From contig VXQO01000031.1 in the NCBI GenBank assembly GCA_009838975.1, forward strand, positions 1 to 59,356: 59,356 bases of DNA, read 5' to 3'. The position numbers and the translations under genes are program-made. The stretch comes from Gemmatimonadota bacterium. GTDB lineage: Bacteria > Gemmatimonadota > Gemmatimonadetes > Longimicrobiales > Gaopeijiaceae. Below the pieces are notes generated by a model, which searched no databases, was not told the DNA's origin, and saw only the letters and a program-made list of their open reading frames with translations. Shown piece after piece: positions 1 through 59,356 of this stretch (positions are counted from its first letter, which is position 1; every line of letters starts with the position of its first letter).

Positions 1-54
1 ACCGCCGACACCGCGATTTTCAGTCGCGTGCTCTACCAACTGAGCTACCTGGCC
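1..54 (-). tRNA. tRNA-Phe (GAA), 3' part missing at window edge
   Basis: Read on the minus strand, the segment opens with a 7-base acceptor arm (GGCCAGG), T8-A9, a D arm (GCTC..GAGC) and an anticodon stem CGCGA/TCGCG closing the 7-base loop CTGAAAA, so the anticodon is GAA (Phe). The window begins inside the variable/T-arm region, so the T arm, the 3' acceptor strand and any encoded CCA are not seen. Confidence 0.93.
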
Positions 55-194
55 CGTACCGGCATCGTTCCGACAAAAACCGACCGGGTCCTGCCGGTGG
101 GCCGAACCCCTTGGTTCAGCGATCCCCGGTGGCCTGGCCGGTCTACGTCAGAAACGCCGCGCGAAGGCGGCGTTCCCTGGCTCCGATGCAGTCA

Positions 195-268
<74 letters not shown>

Positions 269-315
269 GTGAGATCTGAAAGTTATTGGATTTCGGCCCC
301 CGGGTCAATGACGGT

Positions 316-1287
316 TCAGACCGCTGTCGACAGGCGCCGACAGTACCAGTCGATCCAACGGTTGGACAGCCCCAGGAGTTTCGCGTTGCGGGTCACGGCG
401 GTCACCTCGGCGCGGGTCATCTTCGTCTCGCGCTCGAGCACATCGGGGTTCCCCCGGCTCAGCGCCAGTGTCCGCACCGCAAAGAAGAGCGGCAGCATGC
501 AGAACAGGCGCACTCCGTGATGACGGCGGGGAATCATGCGAATGTAGGCGCGCGCCGCGCTCAGGTGACGTTCCGCCTTTCCGACCAGCCGTGACAGGAC
601 GCTCATCGCGACCGCGTGATTGCCGGGCCGGAAGAGATCCGCCGGCCGCACGTCGGGGTCCGCGATGTAGTCGGTGGGCACGTAGACCCAGCCGCGGTCG
701 CGGTCTTCGTGCAGACCGCGTATGACGTTGACGGTCTGGAGCGCCAGCCCGAACTCGCGCCCGAGCCTCATCATCCGGTCTCCGGCTCCCTCAAGTCCCT
801 TGAGCCGCAACGCGAAGAGCTCGGTCAACAGGAGTCCGACGCGGCCGGCCACCTCGTGCATGTAGTCGTCGAGGTCGGCCTCGGTTTCGAACCTCGATCC
901 GCGCTCGACCCAGCGGGCCATGCCGGCGCTGGACTCCCTCACGCGGCTCACGAGGATGTCTCTCGCCTCCGGAGCGAGGCTGCCCAGGCCCTCGAGCACG
1001 GTCGTCGCGTTGCGGGCGACGAGGGCGTCGGGCGTGTCCTCCCGGGCTGCCCCGAGCCGTTCGACCAACTCCCGGGGTTCTTCGTCACCTCCCAGAACGC
1101 GCCGCCAGGCCGACAGCAGCGCCGACTTGTCATCGTCGGCCAGTTCCTGATTGTCCTCCAGGTAGTCCGAAACGCGCAGAAGGAGGTACGCGACCGTGAT
1201 CTCTTCCCTCAGCGGCTCGGGAAGAATCTCTATCCCGACTGCGAAGGTGCGGCTGGACCGGATCAGCAGTTCCTGCAGAGTGGCCAT
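316..1287 (-). CDS. squalene/phytoene synthase family protein
   Basis: This 323-residue all-alpha prenyl-transferase-like protein should join two prenyl diphosphates head to head (squalene or phytoene type), a first step to hopanoids or carotenoids. The first Asp-rich motif is visible as RVSDYLED near residues 38-45, the DYxxxVAGxVG segment near 141-151, and the second Asp-rich region as NVIRGLHEDRDRGWVYVP near 187-204. In that second motif the usual first Asp after NVIR is Gly, while the E-D-x-x-R-G part remains. The length fits bacterial members. No other hopanoid or carotenoid gene lies nearby, so the product (squalene, dehydrosqualene or phytoene) cannot be decided from context. The ATG at 1287 is followed at once by a family-like N-terminus. 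Confidence 0.8.
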   Translation of the reverse strand: MATLQELLIRSSRTFAVGIEILPEPLREEITVAYLLLRVSDYLEDNQELADDDKSALLSAWRRVLGGDEEPRELVERLGAAREDTPDALVARNATTVLEGLGSLAPEARDILVSRVRESSAGMARWVERGSRFETEADLDDYMHEVAGRVGLLLTELFALRLKGLEGAGDRMMRLGREFGLALQTVNVIRGLHEDRDRGWVYVPTDYIADPDVRPADLFRPGNHAVAMSVLSRLVGKAERHLSAARAYIRMIPRRHHGVRLFCMLPLFFAVRTLALSRGNPDVLERETKMTRAEVTAVTRNAKLLGLSNRWIDWYCRRLSTAV

Positions 1288-1451
1288 GGCTGATTCTCAA
1301 GCAACCCGGCGTTTCCCGTCAACATCCCCCCGCTCGTCTTTCGCGGTCACCACCCGCCGAATGCCATGGTGACCAGTCGTTCCCGGCGTTATCATACTAG
1401 CAGGGGCAGTAGCCGCGAAACGGTGGATGGCAGGACCGCGGAAAGGTGGGA

Positions 1452-1745
1452 ATGATGCCGGACAAGCTACCCCTGGAGGACATTGAAGGGTGGGTGGCGA
1501 TACATCCGAGGTGGCAGTATCGGGATGGTGCAATCCACAAGAAGTACACCTTCCCCACGTTTCGCAGCGCCATCGTCTTTGTGAACCGCGTGGCGACCAT
1601 CGCGGACGAGCTGGACCACCATCCCGACATCAACGTGCGCTACGACTCGGTGTCGCTCGCAATAACCACCCACGATTCGGGCGGGGTCACGACGAAGGAC
1701 ATCGGGTTGGCGGAGCGCATCGATTTCGCGACATCAGCGCGCTGA
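1452..1745 (+). CDS. phhB: 4a-hydroxytetrahydrobiopterin dehydratase (pterin-4-alpha-carbinolamine dehydratase)
   Basis: This is a small PCD-family protein of 97 residues. It dehydrates the 4a-carbinolamine of tetrahydropterin, recycling the cofactor of aromatic amino acid hydroxylases. The signature is the segment ADELDHHPDINVRYDSV, containing the HHPD active-site motif, followed by a TTHDSGGVT strand and the C-terminal LA-x-RID stretch. A GTG at 1446 and ATGs at 1452 and 1455 are all possible starts; I chose 1452 because GGAAAGG lies just upstream. The gene converges on the aminotransferase gene and their ends overlap by 12 bases. No aromatic hydroxylase gene is visible in the window, so the partner is unknown. 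Confidence 0.88.
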   Translation: MMPDKLPLEDIEGWVAIHPRWQYRDGAIHKKYTFPTFRSAIVFVNRVATIADELDHHPDINVRYDSVSLAITTHDSGGVTTKDIGLAERIDFATSAR

Positions 1746-3014
1746 CCGGATCGCCTTTACCAGGATTCCCAGCCCTTTCTCCAGTTCCGCTCCGGCCAGG
1801 GTTGCGGGCGGCGTCAGCTCCACCACGTTCCCGTCTTCACCGGCCGGCAGCACGATGAGCCCAAGGGCTAGCGCCCGCTCCGCAACCTCTGTCGCCGGAG
1901 CCGCACCGCCCGCCCGCCGAGCCAGCTCCACACCCATCATCAGTCCGCGGCCGCGAACCTCCACCACGTCCTCCTGACCGCCCGGTTCCCTGGCGAGAAA
2001 GGCGACTGCCCGGTCCCCAAGGCGCCGCGCACGCTCCGTCAGACCGTCCGCCTCGAGCGCGGCAAGGAATCCCAGTCCCCCAGCGCAGCTCAGCGGATGC
2101 CCCAGGAAGGTGCTCGTGTGAATCGCCTCGCCGGTCGATGTCGGCCACGCGTCCATGACCTTCGGCGGACCGCAGCAGACCGACAGCGGCATTCCTCCTC
2201 CAAGGGCCTTGCCCAAACAGACGAGGTCCGGGACAAGGCCTTCGCGATCGCAGGCGAGGAGGGCACCGGTGCGACCCATGCCGGTGAAGACCTCGTCGGC
2301 GATGAGCAGCGCCCCTCCCGCCCGCGTCCGCTCTGCAAGCCCGGCCAGAAAGTCGTCGGGCGGAATGCGAACCCCCGCCCGCCCCTGGATAGGCTCGACG
2401 ATCACCGCGCCCACGGGCACGGAAACCGGGCTGGAGAGCAGGCTCGACACCCTCTCCAGCACCTGCTCCGCACCCTCGGGCGACGAAGGGAACGGCAGGT
2501 ATTGCACATGATCCGCCAGCCGGTCGGTGAAGGGGCGGCGAAAGTGCTCCCTGTGAGTCGTGGCGAGCGCGCCCAGCGTCAGACCGTGGTAGCTGCCCTC
2601 GAAGGCGATGACCCCCGTGCGGCCAGTGGCCAGCTGTGCCGTCTTGAGCGCGGCTTCCACCGCGTCCGAGCCGCTCAGTCCAAGGATCGTCCGGGACTCG
2701 GGCCACGGCATATGCGCCGCCAACTTCTCGAGAAACTCGACCTTGACGGCCGGCGGCTGAATGTCTCCCATGCCGTGGATCAGGAGGTCAGCCTGCTGCC
2801 GGATCCGCTCCACGACCATCGGGTGGCGGTGTCCGGCGAACGCGACGCCGAAGGCCCCCGTGAAGTCGAGATAGGTGTTCCCGCCGGCGTCCCGCACATG
2901 GGCGCCCGACGCTTCGGTCCAGAAGGGCGGTGGCGGATTCAGAAAGGTGACGTTGCGGGACTCGACCCGGGACAATCGCGTTGCCCAGTCGGTGTGCTCC
3001 TCGTCAGCTGCCAA
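1734..3014 (-). CDS. class III pyridoxal-phosphate aminotransferase
   Basis: This is a 426-residue fold-type I PLP enzyme of the class III (omega-)aminotransferase family, which includes 4-aminobutyrate, acetylornithine and diaminobutyrate aminotransferases. The SGSDAVEAALK phosphate-binding region sits near residues 114-124, the class signature DEVFTGMGRTG near 240-250, and the PLP-binding lysine is K269 in CLGKALGGGMPLS. Substrate cannot be fixed from sequence alone; the general look is GabT-like. Its start overlaps the end of the antiporter gene by 11 bases, so it is the last gene of the ligA-polX-antiporter-aminotransferase chain. Confidence 0.85.
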   Translation of the reverse strand: MAADEEHTDWATRLSRVESRNVTFLNPPPPFWTEASGAHVRDAGGNTYLDFTGAFGVAFAGHRHPMVVERIRQQADLLIHGMGDIQPPAVKVEFLEKLAAHMPWPESRTILGLSGSDAVEAALKTAQLATGRTGVIAFEGSYHGLTLGALATTHREHFRRPFTDRLADHVQYLPFPSSPEGAEQVLERVSSLLSSPVSVPVGAVIVEPIQGRAGVRIPPDDFLAGLAERTRAGGALLIADEVFTGMGRTGALLACDREGLVPDLVCLGKALGGGMPLSVCCGPPKVMDAWPTSTGEAIHTSTFLGHPLSCAGGLGFLAALEADGLTERARRLGDRAVAFLAREPGGQEDVVEVRGRGLMMGVELARRAGGAAPATEVAERALALGLIVLPAGEDGNVVELTPPATLAGAELEKGLGILVKAIRSAR

Positions 3015-3969
3015 GGGTGATCCAGCCCATCAGCCCGAAATAGACGAGCAGGAGCAGCAGGCCTTCCGAACGCCTGACCCTGCGGGCGCTCGCGACAACC
3101 GGCCACACCAGGACCGACAGGATGAGGACGGCCGGCAACTGCAGGGTCAGGATCGACTGGTCGACCGGGTAGCCCCGCACGAGCGCCGAAGCTCCCATGA
3201 CCGCGGCGATGTTGAAGATGTTGGAGCCCACGATGTTGCCGACCGCGATGTCGGCCTGCTTGCGCGCGGCCGCGACGATCGACGTGACCAGCTCCGGGAG
3301 CGATGTCCCGACCGCGACAATGGTCAGGCCGATGACTTCCGGGCTCGCGCCCAGCACTCCCGACAGGTAGGTGGCCGAGTCCACGATCGCCTTGCCTCCA
3401 ACCCCCAGTCCCGCCGCCCCGATCACCACCAGTCCCAGGTTCCGCAGAAAGTCCTGTTCCCCATCCTCCTCGTCGCCGGCGTAGGTCCCCACTCCCTCGC
3501 GGATGTCCCTTATCTCATCGTCTTCGGTCCAGAACGTGAAGCTCACGTAGGCGACAAGCAGAGCCAGAAGGATCAGCCCATCTCCCCAGTCGACCTCCAG
3601 ATCCAGGACGAACGGGAACGCGAGGATCGTGATCACGATCATGATCGGGACATCGCGGCTGATCACCCGGTCGGCGACGGAAAGGGGCTTGATCAGCGCG
3701 GTACCGCCCAGGATCAGCCCGATGTTGGCGAGATTGGAGCCCAGGACGTTGCCCACGAGCAGGCCGCCCTCGTCGTTCAGCGTTGCAATCACACCCACGA
3801 CCAGTTCGGGAGCGGAGGTGCCGAGCGAGACCAGGGTCAGTCCCACCACTACCGGGCTCGTCCCCATCGCGGCCGCAATCCGGGCGGCCCCCCGAACCAG
3901 CCACTCGGCACCGAAATACAGCGCCCCGAAGCCCCCCAGGAGGAGCAGGACATTAGCCAGCGTGGTCAT
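3004..3969 (-). CDS. calcium/sodium antiporter, CaCA (YrbG) family
   Basis: This is a 321-residue integral membrane exchanger of the cation/Ca2+ antiporter superfamily, expected to expel Ca2+ across the inner membrane. The two inverted alpha repeats are clear: SLGTSAPELVVG with VGNVLGSNLANIG in the first half, and AVGTSLPELVTS with VGNIVGSNIFNI in the second half. These carry the ion-binding acidic and polar residues. An acidic loop (around TEDDEIRDIREG) separates the halves. The reading frame extends 25 codons upstream, but the start at 3969 is preferred because it gives a hydrophobic first helix at once and forms an ATGA overlap with the polX stop. Confidence 0.9.
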   Translation of the reverse strand: MTTLANVLLLLGGFGALYFGAEWLVRGAARIAAAMGTSPVVVGLTLVSLGTSAPELVVGVIATLNDEGGLLVGNVLGSNLANIGLILGGTALIKPLSVADRVISRDVPIMIVITILAFPFVLDLEVDWGDGLILLALLVAYVSFTFWTEDDEIRDIREGVGTYAGDEEDGEQDFLRNLGLVVIGAAGLGVGGKAIVDSATYLSGVLGASPEVIGLTIVAVGTSLPELVTSIVAAARKQADIAVGNIVGSNIFNIAAVMGASALVRGYPVDQSILTLQLPAVLILSVLVWPVVASARRVRRSEGLLLLLVYFGLMGWITLGS

Positions 3970-5666
3970 GCACGCCTCCGGCCCAGCCACTCCTGCAACT
4001 GGCCGCGTGTTCTTGTGTTGACGATCCGGTGTGCTTGCAACCAACCCCTCCGAGCCTGGTCGACGCCGTAACGGATATTATCCAATTGCGCGACCGAGTG
4101 TGCGTCGGAACCGACGACGACCTGGACGCCGAGGTCGCCGCAGAGCCGCAATCCGCGGTGGTCGAGATCGAGACGCCGAGGGCTGGCGTTCACTTCCACG
4201 GCAACATCCAGAGCGGCCGCGGCGCGCAGAATCTCTTCGAGGTCGACGGCGCAGGGCAGCCGACGCCCCAGCTGGCGTCCCGTGGGATGACCGAGGACAT
4301 GGACATGCGAATTCTCCATCGCTGAGATGACCCGACGCGTCATCCGTGCTCCGCTCATGTCGAACGACGAGTGGACGGACGCCACCACCAGATCCAGTTC
4401 CCCGAGCGTCTCGTCGTCCAGGTCGAGTGAACCGTCCGACAGGATGTCGACTTCGCACCCCCGCAGGATCCGTATCGCCGGCAGTTCCTCCTGCACCCGG
4501 GCGATCTCGGCGGCCTGTGCCCGCAACCGTGCCGCGTCCAGTCCCGCGACAACCCGCGTCGAGGGCGAGTGGTCGGTAATCGCGACGTAGCCGTATCCCC
4601 GTTCGACCGCGGCCTCCACCATGCGTCGAAGCGTCGCCGCGCCGTCGCTCCAGGTGGTGTGCATGTGGAGATCGCCCCGGATGTCACCGGGCGTCACCAG
4701 CCGCGGAATCCCCGACTCGGCGCGCCCGATGGCATCGGCAACGCCCCTGAGCTCCGGCGGGATCCAGGGCAGGCCCAGCCGCTCGTAGATCGCGGCCTCG
4801 CCTCCCGCCGCCGAGTCCGTCCCGCCGGCGATTCCCATTGGCGTCAGCTGCAGCCCCCTTGCCCGCGCCCTCGCAGCCAGAGCCTCGATGAAGGGTTGCG
4901 GGCCTGTGAGGTGATGGGCGACCGCCTCGACCCGGTCGGATGGCGCCGCCACCAGCCGCGCGGCCACACCTGCCAGGCTTGCGTGAACCGGGTTGTCCCC
5001 GCGGCTTCCGTCCACACGCGCGTCCCCGATACCGTCCAGCACGTCCCACAGCGCCCCGGGCGCGGCCCCGCAAACCACATCGACGGCGGCCACGATCTCC
5101 GTTCGGCGCCGAATGTCACCCGCCAGACACGGCTCGATCCCCGCGCCTCGCAGGTGCGCCACCAATCGTGCCGCCACGCGGTCCGCCTCCGGGAGCAGGG
5201 CCTTCCCTTCCATCTCGGCCCTGGCCGCCAGGCCGTCCTGCACGCGCCTCACGACACCGGGCCCGAACCCGTCCAGCGCGTAGATCCGCCTGCTCGCGAC
5301 CGCGTCCTCGAGCGCTGGGAGCGAGTCGATACCGACCCGACGCAACACCTCTGCGCGCGTCGCGCCCACGCCTGTCAAACGCATCACATCGAGGAGCCCC
5401 GCCGGGGTGCGGGCCCGGTACCCTTCCAGCCGCGGCGACGCCCCGCGCAGCACCAGGTCCTCCAGAACCCCGGCCAGGCCCTTCCCGATCCCCGGCACGC
5501 GGGTCAGATCGGCCCCGGCGCCGATCAGGTCGGCGAGGGGATGCTCGAAACGCCCTATCGCGGTGGCCGCCCGGCGGTAGTGCCGGACCTGTTGCGGCCC
5601 GGTGCGGTCCAGCGCCATCAGATCCGCGAGTTCGGCGATGTGTCGGGCGAGCGCGGCGTTGGTCAC
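3966..5666 (-). CDS. DNA polymerase X family protein with PHP domain, degenerate polymerase site
   Basis: This is a 566-residue protein with the layout of bacterial PolX: an N-terminal 8-kDa-like helix-hairpin-helix region (residues 1-120), a palm/thumb-like region (about 120-320), and a C-terminal PHP phosphoesterase domain starting near 330 (DLHMHTTWSDG, then ITDHS, EVDIL, VHSS, LGHPTG, NAS and GSDAH). The PHP metal-ligand His and Asp residues look intact. The nucleotidyltransferase motif is not: where active enzymes have GS-x-RR...D-x-D, here it reads AGDIRRRTEIVAAVDVV, so the first catalytic Asp is Ala, and the third Asp region (AARLVAAPS) also lacks Asp. The GTG start overlaps the ligA stop (GTGA), suggesting coupled translation and a role in DNA repair or end processing. 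Confidence 0.85.
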   Translation of the reverse strand: MTNAALARHIAELADLMALDRTGPQQVRHYRRAATAIGRFEHPLADLIGAGADLTRVPGIGKGLAGVLEDLVLRGASPRLEGYRARTPAGLLDVMRLTGVGATRAEVLRRVGIDSLPALEDAVASRRIYALDGFGPGVVRRVQDGLAARAEMEGKALLPEADRVAARLVAHLRGAGIEPCLAGDIRRRTEIVAAVDVVCGAAPGALWDVLDGIGDARVDGSRGDNPVHASLAGVAARLVAAPSDRVEAVAHHLTGPQPFIEALAARARARGLQLTPMGIAGGTDSAAGGEAAIYERLGLPWIPPELRGVADAIGRAESGIPRLVTPGDIRGDLHMHTTWSDGAATLRRMVEAAVERGYGYVAITDHSPSTRVVAGLDAARLRAQAAEIARVQEELPAIRILRGCEVDILSDGSLDLDDETLGELDLVVASVHSSFDMSGARMTRRVISAMENSHVHVLGHPTGRQLGRRLPCAVDLEEILRAAAALDVAVEVNASPRRLDLDHRGLRLCGDLGVQVVVGSDAHSVAQLDNIRYGVDQARRGWLQAHRIVNTRTRGQLQEWLGRRRA

Positions 5667-7771
5667 GGGGTGGTGGCGCCGGGCGTCTCGGCGGGGTCCC
5701 CGTGCAGCAACTCCCGCAGGCGTGCCTCTTCCACCACCTCGACCCCGAGTTCCCTGGCGCGGGCCAGCTTCGACCCGGGATTCGCGCCGGCAACGAGGCA
5801 GTCGGTCCGCGCGCTGACCGAACCCGTGACGCGCGCGCCGAGCCCCTGCAGGATCTTCTTCAGTTCGCTCCTTGTGAACGTCTCCAGGGATCCGGTCAGC
5901 ACCACGGTCTTTCCGGCCCAGGGGCTTTCGTCGTCGGCCGGGACTTCCTCTGGTACGGCGAACTCGAAGCCCTTGGCGAGCAGGCGGTCGAGCGCGTCCG
6001 CAACTCGCGGCTCGTCCAGGAAGCCGCGAATGGCCGCCGACATCCTGGGGCCCACGCCGTGCACTTCCTCCAGCTCCTCCGGCGCGGCCCCACGGAGCGC
6101 GTCGATGCCGCGAAAGTGCGCCGCGAGGTCCCGCGCCACCGTCACGCCCACCTCCGGGATGCCCAGGCCCACCAGGAAGCGTGCCAACTCGACGTGGCGG
6201 CGTTTCCGGATCCCGGACACCAGGTTCCGCGCCGACACTTCCGCGAAGCCCTCCAGCGGGACGAGATCGTCTTCCGCCACGTCGAAGAGGTCGGCCAGCT
6301 CGGCGACGAGCCCCTGATCGACCAGCAGCGCGGCCGTCTCGGCACCCAGCCCCTCGATGTCCAGCGCGCTGCGTGCGCCGAAGTGGGTGATCCGGCCCTT
6401 CAACTGCGCGCTGCAGGCGAAGTGATTGGGGCATACCGTGAAGGGGCCCTTCGCAACCGGAGGGGTGCCACAGGACGGGCACGCGGCCGGCATCTCGAAC
6501 GGTGGCCCCCTTTCCCTCCCGGCCTCGTCCACTCGCTCGACGACCTGCGGGATCACGTCGCCCGCGCGTTGGATGCGAACCCTGTCCCCCTCTCGCACGT
6601 CCTTCCGCTCGAGCTCCTCGCGATTGTGGAGCGAGGCCCGCGAGACCGTGACGCCGCCCACTTCCACCGGACGCAGGAGCGCGACTGGCGTGAGGACACC
6701 CGTGCGGCCCACCGACACGAAGATCCGGTCGATCGTGGTGATCTCCTTGCGGGGCTCGAACTTGAAGGCGATCGCCCACCTGGGGTGATGCGACGTGCTG
6801 CCCAGCCCCGACCGCGGCGCCAGCGCGTCGAGCTTCACGACCACTCCGTCGATCTCGTAGTCGAGCGTGTCGCGGTCGGCGTCGAAGCGTCGATGGTACT
6901 CAGCGATCTCGTCCACCGAGTCCACGGTTTCGATCCGTTCCGGAGTGAGCAGTCCCCATGCTTTCAGCGCCGCCAGACCGTCGGAGTCGGTGTCGAACGA
7001 GACCCCGTGGACCAACATGATGTCGTATGCGAGCACGGTCAGCGGGCGGCTCGCGGTGATGCGCGAATCGAGCTGGCGGAGTGCGCCCGAGGTGGCGTTG
7101 CGGGGGTTCTGGTAGGGCTGTTCACCGGCCTCGATGCGGCGCTGGTTGAGCGTTTCGAAGTCGCTGAGGTACATGATGGCTTCACCCCTCACCGACAGAA
7201 ACGACGGAGGCGGCAGCTGGTCGTCGCGCAGGCGCAGGGGGACCGAGCGGATGGTGCGGACATTCTCGGTGACGCCTTCGCCGACGCGGCCGTTTCCACG
7301 TGTCACCGCCCGGTCCAGGACGCCGTCGACGAAGACGAGCTCCAGCGAAGCGCCGTCCAGCTTCGGCTCGAGGACGTAGCGGATTCCTTCGTCACCCAGG
7401 GCCTTGCGCAGTCGCTCGTCGAAGCGCCGTACCGTGTCGATATCCTGTGCGGAGTCCAGCGACAGCATGGGGACGGCGTGTTCGATGTTGGGAAGGCTTT
7501 CGAGCGGATCCGCGCCCACCCGTTGCGTGGGCGAATCGGCGGTGGCCAGCGATGGATGGGCCGCTTCGAGGGCCAGAAGGCGGCGGAACAGATCGTCGTA
7601 TGCCGAGTCGGAAATCTCGGGCCGCGCCTCCTGGTAGTAGAGGCGGTTGTGGCGGCCGATCTCTGCGCGGAGTCGGGCGATCTCAGCCGCGGCCTCTCTG
7701 GGGCCGAGGTCCTGTAGACCTGCCCCGCCGGGCTCCCCTGTGCCAGTGTTTTCGGCGTCGTTACGGGCCAT
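5663..7771 (-). CDS. ligA: NAD-dependent DNA ligase
   Basis: This is a 702-residue NAD+-dependent ligase, the usual length, that seals nicks in replication and repair. Seen in order: the Ia domain (HNRLYYQ...ISDSAYDDL), the adenylation motif EPKLDGASLE with the nucleophile lysine near residue 137, the OB fold (VSVGRTGVLTPVA), a four-Cys zinc finger (CPSCG...CPNHFAC), helix-hairpin-helix repeats, and a C-terminal BRCT domain (about 625-690: GKTVVLTGSLETFTRSELKK). The ATG at 7771 starts the chain with polX, the antiporter and the aminotransferase, all with overlapping ends. A 120-base gap separates it from the divergent amidohydrolase gene. Confidence 0.97.
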   Translation of the reverse strand: MARNDAENTGTGEPGGAGLQDLGPREAAAEIARLRAEIGRHNRLYYQEARPEISDSAYDDLFRRLLALEAAHPSLATADSPTQRVGADPLESLPNIEHAVPMLSLDSAQDIDTVRRFDERLRKALGDEGIRYVLEPKLDGASLELVFVDGVLDRAVTRGNGRVGEGVTENVRTIRSVPLRLRDDQLPPPSFLSVRGEAIMYLSDFETLNQRRIEAGEQPYQNPRNATSGALRQLDSRITASRPLTVLAYDIMLVHGVSFDTDSDGLAALKAWGLLTPERIETVDSVDEIAEYHRRFDADRDTLDYEIDGVVVKLDALAPRSGLGSTSHHPRWAIAFKFEPRKEITTIDRIFVSVGRTGVLTPVALLRPVEVGGVTVSRASLHNREELERKDVREGDRVRIQRAGDVIPQVVERVDEAGRERGPPFEMPAACPSCGTPPVAKGPFTVCPNHFACSAQLKGRITHFGARSALDIEGLGAETAALLVDQGLVAELADLFDVAEDDLVPLEGFAEVSARNLVSGIRKRRHVELARFLVGLGIPEVGVTVARDLAAHFRGIDALRGAAPEELEEVHGVGPRMSAAIRGFLDEPRVADALDRLLAKGFEFAVPEEVPADDESPWAGKTVVLTGSLETFTRSELKKILQGLGARVTGSVSARTDCLVAGANPGSKLARARELGVEVVEEARLRELLHGDPAETPGATTP

Positions 7772-7891
7772 GGAAAACGCTAATCCGGGGCGTGGCGCCT
7801 GTCCATGCAGGGCGCTGCTTCTGTCCGCGCGCCGGTCTCCCGGCTTAGATTGTTGCGCCGTTGACGAGGTTCACGACACAGGAGGTTCCGG

Positions 7892-9517
7892 ATGGAGTTG
7901 TCCCGCGGCCCGATCCGCACGTTCGCATTCGCCGTCGCCGTTGCGATGGCCGTTCCCGCCGCACTTTCCGCGCAGATGCAACCCACCACTCCCCGCGGCG
8001 CCGACGAGGGGGACGGTCCCCACGAGCGGCTCATTCTCCGTGGCGCCACGATCATCGATGGCACCGGCGCCCCGCCCATGGGACCTGTGGATATCGTGAT
8101 CGAAGGCGACAGGATATCCGAGATCCAGACCGTCGGATATCCCGGCGTGCCGATCAACGAGGACCGCCGGCCCTCCGGTGCCACGAGGGAGATCGACATG
8201 ACCGGCATGTTCATCATGCCCGGCTTCGTGGACATGCACGCCCACACCGGGGGCGGAGGCAAGGCCCCACAGCCCGAGTACACCTACAAGCTGTGGATGG
8301 GTCACGGGATCACCACCTCCCGCGGGGTGGGCCACGGGCCGATGATGTGGGCACTCCAGGAGAAGGCCGCCGCGGCGCGCAACGAGATCGTCGCCCCGCG
8401 CATGTTCACCTATGCGCGCCCGGGCGAGGCCTGGGACCGCGGCCCGGTCGACTCGCCCGAGAAGGCGCGCGAGTGGGTGCGCTGGGCCGCCGAGGTCGAT
8501 GTGGAGGGCGCGAAGATCGACGGTCTCAAGCTTGGCGCGATGGACCCCGACATCATGGCCGCGGTGATCGACGAAGGGAAGAAGCATGGCCTCGGCAGCG
8601 TCGCCCACCTCGGCCAGATGGGCGTGGTGCGCATGACCGCCCTCGACGCCGCCGAAGTCGGGCTCGACATGATGACCCACTACTACGGCCTCATGGAGTC
8701 GATGCTCACCGACTACAGCGTGCAGGACTGGCCGCTCGACTACAACTACCAGGATGAACAGCACCGCTTCGGGAACGTCGGGCGCCTCTGGAATCAGGCC
8801 GCCGAGCCCGGGTCCGAGCAGTGGAACGACCTCATAGACCGGTTCCTGGAGCTCGACTTCGGTCTCGACCCCACGATGACCATCTACGAGGCCAGCCGTG
8901 ACGTGATGCGCGCCCGCGAGGCCGATTTCCACGAAGAGTACACGCTGCCCAGCCAGTGGGACTTCTACCAGCCGTCGCGGATCGCGCACGGTTCCTACTG
9001 GTTCTACTGGACCAGCGAGGACGAGTACCACTGGAAGCGCTTCTTCAACAAGTGGATGCACTTCCTCAACGACTACAAGAACGCGGGCGGACGGGTCACG
9101 ACCGGTTCCGACTCCGGCTTCATCTACAAGCTCTACGGCTTCGACTACATCCGTGAGCTCGAACTGCTGCGTGAGGCCGGCTTCCACCCGGTCGAGGTGA
9201 TTCGCTCCGCGACGCTGTTCGGCGCGGAAGAGCTCCACGACCCCAAGGGGACGACCATCGACTTCGGCATTCTGCGCCCCGGCCTCAAGGCCGACATGGT
9301 CGTCGTGGACGAGAACCCGCTCCAGAACCTCAAGGTGCTCTACGGCAACGGGACCCCTCGGCTCAACGACGACACCGGCGAGACCGAGCGCGTCGGCGGC
9401 ATCAAGTACACGATCAAGGACGGCATCGTCTACGACGCGCAGCAGCTGCTGGCCGACGTGCGCGAGATGGTCCGGCAGGCGAAAGCGAACCGCGCGGTCT
9501 CCGACGGAGCGAGCTAG
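7892..9517 (+). CDS. exported amidohydrolase family protein
   Basis: This is a 541-residue metal-dependent hydrolase of the amidohydrolase superfamily. A Sec signal peptide is visible (residues 1 to about 28, ending SAQ), so it acts outside the cytoplasmic membrane. The composite beta-sandwich start (LRGATIIDGTGAPPMGPVDI) leads into MPGFVDMHAHTGG, whose H-x-H binds the metal. Further candidate ligands include SVAHLGQ and TGSDSGF. The C-terminal sandwich (LRPGLKADMVVVDENPL) is typical of imidazolonepropionase/prolidase-like members. Substrate is not predictable. The gene stands alone between the ligA chain and the methyltransferase, with the latter's start 28 bases downstream. Confidence 0.85.
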   Translation: MELSRGPIRTFAFAVAVAMAVPAALSAQMQPTTPRGADEGDGPHERLILRGATIIDGTGAPPMGPVDIVIEGDRISEIQTVGYPGVPINEDRRPSGATREIDMTGMFIMPGFVDMHAHTGGGGKAPQPEYTYKLWMGHGITTSRGVGHGPMMWALQEKAAAARNEIVAPRMFTYARPGEAWDRGPVDSPEKAREWVRWAAEVDVEGAKIDGLKLGAMDPDIMAAVIDEGKKHGLGSVAHLGQMGVVRMTALDAAEVGLDMMTHYYGLMESMLTDYSVQDWPLDYNYQDEQHRFGNVGRLWNQAAEPGSEQWNDLIDRFLELDFGLDPTMTIYEASRDVMRAREADFHEEYTLPSQWDFYQPSRIAHGSYWFYWTSEDEYHWKRFFNKWMHFLNDYKNAGGRVTTGSDSGFIYKLYGFDYIRELELLREAGFHPVEVIRSATLFGAEELHDPKGTTIDFGILRPGLKADMVVVDENPLQNLKVLYGNGTPRLNDDTGETERVGGIKYTIKDGIVYDAQQLLADVREMVRQAKANRAVSDGAS

Positions 9518-9544
9518 GCCCCGCGCCAATCGAGGGTGCTTTGG

Positions 9545-10426
9545 ATGAAGAGCGGCCAGGGTGGTCCTTCGGGGCGGATCATCCTGGCCGACAACTTCCC
9601 CGCGCTGCGGGCGATGGAGGGGGGAAGCGTCCAGCTCGTCTACGTCGATCCGCCCTTCAATGCCGGGCGGGCGCAGTCACGAACGCGCATCCGGGTCGAG
9701 CGTGACGAGGATGGTGACCGCACCGGCTTCCAGGGCGCCCGCTACCGCACCACGATCCTGGGGCGCAGCAGCTACGACGACCGCCACCCTGACTATCTCG
9801 CCTTTCTCGAACCTCGGCTTCGGGAGGCGCACAGGGTGCTTGCGCCCACGGGGTCGCTCTTCCTCCACATCGACTACCGCGAAGCGCACTACTGCAAGAT
9901 TCTGCTCGACGAGATCTTCGGGCGCGCCTCGTTCATGAACGAGATCATCTGGGCTTACGACTACGGTGCGCGTTCGAAGCGCAAGTGGCCCGCCAAGCAC
10001 GACACGATCTTCTGGTACGCGAAGGATCCGGGCGCGTACACCTTCAACTACGACGAGATGGACCGGATTCCGTACATGGCCCCGGGGCTGGTCGGCAGGC
10101 AGAAGGCCGCGCGCGGCAAGACGCCCACAGACGTGTGGTGGCACACGATCGTGAGTCCGACCGGCGGCGAGAAGACGGGGTATCCGACCCAGAAGCCGCT
10201 GGGGGTCCTGGAGCGTATCGTGAAGGTGCACTCCAACGCGGGGGACACCGTGCTCGACTTCTTCGCGGGCAGCGGCACGACCGGCGAGGCGGCGGCTCGC
10301 CACGGAAGGCAGTACATACTGGTGGACTCGAATCCGGAGGCGGCGCGGGTGATGGCGAAGCGGCTGGAGGGGTTCGGGGTCGAGTGCGTGGGGTTCGGCG
10401 CGGCTAGGAGACGAAATCATGAATGA
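9545..10426 (+). CDS. site-specific DNA methyltransferase (N4-cytosine/N6-adenine, beta class)
   Basis: This is a 293-residue DNA amino-methyltransferase. The catalytic motif IV (DPPFNAG, near residue 34) comes before the AdoMet-binding motif I (DFFAGSGTTG, near 242), the order that defines the beta class. The region between carries a target-recognition-like segment (WAYDYGARSKRKWPAKHDTIFWY). The ATG at 9545 is chosen over a GTG at 9536 because GAGGG lies 8 bases upstream. No restriction endonuclease or specificity gene is adjacent, so it is a solitary methyltransferase, perhaps regulatory or a relic of a restriction system. Its stop overlaps the first DUF4328 gene. Confidence 0.9.
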   Translation: MKSGQGGPSGRIILADNFPALRAMEGGSVQLVYVDPPFNAGRAQSRTRIRVERDEDGDRTGFQGARYRTTILGRSSYDDRHPDYLAFLEPRLREAHRVLAPTGSLFLHIDYREAHYCKILLDEIFGRASFMNEIIWAYDYGARSKRKWPAKHDTIFWYAKDPGAYTFNYDEMDRIPYMAPGLVGRQKAARGKTPTDVWWHTIVSPTGGEKTGYPTQKPLGVLERIVKVHSNAGDTVLDFFAGSGTTGEAAARHGRQYILVDSNPEAARVMAKRLEGFGVECVGFGAARRRNHE

Positions 10427-11066
10427 GCAACAGTCATACTTCGATGACCCGACCGGGGTGACCCGTTGGACGACGTACTTCCTCTATGCATCCATGCTCG
10501 TTTCGCTCCTCTCGGGATGGAACTACTTCGGCGAGTTGCCCGGCTATGGGGGCGAGGATTCCCCGGCAACATTTTCGGCACTCGGAATTGCCTGGGCATT
10601 CGGTCGAATCGCGATCATGCTCATCACCGCGATCCTCGTACTCACCTGGATTCACCGAGCCAACTTCAATGCCAGACAGCTCGGTGCGGTCGACATGAGA
10701 TTCACGCCGGGGTGGGCCGTGGGCTGGTACTTCATCCCCGTCGCGTGGTTCTGGAAACCGTACCAGGCCATGAAGGAAATCTGGCTGGCGAGCGCCAGCC
10801 CGTCGGATTGGCGCGGAAGACCGGCATCGCCCTTGTTGCTCTGGTGGTGGATCTTCTGGATCGTGCCGTTCTGGGGGGTGTCCCTGGTGGATTGGTGGGC
10901 AGGACGCCGCCTCGACGAGAGGGGTGCCGAGATCGTGCAGGCGAGTACGGGGATCGCGAGTGCCCTGATGGACACTGCGTTGGCCCTGATTCTCATTGCG
11001 ATCATCCGCCGCGTGCACCACAATCAGATGGCGCACCACAGGAGGCAGGTTGCCGATGGTACCTGA
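10419..11066 (+). CDS. DUF4328 family membrane protein (first of tandem pair)
   Basis: This is a 215-residue multi-helix inner-membrane protein. The family marks are the IHRANFNARQLGA segment, the block RFTPGWAVGWYFIPVAWFWKP followed by YQAMKEIW, a tryptophan-rich helix, and a C-terminal segment ending VHHNQMAHHRRQ. The function of DUF4328 proteins is unknown. AGGAG stands 8 bases before the ATG, and the start overlaps the methyltransferase stop by 8 bases, so the two are co-transcribed and probably translationally coupled. Immediately downstream lies a second, divergent copy. Confidence 0.82.
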   Translation: MNEQQSYFDDPTGVTRWTTYFLYASMLVSLLSGWNYFGELPGYGGEDSPATFSALGIAWAFGRIAIMLITAILVLTWIHRANFNARQLGAVDMRFTPGWAVGWYFIPVAWFWKPYQAMKEIWLASASPSDWRGRPASPLLLWWWIFWIVPFWGVSLVDWWAGRRLDERGAEIVQASTGIASALMDTALALILIAIIRRVHHNQMAHHRRQVADGT

Positions 11067-11778
11067 CCAACAGGCCGAGTTTTTGGAGTCGCCGACGCCG
11101 CGGTCCGTGTTTCAGGATCCGACGAGCCTGGCGAATCAGGCCAGGGGATTCCTGTGTGTCAGCGTGTTCGCCGCACTCATGGGCATCCAGCACCATGCTC
11201 GCGCCTATCGGTCGTTTTCTGAAACCGGCGAGTCACTGGCGTCGCCGGAAGTCTGGGGCTTCCGCATCTTTCTGGGGCTGGCCGCGCTGATCACCGCCGT
11301 TGTCGTTTCCAGGTGGATCTACAGGGCCAACAGCAACGCCCGCGCGCTCGGTGCTGCGGAGATGGCGTTCACTCCGGGGGGTGCCGTCGGGTGGTACTTC
11401 GTCCCGATTGCGAACTTCTGGAAGCCCTACCAGGCCATGAGAGAGATCTGGAAGGCGAATGCGAGTCCGTCCGCCTGGCAGCGACAGCGGGTATCGGCGC
11501 TGCTGCCTTGCTGGTGGCTGCTCACGATCGCGGCACCGTCGACAGCGGGCTGGGTGACCTGGGCGGTGCGGAGAGGCATGGACGGCATCGACGAAGGGGC
11601 CGCCGAACATCTGGGCGAGGCGGTATCCCAGGGCGTCCTGATTCCGGCAAGCCTGCTCCTGTTCGTGATCATCAGCAGGGTCCATCACATGCAGATGATG
11701 CACTACCGGCGGCGGCGCTCGGCGGGAACCCTGCCATCGGCGGAATCCGCGGCGGGGAAGGTGCGCGACGGGGGCTGA
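11056..11778 (+). CDS. DUF4328 family membrane protein (second of tandem pair)
   Basis: This is a 240-residue paralogue of the preceding gene. It has the same blocks: IYRANSNARALGAAEMAFTP, GGAVGWYFVPIANFWKPYQ, AMREIWKANASPSAW and a C-terminal VHHMQMMHYRRRR. Four or so hydrophobic segments predict an inner-membrane protein. The frame is open further upstream, but the ATG at 11056 follows an AGGAGG-type site (11040-11046), is homologous in position to the start of copy one, and overlaps its stop by 11 bases. The two copies clearly arose by tandem duplication but have diverged substantially. Function unknown. Confidence 0.8.
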   Translation: MVPDQQAEFLESPTPRSVFQDPTSLANQARGFLCVSVFAALMGIQHHARAYRSFSETGESLASPEVWGFRIFLGLAALITAVVVSRWIYRANSNARALGAAEMAFTPGGAVGWYFVPIANFWKPYQAMREIWKANASPSAWQRQRVSALLPCWWLLTIAAPSTAGWVTWAVRRGMDGIDEGAAEHLGEAVSQGVLIPASLLLFVIISRVHHMQMMHYRRRRSAGTLPSAESAAGKVRDGG

Positions 11779-11811
11779 ACGGAACTCTACGCCCGAGCCA
11801 GGCGCCGTTGA

Positions 11812-12141
11812 TCAGACCTGGTCGGCCCGGCGCAGCTCCACCGCGGTGCCGTAGCACATCATTTCGGCGCCACCACGGCTCACTTCGGCGGACTGGAAGC
11901 GCACGCACAGGATGCCGTTGGCGCCGAGGGCCTCGGCGTCGGCGATCATTCGGTCCACCGACTGCTCCCTGACCTCGGCGAGCAGCTTGGTGTACTCGAA
12001 CACCTCGCCGCCGGCGATGTTGCGCAAACTGGCGATCAGATCCTGGCCCAGGTGGCGGACTCGCACGGAGCTACCCCTGACCAGTCCAAGGGTGCGGGTC
12101 ACCCGGTATCCCGCAACGGTTTCGGTCGTGGCCACGATCAT
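11812..12141 (-). CDS. YbjQ family (heavy-metal-binding domain) protein
   Basis: This is a 109-residue single-domain protein of the YbjQ/UPF0145 family, which forms ring-like oligomers; its biological role is not settled. Typical features are the start TTETVAGYRVTRTLGLVRGSS, an RNIAGGE turn, helix EYTKLLAEVREQSVDRMIADAEALGANG, and the closing strands with CVRFQSAEV and EMMCYGTAVEL. Its ATG overlaps the stop of the anti-sigma-like gene (ATGA), so it is the third gene of the ECF sigma operon. That position is unusual for the family and suggests a link to envelope or stress sensing. Confidence 0.85.
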   Translation of the reverse strand: MIVATTETVAGYRVTRTLGLVRGSSVRVRHLGQDLIASLRNIAGGEVFEYTKLLAEVREQSVDRMIADAEALGANGILCVRFQSAEVSRGGAEMMCYGTAVELRRADQV

Positions 12142-12572
12142 CGTTGCACGTTCCGGTACGGGTCCGTGCCGTACGCCCTGTAGCGGTCCCAGATCACATT
12201 GGCGAGCAGTACGAGGATGCCGATCGCGACGCCCCCGGTCGCGAGCTTGACCACGATCCCCGACGGTGACCGGGCGAAGGACCATGCGCCGTAGGCGAGC
12301 CAGGCGACGGTGCCGGCAATGGTCAGGATCCACCCCACCGGCTGGGTGATCCGGGACCTGATGCGGTCCCATACGGAATCGGCACGGTAGTCGGCAAACG
12401 ACAGATCCTGGAATTCTTCCTTCATCGAACGGAACAGGGCCACCTCGCGACGCAGTTCGCTCGACGTCTCCAGGAATCGCTCCACTTCCGCCCTCTTCTC
12501 CGGAGACACCTCTCCGTCGAGAAAGCGCATCAGGTCTTCCTGGTTGACCTTTGCAGGAATGTTCTTGCTCAT
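12138..12572 (-). CDS. putative anti-sigma factor, membrane anchored
   Basis: This is a 144-residue protein. The first 60 residues look like an anti-sigma helical bundle (DLMRFLDGEVSPEKRAEVERFLE, with a second helix carrying RSMKEEF), but without the His-x3-Cys-x2-Cys zinc motif of classical ZAS domains. Two hydrophobic segments follow (about 80-97 and 107-127), so it should sit in the inner membrane with the sigma-binding part in the cytoplasm. It lies directly after the ECF sigma gene with an ATGA overlap, the standard arrangement of a sigma/anti-sigma pair. The assignment rests on position and N-terminal resemblance. Confidence 0.7.
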   Translation of the reverse strand: MSKNIPAKVNQEDLMRFLDGEVSPEKRAEVERFLETSSELRREVALFRSMKEEFQDLSFADYRADSVWDRIRSRITQPVGWILTIAGTVAWLAYGAWSFARSPSGIVVKLATGGVAIGILVLLANVIWDRYRAYGTDPYRNVQR

Positions 12573-13192
12573 GGATCCGTCCCGCGATTCTCCCGCCGAT
12601 CTTCCGAGTCGAACTGGTCGTCTTTCGACGGAGCGACGTCCGCGCCCCCACGCAACACGTTCGCCAACGCCCGCCGGGCATGGAAGAGGCGGCTTGCTAC
12701 GGTACCCTCCGGGATTTTCAGTATTCCAGCGATCTCGCCGTAGCGAAATCCTTCGATTTCCTTCAGTACGAGCACCTCGCGGTGGTCTTCACTCAGTTGT
12801 TCCAGCGCCTTCCAAAGCCGTTCCCGTGCTTCCCTCCGTTCGCGGATCCGATCCGGACGCTTTTCCGGATCGGAAGGCCGCATCTCCAGACGCTCGTCCA
12901 GGGCTTCGAGCCGAAAGCGCACGTTGCGGCTGCGAAGCGCGTCCCTGCACTGGTTGCGGAGAATCTGAAAGAACCATGGTCCGAACGGCCGTTTGAGGTC
13001 GAATCGCCCCAGGGAACGCCAGGTTTTGACGAAGGCGTCCTGCAGCGCATCCATGGCGTCGTCCTGATTCCCCATCATGCCCAGGGCCACCCGCAGGCCC
13101 GGTCGTTCGTAGGCTCTGACAATCGGTTCGAAGAAGCGGGCATCGCCCGCCTGACACTTTCGCAGGAGTTCCCTCTCCAGGTCAGGGAGCAA
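12569..13192 (-). CDS. RNA polymerase sigma factor, ECF family
   Basis: This is a 207-residue sigma-70-family factor with regions 2 and 4 only. Region 2 shows DDAMDALQDAFVKTWRSLGRFD and the PFGPWFFQILRNQCRDALR stretch that recognises the -10 element. Region 4 shows LSEDHREVLVLKEIEGFRYGEIAGILKIPEGTVASRLFHARRAL, a helix-turn-helix for the -35. The start is TTG at 13192 with GGAGGAAG just upstream; no in-frame ATG fits. It heads an operon with the membrane anti-sigma and YbjQ genes, and diverges from the TPR gene across a 152-base gap that must hold promoters for both. A TAGAAT -10-like hexamer is seen on the minus strand in that gap. Confidence 0.92.
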   Translation of the reverse strand: MLPDLERELLRKCQAGDARFFEPIVRAYERPGLRVALGMMGNQDDAMDALQDAFVKTWRSLGRFDLKRPFGPWFFQILRNQCRDALRSRNVRFRLEALDERLEMRPSDPEKRPDRIRERREARERLWKALEQLSEDHREVLVLKEIEGFRYGEIAGILKIPEGTVASRLFHARRALANVLRGGADVAPSKDDQFDSEDRRENRGTDP

Positions 13193-13344
13193 GCTTCCTC
13201 CAGGTTGGATTCGAAGGCATGAATCGGGTACGAGCGGTGCACCGGAATCATTCTAACGGATCGGGGGACTGGCGGGCTGCCGGCCCGATACACACTTTGC
13301 GTTCCAGTTTGCACCATTCCCGCACCCGATCGAACAGGAAGAAC

Positions 13345-14973
13345 ATGGAACCCGCATGTACCCGGCGCTGGCGCGCCATCTTCGTGATCCTGACCGCCCA
13401 GCTGCCCTGTACGATCGCCGCCGGCCCTTCCGCCGCGCAGGAGGTGGAGTACCCGGCGGGTTTCGACGAGGAGGCCACCTACTACCCCGAAGCCCTGGGT
13501 CCTCTGACCCGCCCAATCACGACGAAGTCGTTCCGTGCGCAGCAGTTCTTCGACCAGGGCGTCCAGATGATGTACGCCTTTACGCCCCTTCGGGCGGCCC
13601 GGTCCTTCCGCCAGGCCCAGAAGGAGGACCCCGAGTGCGCGATGTGCTTCTGGGGCGAAGCGTGGGCATGGGGCCCCTACCTGAACGGGGGCATGGGCCC
13701 CGACGATGCCCCGCGGGCGTATGAGAATATCGTGAAGGCCCGGGAACTCGCGCCGGAGCACGCCAGCGAGGTGGAGCAGGCCCTGATCGAGGCTACGGCG
13801 GTTCGGTATGTGCCCGAACACGACGATGTAGTGCGCAAGCAGCTGGACTCGGCCTACGCCCGGGCAATGGCAGAGGTATACGAGCGGTTTCCCCACGATC
13901 TGGACGTGGGCACGCTCTACGGTGAGTCGCTGATGCTGCTGGAGCCGCGCCGGGGCCGCTGGGACATCGAAAAGCCGGCTGTGAAGAAGATCCACGGCAT
14001 TCTCGAGGCCGTTCTTGCGATGGACATCACGCATCCGGGGGCCTGCCACCTGTACGTCCACGCCACCGAGCCCACCGTCCAGCCCGAAAGGGCCGAGGCG
14101 TGCGCGGACCATCTCGGTCCCTCGATACCCGGGGCAAGCCACATCCAGCACATGCCGTCCCACACGTACAACCGCGTCGGGCGCTGGGGTGACGCTGTCC
14201 GGGCCAACCTCGCCGCATGGCACTCGGATCTGCGCGCCGAAGAAGACATTGCGTGGGCCATCTACCCCTCGCACAACCTTCACATGCTCCTCTTCGCGGC
14301 CTCGATGGACGGCCAGGGAGCGGTGGCCGTCCAGGCCGCGAAGGACTACGGCAAGATCGTCCCCAGCGGGAACTTCTATGAGAGCATGACGTTGCTCCGG
14401 TTCGGCCGCTTCGACGAGATCCTCGAACTGGACGATCCGCCCGAGGGCGGCATTCAGCGAGGATTCTGGGACTTCGCGCGGGGCTACGCGTATCTGCGCC
14501 ACGACGAGCCGGGACGCGCCTCCGTCTACCTGGAGCGGGTGCGGCAGGCGGCCGAGGACACGCCCGGGAGCGAGAGCTTCCGGGGCCACTCCGCTGCCGA
14601 CCTGCTGGGTGTCGTCGCGGGGATCCTCGAGGGTGAGATCCTTCGGCATGAGGGCGATCCACAGGGTGCAATCGAGGTCCTGGAGACCGCGATCGCCGTC
14701 GAGGACGGACTGCGCTACGACGAGCCCGAGCCGCTGAACTTCTCGGCGCGGCACTGGCTGGGCGATCTCTTGCTGGAACTCGGACGCTTCGAGGCCGCGG
14801 AAGGCGTGTTCGAGGCTGCGCTCGAAGACCATCCCCGGAACGGGTGGTCGCTGTTCGGTCTCGAAGCCGCCTTGCGCGCTCAGGATCGCTCGGACGACGC
14901 TGACGCGGTGCATAAGCGCTTCGAGGACTCCTGGGCCAGATCGGACACGTGGATCAGGGGGGCGATCTTCTAG
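13345..14973 (+). CDS. exported TPR-repeat protein with CxxC and HxxxH motifs
   Basis: This 542-residue protein has a signal peptide (residues 1 to about 31, ending SAAQ) and a helical body of tetratricopeptide-like repeats (for example residues near 75-110 and a C-terminal pair around 475-530). Two conserved-looking features stand out: CAMCFWGEAWAWGPYLN near residue 95, and ACHLYVHATE near 230, which could together bind a metal. I know similar bacterial proteins only as uncharacterised TPR proteins and do not recognise a proven function. The ATG at 13345 is preceded by AGGAAG. The gene is transcribed away from the ECF operon and is followed by the suf control region. Confidence 0.7.
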   Translation: MEPACTRRWRAIFVILTAQLPCTIAAGPSAAQEVEYPAGFDEEATYYPEALGPLTRPITTKSFRAQQFFDQGVQMMYAFTPLRAARSFRQAQKEDPECAMCFWGEAWAWGPYLNGGMGPDDAPRAYENIVKARELAPEHASEVEQALIEATAVRYVPEHDDVVRKQLDSAYARAMAEVYERFPHDLDVGTLYGESLMLLEPRRGRWDIEKPAVKKIHGILEAVLAMDITHPGACHLYVHATEPTVQPERAEACADHLGPSIPGASHIQHMPSHTYNRVGRWGDAVRANLAAWHSDLRAEEDIAWAIYPSHNLHMLLFAASMDGQGAVAVQAAKDYGKIVPSGNFYESMTLLRFGRFDEILELDDPPEGGIQRGFWDFARGYAYLRHDEPGRASVYLERVRQAAEDTPGSESFRGHSAADLLGVVAGILEGEILRHEGDPQGAIEVLETAIAVEDGLRYDEPEPLNFSARHWLGDLLLELGRFEAAEGVFEAALEDHPRNGWSLFGLEAALRAQDRSDDADAVHKRFEDSWARSDTWIRGAIF

Positions 14974-14994
14974 TCCCAACGCACATAAGTGTTT

Positions 14995-15023
14995 GTTCAG
15001 CAATGTGTTAAGTGTTGCTGAAC
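14995..15023. promoter_or_regulatory. inverted repeat upstream of suf promoter
   Basis: GTTCAGCAA (14995-15003) and TTGCTGAAC (15015-15023) form a perfect 9-bp inverted repeat with an 11-base spacer, between the TPR gene stop and the suf promoter. It is not followed by a T-run, so it looks more like a protein-binding dyad or weak hairpin than an intrinsic terminator. Confidence 0.6.
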
Positions 15024-15050
15024 CCCTGGCGCGCTGCCGCTTGATCCGAC

Positions 15051-15079
15051 TTGACGCGAGGGGACCCCTCGGGTAGCTT
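15051..15079 (+). promoter_or_regulatory. suf operon promoter with palindrome in the spacer
   Basis: TTGACG (15051-15056) and TAGCTT (15074-15079) are separated by exactly 17 bases, a sigma-70-type spacing, 52 bases before sufC. The spacer itself contains a perfect 7-1-7 palindrome, CGAGGGGACCCCTCG (15057-15071). A dyad in this position would let a regulator block or reshape the promoter. The -10 match is weak (3/6). Confidence 0.6.
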
Positions 15080-15092
15080 TGGTGTCCCTAAC

Positions 15093-15111
15093 AATAATGA
15101 TTCTTATTATC
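15093..15111 (+). promoter_or_regulatory. Fur-box-like operator before sufC
   Basis: AATAATGATTCTTATTATC matches the E. coli Fur consensus GATAATGATAATCATTATC at 15 of 19 positions by my hand count and stands out as an AT-rich block in GC-rich surroundings. It lies just downstream of the predicted -10 and 20 bases before the sufC ATG, a place where a repressor would block transcription. Iron control of suf operons by Fur is known in other bacteria. Confidence 0.7.
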
Positions 15112-15131
15112 GAATACTCGGAGCCTGCTGG

Positions 15132-15905
<774 letters not shown>

Positions 15906-15958
15906 CCGCAGCGTCAGTTGACACGCAGCGGCCGGCTGGCGGTAGCAAGGAGAAGCTG

Positions 15959-17374
15959 ATGCCCAGCAACGAAGTCATACAGGGACTGGGGCTTGATGAC
16001 TACAAGTTCGGATTTGTTACCGATTCCGAGCCTGTGTTTCGCACGAGACCCGGTCTGGACACCGACATCGTTCGACAGATTTCGGGGCGCAAGGACGAGC
16101 CGGCCTGGATGCTCGCACGACGCCTCAAGGCGCTGAAGATCTACGAATCGAAGCCCATGCCCGAGTGGGGCGGCGACCTGTCCGAATTGCAGGAGACGCT
16201 CGACCAGACCTACTTCTACGTCAAGCCGCAGGAGCAGATGGAGCGGTCCTGGGACGACGTCCCCGAGAACATCAAGCTGACCTTCGAGAGGCTGGGCATT
16301 CCCGAGGCCGAGCGGAAGATCCTGGCCGGCGTCGGGGCCCAGTACGACTCCGAGATGGTCTACCACTCGCTGAAGGAGGAGTGGGAGGCGAAGGGCGTGA
16401 TCTTCGATTCGATCGAGGACGGGCTGAAAAACCACCCTGAGCTGTTCCGCAAGTACTTCGGAACCGTGATTCCCGCGGCGGACAACAAGTTTGCGGCGCT
16501 CAACTCGGCGGTCTGGTCGGGGGGATCCTTCGTCTACATCCCGCCGGGGGTTCAACTCGAGACGCCGCTCCAGGCCTACTTCCGCGTCAACCAGGAGCGT
16601 CTGGGGCAGTTCGAGCGCACGCTCATCATCGCCGACGAGGGCTCGCGTGCGCACTACATCGAGGGGTGCACGGCGCCGATCTACTCGACCGATTCCTTCC
16701 ACTCCGGGGTGATCGAAATCGTCGTCAAGAAGGACGCCTACTTCCGTTACACGACGATCCAGAACTGGTCGAACAACATGTACAACCTGGTGACCCAGCG
16801 CGCGCTGGTGCACCGGGGTGCCCACATGGAATGGCTCGACGGCAATCTCGGCTCCAAGCTCACCATGAAGTACCCGTCCTGCTACCTGATGGAAGAAGGC
16901 GCACACGGCGACATTCTGTCGATCGCGTATGCCGGTGACGGACAGCACCAGGACACGGGCGGCAAGGTGATCCATGTCGCGCCCAACACCTCCTCCAGCA
17001 TCGTGTCCAAGTCGATCTCCAAGGGGACGGGCCGTTCTTCATACCGGGGCCTGTGCAAGGTCTACGACGGCGCCACCAACGCGAAGTCGAACGTCGAGTG
17101 CGACGCGCTTCTCATCAACGAGACCTCCCGCACCGATACGTTCCCCTACATCGAGATCGACGAACGCAGCGCCTCGGTGGGTCATGAGGCGACCGTTTCG
17201 AAGGTGGGCGACGAGCAGCTCTTCTACCTCATGAGCCGGGGCATGGACGAGGCCGAGGCCATGGCGCTCATCGTGCGAGGGTTCATCGAGCCGATCGCCA
17301 AGGAACTGCCACTCGAGTATGCGGTCGAGCTGAATCGGCTGATCGAACTCGAAATGGAAGGGAGCGTCGGGTGA
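15959..17374 (+). CDS. sufB: Fe-S cluster scaffold protein SufB
   Basis: This is a 471-residue SufB, the main scaffold on which Fe-S clusters are built with SufC and SufD. It carries the long conserved family segments, including [22 protein letters not shown], the beta-helix core ([18 protein letters not shown]), [21 protein letters not shown], and the C-terminal Cys/His-containing region [23 protein letters not shown], where the SufB-SufD cluster-binding residues lie. AAGGAG stands 8 bases upstream of the ATG. Its stop overlaps the sufD start (GTGA). Confidence 0.98.
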
Positions 17375-18780
17375 GCCGCCTGGCATCTGCGCCGGAGCGC
17401 GCCGACTCGAGCGGGGCCGAGGACCAGGGCCAGATCGAAGGAGCTTCCTCGGAGCGCGCAACAAAAAACGTTGCGCGCTCTCCCGGAGGCACGGCGGCGG
17501 AGCCGGAGTGGCTCACGAGTCGTCGCGCCGACGCGTGGGACCTGTACCTCTCGACGCCGCTGCCCTCCACCCGCTCCGAGGAATGGCGCTACACCGACGT
17601 CGCTCGAATGCTCCCGCTCGACGAGCTGGCCCCCCCGGTGCCGGAGTTGTCGGGTCCCGCAATCTCGAACGGGGACGGCCCGGTCCCGGAACCGTTGCGG
17701 CGGGCCATGGCGCAGGATCGGGACAGTGCCGGCCGGGTCATCGACATCGACGGTTCCGCGGTCTCGGTCGAGTTGCAGGAGTCGCTCGCCGCACAGGGGG
17801 TAGTGCTGTCGTCGCTCAGCGAGGCCGTCCGCAGCGGCGACCCGCTGCTGGAGTCGCTGCTTGCGACCAGGGCGGTTCCGGCCTCGGACGGAAAATTCGC
17901 GGCAATGAACGCCGCACTCTGGACCGACGGGGTCTTTCTGAAGATCCCCCGCAACGTCCAGCTCGAGCGCCCCATACGACTCAGCCGCTGGGTGTCGCAC
18001 CCGGGCACGGCCACGTTTACGCGCATCCTCATAGTGGCCGAAGACCACAGCCGGGTCTCGTTCGTCGACGAGATCCTCTCGCCCGACTTCGAAGCGGTCA
18101 CGCTCGTCAACACCGCCGTCGAACTCTTCTCCCACGCCGGTGCACAGATTCAGTACGTGTCCCTTCAGCGCATGGGGAAGGGCGGCTTCTACCTCGCCAA
18201 CCAGCGCACCCTGGCAAAGCGCGATTCCACGCTCGACACCCTCAACGTCGCCCTGGGGGGATCGGTCGGCCGCGTCGATCTGAATGCGCGCCTCCTTGGC
18301 CCCGGTGCCAACAGCGACATGCTGGGCCTGTATTTCGGCGATCACGACCAGCACTTCGACTTCAACACCAGCCAGGACCACGTCGCGCCCAACGCGCACA
18401 GCGACCTGTTGTACAAGGGTGCGCTCGACGACTCGGCGCGGGGCGTCTTCCGCGGAGTCATCCGCGTGCACGAGGGCGCCCAGCGCACCGACGCGTACCA
18501 GACCAACCGCAACCTGCTCCTCTCGGAACGGGCCGCCGCGACCTCACTGCCCAACCTGGAGATCGAAGCCGACGACGTGCGCTGCTCTCACGGAGCCACG
18601 GTAGGCCAACTGGACGCCGAGTCCCTCTTCTACCTGATGAGCCGGGGCCTCGACCGGGAACAGGCCGAGCGCCTCGTAGTGCTGGGTTTCCTGGGCGAGG
18701 TTCTCGACAGACTGCCCATGGGGGGTGTGGTCGAAAAGGTGACGAAGGCCATCGAGGTGAAGTTGGGTCATGTGAGGTAG
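17371..18780 (+). CDS. sufD: Fe-S cluster assembly protein SufD
   Basis: This 469-residue SufD is the SufB paralogue in the SufBC2D complex. The N-terminal helical part has the [15 protein letters not shown] segment typical of SufD; the beta-helix follows ([37 protein letters not shown]). The C-terminus has [42 protein letters not shown] with the conserved His, and [22 protein letters not shown]. The GTG at 17371 overlaps the sufB stop by four bases. The first 50 residues are low-complexity, so a start inside that stretch is possible. Confidence 0.95.
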
Positions 18781-18789
18781 GGCGACGAC

Positions 18790-19128
18790 ATGTTCACAAG
18801 GAAGACGGCCAAGCCGAAGTCAGGGTGGATCAGGGTAGCGGCGGCCGATGAAGTGCCACCGGACGGGCTCAGGGCGGTGCAGACCGATGGCGGCCCGATC
18901 GTGCTGGTGAATGTCGACGGTCACATCTACGCGCTCGAAGACCGTTGCTCGCACCAGGACTATCCCCTTTCGGCGGGCGAAGTCGAGGACGGACAGATCG
19001 AGTGCTCCTTCCACGGAGCAAGGTTCGACGTCTGCACGGGCAGGGCTACGCAGCTTCCTGCAATCACACCCGTTCGTACCTTCGAAACCGAGGTGCGGGA
19101 TGATTCCGTCTACGTTCTGCTGGACTGA
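18790..19128 (+). CDS. Rieske [2Fe-2S] ferredoxin-like protein
   Basis: This is a 112-residue Rieske domain of the soluble, dioxygenase-ferredoxin type. Cluster ligands are C-x-H in RCSHQDYPL (about residues 57-59) and C-x2-H in ECSFHGARFD (about 77-80). It starts 9 bases after sufD and ends 38 bases before sufS, so it belongs to the suf operon. Such a ferredoxin in suf operons is seen in several lineages and is thought to supply electrons or serve as a client, but no precise role is proven. Confidence 0.9.
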   Translation: MFTRKTAKPKSGWIRVAAADEVPPDGLRAVQTDGGPIVLVNVDGHIYALEDRCSHQDYPLSAGEVEDGQIECSFHGARFDVCTGRATQLPAITPVRTFETEVRDDSVYVLLD

Positions 19129-19166
19129 CTGTCCGCCCGGTTCCACAGGCTGAGAGGGAACCCCGA

Positions 19167-20411
19167 ATGCAGGTCGCCAGCGCCCTCGATGTGAACGCCC
19201 TCAGACGGGATTTCCCGATCCTCGACCAGATCGTGGACGGCAAGCCGCTGGTGTACCTGGACAACGCCGCATCGTCCCAGAAGCCGCGGCAGGTCATCGA
19301 GGCGATCTCGCGCTACTACCTGCGGGACCACGCCAACGTTCACCGTGGCGTTCACGAACTCGCGCGCCGGGCGACCGAAGCCTACGAGAACAGCCGGACC
19401 CGTGTCGCCCGGTGGGTGAACGCCGGGGACGCGCACGAGATCGTATGGACCCGCGGAACGAGCGAAGCACTCAACCTGGTGGCCTTTTCGATCGGACAGG
19501 CGCGGGTGGGGCCCGGAGACGAGGTCGTCCTTTCGGAGATGGAGCACCATTCCAATCTGGTTCCGTGGCAGCTCCTCGCGGCCCGCTCCGGCACCCGGCT
19601 CCGGTACGTCGGGCTTACCGACGACGGTCACCTGGATCTCGACCAGCTCGAGGGTCTTCTCGGATCCCGCACCAGGGTCGTTTCCCTTCCGCACGTCTCC
19701 AACGCCCTGGGCACTATAAACCCCGTCCGCGAAATCGGTGCCATGATCAGGAGCCGGAGCGACGCGGTGTATATCCTGGACGGTGCCCAGGGCGCCCCGC
19801 ATCTGTCCGTCGACGTCCGGGCGGTGGGGTGCGACTTCTACGCCTTCTCCGCTCACAAGATGTGCGGCCCGACGGGCATGGGGGCCCTGTGGGGAAGGAG
19901 GGCGCTGCTGGAGGAGATGCCACCCTACCAGGGGGGCGGCGAGATGATCGAAAAGGTGTCACGACAGTCGAGCACCTGGGCGGAGGTGCCTCACAAATTC
20001 GAGGCGGGAACGCCCAACATCGCGGGCGCGGTGGGTATGGCCGCGGCGGCGGACTACCTGGAAGGCATCGGCCTGGACGCGATCCACGAACACGAGATGG
20101 CGCTTACCCGCACCGCAATGGGCCTGCTCGCCGAGGTGGACGGGCTCCGCATTCTCGGACCGGCCAGCCCGAAAGAAAGGGCGGGGGTCATACCCTTCGT
20201 CATCGACGGCACCTCCGCACAGGACGTGGCGACCATCCTCGATGCACAGGGCATCGCGGTGAGGGCCGGGCATCACTGCGCGCAACTCGTTGTAGACCGC
20301 TACGGCCTGTCTGCAACGACCCGGGCATCCTTCTACCTTTACAACAGCAACGAAGAGGTGCATCGGCTGGCCGAAGGGGTCCGAACCGCGCGGGAATTCC
20401 TGCTGTCCTGA
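19167..20411 (+). CDS. sufS: cysteine desulfurase SufS
   Basis: This 414-residue group II cysteine desulfurase takes sulfur from cysteine for cluster assembly. Key parts: YLDNAASSQKP near the N-terminus, THEx-like region EMEHHSNLVPW, the PLP-binding lysine in DFYAFSAHKMCGPTGMGALWG, and the persulfide-forming Cys in RAGHHCAQLVVDRYGL near residue 373. GAGAGGGA lies upstream of the ATG. No sufE or sufU gene follows in the visible operon, so the sulfur-transfer partner must be elsewhere. Confidence 0.97.
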   Translation: MQVASALDVNALRRDFPILDQIVDGKPLVYLDNAASSQKPRQVIEAISRYYLRDHANVHRGVHELARRATEAYENSRTRVARWVNAGDAHEIVWTRGTSEALNLVAFSIGQARVGPGDEVVLSEMEHHSNLVPWQLLAARSGTRLRYVGLTDDGHLDLDQLEGLLGSRTRVVSLPHVSNALGTINPVREIGAMIRSRSDAVYILDGAQGAPHLSVDVRAVGCDFYAFSAHKMCGPTGMGALWGRRALLEEMPPYQGGGEMIEKVSRQSSTWAEVPHKFEAGTPNIAGAVGMAAAADYLEGIGLDAIHEHEMALTRTAMGLLAEVDGLRILGPASPKERAGVIPFVIDGTSAQDVATILDAQGIAVRAGHHCAQLVVDRYGLSATTRASFYLYNSNEEVHRLAEGVRTAREFLLS

Positions 20412-20464
20412 ATCACGGAACCCCCGAAGCTCCACACCTGAACTTGAGAGAGAAGGGGAATCTC

Positions 20465-21133
20465 TTGTCCGCACCGACAGAACACACTCATGCCGGGCCA
20501 TCGTCCATCGGCCTGTACCCATCCGGCATTCGCCGCAGCGCTTGTGCGCTCACACTCCTGATCCTGGCAACCGCTTGCGGTGGGGACTCAGCAGAGGAAG
20601 CACCGCCCGAGCCCGATCCCTTCGTATCGACGGAGAGCCCTCGCGAATCGATGACGGAAGTGGACTACGGTGAGTTCGATCCATCCGAGGTCGCGCTCAG
20701 CATGCCGTGGACCCGCAACACGATCTCCCGCGATCCGGACCCGGAGGACGCCCCCGCGCGCCTGACCGATGTGAGCACCTCCCGCTCCCGCGGCTACGAC
20801 CGGGTCGTCTTCTCCTTCTCTCCGGCGCTGCCTGGATACCGGTTCACGCAAACGGCGGAATCCGGCGGCGGCTGTGACGGAACGGAACCGCTTTCCGATG
20901 CGCCGGGACATGTTGTAGTCGAGTTCACGCGCGCGGTGTCCAATGAAGGCGGCTCGCCACTGGTCGGAGACCGAAACCGCTCAACCGACTTCCCTGCCCT
21001 GGCCGACGCCGTTCAGGCCTGTGACCAGGACGACACCGTCAGATGGATCCTTGGCACGAGCGGGGTGGTAGACTACCGTATCCTGGAGATCATGGGTGAG
21101 CCGCGGCTGGTGGTGGATCTGCGTCACCCATAG
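20465..21133 (+). CDS. AMIN-like domain lipoprotein
   Basis: This is a 222-residue secreted lipoprotein. A positively charged start, a hydrophobic stretch and the lipobox LATAC (near residue 38) predict lipidation. The C-terminal 130 residues match the AMIN-like pattern: SRGYDRVVFSFSPALPGYRF at one end and VDYRILEIMGEPRLVVDLRHP at the other, a beta-sandwich often linked to cell-envelope binding. The start is TTG at 20465, chosen because GAGAAGGGG lies 7 bases upstream and no in-frame ATG precedes the lipobox sensibly. It follows sufS by 53 bases; function unknown. Confidence 0.72.
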   Translation: MSAPTEHTHAGPSSIGLYPSGIRRSACALTLLILATACGGDSAEEAPPEPDPFVSTESPRESMTEVDYGEFDPSEVALSMPWTRNTISRDPDPEDAPARLTDVSTSRSRGYDRVVFSFSPALPGYRFTQTAESGGGCDGTEPLSDAPGHVVVEFTRAVSNEGGSPLVGDRNRSTDFPALADAVQACDQDDTVRWILGTSGVVDYRILEIMGEPRLVVDLRHP

Positions 21134-21163
21134 CAGCCATTTGCGGGACTGGAGCAAGACGCT

Positions 21164-22441
21164 GTGAGCCGGTTGCCGTCGAAGCAGGTGTGGCGTCTCA
21201 GCGCACTGTTGGGACTGTTTGCCCTCGCATCCTGCGGGGATGCGGCAACGACACTGCCCCCGGATCCGATCCCCCCTGAGCCTCCCCTCCTGGCGGAATG
21301 CCGAAGTGGAATGGCCAACCAGTACCCGTGCAACGGCGTGGACCTGGTCTCGAAGCTCGAAATGCACCAGATCGGCGCCGAATCGACGGTCAGCGACCTC
21401 TGGGGTTGGACCGATCCGGCAACCGGAACGGAGTGGACACTGGTCGGGCATTCCAGCGGCACCTCCTTCGTGGGGCTCCTGGATCCCCGGAAGCCCTTCT
21501 ACGCCGGCGTGCTGCCCATGACCGAGGGCGCAAGTTCCAGCGTCTGGCGCGACATCAAGGTATACAGGGACCACGCCTTCATCGTGTCGGACGGCGCCGG
21601 ACCCCACGGCATGCAGGTATTCGACCTCACGCAACTGCGCAGTGTCAGCAACGCGCCGGCGACTTTCACGGCGTCGGCGCACTACGACAACGTCGCCAGC
21701 GCGCACAACATCGTCATCAACGAGGAGACGGGGTTCGCCTACGTCGTGGGCAGCAACAGCGGCGGCGAGACCTGTGGTGGCGGCCTTCACATGATCGATG
21801 TTCGCGCGCCCGGCAACCCGGTGTTTGCCGGCTGCTTCTCCGACCCGAATACCGGGTTTTCGCAGACCGGGTACACGCACGACGCCATGTGCGTGGTCTA
21901 CAACGGACCCGACGCCGAATACCGGGGCCGGGAGCTCTGTTTCGGAGCCAACGAAACCGCGCTGAGCATCGCCGACGTTTCCGACAAGGAGTCGCCGACC
22001 CCGATCTCCGCCACTCGCTATCCGCTCTCGGGGTACACCCATCAAGTCTGGCTCGATGCCGCCCACGAATACCTGTACATGAACGACGAGTTCGACGAAT
22101 TCGACGCCTTCTCGCAAACGAGGACACTGGTCTGGGATATCAAGGAACTCGGTGACCCCATCCTGGCCGCCGAATTCCTCGGGGCGACCCCCGCGACCGA
22201 CCACAACCTGTACATCCGCGGAGACCTGCTCTACCAGTCGAACTACCGCGCCGGACTGCGGATCCTCAACATCGAGGACCGGGAGAATCCTCGTGAGATG
22301 GCCTACTTCGACGTGGAGCCGGCCGACGACCTGCCCGGCTTCGAGGGTACCTGGAGCAACTACCCGTTCTTCGCGACCAGAATCATCCCTGTGACCTCCA
22401 TGGGCGGGGGCGTATTATTCCTCAGACTCTCCGGAAACTGA
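21164..22441 (+). CDS. choice-of-anchor B family-like beta-propeller lipoprotein
   Basis: This is a 425-residue lipoprotein with GTG start. The N-terminus has a hydrophobic stretch and lipobox ALASC. The body is a beta-propeller of LVIVD-like repeats (SFVGLLDPRKPFYAGVLP, HGMQVFDLTQLRSV, GLHMIDVRAPGNPVFAGCF, ETALSIADVSDKESPTPI, GLRILNIEDRENPREMAYF). This pattern is that of the choice-of-anchor B proteins, usually cell-surface or outer-membrane-attached and of unknown function. It sits between two other lipoprotein genes in the same direction. Confidence 0.75.
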   Translation: MSRLPSKQVWRLSALLGLFALASCGDAATTLPPDPIPPEPPLLAECRSGMANQYPCNGVDLVSKLEMHQIGAESTVSDLWGWTDPATGTEWTLVGHSSGTSFVGLLDPRKPFYAGVLPMTEGASSSVWRDIKVYRDHAFIVSDGAGPHGMQVFDLTQLRSVSNAPATFTASAHYDNVASAHNIVINEETGFAYVVGSNSGGETCGGGLHMIDVRAPGNPVFAGCFSDPNTGFSQTGYTHDAMCVVYNGPDAEYRGRELCFGANETALSIADVSDKESPTPISATRYPLSGYTHQVWLDAAHEYLYMNDEFDEFDAFSQTRTLVWDIKELGDPILAAEFLGATPATDHNLYIRGDLLYQSNYRAGLRILNIEDRENPREMAYFDVEPADDLPGFEGTWSNYPFFATRIIPVTSMGGGVLFLRLSGN

Positions 22442-22514
22442 CGCCCGCGCTGGAGACTGACCAACGTTGAGCCGGAGCCTCCCCAAGGATGGCCGGACTG
22501 CCCTGGAGGTGACC

Positions 22515-24161
22515 ATGAGACCGACGTCCCCTGCCCCCGGTATACCCGTTGACCACAGTGCATGTTGGATTCCCCTGATCGTTCTGGCGGCCGCGTGCGG
22601 CGGCAACGACGACAGTGCCGACGTGCTGCTGGCCGGAGGCTCGGTCCTGGACGGCACCGGGAGCGAACCCGTGGTCGCCGATGTCGCGGTTGCCGGAGAC
22701 CGCATTGTGTTCGTGGGCGACGCGGACGCGGCCGGGATGACCGCCACCGATACCGTCGACGTGAGCGGGCTGGCGGTCACGCCGGGTTTCATCGACATGC
22801 ACTCGCACGCCGAGCTGAACGCCGAACACGGTCGCGATGCGCGCGCCTTTCTCTTCCAGGGCATCACGACGGTGGCGCTGGGAATGGACGGGGGCGGCAG
22901 TGCGGAGGTCGCGGCGCAGCTGGCAGCCTGGGAGGAGGACGGAATCGGCGTGAACGCGTTCCTTTTCGTGGGGCACAACTCGGTGCGGGCGTGGGTTATG
23001 GGGATGGCGGACCGCGCACCCACTTCCACGGAACTCGACGAGATGAGGGGGCTGGTGCGCCAGGGCATGGAGGAGGGCGCGTACGGCCTGTCGTCGGGGC
23101 TGTTCTACCTGCCGGGCAACTACGCCGAGACGGAGGAAGTCATCGAGCTGAACCGTGTCGCCGCAGAGTACCCGGGAGCCATTTACGACACCCACGACCG
23201 CGACCTGGGGGCGGCCTATCCCCCCTTCGGATATCTCGAGTCCACCGCCGAGGGCATCAGGATCGGCGAAGAAGCCGGGACCAAGGTCATCTTCAGCCAC
23301 TTCAACGCCCAGGGCGCCCACAACTACGGGCGCGCGCCCGAGGGAGCCGCGCTGATCGAGGCTGCGCGGGCCCGGGGAGTCGAAGTCGCGGGGGCCCATC
23401 ACTCCTACACCGCCACGCAGTCGAACCTGCGCTCGTACACGATTCCGGGGTGGGCCGCAGCCGGGGGCGACACGGCGATGGTGCGGCGCTTCGACCACCC
23501 CGACACGGTGGGGATCCTCGATGCGCAGACGCGTGAGATGCTGGCGATTCGGGGAGGCGCCGACCGCATTCTCTTCGCAGACCGGCGCCCCGACCTGAAC
23601 GGCAAGACGCTGCGGCAGTTGGCGGACGAGTGGGGGCTGGACGCTCCCGCGACCGCCCGCCGGATCCTGCGCGACGGGAATGCCGCGGTGATGAATCTGG
23701 GACTCTACGACGGCGAGAACCTCCGTTATCTGGCGCAGCGGGACTGGATGATGACCTGCACCGACGGCCGGGACCCGGGCCCGACGCGCCCCGTCACGCA
23801 CCCCCGCGCGTTCGGGTCGTTTACCAGGAAGATTCGTGACCTGGTGCTGGACGAACAGTTGATCACGCTGCCATTCACGGTGCGCTCCATGACCGGCCTC
23901 GCGGCCGACTTCCTCGAATGGGACGATCGCGGGTATCTTCGCGAGGGTTACGCCGCCGACATCACCGTTCTGGACCTGGAGGCCGTGGACGACATGGCGA
24001 CCTACGAGAACCCCCACCAGTACTCGCGCGGGACGGTGCACGTGCTCGTGAACGGGGTATTCGCGGTGCGCGACGGCGAGGCCACGATGGCCCTCGCGGG
24101 GCGTCCGCTCCTTCGCGGCGGCGTGGTGTACGGCGGCGAGGTCTCCGATGGCGGGCAGTGA
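22515..24161 (+). CDS. N-acyl-D-amino-acid deacylase family amidohydrolase (lipoprotein)
   Basis: This is a 548-residue amidohydrolase of the D-aminoacylase type. It begins with a lipoprotein-like signal (IVLAAACGG) and the sandwich strand VLLAGGSVLDGTGSEP. The metal site is GFIDMHSHAELN (H-x-H). Family blocks follow: GITTVALGMDGGG, EEGAYGLSSGLFYLPGNYAE, IYDTHDRD, VIFSHFNAQG, and the C-terminal MTGLAADFLEWDDRGYLREGYAADITVLD. The start at 22515 has a strong GGAGGTGA site; an upstream in-frame ATG at 22467 is less likely. The role is probably release of amino acids from N-acylated or D-residue substrates in the envelope. Its stop overlaps the enoyl-CoA hydratase gene by 14 bases. Confidence 0.85.
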   Translation: MRPTSPAPGIPVDHSACWIPLIVLAAACGGNDDSADVLLAGGSVLDGTGSEPVVADVAVAGDRIVFVGDADAAGMTATDTVDVSGLAVTPGFIDMHSHAELNAEHGRDARAFLFQGITTVALGMDGGGSAEVAAQLAAWEEDGIGVNAFLFVGHNSVRAWVMGMADRAPTSTELDEMRGLVRQGMEEGAYGLSSGLFYLPGNYAETEEVIELNRVAAEYPGAIYDTHDRDLGAAYPPFGYLESTAEGIRIGEEAGTKVIFSHFNAQGAHNYGRAPEGAALIEAARARGVEVAGAHHSYTATQSNLRSYTIPGWAAAGGDTAMVRRFDHPDTVGILDAQTREMLAIRGGADRILFADRRPDLNGKTLRQLADEWGLDAPATARRILRDGNAAVMNLGLYDGENLRYLAQRDWMMTCTDGRDPGPTRPVTHPRAFGSFTRKIRDLVLDEQLITLPFTVRSMTGLAADFLEWDDRGYLREGYAADITVLDLEAVDDMATYENPHQYSRGTVHVLVNGVFAVRDGEATMALAGRPLLRGGVVYGGEVSDGGQ

Positions 24162-24933
24162 GGTCCTTGCGTCGCGGGACGGCGCGCTGCTGATCCTTAC
24201 GCTGAACCGGCCCCACCGCCTGAACGCGGTCAACGTCGGGCTATACGAGGGCCTGGTGCGACAGCTGGAGGGCGCCGAGGCGGACGGCGACGTCCGCTGC
24301 GTGGTGCTGACCGGTGCCGGGCGCGCCTTCTGTGCGGGCGCCGATCTCAAGGAGCACCGCGACAGGGACCCCACGATGGACGAGCGGCGCTACTACGCCG
24401 GCATCGCCCAGCGCGCCAACCACCTCATTCAGACGATCGGCACGCCGGTGGTCGCGGCGGTGAACGGGCACGCGATCGGCGCGGGGCTGGAGCTGGCCCT
24501 TTCGGCGGACCTGGCCATCGTGGCCGAGGAGGCGAAGCTGCGCCTGCCCGAGGTCGCGCTGGGGACCTTTGTGGGCGGTGGGGCCGTGTACACCCTGTCC
24601 GACCGGGTAGGCGTGCCCAGGGCGCGCGAGATCATCTACCTGGGCGATTTCTTCTCGGGCGTGGATGCGGCCGCGTGGGGTGTTCTCAACCGCGCGGTGC
24701 CGGTTGACGAGGTTCTGCCCGAGGCGATGCGGTTGGCACGACGTCTCGCCCGGCGCGCGCCCATCCCGCTGGCTGCCGTGAAACGCCTGATCGGCCCCGC
24801 GGCGACCATGTCCCGGGAAGAGGCGCTCGAGCGTGAGCAAGTCGTCCTGGAGGAGATCTTCGGCACCTCCGACTGGCGTGAGGGTCTCACGGCGTTTCAC
24901 GAGAAGCGACGTCCCGACTACAAGGGGAAATGA
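24148..24933 (+). CDS. enoyl-CoA hydratase/isomerase family protein
   Basis: This is a 261-residue crotonase-fold enzyme. The oxyanion-hole segments are GAGRAFCAGADLKE (near residue 55-68) and NGHAIGAGLELALSADLAIV (near 108-127); the active-site Glu region is LPEVALGTFVGGG. The end has the helical trimerisation part. In family members it hydrates 2-enoyl-CoA or rearranges related CoA esters; substrate here is unknown. Its stop overlaps the next gene's start by four bases (ATGA), and the next gene makes or consumes acyl-CoA, which fits a small acyl-CoA pathway. Confidence 0.88.
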   Translation: MAGSEVLASRDGALLILTLNRPHRLNAVNVGLYEGLVRQLEGAEADGDVRCVVLTGAGRAFCAGADLKEHRDRDPTMDERRYYAGIAQRANHLIQTIGTPVVAAVNGHAIGAGLELALSADLAIVAEEAKLRLPEVALGTFVGGGAVYTLSDRVGVPRAREIIYLGDFFSGVDAAAWGVLNRAVPVDEVLPEAMRLARRLARRAPIPLAAVKRLIGPAATMSREEALEREQVVLEEIFGTSDWREGLTAFHEKRRPDYKGK

Positions 24934-27092
24934 CGCTCGAACCCATCTTCGAGCCTCGCTCGATCGCGGTCGTAGGGGCCAGCGCCAACCCCACGAAGCG
25001 AGGCCACCAGATCCTCCGCGCCCTGGGAGAGTCCGGGTACGCGGGACGCGTCTACGCGGTGAACCGGGGCGGCGGGAGCATCCTCGGGCAGCCGGTCTAC
25101 AGGGCGGTGGCGGAGTTGCCGGAAGCGGCGGACCTGGCCGTGATCTGTACGCCGGCGGTCACCGCGCCCGATCTCGTGCATGCGTGCGGCGAGCGTGGCA
25201 TCGCGGGCGCGGTGGTGCTGGCGGTCGGGTTCGGCGAGTCCGGGGCAGATGGGGCACGGCTGGAGGCACGGCTCCGCGACGCGGCCAGGGACGGCAGGGT
25301 GCGTGTCGTCGGGCCGAACACTTCCGGACTGCTCAACCTGCCCAGGGGCGTCAACCTGATTGGCGCGCGCGGGGTCCGGCCCGGCGGGATCGCGCTCCTG
25401 GTGCAGTCGGGGAACATCGCGCTCGATCTCATGACGCAGATAACCGAACAATCGCGCATGGGCATCTCGATCTGCGTCGGCCTGGGCAACGAGGTGGATG
25501 TGGGATTCGGCGAAGTGCTCGAGTACCTCGGCGACCACGACGACACGCATGTCGTCATCGCGCACATCGAGGGCTGCAGGGACTCTCGCGCGCTCCTGGC
25601 CGCGGCATCGGCGGTCACACGGCGGAAGCCCGTGGTGGTCATCAAGTCCGGCCGGACGGCCGCCGGTGCCCACGCTGCACTTTCGCACACGGGCGCGGTT
25701 GCGGGCCCCTACGATCGCCTGCGGGCCGGGTTTGCCCAGGCAGGCGTGGTCGAGGTCGGGCGCACCGACGAACTGCTTCACGTGGCGGCGACTCTGAGAT
25801 CGCAACCTCCCGGGCCGCCCGGAACCGGGGTCACCGTCCTGTCGGACGGAGGGGGCCAGAGTACGCTGGTGGTGGACACGCTGCAGGAGATGGGTGTGCC
25901 CCTCGCCAGCCTCGCGCCGGCGACATCCGCGGAGTTGCGCAACCGTCTCGGCCCGGCCGCCGCCGTGGACACTCCGGTCGATGTCGCGGGAGCCGCGGAT
26001 GCGGATCCGGGGGTCTTCGCGCGCGCCCTGGAGGTGCTTGCCGCCGATCCGGCCGTGGGGGTGGTGCTCCTGGTCGGCCTGTTCGGGGGCTATGGGATCC
26101 GCTTTTCGGAAACGCTCGCGGAAGTCGAGGCTGCCGCGGCGAAGTCGATGGCGACCGGCATGCGTGCACTGGGCAAGGGACTCGTCGTTCACTCCCAGTA
26201 CGCGTCGCATTCCAGCGCGGCGCTGGATGCCCTTCGCGAGGCCCGGGTTCCCGTGATCGGGTCGCTGGAGGTTGCGTGCCGTGCGGCGGCGAAGCTGCAG
26301 CGGCGCGGTGAGAGGCTCAACGCGCCGCGGCCACCCTGGCGCCCCGGCCGGGTGGCAATCGCATCGCCGCATCAAGTCATCGTGACATCACGGCGCGAGA
26401 GGCGCATCACCCTCACGGAAGCCGAGTCGCGCGCGCTTCTGGAGGAGGCAGGGCTGGTGTTTGCATCGATCGAGGCCGCAAGGTCAGCCGAGGAAGCCGC
26501 CGACGCAGCCTCGCGCGCTGGCGGTCCGGTCGCGGTCAAGCTTCTTTCGCGCCACATCACCCACAAGTCGGACGCCAGTGGCGTGATGCTGAACGTGGCC
26601 GGCGAAGACGAGGCCCGCATCGCTTTCGCGAGAATCACCGCAAACGCCCGCACGTACGCACGCTCACGGGGGCTCCCGCCCGAGGACTACACCGCGATCG
26701 TGTCACCGATGTTGCCAACACCGGTCGCCGAACTGCTGGTGGGCGCCTGCCGCGACCCCCAACTGGGACCCGTGCTGACGGTGGGAGCCGGAGGCGTGTG
26801 GGTCGAGGTATTGCGCGACGTGGCGCACCGTGTGCTGCCGGTCGACGAGGCCGAACTGGAAGCCGCGATCGGGGAGCTGAAAGTCAGCGCGCTGCTGGCG
26901 GGCACGCGTGGTGGCACCGCCGTGCAACTCGGCCCGATCGTGCGGGCGGCTGCAGGGGTTGCAGAGTGCGCCATGCGTTGGCCGGACGTGGCCGAGGTCG
27001 AGGTCAACCCGCTTTTCGTCTACCCGGACCGCGCCGTGCCGGTGGATGCCAGGGTGGTGCTGGGGAGCGAGAGTCAACGCCGGCGGCCCTGA
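24930..27092 (+). CDS. NDP-forming acyl-CoA synthetase (fused alpha-beta)
   Basis: This is a 720-residue protein of the acetyl-CoA synthetase (ADP-forming)/Pat-like superfamily. Domain order: CoA-binding Rossmann domain (SIAVVGASANPTKRGHQ, residues 1-130), succinyl-CoA-ligase-like domains with the phospho-His motif ALSHTGAVAG near 250, and a C-terminal ATP-grasp domain (from about 490: LTEAESRALLEEAGL, VAVKLLSRHITHKSDASGV, GPVLTVGAGGVWVEVLRD). It interconverts acyl-CoA + ADP + Pi with acid + ATP + CoA. No acetyltransferase domain is attached, so it is not a Pat-type acetyltransferase fusion. It is coupled to the enoyl-CoA hydratase gene. Confidence 0.85.
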   Translation: MTLEPIFEPRSIAVVGASANPTKRGHQILRALGESGYAGRVYAVNRGGGSILGQPVYRAVAELPEAADLAVICTPAVTAPDLVHACGERGIAGAVVLAVGFGESGADGARLEARLRDAARDGRVRVVGPNTSGLLNLPRGVNLIGARGVRPGGIALLVQSGNIALDLMTQITEQSRMGISICVGLGNEVDVGFGEVLEYLGDHDDTHVVIAHIEGCRDSRALLAAASAVTRRKPVVVIKSGRTAAGAHAALSHTGAVAGPYDRLRAGFAQAGVVEVGRTDELLHVAATLRSQPPGPPGTGVTVLSDGGGQSTLVVDTLQEMGVPLASLAPATSAELRNRLGPAAAVDTPVDVAGAADADPGVFARALEVLAADPAVGVVLLVGLFGGYGIRFSETLAEVEAAAAKSMATGMRALGKGLVVHSQYASHSSAALDALREARVPVIGSLEVACRAAAKLQRRGERLNAPRPPWRPGRVAIASPHQVIVTSRRERRITLTEAESRALLEEAGLVFASIEAARSAEEAADAASRAGGPVAVKLLSRHITHKSDASGVMLNVAGEDEARIAFARITANARTYARSRGLPPEDYTAIVSPMLPTPVAELLVGACRDPQLGPVLTVGAGGVWVEVLRDVAHRVLPVDEAELEAAIGELKVSALLAGTRGGTAVQLGPIVRAAAGVAECAMRWPDVAEVEVNPLFVYPDRAVPVDARVVLGSESQRRRP

Positions 27093-27107
27093 CCGCCCCC
27101 ACCCGCG

Positions 27108-28427
27108 TCAGGGCTGCAGCGCCACCTTGACCGCACCGCTGCGGCGGTGGTCGTACGCGGAGCGCAGCGCGTCGCGGTACTGCTCCAGCGGGTACACGTG
27201 GGTGACCAGACCGCCCAGCGCGCGGGGGTCGTCCCGCATCCGGGCCAGGGCAACTTCGAACGTGTGCACCCGGCGCCCCTCCCACTCTTCGGCACCGTAG
27301 CCTACGTATCCCTGCAGCCGCAGCTCCTTCGCCCACAGAAAGGTCAGGTCCAGCTTGCGGATCTGTCCGGCGCACCCCAGCACCACGATCTGCCCGCGCG
27401 CCGTAGCGAAGCCGATCGACTGGGCCAGACTGGGCTGGTTGCCCACGCAGTCGAAGACCAGGTCGAATCCGCCGCCCGCGTAGACCTCGGGCCCGACCAC
27501 GGGCATGTACGCCCGCGCCCCCGTGTCGATCAGCGCCTGCCTCGCCTCGTCGCCCGGCGTGATCGTCTCGTCGGCCCCCAGCGCCGCCGCCAGCTCGACC
27601 TCGTGCGGACGCTTGGCCTGGGCCACCAGCCGACCCTCGTAGCCCAGCGTGCGCAGCGCCCAGATCGTGCCGAATGCGATCGCCCCGCTCCCGATCACGA
27701 GAATCGGCCCCGGCGACCGCAGCGCACCGCTCCGCAGCACCCCGTGCACACCGATCGACAGCGGTTCCGTCAGCACGGCCACACGGTCGGGCACGTCATG
27801 CGGGACCGTGAAGACCTGCCGCCTGTGTGCGATCATCTCCTCGCCCCAGCCGCCCGCGAGGTCGCGGTGGTAGCCGATCGTCAGGCCGGGTGCCAGTGGC
27901 CGGCCAAGTTCCAGTCCAACACCCGGGCCCCGATCCGCGGCCACGTGACCGTCAGCGTCCCGCATGGGATGGGCGTCTCCCGCAGGCGCACCCTCTTCGC
28001 CCGACAGCTCGCAGGTCGAGTGGAGACCGGCGACGCACGAAGGACACCAGGCTTTCTCCTCCCAACCACGGACTTCGCAGTGCAGCATCGGATCGATCAC
28101 GACGCGATCGCCCGGCGCGACATGCACCACGCCCGGCCCGACCTCCGCCACGCGCCCGAGGATCTCGTGTCCCAGAATCGCGGGGAACGACCCGAATGGC
28201 TCCATCGCGGGACTCGACTTGTACGAGACGTTCCCCAGGTCGCTGCCGCAGATCCCGCAGAGGAGCACCTCGACACGCACCCAGTCGTCTCCCGGAAGCT
28301 CCGGCCGCGGCCGCTCGACCAGCCCCAGCCGCGACGCCCGCCCGTACACGAACGCGTCGCTGAATCGCCCCAGCGTCTTCGCCAGGAGGAACCCGGGGAT
28401 GGTTACGTTAAACTCGACGGCTTTCAC
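27108..28427 (-). CDS. zinc-binding (medium-chain) alcohol dehydrogenase
   Basis: This is a 439-residue MDR-superfamily oxidoreductase, some 70 residues longer than usual. The catalytic zinc site is in LLCGICGSDL and GHEILGRVAEVGPGV, with GDRVVIDP. A structural-zinc lobe is present but with wider Cys spacing (CEVRGWEEKAWCPSCVAGLHSTC). The cofactor domain has ILVIGSGAIAFGT. The frame runs well upstream without a convincing start; I chose the GTG at 28427 because family similarity begins there (KAVEFNVTIPGF). It faces the synthetase gene tail to tail with 15 bases between. Substrate unknown. Confidence 0.75.
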   Translation of the reverse strand: MKAVEFNVTIPGFLLAKTLGRFSDAFVYGRASRLGLVERPRPELPGDDWVRVEVLLCGICGSDLGNVSYKSSPAMEPFGSFPAILGHEILGRVAEVGPGVVHVAPGDRVVIDPMLHCEVRGWEEKAWCPSCVAGLHSTCELSGEEGAPAGDAHPMRDADGHVAADRGPGVGLELGRPLAPGLTIGYHRDLAGGWGEEMIAHRRQVFTVPHDVPDRVAVLTEPLSIGVHGVLRSGALRSPGPILVIGSGAIAFGTIWALRTLGYEGRLVAQAKRPHEVELAAALGADETITPGDEARQALIDTGARAYMPVVGPEVYAGGGFDLVFDCVGNQPSLAQSIGFATARGQIVVLGCAGQIRKLDLTFLWAKELRLQGYVGYGAEEWEGRRVHTFEVALARMRDDPRALGGLVTHVYPLEQYRDALRSAYDHRRSGAVKVALQP

Positions 28428-28584
28428 TGGGGCTTCCGTTCCCTTGCTCCGGCGTTGCCTTTGGGGGTGTGAGGATCGTGGATCGCGGCGCGTCCACCGG
28501 GCCGGACTCAACCTGGTAAGGTGGCGTGCGGGCGCGCCTGCGGGAAGGTGGAGGCCGCTTCTCCTCCGGCAATCGGGGCACAGA

Positions 28585-29859
28585 ATGAACACAGCGATCA
28601 TCGCAGGCTGCCGGACGCCGTTCGTCCGATCCGGCACCCATTTCCGCAACCTCACGGCCATCGATCTCGGGCGGCACGCGGTGACGGAGCTCGTCGCGCG
28701 GACCGCGATACCGCCCGAGACCGTCGACCACATCGTCTACGGCACGGTGCTGCACGATCCGCAGGCGCCGAACATCGCGCGCGAGGTGGGGCTTTCCGCG
28801 CTGCCGAAGGATGTCCCCGCCGTGACCGTCTCGCGCGCCTGCGCTTCCGCCAACCAGGCCATCGCCGACGGGGCAAACCTCATCGAGGCCGGGTGTGCCG
28901 ACGTCGTGGTCGCGGGCGGGGCGGAGTGTCTGTCGCGCATCCCGATCCTGGCCTCCGACCGGCTGTCGAAGACGCTCGTGTCGGCCTCCCGCGCGAAGAC
29001 GCTGGGCGCGCGCCTGAGGGCTTTCGCGCGGCTCCGCCCCCGGGACCTGGTCCCCGTGGCTCCGGCGATCGCCGAGTACTCGACCGGGGAGTCGATGGGC
29101 CAGGCCGCCGAGCGCATGGCCAGGGAGAATGGGATTTCCCGGGAGGACCAGGACCTGTGGGCGCTGGGGTCGCACCGCAAGGCCCATGCGGGCACCGGGG
29201 ACGGCCGCCTCACCGACGAGATCGCACCCTTCTACCTCCCGCCGCGCTACGAGGTCACGGTGGACCGCGACAACGGGATCCGCGCCGATACCTCGATCGA
29301 GGCGCTGTCCTCCCTGCGGCCCGTGTTCGACCGCGAGTACGGCTCCGTCACTGCGGGGAACGCGTCGCCACTCACCGACGGCGCCTCGGCGGTGCTGCTC
29401 GCATCCGGGGAGCGCGCCTCCGAACTCGGCCTCGAACCGCTCGGCTACCTCCGCAGCTACGCCATCACCGCGCTCGACCCGGCCGGGCAACTCCTGCAGG
29501 GCCCGGCCTATGCCGCGCCCATCGCGCTGGATCGCGCCGGTCTCACGATGGCCGACATCGACCTGCTGGAAATGCACGAGGCGTTCGCCGCACAGGTGCT
29601 CTCGAACCTCCAGGCCTGGGACTCGGACGACTTCTGCCGGAAGGAGCTGGGCCGCTCGGGCAGGGTGGGGCACCCCGATCCCGACGTGATCAACGTCATG
29701 GGCGGCTCGATCGCCATCGGCCACCCGTTCGGCGCGACCGGTGCCCGGCTCACCACCACGCTGCTCAACGAGTTGCGGCGGCGCGACGGCCAGTTCGGCC
29801 TGGTGACGGTCTGCGCCGCGGGCGGCATGGGGTTCGCGATGGTGCTGGAGCGGGCATAG
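28585..29859 (+). CDS. thiolase family protein (acetyl-CoA acyltransferase)
   Basis: This is a 424-residue thiolase. The nucleophilic Cys is in TVSRACASANQAI (near residue 87-99), the second active-site His in LEMHEAFAAQVL, and the C-terminal His/Cys segments in GGSIAIGHPFGATGARL and TVCAAGGMGFAMVLE. Length and the insertion around residue 130-160 resemble the FadI-type beta-oxidation thiolases. The ATG at 28585 starts the normal ...AIIAGCRTPFVR N-terminus. With the enoyl-CoA hydratase and acyl-CoA synthetase nearby it suggests fatty or aromatic acid degradation, though a dehydrogenase gene intervenes on the other strand. Confidence 0.9.
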   Translation: MNTAIIAGCRTPFVRSGTHFRNLTAIDLGRHAVTELVARTAIPPETVDHIVYGTVLHDPQAPNIAREVGLSALPKDVPAVTVSRACASANQAIADGANLIEAGCADVVVAGGAECLSRIPILASDRLSKTLVSASRAKTLGARLRAFARLRPRDLVPVAPAIAEYSTGESMGQAAERMARENGISREDQDLWALGSHRKAHAGTGDGRLTDEIAPFYLPPRYEVTVDRDNGIRADTSIEALSSLRPVFDREYGSVTAGNASPLTDGASAVLLASGERASELGLEPLGYLRSYAITALDPAGQLLQGPAYAAPIALDRAGLTMADIDLLEMHEAFAAQVLSNLQAWDSDDFCRKELGRSGRVGHPDPDVINVMGGSIAIGHPFGATGARLTTTLLNELRRRDGQFGLVTVCAAGGMGFAMVLERA

Positions 29860-29874
29860 CGAGACCGTCCCTGC

Positions 29875-29943
29875 CTACCCTCGAAAGTTCAGAGCCGAAG
29901 CTATTCTGGCCTGGTTGCGGTCGAGCGTAATGAAAGAGATTGC
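29875..29943 (-). pseudogene. possible C-terminal remnant of a PIN-domain (VapC-type) toxin
   Basis: Directly downstream of, and partly overlapping, the antitoxin gene, a different minus-strand frame reads AISFITLDRNQARIASALNF then R-G and stop. This resembles the last beta-strand and helix of PIN toxins (pattern x-F-x-T-x-D-R-x-x-A-x-x-A). No start codon or upstream part of a toxin is present. It would fit deletion of most of a toxin gene with fusion of its tail to the antitoxin end. The resemblance is short, so this stays tentative. Confidence 0.35.
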
Positions 29944-30212
29944 CGACGACTCGCCAGGAAACGGGCCAGTGCACCCGGCTTCGGGGCTCCAGCTTTCAGG
30001 GGCTTCCGCGTTGTCCGGGCGGGGACGAGAATCCCGCGCTTCTCGAGTCGAGCGAAGTGCTCTTCGACAGTTCCAGCTGCCTTTTCGATCGGGCGGATCT
30101 CCGCGACGGGATCGCCCCGGTAGGACACAGTGACGGTCGTGCCCTCGCGCACCAGCCGGAGAACGTCCGAGAACCGCGCCCTGGCTTCATAGGTAGAGTA
30201 GACAACTTTCAT
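29901..30212 (-). CDS. Phd/YefM-type antitoxin, toxin partner apparently lost
   Basis: This is a 103-residue protein with the Phd/YefM fold: VVYSTYEARARFSDVLRLVREG followed by TTVTVSYRGDPVAEIRPI, then a flexible toxin-neutralising tail (HFARLEKRGILVP). Such proteins bind their own promoter and neutralise a PIN or RelE/Doc toxin. The last residues (RQSLSLRSTATRPE) do not look like a natural antitoxin end. Where a toxin gene should begin lies only a scrap of PIN-like sequence and then the thiolase gene end. Its ATG overlaps the stop of the membrane protein gene. It may be an orphan antitoxin serving as a regulator or anti-addiction factor. Confidence 0.75.
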   Translation of the reverse strand: MKVVYSTYEARARFSDVLRLVREGTTVTVSYRGDPVAEIRPIEKAAGTVEEHFARLEKRGILVPARTTRKPLKAGAPKPGALARFLASRRQSLSLRSTATRPE

Positions 30213-30718
30213 GTCGCTACCTTTCTGGTCGCGCGCATCGCCGTGCGGATCCGCTCTTCGAGCCGCTGTGGGAAGCGCGACCCCACGTAGACCTCCTTGC
30301 CGCTCTGCAGCGTCACCTTGACAGCCTGGTTGCCCCGGATGGTCCACGCCGTGCGGGAGCCGCGCGGACGGATTCCCCAGCCGCCGAATTCACGCAACGG
30401 CCGGTAGGTCAGCCCACGCACGGAATCGATGTCGGCAAAGAGGATCCGCTTGCGGATGAGGTGTACTGGGCCGAACGCGATGAACAGCTGATCCGACTGA
30501 ACTTCCACGTCGAGGCGCGTAAAGAGCAGCGTGATCAAGGTCGGGAACAGGAGCACGCCACCCAGCGCCAAGGGAGCCTTCGGGAGAAAGGACCCGTCTC
30601 CAGGCATACCGGCCGACTGCAGGAACTGCTCGTATGCGACCGCGGCCGCACCGGCAAGGCACGCCGTCCACAGAATCGCAAAGACCCAAAGCGGCGCCCA
30701 GGTTTTTTCGCGGTACAT
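30209..30718 (-). CDS. small membrane protein with PH-like C-terminal domain
   Basis: This is a 169-residue protein with two hydrophobic segments (about 10-30 and 48-66) and a soluble C-terminal part rich in beta-strand (LDVEVQSDQLFIAFG, LIRKRILFADIDSVRGLTYRPL, VKVTLQSGKEVYVGSRFP). This resembles the bacterial PH-like domains of small membrane proteins of unknown function. The ATG at 30718 is favoured over 30736 because GGAAGGGGAG lies 7 bases before it. It is 39 bases downstream of the hydroxylase FAD-subunit gene and overlaps the antitoxin start. Confidence 0.65.
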   Translation of the reverse strand: MYREKTWAPLWVFAILWTACLAGAAAVAYEQFLQSAGMPGDGSFLPKAPLALGGVLLFPTLITLLFTRLDVEVQSDQLFIAFGPVHLIRKRILFADIDSVRGLTYRPLREFGGWGIRPRGSRTAWTIRGNQAVKVTLQSGKEVYVGSRFPQRLEERIRTAMRATRKVAT

Positions 30719-30757
30719 GATGCGCTCCCCTTCCATGTTGCAATTTGCGCTCTGGTG

Positions 30758-31786
30758 TCACGGCCCGGCTGCGGAACCGTTGCCCGCCGACCGCGCAGTG
30801 CCGGCCAACTCCGCCAGTGCCCGCCGTACGTGCACACGCACCATCGCCCGCCGCCACTCGGCGTCCACGATGATGTTCTCCAGCGGCCGGCACTGCGCGT
30901 AGGCGCGATCCGCCAGGGCGTCGATCACACGCCCTTCGAGCCGCCCACCCACCGCAATCTCGTCCCAGCCGGCCAACACGCGGGGCCGTGCGCCCAGTGC
31001 CGATACAACGCCGCCAATACGTTTCACGACCTCGTTTTCATCAAAATCGCCCGTCACCGCGACCGACAGCAGCGGAAAGTCGATCGAGTGCCGCTGCCGC
31101 AGCTTCCGGTAGGCGCTGCGCCGACCGGGTCCGCCGACGGGGATCCTGATCTCGGTGAGGACCTCGTCCGGCGCCCGCCGCGTGTTCCAGATCCCGTCGG
31201 TGACGAAGAACTCGGCAGCGGGGATCTCGCGCGCACCGCCGGGACCCGCCAGCGCCAACGTCGCGCCGAGGGCGATCAGATTCGGCGGCGTGTCCGCCGA
31301 GTGCGCCGCCACGCACTTCTTCCCCACCTTCGTGACGTGGCACACCGTGCCGTTCTTCTTCAGGCAGTAGCCGAGGGCATCCCGCCAGAATTCGGTCTGG
31401 TTGTAGTAGGTGCACCGCGTGTCCAGGCAGACGTTGCCGCCGATCGTCCCCATGTTGCGGAGCTGCGGACCCGCCACGAGCCCGGCCGCGTCCGCGAGCC
31501 CGGGGAAGTACCGTCGCACGAGCGGGTTGGCCGACACGTCGGCGAGCGTCTCGAGCGCACCGATCCGGAGGTGTTGTCCCGAGGGGCCGAGGGCGACGCC
31601 CCTCATCGCGGCGATGCGGTTCAGCGAGACCACGTGAGCCGGCGTGAACAGCCTGTGTTTCATGTTCGGCATCAGGTCCGTGCCACCGGCTATCGGCATG
31701 GCCTCCTCCCCGAACCCGGCCAGGAGCGCCACGGCCTCTTCGACCGTCTCCGGGCGGTGATAGCGGAACGGGTGCAGCCTGAGCAT
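30758..31786 (-). CDS. molybdenum hydroxylase FAD-binding subunit with extra Fe-S loop (4-hydroxybenzoyl-CoA reductase beta-like)
   Basis: This is a 342-residue xanthine-oxidase-family FAD subunit (PIAGGTDLMPNMKH; GPQLRNMGTIGGNVC). It carries an inserted loop with cysteines C125, C141, C149 and C158. Their spacing (16, 8, 9) is the one I recall for the additional [4Fe-4S] cluster of the 4-hydroxybenzoyl-CoA reductase beta subunit, absent from xanthine dehydrogenases. The surrounding text (CLDTRCTYYNQTEFWRDALG) also matches that group. It should move electrons between the [2Fe-2S] subunit and a low-potential donor or acceptor. The gene lies downstream of an unrelated amidase gene within the operon. 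Confidence 0.82.
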   Translation of the reverse strand: MLRLHPFRYHRPETVEEAVALLAGFGEEAMPIAGGTDLMPNMKHRLFTPAHVVSLNRIAAMRGVALGPSGQHLRIGALETLADVSANPLVRRYFPGLADAAGLVAGPQLRNMGTIGGNVCLDTRCTYYNQTEFWRDALGYCLKKNGTVCHVTKVGKKCVAAHSADTPPNLIALGATLALAGPGGAREIPAAEFFVTDGIWNTRRAPDEVLTEIRIPVGGPGRRSAYRKLRQRHSIDFPLLSVAVTGDFDENEVVKRIGGVVSALGARPRVLAGWDEIAVGGRLEGRVIDALADRAYAQCRPLENIIVDAEWRRAMVRVHVRRALAELAGTARSAGNGSAAGP

Positions 31787-31791
31787 CGCTG

Positions 31792-32694
31792 CTACCGGGG
31801 CGGCAGCGGACGCGCGACCATGACCCCGTCCTGCCCCTCGATCCGCGCTATCCGCGCGGCCAGCGTCTCGTCGCTGATCTGGACGTGCGAGCCCACCAGC
31901 GGCGCGTGCATGAGGCGCAGCGCGCCGTCCCGCCACACCGCGATCCCGGTGTGAGCGATGTCGAGGCCGGGCACCGTGCTGGTCGCGGCGATGATGTCGC
32001 CTTCGCGTATGCCGCGCGCCGCGTCCTCGATCCCGTCTTCGGGCAGGTAGTGACGCGGCACGGAAGCGAGCCGCGCCTCGGTGCCGGCTATTGCCGCCAG
32101 CACACCTGGATCGGCCAGCTGACGGTACGCGTCCGGGTGCGTCGACATGAAGTCGAGGGGGGACTCGTCCACCACCCCGCCCAAAGCCTGCGAGACTCCG
32201 TCCACCAGCCCCTTCGCCTCGTTGTCTCCGATCCACTCGCTGAAGTAATGGAGGCGGCTGGGGTAACCGTCGAGGACCCCGTCGCGGTACCGGATCGCGG
32301 TGAGTTCGCGGCGGTAGGCGGTCTCGAAGCGGTGCGGATCCTCGACGAGCGCGGCGTCGGCGGTCCAGGCGAGGCGGGCCATGACCAGGACGTTCTCGAC
32401 GAAGGTGACGCAGTCGAGCGACTCAAGGTTGATGACCAGGCGCTCGGGGCCGGCGAGTTCCAGGGTGTGCGGCTCGTAGCGTGTTCCGACCAGGCGTTCG
32501 CCGATGGCGCCGAGAAGCTCGCCGAACCAGGGGCCGGCAGCACGGCGGTGCGTCATGGCCCACGCGACCTGTTCGCGGGCGATCTGCCAGTCGCGCGCCG
32601 TCCCTTCGGCAGGCCGCTCCTGGGCCCGCGCGCCGGGGGCAGCCAACCCGGCGAAGACCACGGCCCCGAGGGCGAGAACGGCGCGTGCCCTCAA
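31792..32694 (-). CDS. DUF1460 family protein (N-acetylmuramoyl-alanine amidase-like), exported
   Basis: This is a 300-residue secreted protein. Starting at the TTG at 32694 (which overlaps the alpha-subunit stop, TTGA), the N-terminus is a clean signal peptide ending PGARAQ. The body is DUF1460: NLESLDCVTFVENVLVMARL with the candidate nucleophile Cys, HYFSEWIGDN, and PGLDIAHTGIAVWRDG with the catalytic-type His. This is a papain-like NlpC/P60-related fold that cleaves peptidoglycan stem amides in characterised relatives. It is embedded between the alpha and beta subunit genes of a molybdenum enzyme, an odd place for it. Confidence 0.8.
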   Translation of the reverse strand: MRARAVLALGAVVFAGLAAPGARAQERPAEGTARDWQIAREQVAWAMTHRRAAGPWFGELLGAIGERLVGTRYEPHTLELAGPERLVINLESLDCVTFVENVLVMARLAWTADAALVEDPHRFETAYRRELTAIRYRDGVLDGYPSRLHYFSEWIGDNEAKGLVDGVSQALGGVVDESPLDFMSTHPDAYRQLADPGVLAAIAGTEARLASVPRHYLPEDGIEDAARGIREGDIIAATSTVPGLDIAHTGIAVWRDGALRLMHAPLVGSHVQISDETLAARIARIEGQDGVMVARPLPPR

Positions 32695-35120
32695 CCCCGC
32701 CCCCCGTCTCCGGCGGCCTGGATCGCGCGCCACACCCGCGGCGGCGAGAACGGCAGTGAGTTCATCCTCACCCCTACCGCGTCGTGGATGGCGTTGGCGA
32801 TCGCGGGAATGGACGGGTGGAGCGGGCCCTCTCCGGCCTCCTTGGCTCCATATGGCCCCTCCGGGTCGATCGACTCGATGATGAGCGACTCGAGCGCGGG
32901 CGTGTCGAGGCTCGTCGGAATACGGTAGTCGAGGAGCGATGGCGCGTTGTGGAGCCCGGCGCGCCCCTGGTCGGCGCTCTTGAAGATCTGCTCCTCCATG
33001 AGCGCCTCGGCGAAGCCCATGTAGGCGGACCCCTCCATCTGCCCCTCGACCAGCACCGGGTTGAGCGCGCGGCCGCAGTCGTGGGCGATCCAGATCTTCT
33101 CGACCGTCACGAATCCGGTTTCGGGGTCGACCTCGACCTCGGCGACGTGCGCCGTGAAGGAGTAGGCCGGCGAGGCGCCGATCGTGGCGCCGCGGTAGCT
33201 CCCGTGCACGTCCCTGGGCGTGTTGTAGGAACCGGTGGCGCCCAGTGTGCCGAACTTCGCCTCGGCCAGGTTGAAGGCTTCGCGCAGCGGCATGCTGGTG
33301 CCCGTGTCGCCCGCCATGACCGCGAGTCCGCCGGCGAGCAGCACTTCGCGTGGTTTCGTGCCCCACGTCTCGGCAACCGCTTCCTGCACCATCGCCTTGA
33401 TGCGCCGGGCGGCGTCGATGCAGGCGTTGCCGAGCATGAACGTCACCCGCGACGAGTAGGCCCCCAGGTCGACCGGGGTGAAGTCGGTGTCGCCCGCCAG
33501 CACGCGGATGTGCTCCAGCGGGGCCCCCAGTTCCTCGGCGACGATGTACGTCACCATGGAATCGACCCCCTGGCCGATCTCGGAGGCGCCGGAGAAGATC
33601 GCGACGCGCCCGGAACGGTCGACCTGCAGCTGGATGCCGGACTGGGGCATGTCGTTGGGGTAGACGGGGTAGTTGGTGCCGGTGATGTAGGTCGAGCCCG
33701 CCACGCCCACGCCGCGCCCGTAGGGGAGGCGGCGGAACTTGTGTTCCCAGTCGCTGGCCCTCTCCACCGCCTCCAGGCACTCCAGAAAACCGTTCGAGGT
33801 GACGCGCAGGTCGTTCACGGTGCGGATGTCGGAGCCGATGAAGTTGCGTCGGCGCAACTCGATCGGGTCGATGTCGAGGGCCTCGGCGATGCGGTCGAGC
33901 TGCACCTCGAAGGCGAAGCGCGGCTGGACCGAGCCGTGCCCGCGCTTGGGCCCGCACGCCGGCTTGTTGGTGTAGGCGCGCGTGGAGTGGAAGCGGTAGG
34001 CGGGCATCCGGTAGGGCGCCGTGAGAAGCTGGCCGGAGTAGTAGGTCGTCACCAGTCCGAAGGAGGCGTAGGCACCGCCGTCCATGACGATCCTCGAGTC
34101 CACGGCGGTGAGCATGCCGTCGCGGGTGGCACCCGTGCGGTAGCGCATGTGGAAGGGGTGGCGCCCGCGGTGGGAGTAGAAGACCTCTTCACGGGTGTAG
34201 AGGATCTTGACCGGGCGGCCGGTGATGACGGACAGCTTCGCGACGCAGAACTCGAGGTCGAAGGGCTCGGACTTGCCGCCGAACGCACCGCCGACGGGCG
34301 GCTGCACGACGCGCACGCGGGCGGGGTCAATTTCCAGGACCCGCGCCAGTTCGCGGTGCAGGTAGTGGGGGACCTGTGTGGCCGACCACACCGTGAGTTT
34401 GCCGTCGGGTTCCGCAAGCCCGATGGCGCAGTGCGGCTCGATGGGCGTGTGGGTGGTTCCCTCGAAGAAGTAGTCGCCCTCGACTACAAGATCCGATCCC
34501 TCGAATCCGCGATCCACGTCGCCGAATGCGAGTTCCACCGTCTTCGTGATGTTGCCGTTCCGGCCCTTCTTGCGGGGCTCGTGGATGAACGGGCCGTCCG
34601 CGGCGATCGCCTCGTGCGGATCGAGGTAGGCGGGCAGCTCCTCGTATTCGACGTCGATCAGAGCGAGGGCCGCGTTGGCTGTGTCCTCGTCGACCGCCGC
34701 GACTGCGGCCACCCCGTCGCCCACGTAGCGGACCTTGTCGACGCAGAGCGGGTACTCGTCCGGCGTCCAGGGGATGATGCCGTACGTCGTGGGCATGTCA
34801 CGGCCCGTCACCACTCCGTGCACGCCTTCGAGCGCCTCGGCCCGGGAAGTGTCGATGGCGACGATCCGGGCGTGGGGGTGCGGGCTGCGCAGGATCTTGC
34901 CGTGCAGCATGCCGGGGAGGCGGATGTCGTCGGTGTAGCGGGCCCGTCCGGTGCCCTTGGCGCGTCCGTCGATCTTGCGCATCGGACGGCCGATCGTGGC
35001 GAGTACCCGGGAAGTTTCGGACTCCCGTCCCGATCCGTTCGGCGACGCCGTCTGTGCGCCCTGCCCTGGCTTACGCACCCGCGCCGGCGGCGCGACGGTG
35101 CCCGTACCACGCCCGCTCAT
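32691..35120 (-). CDS. molybdenum hydroxylase large subunit (4-hydroxybenzoyl-CoA reductase alpha-like)
   Basis: This is an 809-residue molybdopterin subunit of the xanthine oxidase family. Seen: RARYTDDIRLPGMLHGKILRSPHPHARI at the start of the a/b hammerhead domain, the cofactor motif VGGAFGGKSEPFD, the SGASEIGQGVDSMV block, and the catalytic Glu in YGAKEAGEGPLHPSIPAIANAI. The N-terminal 45 residues are low complexity. The ATG at 35120 overlaps the small-subunit stop (ATGA). The FAD subunit suggests it acts on an aromatic CoA thioester, but the substrate cannot be proven from sequence. Confidence 0.85.
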   Translation of the reverse strand: MSGRGTGTVAPPARVRKPGQGAQTASPNGSGRESETSRVLATIGRPMRKIDGRAKGTGRARYTDDIRLPGMLHGKILRSPHPHARIVAIDTSRAEALEGVHGVVTGRDMPTTYGIIPWTPDEYPLCVDKVRYVGDGVAAVAAVDEDTANAALALIDVEYEELPAYLDPHEAIAADGPFIHEPRKKGRNGNITKTVELAFGDVDRGFEGSDLVVEGDYFFEGTTHTPIEPHCAIGLAEPDGKLTVWSATQVPHYLHRELARVLEIDPARVRVVQPPVGGAFGGKSEPFDLEFCVAKLSVITGRPVKILYTREEVFYSHRGRHPFHMRYRTGATRDGMLTAVDSRIVMDGGAYASFGLVTTYYSGQLLTAPYRMPAYRFHSTRAYTNKPACGPKRGHGSVQPRFAFEVQLDRIAEALDIDPIELRRRNFIGSDIRTVNDLRVTSNGFLECLEAVERASDWEHKFRRLPYGRGVGVAGSTYITGTNYPVYPNDMPQSGIQLQVDRSGRVAIFSGASEIGQGVDSMVTYIVAEELGAPLEHIRVLAGDTDFTPVDLGAYSSRVTFMLGNACIDAARRIKAMVQEAVAETWGTKPREVLLAGGLAVMAGDTGTSMPLREAFNLAEAKFGTLGATGSYNTPRDVHGSYRGATIGASPAYSFTAHVAEVEVDPETGFVTVEKIWIAHDCGRALNPVLVEGQMEGSAYMGFAEALMEEQIFKSADQGRAGLHNAPSLLDYRIPTSLDTPALESLIIESIDPEGPYGAKEAGEGPLHPSIPAIANAIHDAVGVRMNSLPFSPPRVWRAIQAAGDGGRG

Positions 35121-35587
35121 CGGTCGCCCAGCCTTTCGGCCGCGGCCTCGACCGCGTCGTAGATCTTCTCGTATCCCGTGCAGCGGCACAGGTTGCCGGC
35201 CAGCGCGGCCCGGATCTCGCCGCGCGTGGGCGAAGGGTTGCGGTCGAGGAGCGCCACCGAGCTGCACAGGATGCCCGGCGTGCAGAAGCCGCACTGCGCG
35301 GCGCCGTTGAGGTCGAATTCGTCCTGCACCGGATGAAGCCCGGCCGCCGTCGCGAGCCCCTCGACGGTGCGCACTTCCCTCCCCTCGGCCTCCCAGACCG
35401 GTGTGATGCACGACAGCACCGCCCTGCCGTCGACGATCACGGTGCAGGCGCCGCAGTCACCCTTGTCGCATCCCTGCTTCGATCCGGTCAGGCCGAGTCC
35501 GTAGCGCAGCGTTTCCAGGAGCGTGTAGTGGGTAGGAACCCCACACACGCGCTCGTCGCCGTTGACTCGCAGGCGGACTACTTCCAT
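35117..35587 (-). CDS. molybdenum hydroxylase [2Fe-2S] subunit
   Basis: This is a 156-residue iron-sulfur subunit with two [2Fe-2S] clusters. The plant-ferredoxin type site is GCDKGDCGACTV with a further Cys (VLSC), and the second site is QCGFCTPG plus LCRCTGYEKI. The size equals the gamma subunit of 4-hydroxybenzoyl-CoA reductase. Two ATGs are possible: 35596 sits too close to the AAGGAGGA site, so 35587 is preferred. It is the first gene of the operon small-large-DUF1460-FAD subunit. Its promoter must lie in the 132 bases shared with the divergent bacilliredoxin gene. Confidence 0.9.
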   Translation of the reverse strand: MEVVRLRVNGDERVCGVPTHYTLLETLRYGLGLTGSKQGCDKGDCGACTVIVDGRAVLSCITPVWEAEGREVRTVEGLATAAGLHPVQDEFDLNGAAQCGFCTPGILCSSVALLDRNPSPTRGEIRAALAGNLCRCTGYEKIYDAVEAAAERLGDR

Positions 35588-35719
35588 CGGGGCCATTCCT
35601 CCTTGTCTATAACAATATTGCGATGCGCGCTCTCCCGCCCGGCATCTGGTATCCGGCCGCGTTCGCCGGTAGACTTCGTGTCCCGTGACAAGCGAACCCC
35701 ACCGAAGGACACGATCGAT

Positions 35720-36136
35720 ATGCCGTACCCGGAGATGATGGTCGCCCCCATGCGGGCCGACATGGTGCGAATGGGCTTCCAGGAGCTGCGCGACGCCGAG
35801 CAGGTCGAGCAGGCGATGGACGCGATGGAAGGGACCGTGCTCGTCGCGGTGAATTCGATCTGCGGGTGCGCAGCGGGGATCTTCAGACCCGCGGTGGCCA
35901 TGGCGCTGCAGGGCGACACGCAGCCGGACCACATGGTCACGGTCTTTGCGGGCCAGGACATGGACGCCACCGCGTCAGCGCGGCGGCGCCTGGTCGGCTA
36001 CCCGCCCTCGTCGCCCTCCATCGCCCTTCTGAAGGACGGCGACGTGGTGTTCATGCTCGAGCGCTTCCAGATCGAGGGGCGGTCAGCCCCGGCCATAGCC
36101 CAGGACCTGCAGACCGCATTCACTGAGCACTGCTGA
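35720..36136 (+). CDS. BrxA/BrxB-type bacilliredoxin
   Basis: This is a 138-residue thioredoxin-fold protein of the YphP/YqiW (bacilliredoxin) family. It begins YPEMMVAPMRADM and has the active-site CGC motif in VNSICGCAAGIFRP (near residue 53-55), then the PSSPSIALLKDGDVVFMLERFQIEG segment. In Firmicutes it removes bacillithiol from mixed disulfides; here the low-molecular-weight thiol used is unknown. GAAGGA lies about 10 bases before the ATG. It ends 4 bases from the convergent DoxX gene. Confidence 0.9.
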   Translation: MPYPEMMVAPMRADMVRMGFQELRDAEQVEQAMDAMEGTVLVAVNSICGCAAGIFRPAVAMALQGDTQPDHMVTVFAGQDMDATASARRRLVGYPPSSPSIALLKDGDVVFMLERFQIEGRSAPAIAQDLQTAFTEHC

Positions 36137-36140
36137 GGGC

Positions 36141-36542
36141 CTACTCCTCCGCCTTCCGGCCGGCCAGCCACCCGTCGACCGAGTACCTGCCCGGTCCGTG
36201 CGTGAAGAAGAACAGCCAGGTGAAGCAGTAGAAGGCGGCGAGTTCGCCCCTGTTGAGGATCGGCCAGAAGCCCTGTGGCGCATGCGCCATGAAATAGGCG
36301 ACCGCCATCTGGCCGCATGCCACAAACGCCACCGGCCGGGTGAACAGGCCGGCCGCGATCAGTAGCCCGCCGAAGAACTCGATGATCCCGGCCAGGCCCA
36401 TCAGGCTCATCAGCTCGGCCTGGTTACCCTCAAGGACGCCGAAGAGCTTCTGGGCTCCGTGCTGGGCGTAGAGCAGACCCGCCACGACGCGCAGGGCGTT
36501 GTAGGCGAGCACCTTGAGTCCCGGGTGTTCCTTGTTGAACAT
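36141..36542 (-). CDS. DoxX family membrane protein
   Basis: This 133-residue protein has four hydrophobic helices with the DoxX marks: ALRVVAGLLYAQHGAQKLFG in helix one, GIIEFFGGLLIAAGLFTRP in helix two, MAVAYFMAHAPQGFWPILNRGE with a charged loop, and a last helix before HGPGRYSVDGWL. DoxX proteins are inner-membrane proteins tied to redox and thiol stress in some bacteria; the neighbouring bacilliredoxin gene, tail to tail with 4 bases between, fits such a theme but does not prove it. Confidence 0.85.
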   Translation of the reverse strand: MFNKEHPGLKVLAYNALRVVAGLLYAQHGAQKLFGVLEGNQAELMSLMGLAGIIEFFGGLLIAAGLFTRPVAFVACGQMAVAYFMAHAPQGFWPILNRGELAAFYCFTWLFFFTHGPGRYSVDGWLAGRKAEE

Positions 36543-36694
36543 TTGCGGATAGCCTCCTGGGGTTGGACGAGCTTTTCTGCTGTGAGCGGTCGCGAGGCCC
36601 CTACCGGCTATCCGGCGCCGGAAATGTGCACTTCGGTCCGCTGGAACACGGGGAGACTACGGCTTCGGCACGGCGGGCGCAAAAGCCGGGCGGA

Positions 36695-37447
36695 TCAGCG
36701 GCGCTTGCGCAGCCGCTTCAGCTCCTTCTTCTCACGCCGTCTCCGCCGCTTGGCCTCGCGCCTCGTCTCTCCCACGAGGCGCTGCTCGATCTCGACGCCT
36801 CCGAAGACGGCAAACCCGGATACCTGCACCACGGGCGCACCGGGATCGACAGGCGAGGACATGTATTCCTTCCGCTGCTCGAAACCGCCGAAGATGGCCG
36901 AGCCGGAACACTCCACGTGGACTCCCGGCGGCACGATGACCTCGACTCCGCCCATGAAGGCGAAGGCCGACACCACCGTCCGATGCGGGTCGAGGTACGC
37001 CTCCCGCAGATCGATCACCGCCGAGCCCATGGCCGCCACGACCGTGTTGCTGCGAGCCGGAGTCCAGGCGCCCTCCCGCTTGGTCTCGCCGAATATGGCG
37101 ATGGCACGGTCGTAGTCCCGGGCCGAGGGGGCGTGAGCAAGGTTGGGCGCGGTGGCGGGGCCAGGCCTCGGGCGCCGCAACGATGCCGCTGACGCTCCAC
37201 CCGCTCGCGCCGGCAGCCCCCCCGTCCGGATCCCCTCGATCGCCGTGCCCAGCTCCGCCATGGAGCGGGCACCATGCACCAGCTCCGCTCGCCGCTCGAA
37301 GTCCTCGACCGTCAACAGATCCCGCGCGAAGCACTCGCTCAGTACCGTGATGGTCTCTTCCCGGGCGGCGGACAGCGCATCTTCATCCTCCAACCCCTCC
37401 TCCCGCAGGAGCCGCTCGGGAGTTTCGCGAGATTTGTCTTCGCTCAT
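36695..37447 (-). CDS. DUF1707 and LiaF-like C-terminal domain protein
   Basis: This is a 250-residue soluble protein. Residues about 25-80 match the DUF1707/SHOCT-like helical pair (ETITVLSECFARDLLTVEDFERRAELVHGARSMAELG). A linker follows, then a beta-helical LiaF-type C-terminal domain from about 110 (AIAIFGETKREG, NTVVAAMGSAVIDLREA, AFAFMGGVEVIVPPGVHVE, SAIFGGFEQR), and a strongly basic tail (REAKRRRRREKKELKRLRKRR). No membrane helix is seen. LiaF-like proteins take part in envelope stress signalling. It starts 3 bases after the K+ channel gene, so the two are co-transcribed. Confidence 0.78.
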   Translation of the reverse strand: MSEDKSRETPERLLREEGLEDEDALSAAREETITVLSECFARDLLTVEDFERRAELVHGARSMAELGTAIEGIRTGGLPARAGGASAASLRRPRPGPATAPNLAHAPSARDYDRAIAIFGETKREGAWTPARSNTVVAAMGSAVIDLREAYLDPHRTVVSAFAFMGGVEVIVPPGVHVECSGSAIFGGFEQRKEYMSSPVDPGAPVVQVSGFAVFGGVEIEQRLVGETRREAKRRRRREKKELKRLRKRR

Positions 37448-37450
37448 TCT

Positions 37451-38329
37451 TCAGCCTTCCGGCGCAATCGCGATAACCGTCCCCCCGCACTTCTTGCAGA
37501 ATCGGGCATCGCTGTCGTGTCCCCCTGTTCGGCACGCCGTGCACACGTTGTCCCTCGTCCCGGGCGCCCCGCCAGTCTGCCCCGCGGCGTGTGCGGCGTA
37601 GGCGAGTTCGACGCTGACGATGCCCGTGGGTACGGCGATCATCCCATACCCCATGAGCATGATCACCGAGGCCAGGAACTGCCCGACCGCGGTGTTGGGG
37701 GTGATGTCGCCGAATCCGACCGTGGTCAGGGTCACCACCGCCCAGTACACGGCTGCGGGAATCGAGGTGAAGCCGGCGTCTTCGCCCTCGATCAGGTACA
37801 TGAACGAGCCCAGCACCACCACCATGGTCACCACCGTAATGAGGAAGACGATGATCCGGTAGCGGCTGGCCGCCATGGCCCGCGCCAGAATCCTGGCTTC
37901 GCCCAGATAGCGCACGAGCTTCAGCACGCGGAATACGCGCAGCACCCTGAGCACCCGGATGATCGCCAGGTACTCCGAGCCCGGCAGAAGCAGGCTGAGG
38001 TAGGTGGGAATGATCGCCAGGAGATCGATGATGCCGAAGAAGCTCAGCGCGTAGCGGCGTTTCGACTGCACCGACGCCAGTCGGGCGGCGTATTCGATCG
38101 TGAACAGCACGGTGAATATCCACTCGAGAACGTACAGCAGCTGATGGTGCGAGGCCGCGATCGTTTCCACTGAATCGAGCATCACAACGATGACACTTGC
38201 CAGGATGATGACGATCAGCACGAGGTCGAACGCCCTGGCACCACGATGGGTGTCCGTTTCGAAGATGATGTCGAAGAGCCGGCCTCTCCACTCCGGACCG
38301 TTCTGCGCGCGATTCGAGGCCGGTGTCAT
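37451..38329 (-). CDS. voltage-gated potassium channel with C-terminal zinc ribbon
   Basis: This is a 292-residue six-helix ion channel. S1-S3 occupy about 35-130; the S4 voltage sensor is IIRVLRVLRVFRVLKLVRYLG with regularly spaced arginines; the pore loop is YWAVVTLTTVGFGDITP, whose TVGFGD is the K+ selectivity filter; S6 follows. After S6 the short cytoplasmic tail has a zinc-ribbon-like C-x2-C...C-x2-C (VCTACRTGG...FCKKCGG), an uncommon addition to KvAP-like channels that may serve redox or metal sensing or assembly. It heads a two-gene unit with the DUF1707 protein. Confidence 0.88.
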   Translation of the reverse strand: MTPASNRAQNGPEWRGRLFDIIFETDTHRGARAFDLVLIVIILASVIVVMLDSVETIAASHHQLLYVLEWIFTVLFTIEYAARLASVQSKRRYALSFFGIIDLLAIIPTYLSLLLPGSEYLAIIRVLRVLRVFRVLKLVRYLGEARILARAMAASRYRIIVFLITVVTMVVVLGSFMYLIEGEDAGFTSIPAAVYWAVVTLTTVGFGDITPNTAVGQFLASVIMLMGYGMIAVPTGIVSVELAYAAHAAGQTGGAPGTRDNVCTACRTGGHDSDARFCKKCGGTVIAIAPEG

Positions 38330-38365
38330 TTGAGGGCGGTTCCTGCCATGGCTCCTCGGATGGGG

Positions 38366-39037
38366 CTAGTCCACGGGTTCGTGGACGCCGCTGGGACAGG
38401 ACACGCCGGTGCCGCCCAGTCCGCAGTATCCTCCCGGATTCTTGGCCAGATACTGCTGGTGGTACTCCTCGGCGTAGTAGAACGGGGGCGCGTCCTCGAT
38501 CTCGGTCGTGATGCTCCCGTAGCCGGCCTGCGCCAGTTCCCCCTGGTAGCGGTCGAGCGACTCGATCGCCAGGCGGCGCTGCGGATCCCCGACGGTGTAG
38601 ATCGCCGAGCGGTACTGGGTGCCGATGTCGGCGCCCTGCCGCATGCCCTGCGTGGGGTCGTGGCCCTCCCAGAACGCGGCGAGCAGCGTTGCATACGAGA
38701 TCCGGTCGGGATCGAAGACGGCCAGCACCACCTCGGCGTGCCCCGTGCGGCCGCTGCAGACCTCCTGGTAGGTGGGGTTGGGAGTCAGCCCTCCCTGGTA
38801 GCCCACGGCAGTTGAATACACGCCGGGCAGCTCCCAGAAGATCCGTTCCGCGCCCCAGAAGCACCCCATCGCGAAGTACGCCTGCTGGAACCCCACAGGG
38901 AACGGAGGCTTGATCCGATTGCCGTTTACGTGGTGGGCGCCGGATACCCTGAGCGGCTCCGTCCGACCCGCCAGCGCTTCGCCGGGATCCGGACGCCGGA
39001 GCTTCAACACGCCACCAAACATTTGACGTAGATCCAT
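38366..39037 (-). CDS. msrA: peptide-methionine (S)-S-oxide reductase MsrA
   Basis: This is a 223-residue MsrA, which reduces methionine-S-sulfoxide in proteins. The catalytic Cys is in [15 protein letters not shown] (near residue 61), followed by [26 protein letters not shown], the YRSAIY strand, [13 protein letters not shown] and a C-terminal [13 protein letters not shown] with possible resolving cysteines. The start at 39037 is a guess between two ATGs (39037 and 39022). It diverges from the ammonia-lyase gene with only 21 bases between the start codons, so the two promoters must overlap coding DNA. Confidence 0.93.
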
Positions 39038-39058
39038 AGCCCAAGGAAGGTAATAGAC

Positions 39059-40348
39059 TTGCCCGGTTTTTTCCTGCCGGCCTGCCTGCCCGCCGCAACC
39101 CGGAGCCCCCGCTTGCCCTGGACCATCAACCCCAACGCTGCCCCGCCGGGTCCCTACCCCAGCCGGCCGGCTGCCGTCATCGATCTCGACGCCCACCGAT
39201 CCGCACACGCCGAAATCACTTCGTGGCCCGACTACCGGCCGACCCCGCTGAGATCCGCGCACCATCTGGCGTCGCGGTTGGGGCTGGCGTCGGTTCACGT
39301 GAAGGATGAGAGCGGCCGTTTCGGTCTCGGCAGCTTCAAGGCGCTCGGCGGTGCCTATGGAGTGCTGCGGGTGATGATAGGGGGAGATACGGCCGCGGCG
39401 GCGACGGGCTTCACCTGGCGGCCGGGAGCTTCCGGCGGCGATGGGCCCGGGGCGCGGCGTGCTCCGTCGGCGGCGCCCACCGTCACCTGCGCGTCCGACG
39501 GCAACCACGGCCGCTCGGTCGCGTGGGGCGCCCGCATGTTCGGCCTGAACGCCGTGATCTACCTGCCCACGCACGTCACGGAGGTGCGCGCCGCCGCGAT
39601 CCGGTCGTTCGGCGCCCGCGTGGTGCGCGTGAACGGCGAGTACGACGACGCAGTCGCGCAGGCCGCCCGCGACGCGCGCGACAACGGCTGGACGGTGATC
39701 TCGGACACGTCCTACCCGGGCTACATGGAGATCCCGCGTCTGGTGATGGTGGGATACACCGTCATGGTCGAGGAGGCCCTGGAAGCTCTGAGGGCATCTC
39801 TGGCCACCCACCAGGGGCCATCGCCCACCCACGTCTTCGTCCAGGGCGGGGTCGGCGGCCTGGCGGCGGCGGTGATCGGCCACCTGTGGGAGCGGCTGGG
39901 GCCCGACCGCCCCGTTGCGGTCATCGTCGAGCCCGAAGAGGCCGACGGGCTGTACCGGAGCGGCTGCGCGGGGGCACCCCGCGTGGCCCGGGGCGACCTG
40001 CACACGATCATGGCGGGGCTGAGCTGCCGGGAGATCTCTCCGCTGGCCTGGGAGGTCGTGGGCGTCGGCACGCACGCCTTCATGACCGTGCGGGACAAGG
40101 GCGTCAGGCCGCTCATGCGCGCCGCCGCCCGCGGCGAACTGGGCGACGCGTTCGAGGGCGGCGAGTCGGGCGTGGCGGGGCTGCTGGGGCTGATCGAGGC
40201 GGCTGGCGACGCCGACCTGTGCCGCGCCATCGGGCTCAGGCCGGAGTCGCACGTCCTGGTCTTCAACACCGAGGGAGCCACCGACCCGGAACTGTACGCG
40301 CGGATCGTGGGTTCCGGCGACCGCGGCGCGGGTGTACCTTCGGCATGA
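39059..40348 (+). CDS. dpaL: diaminopropionate ammonia-lyase
   Basis: This is a 429-residue fold-type II PLP enzyme that splits 2,3-diaminopropionate into pyruvate and ammonia. The PLP lysine is in [16 protein letters not shown]; the cofactor-phosphate and substrate loop is [27 protein letters not shown]; further blocks are [45 protein letters not shown] and the [12 protein letters not shown] loop. They match E. coli YgeX/DpaL in order. The start is TTG at 39059 after AAGGAAGG (39042-39049); no ATG is available upstream. It is followed 43 bases later by the OsmC gene. Confidence 0.87.
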
Positions 40349-40391
40349 CACCGCACCCGCCGACACCCGTCACCGACAGAGAGTCCGCCCC

Positions 40392-40856
40392 ATGAGCAGC
40401 TCCTTCTACACCGCCCACGCCACCGTCACCAAGGTCGACGGGATCCATCGCCGCGCCACCCTGGCCGACGGTACCGAGGTCGATTTCGGCGTCCACGGTC
40501 CGATCAAGGCCCACTACCGGCTGCACGACGAACCCGACCGCCCGCTCCCCGTCGACTACCTGGTCGCGGCCGCGGCCGGCTGACTGCTCGGGACGCTCAA
40601 CGGCGCACTGGAGGTGCGCGGGATCCCGATGGCCAACGACGCGATCAGCGTCACCGCGGAAGGCACCAACGAGGTCGTGGACCGGATCGTGGTGCTGACC
40701 CGGATCCACGCCCACTACGCGATCCGGCTGCCCGAGGGCGCGCCGCGCGACAAGGTGGACCGCGCGCTGGCGTCGCACGTCGGCAAGTGCCCGACGGCGT
40801 GCAGCCTGAAGGGCGCCGTCGAGATCACCTGGTCGGCGGACGTAACGGAGGCGTAG
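40392..40856 (+). CDS. OsmC family thiol peroxidase, probable selenoprotein (TGA at 40581-40583 read as Sec)
   Basis: Read through the in-frame TGA, this is a 154-residue OsmC-family protein. Before the TGA it has the family N-terminus (TVTKVDGIHRRATLADGTEVDFGVHGP, VDYLVAAAAG) and after it the family core (LLGTLNGALEVRGI) and second-Cys region (SHVGKCPTACSLKGAVEITW, C133). The TGA is codon 64, exactly where OsmC proteins have the peroxidatic cysteine that opens the central helix. Codon choice and homology continue without a break on both sides, and a SECIS-like hairpin follows at once. OsmC proteins reduce organic hydroperoxides. A pseudogene or sequencing error (TGC to TGA) is the alternative. 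No sel genes are in this window. Confidence 0.75.
40584..40629 (+). promoter_or_regulatory. candidate bacterial SECIS element
   Basis: Right after the TGA, TCGGGA (40588-40593) pairs with TCCCGA (40624-40629), and inside that GCGCAC (40603-40608) pairs with GTGCGC (40614-40619). The apical loop is TGGAG (40609-40613). Both stems are perfect 6-bp helices. A G stands at loop position 2, and the loop begins 25 bases after the TGA, within the range known for bacterial SECIS elements. The sequence is also coding, as expected. Confidence 0.7.
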
Positions 40857-40863
40857 GCGCCCT

Positions 40864-42021
40864 TCAGGGTGTCTGCGAGAAGCGCACCCGGGCGACCCGC
40901 TGAACGCCGAGGGAGTCGGCGGTCACCCCGTACAGGACGGATTCCGTAGCCCAGGGGACCGGAAACTCCCTGATGCGTCGCGGCCATCGGTAACGGGCTG
41001 CGAGGGTCGTTCCTTCGTAGACGTCCGCCTCGCGCATTTCGACTCCGTCCGGTGCGGACTTCTCGATCCACAGACGGCTGTGCCGATCGAAGAACATGCG
41101 CGCGAGCGGAGGCTTGCGGTCCGGGATCCCGAAGGGATGGCGGGCGAGGTCGGTCCGTTCCAGATCACGGTCAATCTGGACTTGTGCCCGCTCTCGTTCA
41201 GCGGGGCTCAGTGCCGGTCCCGGCAGCGAGGGGCCCTCGATCAGGGAGACTGTGTCGTCCGGACTGTGGTAGTTGATCGAGTAGTCCGAGGTGACCGCTT
41301 CAGCCCATACGCCCCCGTTGGCGTGAGCATGAATCCACCTCGGGCCGAACGGCTGATTGATGTACGCAACGCCTCTGAACGGCCCCCGTTCAAACGGCAC
41401 CGTCTCCTGGCTCACGGACTGGCGCTCCCGATCCGCCATGGCCAGGCTGTCCACGGTTCCATCGGCGAGCACCCGGTATCGTGTGTCCAGGCTCACGCCG
41501 TCGTCGTCATACATGTGCCCGACGGCCACCAGCCGGCCCAACTCGTCGAAGGTGAAAGGGGCCCTGACGCCGATCACGCCCATTTGCGGACTTCTGAGTC
41601 CCGTTTGGTACTCCGCGCCCGTTTCACCCAGCCTGAACACACTGAAGCGTTCGCTCTCCCGCACCCACAGGTCACCGTCGGGCCCGAACTCCATGCAACA
41701 GATGTCCGTCAGTTCACCGGGGCCCTCGCCGTAGCCTCCGAAGTGGAATGCGAACACTCCGTCCGGCTCGAACACGCGGATCTCGTTCGATTGCCGGTCG
41801 GCGACAATCATCCGTCCGCGCTCGTCGGCCGCGACAGCCTCGATTCTTGAGAACAGATAGGGGTCGTCGCCGTCCATTGCACCGATTTCGAGGTCGATGG
41901 TGCCCTCGTAGGTGGGGACTTCCGGCGTAGCGCCTGGGTTTTCGCCTCCGTCTCCCCCGTCGCAACCAGCCGTCACCAGGAGAGCTGTGGCAATCGCGGT
42001 CCGAGCCCGAAAACACCCCAT
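40864..42021 (-). CDS. six-bladed beta-propeller lipoprotein
   Basis: This is a 385-residue lipoprotein with lipobox VTAGC near residue 20. The body has NHL/6-bladed-propeller repeats, for example SRIEAVAADERGRMIVADRQSNEIRVFEPDG, HFGGYGEGPGELTDICCMEFGPDGDLWVRESERF and the later LARMFFDRHSRLWIEKS. This family is abundant in Gemmatimonadota and Bacteroidota and of unknown function; it probably sits at the outer membrane or periplasm. It is the last gene of the sigma/HEAT block but has its own upstream dyad symmetries, including a CRP-type site. It converges on the OsmC gene with 7 bases between. Confidence 0.78.
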   Translation of the reverse strand: MGCFRARTAIATALLVTAGCDGGDGGENPGATPEVPTYEGTIDLEIGAMDGDDPYLFSRIEAVAADERGRMIVADRQSNEIRVFEPDGVFAFHFGGYGEGPGELTDICCMEFGPDGDLWVRESERFSVFRLGETGAEYQTGLRSPQMGVIGVRAPFTFDELGRLVAVGHMYDDDGVSLDTRYRVLADGTVDSLAMADRERQSVSQETVPFERGPFRGVAYINQPFGPRWIHAHANGGVWAEAVTSDYSINYHSPDDTVSLIEGPSLPGPALSPAERERAQVQIDRDLERTDLARHPFGIPDRKPPLARMFFDRHSRLWIEKSAPDGVEMREADVYEGTTLAARYRWPRRIREFPVPWATESVLYGVTADSLGVQRVARVRFSQTP

Positions 42022-42091
42022 TTGGTGACCCTGTGTTTGCGACTTGGGAGTTGTCCGTCAGCCGTCATCCCGCGCCATGGCCCAGCGAGAT

Positions 42092-42107
42092 TGTGAAACG
42101 AATCACA
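42092..42107. promoter_or_regulatory. CRP/FNR-type operator (TGTGA-N6-TCACA)
   Basis: TGTGA-AACGAA-TCACA is a perfect match to the CRP consensus core and sits inside a longer perfect 9-bp inverted repeat (GAGATTGTG 42087-42095, CACAATCTC 42104-42112). It lies 71-86 bases upstream of the beta-propeller start, a usual place for an activator, in a 112-base gap after the HEAT gene. Confidence 0.55.
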
Positions 42108-42112
42108 ATCTC

Positions 42113-42129
42113 CCGCGCGGAGCGCGCGG
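42113..42129. repeat. GC-rich 7-3-7 palindrome after the HEAT gene
   Basis: CCGCGCG-GAG-CGCGCGG is a perfect palindrome that can form a very stable hairpin 4 bases beyond the stop codon of the HEAT-repeat gene. No T-run follows on the minus strand, so it is more likely an RNA-stabilising or Rho-linked structure than an intrinsic terminator. Confidence 0.5.
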
Positions 42130-42133
42130 ACGA

Positions 42134-43903
42134 TCACTCGTTCCTCGGCAACGTATCCCGCGGGGTTCCGCGCAGCAATTCCAGCAGGAACTCGACCGCC
42201 TCGGGTGACCCGGTTCTGCCCAGCCAGTATACGGCGCGTTCACGCACTTCCGGATCCGTCTCCATCCGGGCGAGTTCGACCATCCTCACCACAGCGTCCG
42301 ACTTGATGGCTTCGTCGCTGGCCCGTTCAACCCTCCGGTAAAGGGCGTAGAAGATCCTTTCTCTCAACCTGGCTTCACTGCGCTGTCCGTGCCGTCCGTA
42401 GGCCTCGGTGAAGACGGACAATGGCAGCGACGGGCTTCTCGACCAGGCGTCAAGGGCCTCCGAGCGAATGTCGACCGATTCGCTCAAATCGAAGGTCAGA
42501 TTAAAGAGCCAGTTCTCGGCCTGCTCGTTACCCTCCTCCGCGATTCGCCGCAGTCTTCCTATGAGGGCTGACTTCAACTCCTCGGTATCGAGTACAGGAT
42601 AGAGCCGGATCAGGACACCGGCGTCGATATCGGTTCGTCTGCCCAGCGCCGCTATGGCGTCCTCACGGAGATCCTCCGGCCTGGACGCGTCGGCGGCATA
42701 GGTCTCGAGAGCCGTGAGGGCGCCCGCGTTTTCGCTCCGCTGGAGCCCCTGGATTGCCGCGTCCTGTATCTCCGCGTCGTCCGATTGCGTGAGTACGACC
42801 GCGAGGGCGTCCACGGCTGCCTGGGTATCGAACCGCCGCAGGCCCTGCACGGCCGACCGTCTGGTCTCGAGGTCCGGATGGCTGGTGGTCAGAGCGATCA
42901 GTTCCTGCTGTGCTTCCTCTGTCTCTTCACGCGCGAGTCGCTCGACCGCGTATGCTCGTAGATTGACGGAGCACTCGTCGTCTCGGTCGATCACGCTGCG
43001 CAGGATCTCGATGCGATCCGTTTCCAGGCGCATCAGTGCGGTGAGCGCCTCCTGCTGAACCGACGCTTCGTCACAGTGTTCGGGCAGCGGGCGACGGTGC
43101 GTGAATCTGAGCCCGTCCGAAAAGAACTCCCACATGTCGCCAAGTGACGTGAATGTGGCGTTGTTCGCCCGGAGAATCACATCACCGTAAGTTTCGGACA
43201 GCACCTCCCAGTTCGCTCGGTTCGCCTCCTCGACCGTGTCGGCGAGCAGCGCCATCGCCGTCGCAAGGGAATCCAGGGTCGGTGCCATCGCTTCCGCCCG
43301 CGCGCGCGCCCGTTCGGCCTCGGTCGCGAGCGAATCCAGAGTCGGCGCGGCCCGCGCGAAAGCCGACGCGATCTCGATCGGAAGAGAATCCGGAGCCGGT
43401 CCAATGGCCAACTCCGACTGGCGCAGCACCTCTTGCGCCGCGCGGGGATCGCCCTGCTCCGCCATCTCTCCGAGGATCCGAAGACGGAGTTGACGCGCAT
43501 CATTGACGCGATGGAAATACGATCCATCAGTTGGGAGGGTATCCGGAACGCTCTCCAGCATGTTGTCGAGGAGCAGGACAGCCTGTTCCCTTTCACCCAG
43601 GCGGTGACGGGCGAAGGCCTCCCAGTAGAACGAATCGTTGACGTGGTAGCCTCTGGGGAAGCTCGCGCGGAGTTCCTGGAATTTGTTGGCGGCCTCCCAC
43701 CACCTGGTCTGGTTGATCAGCGACCTCGCCTCCAGGAACAATCCTTCCTCTAAAACATTCTGGGCGGCGAGATGGCCGTTTCCCCGTGCGGCCACGGATC
43801 CGGCGGTCATCACCGTCGCGTCCGCGACCAGTAGAAGGGCCAAGGCCGTGCCGGCAGCCATCATCGCATTGCTTCCGTTGGTCGTCGTGCTTCGGCTCAT
43901 CAT
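42134..43903 (-). CDS. exported HEAT-repeat protein
   Basis: This is a 589-residue protein with an N-terminal hydrophobic signal (about residues 15-36). A TPR-like part (about 50-115: EGLFLEARSLINQTRWWEAANKFQELRASFP) is followed by a linker and then a long array of HEAT repeats from about 285 on (QEALTALMRLETDRIEIL, RRSAVQGLRRFDTQAAVDALAVVL, IQDAAIQGLQRSENAGALTALETY, VRERAVYWLGRTGSPEAVEFLLELL). The helical solenoid implies protein binding in the periplasm. It lies 54 bases after the sigma-coupled membrane protein gene, so it may be a partner of that signalling unit. Confidence 0.78.
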   Translation of the reverse strand: MMSRSTTTNGSNAMMAAGTALALLLVADATVMTAGSVAARGNGHLAAQNVLEEGLFLEARSLINQTRWWEAANKFQELRASFPRGYHVNDSFYWEAFARHRLGEREQAVLLLDNMLESVPDTLPTDGSYFHRVNDARQLRLRILGEMAEQGDPRAAQEVLRQSELAIGPAPDSLPIEIASAFARAAPTLDSLATEAERARARAEAMAPTLDSLATAMALLADTVEEANRANWEVLSETYGDVILRANNATFTSLGDMWEFFSDGLRFTHRRPLPEHCDEASVQQEALTALMRLETDRIEILRSVIDRDDECSVNLRAYAVERLAREETEEAQQELIALTTSHPDLETRRSAVQGLRRFDTQAAVDALAVVLTQSDDAEIQDAAIQGLQRSENAGALTALETYAADASRPEDLREDAIAALGRRTDIDAGVLIRLYPVLDTEELKSALIGRLRRIAEEGNEQAENWLFNLTFDLSESVDIRSEALDAWSRSPSLPLSVFTEAYGRHGQRSEARLRERIFYALYRRVERASDEAIKSDAVVRMVELARMETDPEVRERAVYWLGRTGSPEAVEFLLELLRGTPRDTLPRNE

Positions 43904-43957
43904 CGTTCTGCCTCCGTTATCGTGACCGCAACACGGGTGCGGCCCGGTATCCCATCG

Positions 43958-44998
43958 TCATATCTCACCTTCCGCGCTCACGGCACGCAGCCGCATCAGG
44001 GTGCTACGCCGCTCCATGCTCTCCCGCGCCAGAGCCCATTCGAAGTCGGGCGCACCTGGGCCCAGGCCCGCGATCTGGATAAGGACGAGCTCCAGGTCTT
44101 CGAGCAGGACCTGCTCAATCGGAGAGCTGAAATCGGATAGACCGAGGAACATCCGAGTGTCTACAAGCAGTTCTCGCGCCCATTGCGCCAGGTCCTGCTC
44201 GGATGCGGGGGTGCGCCGATCCGTCCGGAAGGCGGTGAGCAGGGTGGCGGCACGTCTCAGGTGCCGGGCGGTGACGTAGTCGTGCTCGGGTTCGTATCGG
44301 TCGCGGGGAACCGCCGTCAATTCCCCCGATGTGTTGACCGCCACCAGGTAGGGGGCTCCAGCTTCCCCGCCTTCGGGGACGTCGACAGGTTGGGTCGTTG
44401 CTGCCGTTCCAGTGCTCGCCGATTCCGCAACTGGCGCAATTGGATTGTCCGTGTCCGCCGGCTGCAACTCTGCCGCAGCGACGGAAGGTGTCACGGCTTC
44501 GGTTTGCGCGGCCCGTGGGGCCCGAGCAGCAGTCGCCACGGGCGCCTCACCGGGCGGTGCGGTCCGCGCCCCGCGCCCTAGTGCGATGCCCAGCACCAAT
44601 GACGCCGCCGCCGCGAGCGCCGCGACCCAACCGCGCGTCCCGCGCCGGCCAACCCACGCCGGTCGCCGGCGCGGTGCAGCCCGAGGGCCATCGGAGGCCG
44701 AAGCGGCCGCTTGCCGCAGTGCCAAGGACGTCTCGATCCGGCCCCACATCTCGTCGCGCGGGGGCGGTGGTGGGGCGTGGTAGCCAGGCGCGATGATCGG
44801 GGCGTCGTCGGCCGGGCCGGCACCCGCAGGCGCACCCGCATCGCCCAGCCCGCCGGTCGGGCCGGAAGACGCCGCCGCGGTGTCCGCCACACCCTCCTCC
44901 ACACCCGTCCAAATCGCTTCCGCGGGGACTTCGGGCGGCTCGTTGTAGCTCGCTGCCGCGCGCCGGAGGAATGCCGTGAACCGATCGAGGTCGCTCAT
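43958..44998 (-). CDS. membrane protein coupled to ECF sigma factor (putative anti-sigma)
   Basis: This is a 346-residue protein with a short N-terminal helix (DLDRFTAFLRRAAASYNEPPEVPAEAIW), a proline/alanine-rich linker, one transmembrane segment (about 126-144: WVAALAAAASLVLGIALGRG) and a periplasmic helical part ending DFEWALARESMERRSTLMRLRAVS. There is no zinc-finger anti-sigma motif. The ATG overlaps the sigma-factor stop by four bases, the position of an anti-sigma factor. The periplasmic part recalls the DUF-type sensors found with ECF factors in this kind of genome, but I cannot name the family. Confidence 0.65.
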   Translation of the reverse strand: MSDLDRFTAFLRRAAASYNEPPEVPAEAIWTGVEEGVADTAAASSGPTGGLGDAGAPAGAGPADDAPIIAPGYHAPPPPPRDEMWGRIETSLALRQAAASASDGPRAAPRRRPAWVGRRGTRGWVAALAAAASLVLGIALGRGARTAPPGEAPVATAARAPRAAQTEAVTPSVAAAELQPADTDNPIAPVAESASTGTAATTQPVDVPEGGEAGAPYLVAVNTSGELTAVPRDRYEPEHDYVTARHLRRAATLLTAFRTDRRTPASEQDLAQWARELLVDTRMFLGLSDFSSPIEQVLLEDLELVLIQIAGLGPGAPDFEWALARESMERRSTLMRLRAVSAEGEI

Positions 44999-45717
44999 GA
45001 TTTCCACTCCGCCGCGTGGACCGCGAGGGCCTTGCGCAACCGTGCCCGGGCGCGGAAGAGCTGCGACTTGGACGTCCCCGGATGGATGCCGAGGATCGTG
45101 CCGATCTCCTGGTGGGTGTAGCCCTCTACGTCGTGCAACACGAAGACGGCGCGGCTGCGCTCCGGGAGTCGGTCGATGGCGCGATAGAGGTCCTCCTTGA
45201 CGTCCGGTTCGATGGTCGAAGACGGGCTGCGGCCCCGGAGTTCGTCGTTGAGGGGAGTCTCGCGGTTGCGGAAGCGCTTGATCCGCCGCAGCTCGTTCAG
45301 CGAGACCGTCGTCGCGATCGCCGCGATCCAGGTGCCGAACGCCGCCTCGCCGCGGAACATGCCGATCTTGGTGAATGCGCGCACGAACGTTTCCTGCGTG
45401 AAGTCCTGCGCGAGGTCGTACTCCCCCGCGAACCGGTAGCAAAGCCGGAAGACCCGGTCGACATGCGAATCGTACAGCGTGCGTGCGACCGACTGATCTC
45501 CGTCCTTCAACCGCTGTATGAGTTGTGCTTCCGTCACCGAGCCGAGTCTCCGGTCCCGCGCCGGGTCTTTTGTTGTCGAACCGCTGACACCGAGCGGGCG
45601 GTGATTGGTTGCACTCGGGCGATCGGGGGCAAGGCTGTCGCGCGCGCCCGGTACGGCGATGGCGCCGGGCTCCAGGGGCCCGAGCTTCGGCGCGGCGGCG
45701 GTGTTCGACGACGACAT
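44995..45717 (-). CDS. RNA polymerase sigma factor, ECF family
   Basis: This is a 240-residue ECF sigma factor. Region 2: LYDSHVDRVFRLCYRFAGEYDLAQDFTQETFVRAFTKIGMFRGEAAFGTWI, with the LNELRRIKRF end. Region 4: LPERSRAVFVLHDVEGYTHQEIGTILGIHPGTSKSQLFRARARLR. The first 60 residues are disordered and unlike the family; a GTG at 45537 (reading TEAQLIQRLKDG) is an alternative start that gives a standard length. The ATG at 45717 follows the propeller gene stop by 2 bases, so the unit is propeller > sigma > membrane protein > HEAT. Confidence 0.9.
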   Translation of the reverse strand: MSSSNTAAAPKLGPLEPGAIAVPGARDSLAPDRPSATNHRPLGVSGSTTKDPARDRRLGSVTEAQLIQRLKDGDQSVARTLYDSHVDRVFRLCYRFAGEYDLAQDFTQETFVRAFTKIGMFRGEAAFGTWIAAIATTVSLNELRRIKRFRNRETPLNDELRGRSPSSTIEPDVKEDLYRAIDRLPERSRAVFVLHDVEGYTHQEIGTILGIHPGTSKSQLFRARARLRKALAVHAAEWKS

Positions 45718-45719
45718 CG

Positions 45720-46934
45720 TTACCGCCGGATCCTCAGCCGGGTGACGTAGGGGGTGCCGGCGTCATCCGCACCGGCGAAGAGCAGGTAATCCGGGGTCGC
45801 GTGCGCAGCCCACTCGTAGGTCAGCGTGACGGTTTCCGGGACAGGCATCCGGCCCACGAACGTCCCGTCTTCACGGAACACGTCGATGGCGGTGCCCGGT
45901 TCCACCCGCGAAGTCTCCGGGATCACGAAAAGGTGGCCCGCCCCGTCCACGAACATCGCTTCGATGATCGGCTTCTTCTCCGGGAGGGCGCGCAGCTGGT
46001 CCGCCAACACGTCCGGCCGGCCTTCGAACACGCGCCGGATCTCGTCCCGGTCGGCCTCGTTGACATCGGCGGGCCTGGCGTCCACCAGCGAAGTGATCAC
46101 GGTGGTGTCTCCATCGAGAGTGCGCTTGTAGAGACGGTACTCGCCGCTTTGCGCGAGCCACAGACTGCCGCTGCAGTCGAAGGTGCGTCGGAGGGCCGGG
46201 GCGATCCAGACCGGTCTGCGCATCCCCATCGATGGCATGTCCGCCATCTGCGGCGTGAACTCCAGGCGCGGCAGGGTGTCCTGTTCGTCGGTGCTCGTCG
46301 ACACCCGGACCGGATGGAAGTGGAGCAGGTCGATGTCGGACAGGTCTCCCGTCCTCTCCTCATTCGGGAAGCGCGTGGCCCACTCCAGGTAGCTGCCGTT
46401 CACCGTCAGGCTGCACCGCTCCCCGTTTGCTTCCCCGTTGATTCCGCGGGTCAGCCCCCTCGCAAACCCGCCATTCGGACCGAACACGGAATAGCGTCTC
46501 GTCATCGGATCCGTGACCCACAGGCTGTCCCCCGGCCCGATGGCCAGCGCGGTGGCCATCCGGAACTCGCCGGGGCCTTCGCCCTTCCCGCCGACCGTCC
46601 GGAGGTGGGCGCCGTCGGGGGCGAAGACGTGGATCTGCTGGGCCATGCCATCGAGCACGAAGATGTTGTCGCGGGAATCCGTCGTGAGCGCGCCGACGAT
46701 GCCAAAATAGCCTCCGGGGGGACCTGACAGCCGCAGATCCTCCTCCGGCGTCCATGGACCGGTGGACTGCCAGCTCGACGCAAGTGTGCTCTCGACGATG
46801 CGTGTCCCGCCTTCGTCTTCCGCGACTGCGCAGGCACCCAGGGCCGCCGCCAGGACCGCACCTGCCAACATGCGTCCTTGCCTGACCGGAACTGGAGCCA
46901 TTGATGCCAACCTCGCGAACTCGGATCTTTCCAT
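45720..46934 (-). CDS. six-bladed beta-propeller lipoprotein
   Basis: This is a 404-residue lipoprotein, paralogous to the one at 40864-42021. The hydrophobic segment and lipobox (LGAC near residue 35) predict lipidation. Propeller repeats include IVGALTTDSRDNIFVLDGMAQQIHVFAPDG, TVGGKGEGPGEFRMATALAIGPGDSLWVTDP and IEAMFVDGAGHLFVIPETSRV. In-frame ATGs at 46934 and 46901 are both possible starts. It stands first in the sigma operon, with the island boundary region just upstream, so its promoter may have been affected by the insertion. Confidence 0.78.
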   Translation of the reverse strand: MERSEFARLASMAPVPVRQGRMLAGAVLAAALGACAVAEDEGGTRIVESTLASSWQSTGPWTPEEDLRLSGPPGGYFGIVGALTTDSRDNIFVLDGMAQQIHVFAPDGAHLRTVGGKGEGPGEFRMATALAIGPGDSLWVTDPMTRRYSVFGPNGGFARGLTRGINGEANGERCSLTVNGSYLEWATRFPNEERTGDLSDIDLLHFHPVRVSTSTDEQDTLPRLEFTPQMADMPSMGMRRPVWIAPALRRTFDCSGSLWLAQSGEYRLYKRTLDGDTTVITSLVDARPADVNEADRDEIRRVFEGRPDVLADQLRALPEKKPIIEAMFVDGAGHLFVIPETSRVEPGTAIDVFREDGTFVGRMPVPETVTLTYEWAAHATPDYLLFAGADDAGTPYVTRLRIRR

Positions 46935-46984
46935 GGGACGTTACCGTGTGGACACCGCCATTGTCCGATTGGTTGCAGGGCTGC

Positions 46985-46997
46985 TAGCAGTCCGTGG
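46985..46997 (+). repeat. left terminal inverted repeat of a MITE-like element
   Basis: TAGCAGTCCGTGG is repeated perfectly in inverted orientation at 52267-52279. Similarity continues past the 13 bases: after a short spacer both arms carry an ACCC(C)GC stretch. Both ends start with TA, which would fit a TA target duplication as made by IS630/mariner-type transposition. Confidence 0.6.
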
Positions 46998-47058
46998 ATG
47001 GACCCGCGTGTGCACCGAGAGCGGCGAGGCGCCGGGCTGGCAAGGCGCGACGAGGGGC

Positions 47059-47075
47059 GAATAGCAGCGCTATTC
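47059..47075. repeat. 17-base palindrome containing attL
   Basis: GAATAGC-AGC-GCTATTC is a perfect 7-3-7 palindrome. Its right 12 bases are the left att copy, so the palindrome is probably the uninterrupted centre of the MITE-like element and the natural recognition site of the integrase. Confidence 0.6.
47064..47075 (+). repeat. attL core
   Basis: GCAGCGCTATTC, identical and in the same orientation as 52108-52119. Bases on either side differ between the copies, so the shared core is exactly 12 bases. Confidence 0.65.
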
Positions 47076-47242
47076 TGCGGATATTTCGTAAGTTGCATAT
47101 ATTGCAATGATTTATGTCTGTTGTGGTAGCGTTCATCCCCTTTTTATATCCCCATTCCTGAACGGGATTCCGTGCGACTTGGGTGGACGTTCGCGGACGG
47201 TTCTGACTCGGGGCAAGGACTCCCTTGGCGGAGAACGCTCGA

Positions 47243-48478
47243 TCATCCGCCGCCCAGGTCCTCCACATCGGCCAGTCCTTCCCAGTCAACGGAAAGCACC
47301 TCGATGTCGTGTTTTCGGACACCGATTTCGTGCTTGATCAGCAAGTCGATGAGCTTCTTCCCATCGATGAGCGTAATCGGTGCCGCGCCCTGAGCGAAGG
47401 CGTCTTTCTTGGCCCCGCGAGCAAAACCGGAGGTCGTGACAATGGTGCCCCTCACCGCCTCGAACTTGAAGAGCGAACCCCGAAGCGCCGCCACGTCCTT
47501 CGCCTGAATGGTCCTCTTGTGGCGCTTGACTTGAACCACCTCGCGGACCGATGTGACGCCGAGTTCGATTTCCGCCACCACGTCAACCCCACCGTCGCCG
47601 GACTGGCCGGTCACCTCGACGTTTTCGTAATCCATCGCTTCCAGCACCCGGGCGACGAGGTGTTCGAAGGCGTATGGATCCATCTGAAGGAGGTGCTTGT
47701 GGAGGTCTTGTCGGACGGCGGCTTCTCGCTTCCTCGTCATGTTGCGGATGGCCTCTAGCTCGTCACCGAGGCGCGGCGGGGCAACGCGCTCCAAGTACTG
47801 GAGTCCCGTCTCGGTGACCGTGTACTTCAGGCGATTTCGGTTGATGAGGCGTCGGGCGAGGAGATTGCGGAGGCGACTGCTCAGCGTGCCACGGATGGTT
47901 GACGGCGAACGGAAGCCCGAACGTCGTTTGAGGAACTCGGCCCACGGATCAAGAAGAGCGCCACGCTGTGCCGGGCCGCTGTCGGCGAGGATCACGAGGA
48001 GTTCGATTGCCCCTTCCTGTAGGTCGAGAAGCGCCTCGGCCTCCCCAAACTCGTGGTCGATGAAGTCGCGGCCGCGCTCGGTCAATCGGAGATTCCCGTT
48101 ACCACCATCTACGAGCAGCCGGTACTTCTGGCTGAGGATCCAAGGCCCCGCCGTGTAGCGGGGATTGACCGACTTGCCGCTCTCCTTCCAGATCGCCAAA
48201 GCTAGCTTGAGGTCCTCCCCCTTGAGCTTCGCTCGAATCCACGAATCCGGATCTTGCCAATCGACGGGGTTCTGGGGGTTTCCGCGAAGCTCGGCCAGCC
48301 TTTTGTGGAGACCGGTAACGTGCGACTTCGTGAATCCGGGCCAGATCCGGAGTAGGTGCCGCAACTCGCCATAGACTGGAAACCACGGAACGCGGACGCG
48401 CCGTCCGCTGCCATCAGGTGCGGCCCTGCCAGTCTCCTCCACGGAGTACCTTTTCCAAGTATGAACGTTGGTATCCAA
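47243..48478 (-). CDS. Mrr-type restriction endonuclease with N-terminal winged-helix region
   Basis: This is a 411-residue protein. The first 235 residues look like winged-helix DNA-reading modules (LRLTERGRDFIDHE; LLARRLINRNRLKYTVTETGLQYLE). The C-terminal Mrr_cat nuclease domain starts at YAFEHLVARVLEAMDYENVEVTG (about 269) and shows the catalytic set GDGGVDVVAEIE (D299) and VVQVKRHK (Q316-x-K318). Such enzymes cut modified DNA. The start is TTG at 48478, with poor Shine-Dalgarno support; a GTG at 48442 preceded by AAAAGG is an alternative. It is carried by the island and probably acts as a defence gene. Confidence 0.85.
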   Translation of the reverse strand: MDTNVHTWKRYSVEETGRAAPDGSGRRVRVPWFPVYGELRHLLRIWPGFTKSHVTGLHKRLAELRGNPQNPVDWQDPDSWIRAKLKGEDLKLALAIWKESGKSVNPRYTAGPWILSQKYRLLVDGGNGNLRLTERGRDFIDHEFGEAEALLDLQEGAIELLVILADSGPAQRGALLDPWAEFLKRRSGFRSPSTIRGTLSSRLRNLLARRLINRNRLKYTVTETGLQYLERVAPPRLGDELEAIRNMTRKREAAVRQDLHKHLLQMDPYAFEHLVARVLEAMDYENVEVTGQSGDGGVDVVAEIELGVTSVREVVQVKRHKRTIQAKDVAALRGSLFKFEAVRGTIVTTSGFARGAKKDAFAQGAAPITLIDGKKLIDLLIKHEIGVRKHDIEVLSVDWEGLADVEDLGGG

Positions 48479-48888
48479 GGTAAGGGATTGCGCCGAAGTG
48501 TGCTGTCGGGCGGTGGCGGTACAGGCGGGGGAGTGAAGCGGTGCTGGATCGAGCTTGCCGTGAGTTCAAGAGCGGAAAAGCAACGGCTGGCTCACGCCCT
48601 TTAAGGGGCGTCAGCCAGCCGACGCAGTGTTGAACACCACTGCGGTCTGGCAAGGGGGCTGTGCCCCCTAGAACCCCCCTGATTGTCGGCGCTCTGGCGG
48701 AGTTCGCGGTGGGAGGCCTCCCATCCCATCCCGGCGGCAGCCAGTCGGCCACATGCGGAGGATTGTGTCCAGCCTTCCGTTTCGCCGCGCCGAATGGTGC
48801 GAGGGGGCTGGCCTCCGGCGTATCATGACTGACTGTTGGAACGAAGCCGAAGGGCGATCACATCAGAAACAGCGACCATGGAGAGACG
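48479..48888. repeat. gene-free stretch with strong hairpins between the two nuclease genes
   Basis: This 410-base divergent gap has no convincing gene. It contains a long hairpin (CGGCTGGCT 48584-48592 with AGCCAGCCG 48613-48621, and inside it ACGCCC with GGGCGT around a TTTAAG turn), and a second one (GGGGGC-TGT-GCCCCC near 48654-48668). Promoters of both nuclease genes must lie here. Confidence 0.55.
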
Positions 48889-50250
48889 ATGGACCGGAAG
48901 GCAACGGATGCGATGACACGGGATGAGGAGCTGGACAGGCTGGTCGGCGATTCGAGATTCCTGCGGTATCACGAGAAGTATGTGAAGCCCCGTGAGTTCA
49001 ACGCCTTCGACGTGCTGCGCTACGCGGAGTACGAAATCCGCCACAGCAATGTGATTGCCTGGCTGCTGGATCCCGCCGGGACCCACGGAATTGACCGAAG
49101 GTTCCTGGAGTGGTTTGTGGACCGGGCGAGGCTGCCGGGGGAGTTGCCCCCCGAGATCGTCCGCGGCGACGGCGGGCAGACGGTGCGGGTGGCGCGGGAG
49201 CTGTACTATGTGGACGTGACGATCTTCCTTGAGAGCGATCGGGGCCGGCACATCGTCGCGGTCGAGAACAAGCCGTCGCCGGCTTCGCCGGAGCACTACG
49301 AGCAGGCGCGGGCACACCTGGAGCGCTTGCGCCCCAAGTACTCGGGCCACAGGCACCACGGCGTGCTGCTCTCCACCTCGCGGAAGGGAATCGAGGGGGA
49401 GGACAGGCATCCGGAGGACCCGATTGCGCATGTGAGCTGGCGGGATGTGGGCGTGCAAATCAAGACGATGATCGGTGAGGGCGCCTTCGGGGATAGGAAC
49501 GTGGCCGCCTTCATCCGCCAATACCTCGTGGCGGTCGGCCGGCTGATCGGCCCGGAGGAGAGCGACACGGACTACTTCAGGCAGCTGCTGGACGACCACC
49601 ATTCGCTGCTGAAGCACATGTCCGGCGCGCTCGGCGAAGAGCGGGGCGAGCACAAGGTCCGGGAGATGGTGCCGGACGGTCATGCGCACTACCGCGACAC
49701 CGTAGTGCGGCTGGTGAAGGACTTCCGGCAGGAGCCGGGGCGGTTGCGTGACGAGGTTCGCGACCTGCTGACGAGTCGGGGGATCGAGACGACGATCCGG
49801 GGGCCCTGGCTGAACTGGGAGCTGGAAGCGGCTCCGGCGCTGGGGATTCCTTGGTGTATCCGGTGGGTCCTGGACTTCCAGTATCGCCAGATCAGTGTAT
49901 GCCTGGAGGTTCCGTCGCATTGCCGGAACAAGGAGGCTGTGAAAGACCTGCTGGCTTTCGTGCGCGAAAGGCCGATCGACCGTCGTCGCCGCGAGAGGTA
50001 CCCGATGAGGGCCGATGGATACGGCTACTACCACGTCTTTAACCACGAACTCGTCGCCGACGAAATCCTCTCCGGAAAGTCAGCCGAGGAGGTCACGGAG
50101 GCCGTGCTGCATGCGGTTACCGAATTCCTGAAGGCGGAGGACTCGGACTACACGCGCATCAACGACTATTTCCAGTGCCTGGCATTTCGGCCTGAGGCGG
50201 CGGTGGCCACCGAGCCGACGGCCGCGGCGGTGGCGGAGGAAGCGAAGTAG
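48889..50250 (+). CDS. PD-(D/E)XK nuclease superfamily protein
   Basis: This is a 453-residue protein of the PDDEXK_4-like group. The N-terminal part has the typical EIRHSNVIAWLLDPAGTHGIDRRFLEWFV block; the nuclease core follows as LYYVDVTIFLESDRGRHIVAVENKPSPASPEHYEQARAHLERL (about 103-147), with D in YVDVTIF and E-x-K in VENKP as catalytic residues. The C-terminal 250 residues are unassigned and include a segment GPWLNWELEAAPALGIPWCIRWVLDFQYRQ resembling a substrate-binding beta fold, as in bacterial defence nucleases. GGAGAG lies 4 bases before the ATG. It diverges from the Mrr gene. Confidence 0.78.
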   Translation: MDRKATDAMTRDEELDRLVGDSRFLRYHEKYVKPREFNAFDVLRYAEYEIRHSNVIAWLLDPAGTHGIDRRFLEWFVDRARLPGELPPEIVRGDGGQTVRVARELYYVDVTIFLESDRGRHIVAVENKPSPASPEHYEQARAHLERLRPKYSGHRHHGVLLSTSRKGIEGEDRHPEDPIAHVSWRDVGVQIKTMIGEGAFGDRNVAAFIRQYLVAVGRLIGPEESDTDYFRQLLDDHHSLLKHMSGALGEERGEHKVREMVPDGHAHYRDTVVRLVKDFRQEPGRLRDEVRDLLTSRGIETTIRGPWLNWELEAAPALGIPWCIRWVLDFQYRQISVCLEVPSHCRNKEAVKDLLAFVRERPIDRRRRERYPMRADGYGYYHVFNHELVADEILSGKSAEEVTEAVLHAVTEFLKAEDSDYTRINDYFQCLAFRPEAAVATEPTAAAVAEEAK

Positions 50251-50732
50251 GGCGATACTCGCGGTCAGCCTTGTACATCTCGATGCCTCCGCGCCGAGGT
50301 CGATGCCGGACCGGGAGTCGCGCCCCCGGTGCCGGCCCGCCACTGGTCCGGGCCGTTGCGACCACCTCGGTCGCGCTTTCGGGGATCGAAGGGGCGGAGC
50401 CCTTCGTCAGCCTCCGTGTTATACACGTGGTATGCTGGCTTGACCACCTTAGCGTGGTCCAAGCCAGCCCAGCGGAGCCGCCGAAACGCCGCTCCGGGCA
50501 CCGCCCGGAACAACTCCCCGCGAGCCATCGCGGGCAAGCTCCACCGCCATCTTGTCGCCGGTCTCACCGATGGCGAGGACGACGGCGACGCGCTCTGGTG
50601 AGCCCCGCTTCCCCCCTACCCGTACCCCTCGGAGACCCGAGATCGTCGCTCCTGGGCCATCCTATGACCCGTAGATCACCCGAAAAGCCTCTGGGGACCC
50701 CCGCAACGGCCTCTGAGCCGGTCGTGGGACCG
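50251..50732. other. gene-free stretch with a hairpin, before the integrase gene end
   Basis: In these 482 bases I find no convincing gene; open frames here have no recognisable content. A strong hairpin is present: GCTGGCTTG (50434-50442) and ACCAC (50443-50447) pair with GTGGT (50454-50458) and CAAGCCAGC (50460-50468) with a single bulged C and a 6-base loop. A smaller CCGGGC-ACC-GCCCGG hairpin follows near 50495. They could be terminators for the nuclease gene or sites for recombination functions. Confidence 0.5.
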
Positions 50733-51956
50733 TCAGGTCTCGGTGCCCATTCTCCGGCCCGCGAGATACGCTTCCCAGTCGGCCATGAGCCGACGCCGCC
50801 GCTCGAACAGGTCGGTGCGCCGGTACGCCGCCTCCACCTTGCTCTTGACCACGTGCGCCAGCGCCGCCTCGACCACCTCCCGGGGATGGTCGGTCTTCTC
50901 CGCCGCCCAGTCCCGGAACGACGACCGGAACCCGTGCGGCACCGCCGCGATCCCGTGCTTCCTCAAGAGCCGGTTAAGCCGCTTCCCGTCCAGCACCTTC
51001 CCGCGCTCGTTCACGAACACGACCGGATTCTTCCCGCCCTCCAGCTTTCGGGCCGCATCCAGAATCTCCAGTGCCCGCTCGCACAGCGGCACCCGCTGCT
51101 CGCGCCCGGTCTTCATCCGGGTTGCCGGAATCGTCCACACGCCCGACTCTTGATCCATCTCGCTCCACACCGCGCCACGGACCTCGGCGCCCCGCGCCGC
51201 CGTCAACACGAGGAACTCGAAGGCCAACGTGTCCACCCTCCCCGGATCCGCCGCCCGCACCTTCGCGACGGCCGCGGCGACCTCGCCGTGAGGCAGGGCC
51301 TTGTGGTGGGTGACGACATCGTGCTGCGGACCCAGCAGGTGAAGAATCCGGTCGCAGGGGTTGTCCGTCCTCCATTCCATGGCGATGGCCCACTCCAAGA
51401 CCGCCCGGATGCGCATATGCACGAACCGGGCCGTGGGACCCATGGTGTGCCAGATCGGGGTGAGGATCTCCAGCACGTCGCCGCTCGTGACCTCCGAGAC
51501 GGCCACGTCACCGATGCGGGGGAAGGCGTGAATCTCCAAGTTGCGGAACCATTCCTTCGCGTACGCCGCGCTTCGCCACCCGGCCCGCTTCTGCTCGACG
51601 ACGAGCTTCGAGGCCTCGGCGAAGGTGGGGATGCCGACCAGCCGCCGCTTCTCGGCCAAGGGATCGCCGCCCGAACGGGCGAGCTTGCGGTTGGCGAGCG
51701 CCTGCTCGCGGGCCTCGGCAAGCGAGACCAGTTCGACGCTTCCGAGCCCGAGCTCGCGCTTGCGTCCCCGGATGACGAGGCGTTGAATCCAACTGCGTGT
51801 TCCGGTCTTCTGGACGTAGAGGTAGAGTCCGTTCCCGTCGCAGTGTCTTCCGGGCGGAGCGGAGCGCACGAAGGGGGCCGAGAGCCGCTTGTGGGGATGG
51901 CGGCCCCTGGGCTTGCCTCGCGGGCGTTTCGTGGGGGAAGTGTTACCATTATCCAT
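50733..51956 (-). CDS. tyrosine-type integrase with DUF4102 arm domain
   Basis: This is a 407-residue P4-type site-specific recombinase. It has a DUF4102-like N-terminal arm-binding domain (GLYLYVQKTGTRSWIQRLVI, KRELGLGSVELVSLAEAREQAL), a core-binding domain, and a catalytic domain with Arg in TAARGAEVRGAVW, H-x-x-R in VPHGFRSSFRDWAAE, a further His in EAALAHVVKSKVEAAYRR, and the nucleophile Tyr in that same AAYRRTD segment. It should insert and excise the island by recombining the 12-bp att cores; the right copy lies 152 bases from its start codon. Most P4-type integrases use tRNA genes, but no tRNA is found here. Confidence 0.93.
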   Translation of the reverse strand: MDNGNTSPTKRPRGKPRGRHPHKRLSAPFVRSAPPGRHCDGNGLYLYVQKTGTRSWIQRLVIRGRKRELGLGSVELVSLAEAREQALANRKLARSGGDPLAEKRRLVGIPTFAEASKLVVEQKRAGWRSAAYAKEWFRNLEIHAFPRIGDVAVSEVTSGDVLEILTPIWHTMGPTARFVHMRIRAVLEWAIAMEWRTDNPCDRILHLLGPQHDVVTHHKALPHGEVAAAVAKVRAADPGRVDTLAFEFLVLTAARGAEVRGAVWSEMDQESGVWTIPATRMKTGREQRVPLCERALEILDAARKLEGGKNPVVFVNERGKVLDGKRLNRLLRKHGIAAVPHGFRSSFRDWAAEKTDHPREVVEAALAHVVKSKVEAAYRRTDLFERRRRLMADWEAYLAGRRMGTET

Positions 51957-52276
51957 CCCCTAATCGTAGCTGAGATGGAGTGGGATAGCAAGGGCCGTTG
52001 CTGGACGGACAAGGTAGGACGAATCCTACTTAAAGCGTTGCTAATACAGGATGTTACGAACGACTATGGACGATGCCGGACATCATGGGATTCCGAGCGT
52101 CCGACTTGCAGCGCTATTCGGCCGAGGAGCAACGCAGAGCGAAGCATTTCAGTGCCAACAATGTATGGTTGACATGACATAATGTAATGTCCTCTTGACA
52201 TCGTGATTCGTTGAGCGGAGCGATCCAGCGCGGATGCCTCGCCGGCCGAATGCAGCGGGGTTTCTGCCACGGACTG
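51957..52276. other. gene-free stretch at the right island edge
   Basis: These 320 bases contain the integrase promoter region, the attR core (52108-52119), and an AT-rich segment with the overlapping dyad GACAT...ATGTC and direct repeats of TTGACAT (near 52168 and 52194). The right part belongs to the MITE-like element. I see no coding sequence. Confidence 0.55.
52108..52119 (+). repeat. attR core
   Basis: GCAGCGCTATTC, identical to attL at 47064-47075. The flanking bases here (GGCCGAGG to the right) restore a rough palindrome with the left flank of attL, as expected if the island inserted at this core. Confidence 0.65.
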
Positions 52277-52279
52277 CTA
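52267..52279 (-). repeat. right terminal inverted repeat of the MITE-like element
   Basis: CCACGGACTGCTA is the exact inverse of 46985-46997. Joining the outer flanks at the att core would give an element of about 251 bases with these repeats at its ends. The final CTA here is also the stop codon (TAG on the minus strand) of the DUF3311 gene. Confidence 0.6.
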
Positions 52280-52501
52280 AACGCCCTTCCGCTGGGCCCA
52301 GATGAGCACCGCGATGCCGATCACGTACGCCAACAGCAGATACGCGAAGAGGAAGGGCATGCCCAGCACCCACGGCTCGATCCGGTTCATGACGCCGTGC
52401 ACGATCGGCGGCTGGGCGAGCGCCATCGCCACAAGGAAGGCAACGGTCGCGATCCAGCCGTTGCGGGTGCGGGGGAGGTAGTGCGAACGCGGAATCTTCA
52501 T
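52277..52501 (-). CDS. DUF3311-like small membrane protein, transporter partner missing
   Basis: This is a 74-residue protein with two hydrophobic helices (about 16-35 and 48-68). The segment WVLGMPFLFAYLLLAYVIGIAVLIWAQRK looks like DUF3311 proteins, which normally sit directly before a sodium:solute symporter gene. Here no symporter gene follows; instead the stop codon lies in the terminal repeat of the MITE-like element. The protein may thus have a slightly altered end and be an orphan left by insertion. Confidence 0.65.
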   Translation of the reverse strand: MKIPRSHYLPRTRNGWIATVAFLVAMALAQPPIVHGVMNRIEPWVLGMPFLFAYLLLAYVIGIAVLIWAQRKGV

Positions 52502-52741
52502 GGGCGCATGGGGTTGGGGGCGTGCACGGCGGGTGTAGGGGTGGACGGAAGCTTACTGCACCTCGGCGCGGGCGACAAACGGAGGCCGTGGCCGGGACAT
52601 GGGCACGGGGAGGGGGGAGGGTCGGGTCGTGGGCCCGGCCTGGTCGCAGCCCGTCGCGACGGCGAGCGCACGGCAGACCTGCGCCATCGTGCCGTCGTCC
52701 TGCTTGACATGCGGCTCCCGCGCCTTGACTATTAGGGCCTT
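52502..52741. other. gene-free stretch before the his leader
   Basis: These 240 bases run from the DUF3311 start to the leader peptide. A possible promoter for the his operon is TTGACA at 52704-52709 with GACTAT 17 bases further (52727-52732). The -35 is perfect and the -10 weak. Nothing else is recognised. Confidence 0.45.
52704..52732 (+). promoter_or_regulatory. putative his operon promoter
   Basis: TTGACA and GACTAT are spaced by 17 bases and lie just before the leader peptide start codon (52742), so the transcript would start almost at the ATG. A second possible -10 (TATTAG, 52730-52735) has an overlong spacing of 20. Confidence 0.45.
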
Positions 52742-52804
52742 ATGAACGCTCGCGCCCGTACCCCACACCATCATCACGGCCACTCCGGAGAGGCGGCCGC
52801 GTGA
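52742..52804 (+). CDS. hisL: his operon leader peptide
   Basis: This 20-residue peptide starts at ATG 52742 and reads MNARARTP-HHHH-GH-SGEAAA, ending in TGA. Codons 9-12 and 14 are His: five of six consecutive codons. It lies directly before a hairpin-plus-T-run and hisG, the classical arrangement in which stalling of the ribosome at His codons, when charged tRNA-His is short, prevents the terminator from forming. It is too short for usual gene finding. Confidence 0.85.
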   Translation: MNARARTPHHHHGHSGEAAA

Positions 52805-52839
52805 CGGTGTAGCCGTACGAAAGCACGGGATACCCCAAA

Positions 52840-52871
52840 CGCCGGCTTCCTCGGGAGGTCGGCGCTTTTTT
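52840..52871 (+). terminator. his attenuator (intrinsic terminator)
   Basis: CGCCGGCTTCC (52840-52850) pairs with GGAGGTCGGCG (52854-52864), 11 pairs including two G-T, around a 3-base loop, followed by C and six T (52866-52871). It lies 35 bases after the leader peptide stop and 50 bases before hisG. The leader segment GAGAGGCGGC near 52787 could pair with the left arm as an antiterminator. Confidence 0.85.
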
Positions 52872-52920
52872 GTGCGCCGGTCGGTTTCCGGGGGCCGGCA
52901 CATCAGGAGACGAAACCGGG

Positions 52921-53838
52921 ATGAACGGTACAGTGTTGAACAATCGGCGCGCGGAAGCGCGGATGGAGCCGTCCGCTGGCCGCGCCATTCGCATCGGGCT
53001 GCCGAAGGGGCACATGCAGGGCGGAGTGTTCGCACTGCTCGCCGACGCGGGGATCGATGTCCGCGTGGGGTCGCGCAACTACCGGCCCGTGCTCTCGTGG
53101 CCCGGATTCGAGGCCAAGCTGCTCAAGCCGCAGAACGTGGTCAAGATGCTGCACGCCGGGTCGAGGGATGTCGGGTTCGCCGGGGCGGACTGGGTCGCCG
53201 AGCTGGGCGCCGACCTGGTCGAGCTGCTGGATACCGGACTCGATCCGGTGCGGGTGGTGGCGGCCGCGCCCGAGGCGCTGCTCGACGGCGGGTCGCTCCC
53301 CGCCGGACGCCGCCTGGTCGTGGCGACCGAGTACGTGAGGGTGGTGGAGCGATGGTCGCGGGATCGGCCGTTCGAGACGGTCGTGGTGCGGTCGTACGGG
53401 GCGACCGAGGTGTTCCCGCCCGAGGACGCCGACCTCATCGTGGACAACACCGCGACGGGAGCGACGCTACACGGAAACGGCCTCGTCGTCACGGACACGC
53501 TCATGCTCTCCTCGACCCGGTTGTACGCCAACCCTGCCGCCCTTGAAGACCCGGGCGGACGGGCCCGGATCGACGATCTCGTTCTCCTCCTCCAATCGGT
53601 GCTCGAAGCGCGGCGGCGGGTGATGCTGGAGTTGAACGTCTCGCAGGAGGATTTCGAGCGGGTTGTTTCCATTCTGCCCTGCATGCGCGAGCCCACGGTG
53701 TCACGGCTGCACGGCGAGAGCGGGTACGCGGTGCGCGCGGCGGTGCCCAGGACGGCGCTGCCGGCGCTGCTGCTCGAGGTGAAGGCGCGGGGCGGAACGG
53801 ACCTGGTCGTGTCGGAACCGCAGCAGATCGTGCCATGA
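52921..53838 (+). CDS. hisG: ATP phosphoribosyltransferase, long form
   Basis: This 305-residue enzyme joins ATP and PRPP, the first step of histidine synthesis. Substrate-binding parts include RIGLPKGHMQ, the periplasmic-binding-like fold with DVGFAGADWVAELG, and the PRPP loop ADLIVDNTATGATLHGNGL. About 80 residues follow the catalytic part (LELNVSQEDFERVVSILPCMREPTVSRLHG, ALPALLLEVKARGGTDLVVSEPQQIVP), the ACT-like regulatory domain of the long form, so feedback inhibition by histidine is expected. AGGAGA lies before the ATG at 52921. Its stop overlaps the next start (ATGA). Confidence 0.95.
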   Translation: MNGTVLNNRRAEARMEPSAGRAIRIGLPKGHMQGGVFALLADAGIDVRVGSRNYRPVLSWPGFEAKLLKPQNVVKMLHAGSRDVGFAGADWVAELGADLVELLDTGLDPVRVVAAAPEALLDGGSLPAGRRLVVATEYVRVVERWSRDRPFETVVVRSYGATEVFPPEDADLIVDNTATGATLHGNGLVVTDTLMLSSTRLYANPAALEDPGGRARIDDLVLLLQSVLEARRRVMLELNVSQEDFERVVSILPCMREPTVSRLHGESGYAVRAAVPRTALPALLLEVKARGGTDLVVSEPQQIVP

Positions 53839-55520
53839 GCGGGGCCATGAAGGGGCCCATGCGGGACGTCATCGACCTGAGCATGAACGAGGGCGAGCCG
53901 CCGCCCCGGGAGTGTTTCGACGTGCTGGAGCGCGTCGGGCCCGGGATTCTGCGCAAATACGCGGATCCGCAGCCGCTGGAGGAGGCCTACGCGGCGTACC
54001 TGGGCACCGACCCCGCGAACGTGCTGGCCACGACGGGCGGGGACGACGCCATCGATCGCGTGTTCCGCGCGTTTCTGGCGCCGGATCAGGAGATGGTCTT
54101 CCCGACGCCCACCTTCGAGATGATTCCGGCGTGCGCGCGCATGGCGCGGGGGACACTGGTACCGGTCGAATACGAGTGGGGAACGCTGCCGCACGACGAC
54201 ATTCTCGCGGCGGTGAACGAGCGGACGGGCGTGGTGGCGGTGCTCACGCCGGACAATCCGACGGGGCGGGCGTTCACGACCCGTGAGTTGCTCCGGCTCG
54301 CGGACGCGCTGCCGCCCGAGGTGGTTCTGCTCGTCGACTCGGCGTATGCGGAGTTTGCCGAAGAGGACCACACGGCGGCGCTGCTCGAGGTGCCGCGAGC
54401 GGTCATGATCCGCACGATGTCGAAATCGTGGGGGCTGGCGGGGATGCGGGTCGGCTTCGCGGTCGGGGCGAAGGAGCGGATCGACGTGCTGCGCGGCTTC
54501 GGGGGTCCTTATGCGCTGACCGGCCCCTCGGTCGCGATCGCGCTGGACCGGCTGCGGAACGGCGTCGACGAGATGCGCAGGTTCGTGGAGTACGTGCGGT
54601 CGCGGCGGGAGCGGCTGGCCGAGGTGATCCTGGGGATCGGCGGGGAGCCGCAACCGTCGCAGACCAACTTCGTGTTCTCGTCGTTTCCTGACGCGCGCTG
54701 GATCCAGCGTGGGATGGCGGCGCAGGGGGTCCTGGTGAGGTGCTTCCCGCACCTGCCGGAGTACGTGCGGATGACGGTGCCGCGGGATGACGGCGAGTTC
54801 CGCCGCGCGGAACGGGCGCTCGGGTGCCTGGCGGGCGGGGGGCCGGAGGCGCTGCTCTTCGACATGGACGGGGTGCTGGCCGACGTGCGGCGGTCGTACC
54901 GGGAGGCGATCGTGCGGACGTGCGCCTCGTTCGGTGTGGAGGCCGGGCACGAGCTGATCAGCGCGGTCAAAGCGGCCGGGAGCGCCAACGACGACTGGGC
55001 GGTGACGCATCGGGTGCTCGCGGGCGCGGGGGTCGAGGCCTCGCTGGCCGAGGTGACGGCGCGGTTCGAGGAGGTCTACCAGGGTACGGAGGACGCGCCG
55101 GGACTGCGGCGGCATGAGACGCTGATTCCGTCGCGTGAGCTGCTCGAGGAGCTGGCGCGGTCGTTCAGGCTCGGGATCGTGACCGGGAGGCCGCGGGCCG
55201 ACGCCGAGCGGTTCCTGCGGGAGCACGGAGTGCGGGGGTGCTTCAGTGCGGTGGTCTGCCGCGAGGACGGGCCGCTCAAGCCCGATCCGGCGCCGGTGCG
55301 GATCGCCCTGGAGCAGCTGGAGGCGCGGACCGCGTGGATGCTGGGCGACACCCCCGACGATGTGCGGGCGGCGGTGGGGGCGGGAGTGGTCCCGGTCGGC
55401 GTGGTGCCGCCGGGGCAGACCGAGGACGAGGCGGCGGGCGCATGGGCCGCGCTCGAAGGTGCGGGCGCCGCGCGCGTCGTGGAGGCCGACGCCGAACTTG
55501 GAGGATTGTTCGATGGGTGA
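53835..55520 (+). CDS. hisC: fusion of histidinol-phosphate aminotransferase (HisC) and HAD phosphatase
   Basis: This is a 561-residue fusion. Residues 1 to about 333 are HisC: NEGEPPPRE, YADPQPLEEAYAAYLG, TPDNPTGRAF, VDSAYAEF and the PLP lysine in TMSKSWGLAGMRVGF (near 197). From about 336 a HAD phosphatase follows: LLFDMDGVLADV (nucleophile Asp), IVTGRPRADAERFL (motif II), KPDPAPVRIAL (motif III lysine) and MLGDTPDDVRAAVGAG (motif IV). The HAD part resembles a subgroup seen in his clusters of archaea and cyanobacteria. It is very likely the histidinol-phosphate phosphatase, giving consecutive steps in one chain. No separate phosphatase gene is seen in the operon. Confidence 0.88.
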   Translation: MSGAMKGPMRDVIDLSMNEGEPPPRECFDVLERVGPGILRKYADPQPLEEAYAAYLGTDPANVLATTGGDDAIDRVFRAFLAPDQEMVFPTPTFEMIPACARMARGTLVPVEYEWGTLPHDDILAAVNERTGVVAVLTPDNPTGRAFTTRELLRLADALPPEVVLLVDSAYAEFAEEDHTAALLEVPRAVMIRTMSKSWGLAGMRVGFAVGAKERIDVLRGFGGPYALTGPSVAIALDRLRNGVDEMRRFVEYVRSRRERLAEVILGIGGEPQPSQTNFVFSSFPDARWIQRGMAAQGVLVRCFPHLPEYVRMTVPRDDGEFRRAERALGCLAGGGPEALLFDMDGVLADVRRSYREAIVRTCASFGVEAGHELISAVKAAGSANDDWAVTHRVLAGAGVEASLAEVTARFEEVYQGTEDAPGLRRHETLIPSRELLEELARSFRLGIVTGRPRADAERFLREHGVRGCFSAVVCREDGPLKPDPAPVRIALEQLEARTAWMLGDTPDDVRAAVGAGVVPVGVVPPGQTEDEAAGAWAALEGAGAARVVEADAELGGLFDG

Positions 55521-56112
55521 CGAGGCGAGAACCGCGGGCGTGAGCCGCGAGACGGGGGAGACCCGGGTCGAGGTCCGGCTGGACCTGGACGGCGTTGGAG
55601 CGGTCGAGGTGAGTACCGGGATCGGCTTCTTCGACCACATGCTGCACGCCCTGGCCTTCCACGCGGGGTGGAGCCTGGAGCTCAAGTGCGAAGGCGATCT
55701 GGAGGTCGACGACCACCACACGGTCGAAGACACCGGACTGGCGCTGGGGCAGACGGTCGCGCGCGCGCTGGGTGAGCGGCGGGCGGGCATCGTGCGCTTC
55801 GGGCATGCGTATGCCCCGCTTGACGAGGCGCTGGCGCGCGCGGTCGTGGATGTATCCGGGCGCCCGTTCTTCGCCGGCGATCTCGACCTGCGGCGGGAGC
55901 GGGTGGGTGCGCTGTCGTGCGAGATGGTTCCGCACTTCTTCCACTCGTTCGCACAGACCGCCGGCCTGACGCTGCATGTGAACGTGATCCACGGAGCCAA
56001 CGACCACCACCGCATCGAGGCGTCCTTCAAGGCGCTGGCGCTGGCGCTGCGGGACGCGCTGGCGCTGCGGGAAGGCGGGAAGGGCGTACCGTCCACGAAG
56101 GGCGTGCTTTGA
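55513..56112 (+). CDS. hisB: imidazoleglycerol-phosphate dehydratase
   Basis: This is a 199-residue monofunctional IGPD, which turns imidazole glycerol phosphate into imidazole acetol phosphate. The Mn-binding repeats are GFFDHMLHALAFHAG and DDHHTVEDTGLALGQ in the first half, and FFHSFAQTAGLTLHV and GANDHHRIEASFKALA in the second half. No phosphatase domain is fused to it, which fits the phosphatase being fused to HisC just upstream. It overlaps the hisC fusion by 8 bases and hisH by 4. Confidence 0.96.
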   Translation: MGDEARTAGVSRETGETRVEVRLDLDGVGAVEVSTGIGFFDHMLHALAFHAGWSLELKCEGDLEVDDHHTVEDTGLALGQTVARALGERRAGIVRFGHAYAPLDEALARAVVDVSGRPFFAGDLDLRRERVGALSCEMVPHFFHSFAQTAGLTLHVNVIHGANDHHRIEASFKALALALRDALALREGGKGVPSTKGVL

Positions 56113-56723
56113 GCGGGCGCGCCCGCGCGGTAACCGTAGTGCGCACCAGCACGGCCAACCTGGCCTCGGTGCTGACGGGATTCGAGCGCCTGGGCTGCAC
56201 GGTTCGCACCACGGCCGACCCCGGCGAGGTCGCGGCGGCCGACCGCCTGGTGCTTCCCGGAGTCGGTGCCTTCGCGGCGGCCCGGCGCGCCATCGCGTCG
56301 CACGGCCTGGAGGACGCGCTGCGCGAGCGCATCCAGCGCGGCCACCCCACCTTGGGCATCTGTCTCGGAATGCAGCTGATGGCTCACGGCAGCGAGGAGG
56401 CGCCCGGCGTCGCCGGCCTCGGAGTGCTCGACGGCGTCGTGGGCAGCTACGAGAGCGGAGAGGAGGGGTGGCGCGTCCCCCAGATGGGCTGGAACCTGGT
56501 GACCCCGGCCGAGGGGTGCGAAATCGTGCCTCGGGGCTACGCCTACTTCGCCAACTCCTACCGCCTCACGGCCGCCCCCGGCGACTGGCTGCCGGTCTGG
56601 TGCGAGTACGCCGGCCGTTTCCTGGCGGCGGTCGAGCGCGGTCCGGTGGTCGGCTGCCAGTTCCACCCGGAGCTCTCGGGCGACTACGGCAAGGCGCTGC
56701 TGACGCGCTGGCTGGAGGCCTGA
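56109..56723 (+). CDS. hisH: imidazole glycerol phosphate synthase, glutamine amidotransferase subunit
   Basis: This is a 204-residue class I glutaminase that feeds ammonia to HisF. The nucleophile Cys is in LGICLGMQLMAHGSEE (near residue 83), and the catalytic His and Glu in VVGCQFHPELSG. PGVGAFAAAR near 50 is the oxyanion-side loop. The start is TTG at 56109, overlapping the hisB stop (TTGA); the sequence reads straight into the family N-terminus (VTVVRTSTANLASVLTGFERLG). The hisF gene begins 4 bases downstream. Confidence 0.94.
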   Translation: MSGRARAVTVVRTSTANLASVLTGFERLGCTVRTTADPGEVAAADRLVLPGVGAFAAARRAIASHGLEDALRERIQRGHPTLGICLGMQLMAHGSEEAPGVAGLGVLDGVVGSYESGEEGWRVPQMGWNLVTPAEGCEIVPRGYAYFANSYRLTAAPGDWLPVWCEYAGRFLAAVERGPVVGCQFHPELSGDYGKALLTRWLEA

Positions 56724-56727
56724 GCGG

Positions 56728-57549
56728 ATGCTTCCCGTGCGCATCATCCCCTGCCTCGACGTACGCGACGGACGGGTCGTGAAGGGTGTGAAGTTCCGGG
56801 GATTGACGGATCAGGGCGACCCGGCGGCACTGGCGCGCGCCTACGAGGAACAGGGGGCCGACGAGGTTGTCGTGCTGGATGTGACGGCCACCCCGGAACG
56901 GCGCGGCACGCGCCTCGACACGGTGGCTGCCGTGCGGGCCCGCCTGTCGGTGCCGCTCACCGTCGGGGGCGGGATCGGCGGGATCGAGGATGCGGCGGCG
57001 CTCCTGGAGGCCGGCGCGGACAAGGTCGCCGTGAACACGGCGGCGCTGCGGCGTCCCGCGCTGCTGACCGACCTGGCCGCGAGGTTCGGGTCGCAGTGCG
57101 TGGTGGCTTCGATCGACGCGCTGGGAAGCGGCGGTGGTGGACGGGGCGGCGACAGCGGCTACGAGGTCGTGGTGCGCTCGGGCACCGAACGGGTCGCGCG
57201 CGACGCGGTGGCGTGGGCGCGGGAAGCGGTGGAGCGCGGGGCGGGCGAGATCCTGCTGACCAGCATCGACCGGGACGGCACGCGCAGCGGGTACGAGCTG
57301 GTGCTGCTGCGCGCGGTGCGTTCCGTCGTGCACGTGCCGATCGTCGCGTCGGGAGGCGCCGACTCTCCCGAACACATGGCCGACGCCGTTCGCGCCGGGG
57401 CCGACGCGGTGCTGGCCGCGTCGATCTTCCATCAGGGCAACTGGACCGTGGAAGGGGTGAAGGCGGCGCTGACGGGGCTGGGAGTGTCGGTGCGGCCGGG
57501 GTACTCGGGCGTCGGGGAGACGGCCCGCACCGTAGAGGGGGCGGCATGA
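56728..57549 (+). CDS. hisF: imidazole glycerol phosphate synthase, cyclase subunit
   Basis: This is a 273-residue (beta-alpha)8 barrel that makes imidazole glycerol phosphate and AICAR with HisH. Catalytic aspartates are in IIPCLDVRDGRVVKG (near residue 11) and LLTSIDRDGTRSGY (near 180). The phosphate sites are VTATPERRG/TVGGGIGG and IVASGGADS/LAASIFH. A glycine-rich insertion (GSGGGGRGG) lies in the loop after SIDA. Its stop overlaps the next start (ATGA). Confidence 0.96.
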   Translation: MLPVRIIPCLDVRDGRVVKGVKFRGLTDQGDPAALARAYEEQGADEVVVLDVTATPERRGTRLDTVAAVRARLSVPLTVGGGIGGIEDAAALLEAGADKVAVNTAALRRPALLTDLAARFGSQCVVASIDALGSGGGGRGGDSGYEVVVRSGTERVARDAVAWAREAVERGAGEILLTSIDRDGTRSGYELVLLRAVRSVVHVPIVASGGADSPEHMADAVRAGADAVLAASIFHQGNWTVEGVKAALTGLGVSVRPGYSGVGETARTVEGAA

Positions 57550-58817
57550 TCATCCCGTCGATCGACCTCATGGACGGGCAGGCCGTGCAGCTGGTGCAGG
57601 GCCGCCGCAAGGTGCTCGAGGCGGGCGATCCGCGTCCTCTCGCCGCGCGCTTCGGCCGCGTGGGCGAGGTGGCGGTGGTGGACCTGGACGCGGCGCTGGG
57701 GCGCGGCGACAACACCGCCGTGATCGAGGAGCTGTGCCGGGTGGTGCCGTGCCGGGTGGGCGGCGGCATACGCGACCGGGACGGGGCGCTCGAATGGCTG
57801 GACCGCGGCGCCGCGAAGGTCGTTCTCGGCACCGCGGCCGTCCCGGAGGTGCTGGAAGGGCTGCCGCGCGACCGGGTCGTGGCCGCGCTGGACGCCTGGG
57901 AGGGCGAAGTCGTCGTCAAGGGGTGGACCGAGCGCACGGGACGCACCGTGTACGACGGCATGCGCGAACTGCGCGGCCTCGCGGGCGGCTTCCTCGTCAC
58001 TTTCGTCGAGGGAGAAGGCAGGGAGAGCGGCTTCCCGCGCGAGCAGATCGCGCCGCTCGTGGAAGCCGCCGGCACGTCGCGCCTGACCGTCGCCGGGGGG
58101 ATCACCACCGCCGACGAGATTGCGTGGCTGGACCGCTGCGGCGCCGACGCCCAGGTGGGGATGGCGCTCTACCGCGGCAACCTCGACCTGGCCGAGGCGT
58201 TCACGGCGCCGCTCCGTAGCGAACGGCCCGACGGGCTCTGGCCCACCGTCGTCACCGACGACCGCGGCGGCGCGCTCGGCCTGGTCTGGTCGAGCCCGGA
58301 GAGCGTGCGTACGGCGATCGACGAAGGCATCGGCGCGTACCACTCCCGCTCGCGGGGGCTCTGGCGCAAGGGCGCGACATCGGGCGCCACCCAGGCGCTG
58401 GTGCGCATCGAGCCCGACTGCGACCGCGACGCGCTCCGCTTCACGGTCGCGCAGGCGGGCGACGGGTTCTGCCACACCGGCGACTGGACCTGCTTCGGCC
58501 CGGCCCGCGGGCTGCGCAAGCTGGAACGGACGGTGAAGTCGCGCAGGGCCGAGGCGGTGCCCGGGTCGCTGACGAGCCGGCTGCTCGAGGACGGCGCCTT
58601 CCTGGGGGGCAAGCTCGTCGAGGAGGCCGGTGAACTGGGGCGGGCCTCGGGGGTACAGCGGGTCGTCGAGGAAGCGGCCGACGTGATGTACTTCCTGAGC
58701 GTCGCGTTGGAGCGTGCGGGGGCCAGCCTGGTCGAGGTGGAAAGGGAGCTCGACCGCAGGAGCCTCAGGGCGAAGCGAAGGGTGGCGTCGGCGCCGAAGG
58801 GAGCGGCTGGTGAGTGA
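57546..58817 (+). CDS. fusion of HisA, HisI and HisE
   Basis: This is a 423-residue three-enzyme chain. Residues 1 to about 225 are a HisA barrel (ProFAR isomerase): IIPSIDLMDGQAVQLVQG, VDLDAALG, VGGGIRDRDGALEW and TVAGGITTADEIAWL. The usual TDxxxDG motif is replaced by LVTFVEGEGRESG, so it belongs to a divergent HisA branch. About 230-320 is HisI (cyclohydrolase): VWSSPESVRTAIDEG, YHSRSRGLWRKGATSG, PDCDRDALRF, CHTGDWTCF. From about 335 is HisE (pyrophosphohydrolase): GKLVEEAGELGRA, VVEEAADVMYFLSVALERAG. Three steps (in order HisE, HisI, HisA) of one pathway are thus linked in a single polypeptide. Confidence 0.9.
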   Translation: MIIPSIDLMDGQAVQLVQGRRKVLEAGDPRPLAARFGRVGEVAVVDLDAALGRGDNTAVIEELCRVVPCRVGGGIRDRDGALEWLDRGAAKVVLGTAAVPEVLEGLPRDRVVAALDAWEGEVVVKGWTERTGRTVYDGMRELRGLAGGFLVTFVEGEGRESGFPREQIAPLVEAAGTSRLTVAGGITTADEIAWLDRCGADAQVGMALYRGNLDLAEAFTAPLRSERPDGLWPTVVTDDRGGALGLVWSSPESVRTAIDEGIGAYHSRSRGLWRKGATSGATQALVRIEPDCDRDALRFTVAQAGDGFCHTGDWTCFGPARGLRKLERTVKSRRAEAVPGSLTSRLLEDGAFLGGKLVEEAGELGRASGVQRVVEEAADVMYFLSVALERAGASLVEVERELDRRSLRAKRRVASAPKGAAGE

Positions 58818-59356
58818 GGGGCGCAGGGGAGCAGGTACGACGGATTGTGGCGCGGGGCCGTCGCGCGTGCGGTTGAGACGGGTCGCGGCGGCCGATGTGG
58901 GCCGCGCACGCCAGCCAGCCGTGCCGCCCGACATCATCCCGGCCGTGCTCGAGATCATCGACGCCGTGAAGAGGGGTGGGGAGGCGGTACTGCGCGAATA
59001 CGCGGAGCGGTACGACGGTCTCGAAGCCGGCGGGGCGCTGGTGCGGACACGCGCCGAGATGGAGGCGGCACTCGCATCGCTTCCCGCGGCCGACCGCGAG
59101 GTGCTGGAGCGCGCCGCGGGCCGGATCGAGCACTTTGCCCAGGCCCAGTTGGAGTCGGGCGAGCCGGTGGCCGTGGCGGTGGAGGGGGGCATGGCCGGCG
59201 ACCGGGTGGTGCCCGTCGGCGTGGCCGGGTGCTACGCGCCGGGAGGGCGGTTCCCGCTGCCTTCGTCCGTGCTGATGACGGCCGTGACCGCCAGGGTGGC
59301 CGGGGTGCGTGAGGTGTGGCTGGCCTCGCCGAGACCGTCCCGCGAGGTCATGGCGG
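58810..59356 (+). CDS. hisD: histidinol dehydrogenase, N-terminal part (cut by window end)
   Basis: This gene starts at GTG 58810, overlapping the previous gene by 8 bases, and runs off the window after about 182 codons. The visible part reads as HisD: IIDAVKRGGEAVLREYAERYDG, AAGRIEHFAQAQ and VVPVGVAGCYAPGGRFPLPSSVLMTAVTARVAG, the conserved nucleotide-fold segment. HisD oxidises histidinol to histidine in two steps. The first 40 residues include a nonconserved stretch, and a later GTG is possible as start. The zinc-binding and catalytic His residues lie beyond the window. Confidence 0.88.
   Translation, partial: MSEGRRGAGTTDCGAGPSRVRLRRVAAADVGRARQPAVPPDIIPAVLEIIDAVKRGGEAVLREYAERYDGLEAGGALVRTRAEMEAALASLPAADREVLERAAGRIEHFAQAQLESGEPVAVAVEGGMAGDRVVPVGVAGCYAPGGRFPLPSSVLMTAVTARVAGVREVWLASPRPSREVMA

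What the first reader, a model, noticed from the sequence alone, without database searches (positions are those of the whole stretch)
52742..52871. Classical histidine attenuator with an HHHHGH leader peptide in a non-enteric operon
A 20-codon ORF with five His codons, a terminator with six T residues and a possible antiterminator precede hisG. Attenuation by His-rich leaders is best known in Proteobacteria; its presence with this fused operon layout is informative about how widespread the mechanism is. The gene is too short for annotation pipelines.
Basis: partly seen in the sequence, partly recalled or inferred. Interest (0 to 1): 0.62.

Follow-up and report, generated by a model that had tools for sequence, protein, structure and literature searches.

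The report
Leaderless histidine attenuator before hisG
A tiny histidine-rich gene and a switchable RNA stop signal sit in front of the histidine-making genes of a Gemmatimonadota bacterium, a classic self-regulating switch that is widespread in this phylum and in others where it was hardly known, and whose tiny gene appears to start at the very first base of the messenger RNA.

Summary
52742-52804 encodes MNARARTPHHHHGHSGEAAA (20 codons, 5 His). An 11-bp terminator with T6 (52840-52871) follows, then hisG (52921). Folding gives a 1:2 hairpin over the His codons (52757-52819), an antiterminator (52784-52856) that consumes the terminator's 5' arm, and the terminator: the classical ribosome-mediated attenuator. 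(2) In most of them the promoter lies directly against the leader ATG (TTGAC, 17 nt, nANNNT, 5-9 nt, ATG) without Shine-Dalgarno, so the leader mRNA is predicted leaderless, unlike E. coli hisL. (3) No Rfam family recognises those tested. Mechanism: known. Initiation mode and distribution: apparently new for histidine. No transcript data were available; start site, termination and histidine response are inferred.

The parts
52704..52709 (+). -35 promoter element TTGACA
   Evidence: sequence; TTGAC(A/C/G) 17-18 nt before the -10 in genus and order relatives
52727..52732 (+). -10 element GACTAT (mostly GANNAT in the genus, TANNNT elsewhere in the phylum), 17 nt after the -35 and 9 nt before the leader ATG; predicts a transcription start at or within 3 nt of the ATG
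52742..52804 (+). leader peptide gene hisL, MNARARTPHHHHGHSGEAAA, TGA stop; predicted leaderless
   Evidence: conserved in relatives, alignment A3
52766..52783 (+). control codons CAC CAT CAT CAC GGC CAC (HHHHGH)
52757..52819 (+). 1:2 (anti-antiterminator / pause) hairpin that contains the His codons, -28.2 kcal/mol
   Evidence: 81% of cells paired in 17 genomes, no covariation
52784..52856 (+). antiterminator; core GAGG-GGCCGCGU (52790-52802) pairs with ACGCCGGCUUCCUC (52839-52852); -32.7 kcal/mol
   Evidence: core helix 98% paired over 17 genomes
52840..52871 (+). intrinsic terminator CGCCGGCTTCC-TCG-GGAGGTCGGCG followed by CTTTTTT
   Evidence: terminator present in 23 of 23 genus/order relatives tested
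52921..53838 (+). hisG, first structural gene (AGGAG-type Shine-Dalgarno upstream)
   Evidence: TIGR00070, PF01634, PF08029
53835..55520 (+). hisC fused to a HAD-family phosphatase domain
55246..56112 (+). ORF holding hisB (residues 94-288)
55917..56723 (+). ORF holding hisH (residues 72-267)
56728..57549 (+). hisF
57096..58817 (+). ORF holding hisA fused to hisIE (residues 151-556)
58945..59340 (+). 5' part of hisD, cut by the contig end (the rest matches contig C132)

Best explanation
A ribosome-mediated transcription attenuator that senses charged tRNA-His and controls the hisG-hisC/HAD-hisB-hisH-hisF-hisA/IE-hisD operon. RNA polymerase starts at, or within about 3 nt of, the leader AUG, so a ribosome loads on a leaderless 5' end (inferred). 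With plentiful His-tRNA it runs to the UGA at 52802. There it covers segment 2 (52790-52816), the antiterminator cannot form, and the terminator 52840-52871 stops transcription. When His-tRNA is scarce it stalls in HHHHGH (52766-52783) and melts the 1:2 hairpin. Segment 2 (GAGGCGGCCGCGU) then pairs with segment 3 (ACGCCGGCUUCCUC), the terminator's own 5' arm, and polymerase reads into hisG. Shown here: the sequence elements, their conservation and the mutually exclusive predicted folds. Inferred: the start site, termination in vivo, and the response to histidine.
For: Leader, terminator and antiterminator at the expected places. With the ribosome modelled at the first His codon the antiterminator is the minimum-energy fold of RNA up to 52857 (-35.0); at the stop codon it is lost (-12.4). 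Conserved in 17 of 18 same-genus genomes with hisG: core antiterminator helix 98% paired, a terminator in every aligned genome, in four of them rebuilt in a shifted register. Survey: leaders in 75 of 110 genomes across the phylum (48 of 49 in family f5) and 44 of 76 regions of the cross-phylum set (0.05 expected). Terminators after 66 of 72 and 33 of 45 of these leaders (5.7 and 4.3 expected). In 121 of 123 leader-terminator pairs, stalling at His sequesters at least 60% of the terminator 5' arm. Leaderless: nANNNT plus a -35 at leaderless spacing before 96% (genus/order), 83% (phylum) and 58% (named cross-phylum set) of leader ATGs against 4% of other ATGs; Shine-Dalgarno-like motifs in 0-8% against 13%.
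Against: No transcript or starvation data; Gemmatimonas start-site data were sought and not found. The -10 (GACTAT) matches consensus in 3 of 6, and a plain sigma-70 scan finds no promoter. Covariation is weak because the genus sequences are too similar; the 1:2 hairpin is not supported beyond chance by covariation. The at-stop model often still pairs part of the terminator arm, though much less stably. One same-genus genome (G008, L013) shows no leader, with only 248 nt of contig upstream of the hisG match.
Confidence: 0.92

Rival explanations
1. A classical His attenuator whose leader is normally leadered: the real promoter lies further upstream and the TTGACA/GACTAT pair is coincidental.
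For: The -10 is a poor consensus match and a plain promoter scan finds nothing; E. coli hisL has its promoter further upstream, with an untranslated leader.
Against: The -35/17 nt/-10/5-9 nt/ATG arrangement is kept in nearly all relatives while sequence further upstream diverges; 96% and 83% of leaders against 4% of control ATGs. Leader ATGs have fewer Shine-Dalgarno-like motifs than background.
Confidence: 0.12
2. A T-box or other tRNA- or metabolite-binding riboswitch senses histidine or tRNA-His directly, and the small ORF is incidental.
For: T-boxes regulate his genes in Firmicutes and Actinobacteria (PMC9413887).
Against: No T-box or any other cis-regulatory Rfam family at gathering threshold in the window or in 20 related loci. 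His-rich ORFs recur with different flanking RNA sequence in many phyla in the leader-terminator arrangement.
Confidence: 0.03
3. The ORF is a chance His run or a His-rich metal-binding micropeptide, and the hairpin is only the terminator of an upstream transcript.
For: His-rich peptides can bind metals; short ORFs are common.
Against: 0.05 expected against 44 observed in hisG upstream regions; mostly followed by a terminator with a competing antiterminator that overlaps the ORF end; peptide sequence outside the His run varies freely between families.
Confidence: 0.02

Closest known systems
E. coli / Salmonella his operon attenuator (hisL; Rfam His_leader)
   Same: His-codon run in a short ORF before hisG, overlapping alternative hairpins, intrinsic terminator ahead of hisG
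   Different: E. coli hisL (MTRVQFKHHHHHHHPD) has its promoter further upstream and so an untranslated 5' leader (sequence; promoter position from general knowledge). No Rfam match to the window or to 20 relatives. Leader here is 20 codons with HHHHGH, and predicted leaderless.
His attenuators predicted in Firmicutes (B. cereus group, Peptostreptococcaceae, Erysipelotrichales; PMC9413887; hisS/hisZ leaders in Bacillus, PMC2965389)
   Same: His-rich leader peptide, terminator and antiterminator upstream of his genes
   Different: Different phylum; leaderless start not reported in the passages read
Leaderless leader peptides of Streptomyces lividans (LeuL, TrpL1, IlvL; PMC8079986)
   Same: Attenuator leader peptide transcribed without a 5' UTR; TTGACn / TAnnnT promoter directly before the start codon
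   Different: No histidine leader there; Seliverstov et al. 2005 found no conserved RNA structure before his operons in Actinobacteria (PMC1262725)
T-box proposed before hisD in Corynebacterium glutamicum (PMC3896937)
   Same: Transcription attenuation of his genes sensing tRNA-His
   Different: Direct tRNA binding without a leader peptide; no T-box here

Membership tests
Ribosome-mediated histidine attenuator | short ORF with clustered His codons between promoter and first his gene | tested here: met
Ribosome-mediated histidine attenuator | intrinsic terminator between leader and first structural gene | tested here: met
   no in vivo 3' ends available
Ribosome-mediated histidine attenuator | antiterminator mutually exclusive with the terminator and freed by a ribosome at the His codons | tested here: met
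   (predicted folds, conserved pairing)
Ribosome-mediated histidine attenuator | 1:2 hairpin covering the His codons | tested here: inconclusive
   predicted at -28.2 kcal/mol; 81% of cells paired, no covariation
Ribosome-mediated histidine attenuator | premature termination relieved by histidine starvation | not testable with these tools
   needs RNA-seq or a reporter
Rfam His_leader / enterobacterial hisL | match to the covariance model | tested here: not met
Rfam His_leader / enterobacterial hisL | leadered mRNA ahead of hisL | tested here: not met
   promoter directly abuts the ATG, no Shine-Dalgarno, unlike E. coli; prediction only
T-box | match to the T-box model | tested here: not met
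Leaderless mRNA | transcription start at or within a few nt of the start codon | tested here: inconclusive
   promoter spacing predicts it; no 5'-end mapping

The most novel reading that the evidence does not exclude
Outside enteric bacteria and Firmicutes, the common form of the histidine attenuator is leaderless: promoter and leader start codon are fused, so translation of hisL begins on the first bases of the nascent RNA and needs no Shine-Dalgarno. The same design recurs in Gemmatimonadota, Planctomycetota, Spirochaetota, Acidobacteriota, Actinomycetota, Bacteroidota and Myxococcota. It is kept both with the window's HisG and with a HisG type only about 30-35% identical.
Probability: 0.65. 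Interest if true: 0.62.

Novelty: new variant of a known kind. Interest (0 to 1): 0.5.

Why it matters
It extends histidine attenuation to phyla where it has hardly been described and where Rfam sees nothing, and gives more than 100 examples. If the leader is truly leaderless, loading of the ribosome is tied to the first moment of transcription, which would make transcription-translation coupling, the timing requirement of attenuation, testable in phyla with little molecular work. It also identifies a family of real small genes that annotation misses.

Tried and rejected
Rfam at gathering and relaxed thresholds: no leader or T-box match; the relaxed hits are chance. General attenuation in this genome: trpE has no leader detected, and no ilvB or leuA reaches its family cut-off, so histidine appears special among those tested. 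Misoriented pairwise alignment discarded; one search failed for the same strand error. Covariation as proof of the 1:2 hairpin rejected. The coarse terminator detector (21 of 44) was superseded, as it missed terminators such as those of L032 and L033.

Full report
Check of the observation. The ORF at 52742-52804 reads MNARARTPHHHHGHSGEAAA with five His codons. It is followed by an 11-bp terminator stem (52840-52850 with 52854-52864) and CTTTTTT to 52871. hisG follows (TIGR00070 and PF01634), with ATG at 52921 and its own AGGAG. Every item in the finding is correct. The downstream genes are hisC fused to a HAD phosphatase, hisB, hisH, hisF, hisA fused to hisIE, and the start of hisD at the contig end.

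Where it comes from. The window is a contig of a 4.5-Mb genome. Contigs of same-genus genomes have the lengths of named Gemmatimonadota records (for example G003:C31 and JAPPGZ010000100.1, both 37302 bases). The organism is therefore a Gemmatimonadota species. One 90%-identical locus filed as Chloroflexi (L032) carries the same kind of leader and is probably mis-binned (inference).

Alternative folds. Three mutually exclusive structures are predicted: a 1:2 hairpin at 52757-52819 (-28.2 kcal/mol), an antiterminator at 52784-52856 (-32.7) and the terminator hairpin (-19.6). With a ribosome footprint masked at the first His codon, the antiterminator is the best fold of RNA extending to 52857 (-35.0). 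With the ribosome at the stop codon it is lost (-12.4). This is the classical logic.

Conservation. Of the 18 genomes of this genus in which hisG was found (the window's included), 17 have the leader. The exception, G008, has only 248 nt of contig ahead of the hisG match. The alignment A3 shows near-invariant antiterminator arms; the core helix is paired in 98% of cells. The terminator is in register in 87% of cells, and four genomes form it in a shifted register, still with a T-run. The 1:2 hairpin is plausible but gets no covariation support. Order-level relatives whose HisG is only 30-35% identical also have His-rich leaders, such as MSYRFAQHRHHAHHHGPAGRDGGV.

Distribution. From a phylum-wide HisG search, 110 upstream regions were read; 75 have a His-rich leader: 48 of 49 in family f5, 13 of 23 in the window's family, 3 of 3 in f2, 7 of 20 in f4, 3 of 5 in f7, 1 of 1 in f8, 0 of 9 in f3, f6 and f10. 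Some negatives have short upstream sequence. A separate named set from many phyla gave 44 of 76, against 0.05 expected from shuffles and none on the reverse strand. A HisG tree shows leaders spread over many branches (Planctomycetota, Spirochaetota, Bacteroidota, Acidobacteriota, Actinomycetota, Armatimonadota, Myxococcota), while some clades, such as the Alphaproteobacteria/Geminicoccaceae group, show none. Names of MAG records may be wrong in places, so the phylum list is approximate. A few genomes are in two sets (for example L033 = G003). Terminators follow 23 of 23, 66 of 72 and 33 of 45 leaders in the three sets, against 1.3, 5.7 and 4.3 expected.

Leaderless start. In the window the spacing is TTGACA, 17 nt, GACTAT, 9 nt, ATG, so transcription should start 0-3 nt before the ATG. 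Across the sets (genus/order, phylum, named cross-phylum), an nANNNT element with a -35 at such spacing precedes 96%, 83% and 58% of leader ATGs, against 4% of 1060 other ATGs in the same regions. Shine-Dalgarno-like motifs are at 0%, 8% and 4%, against 13%. The start among in-frame candidates was chosen by best promoter, which favours the result, but using the last ATG instead changes the figures little (83%, 81%, 60%). E. coli hisL has its promoter further upstream. Leaderless attenuator peptides are known for Leu, Trp and Ilv leaders in Streptomyces (PMC8079986), but I found none reported for histidine.

Literature and novelty. His attenuators are described in Proteobacteria and predicted in Firmicutes (PMC9413887, PMC2965389); no conserved structure was found before Actinobacterial his operons in 2005 (PMC1262725). 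Searches combining attenuation with Gemmatimonadetes, or with Planctomycetes and Acidobacteria, gave no description of histidine attenuators there. Two key comparative papers (Vitreschak 2004, Lopatovskaya 2010) were seen only as citations, so absence of prior prediction is not proven.

Verdict. New are the phylum-wide occurrence, the spread to several other phyla, and the predicted leaderless leader. The last rests on promoter spacing alone.

Noticed in passing
53835-55520: hisC fused to a C-terminal HAD-family phosphatase domain, possibly supplying histidinol-phosphatase on the aminotransferase chain instead of on HisB.
   Followed up: no
57096-58817: hisA fused in one frame to hisI and hisE (PF00977, PF01502, PF01503), apparently a trifunctional protein.
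   Followed up: no
52921-53838; L020-L031: The window's HisG is only about 30-35% identical to HisG of most other genera in its order but about 60% identical to HisG of other phyla, yet both types sit under His leaders: hisG seems to have been exchanged beneath or together with an attenuator.
   Followed up: partly
47243-51956: Next to the his operon: a phage-type integrase (50733-51956, -), an Mrr-like restriction endonuclease (47243-48478, -) and a PD-(D/E)XK nuclease-like ORF (48889-50250, +); perhaps an integrated island.
   Followed up: no
58945-59356: hisD is cut by the contig end; its remainder matches G000 contig C132:6-731.
   Followed up: yes
L222, L223, L224: trpE of this genome has no leader peptide detected, and no ilvB or leuA reaches its family cut-off, suggesting missing branched-chain synthesis.
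   Followed up: partly
L032: A record named Chloroflexi carries a hisG 90% identical to the window's with the same kind of leader: probably a mis-binned contig.
   Followed up: no
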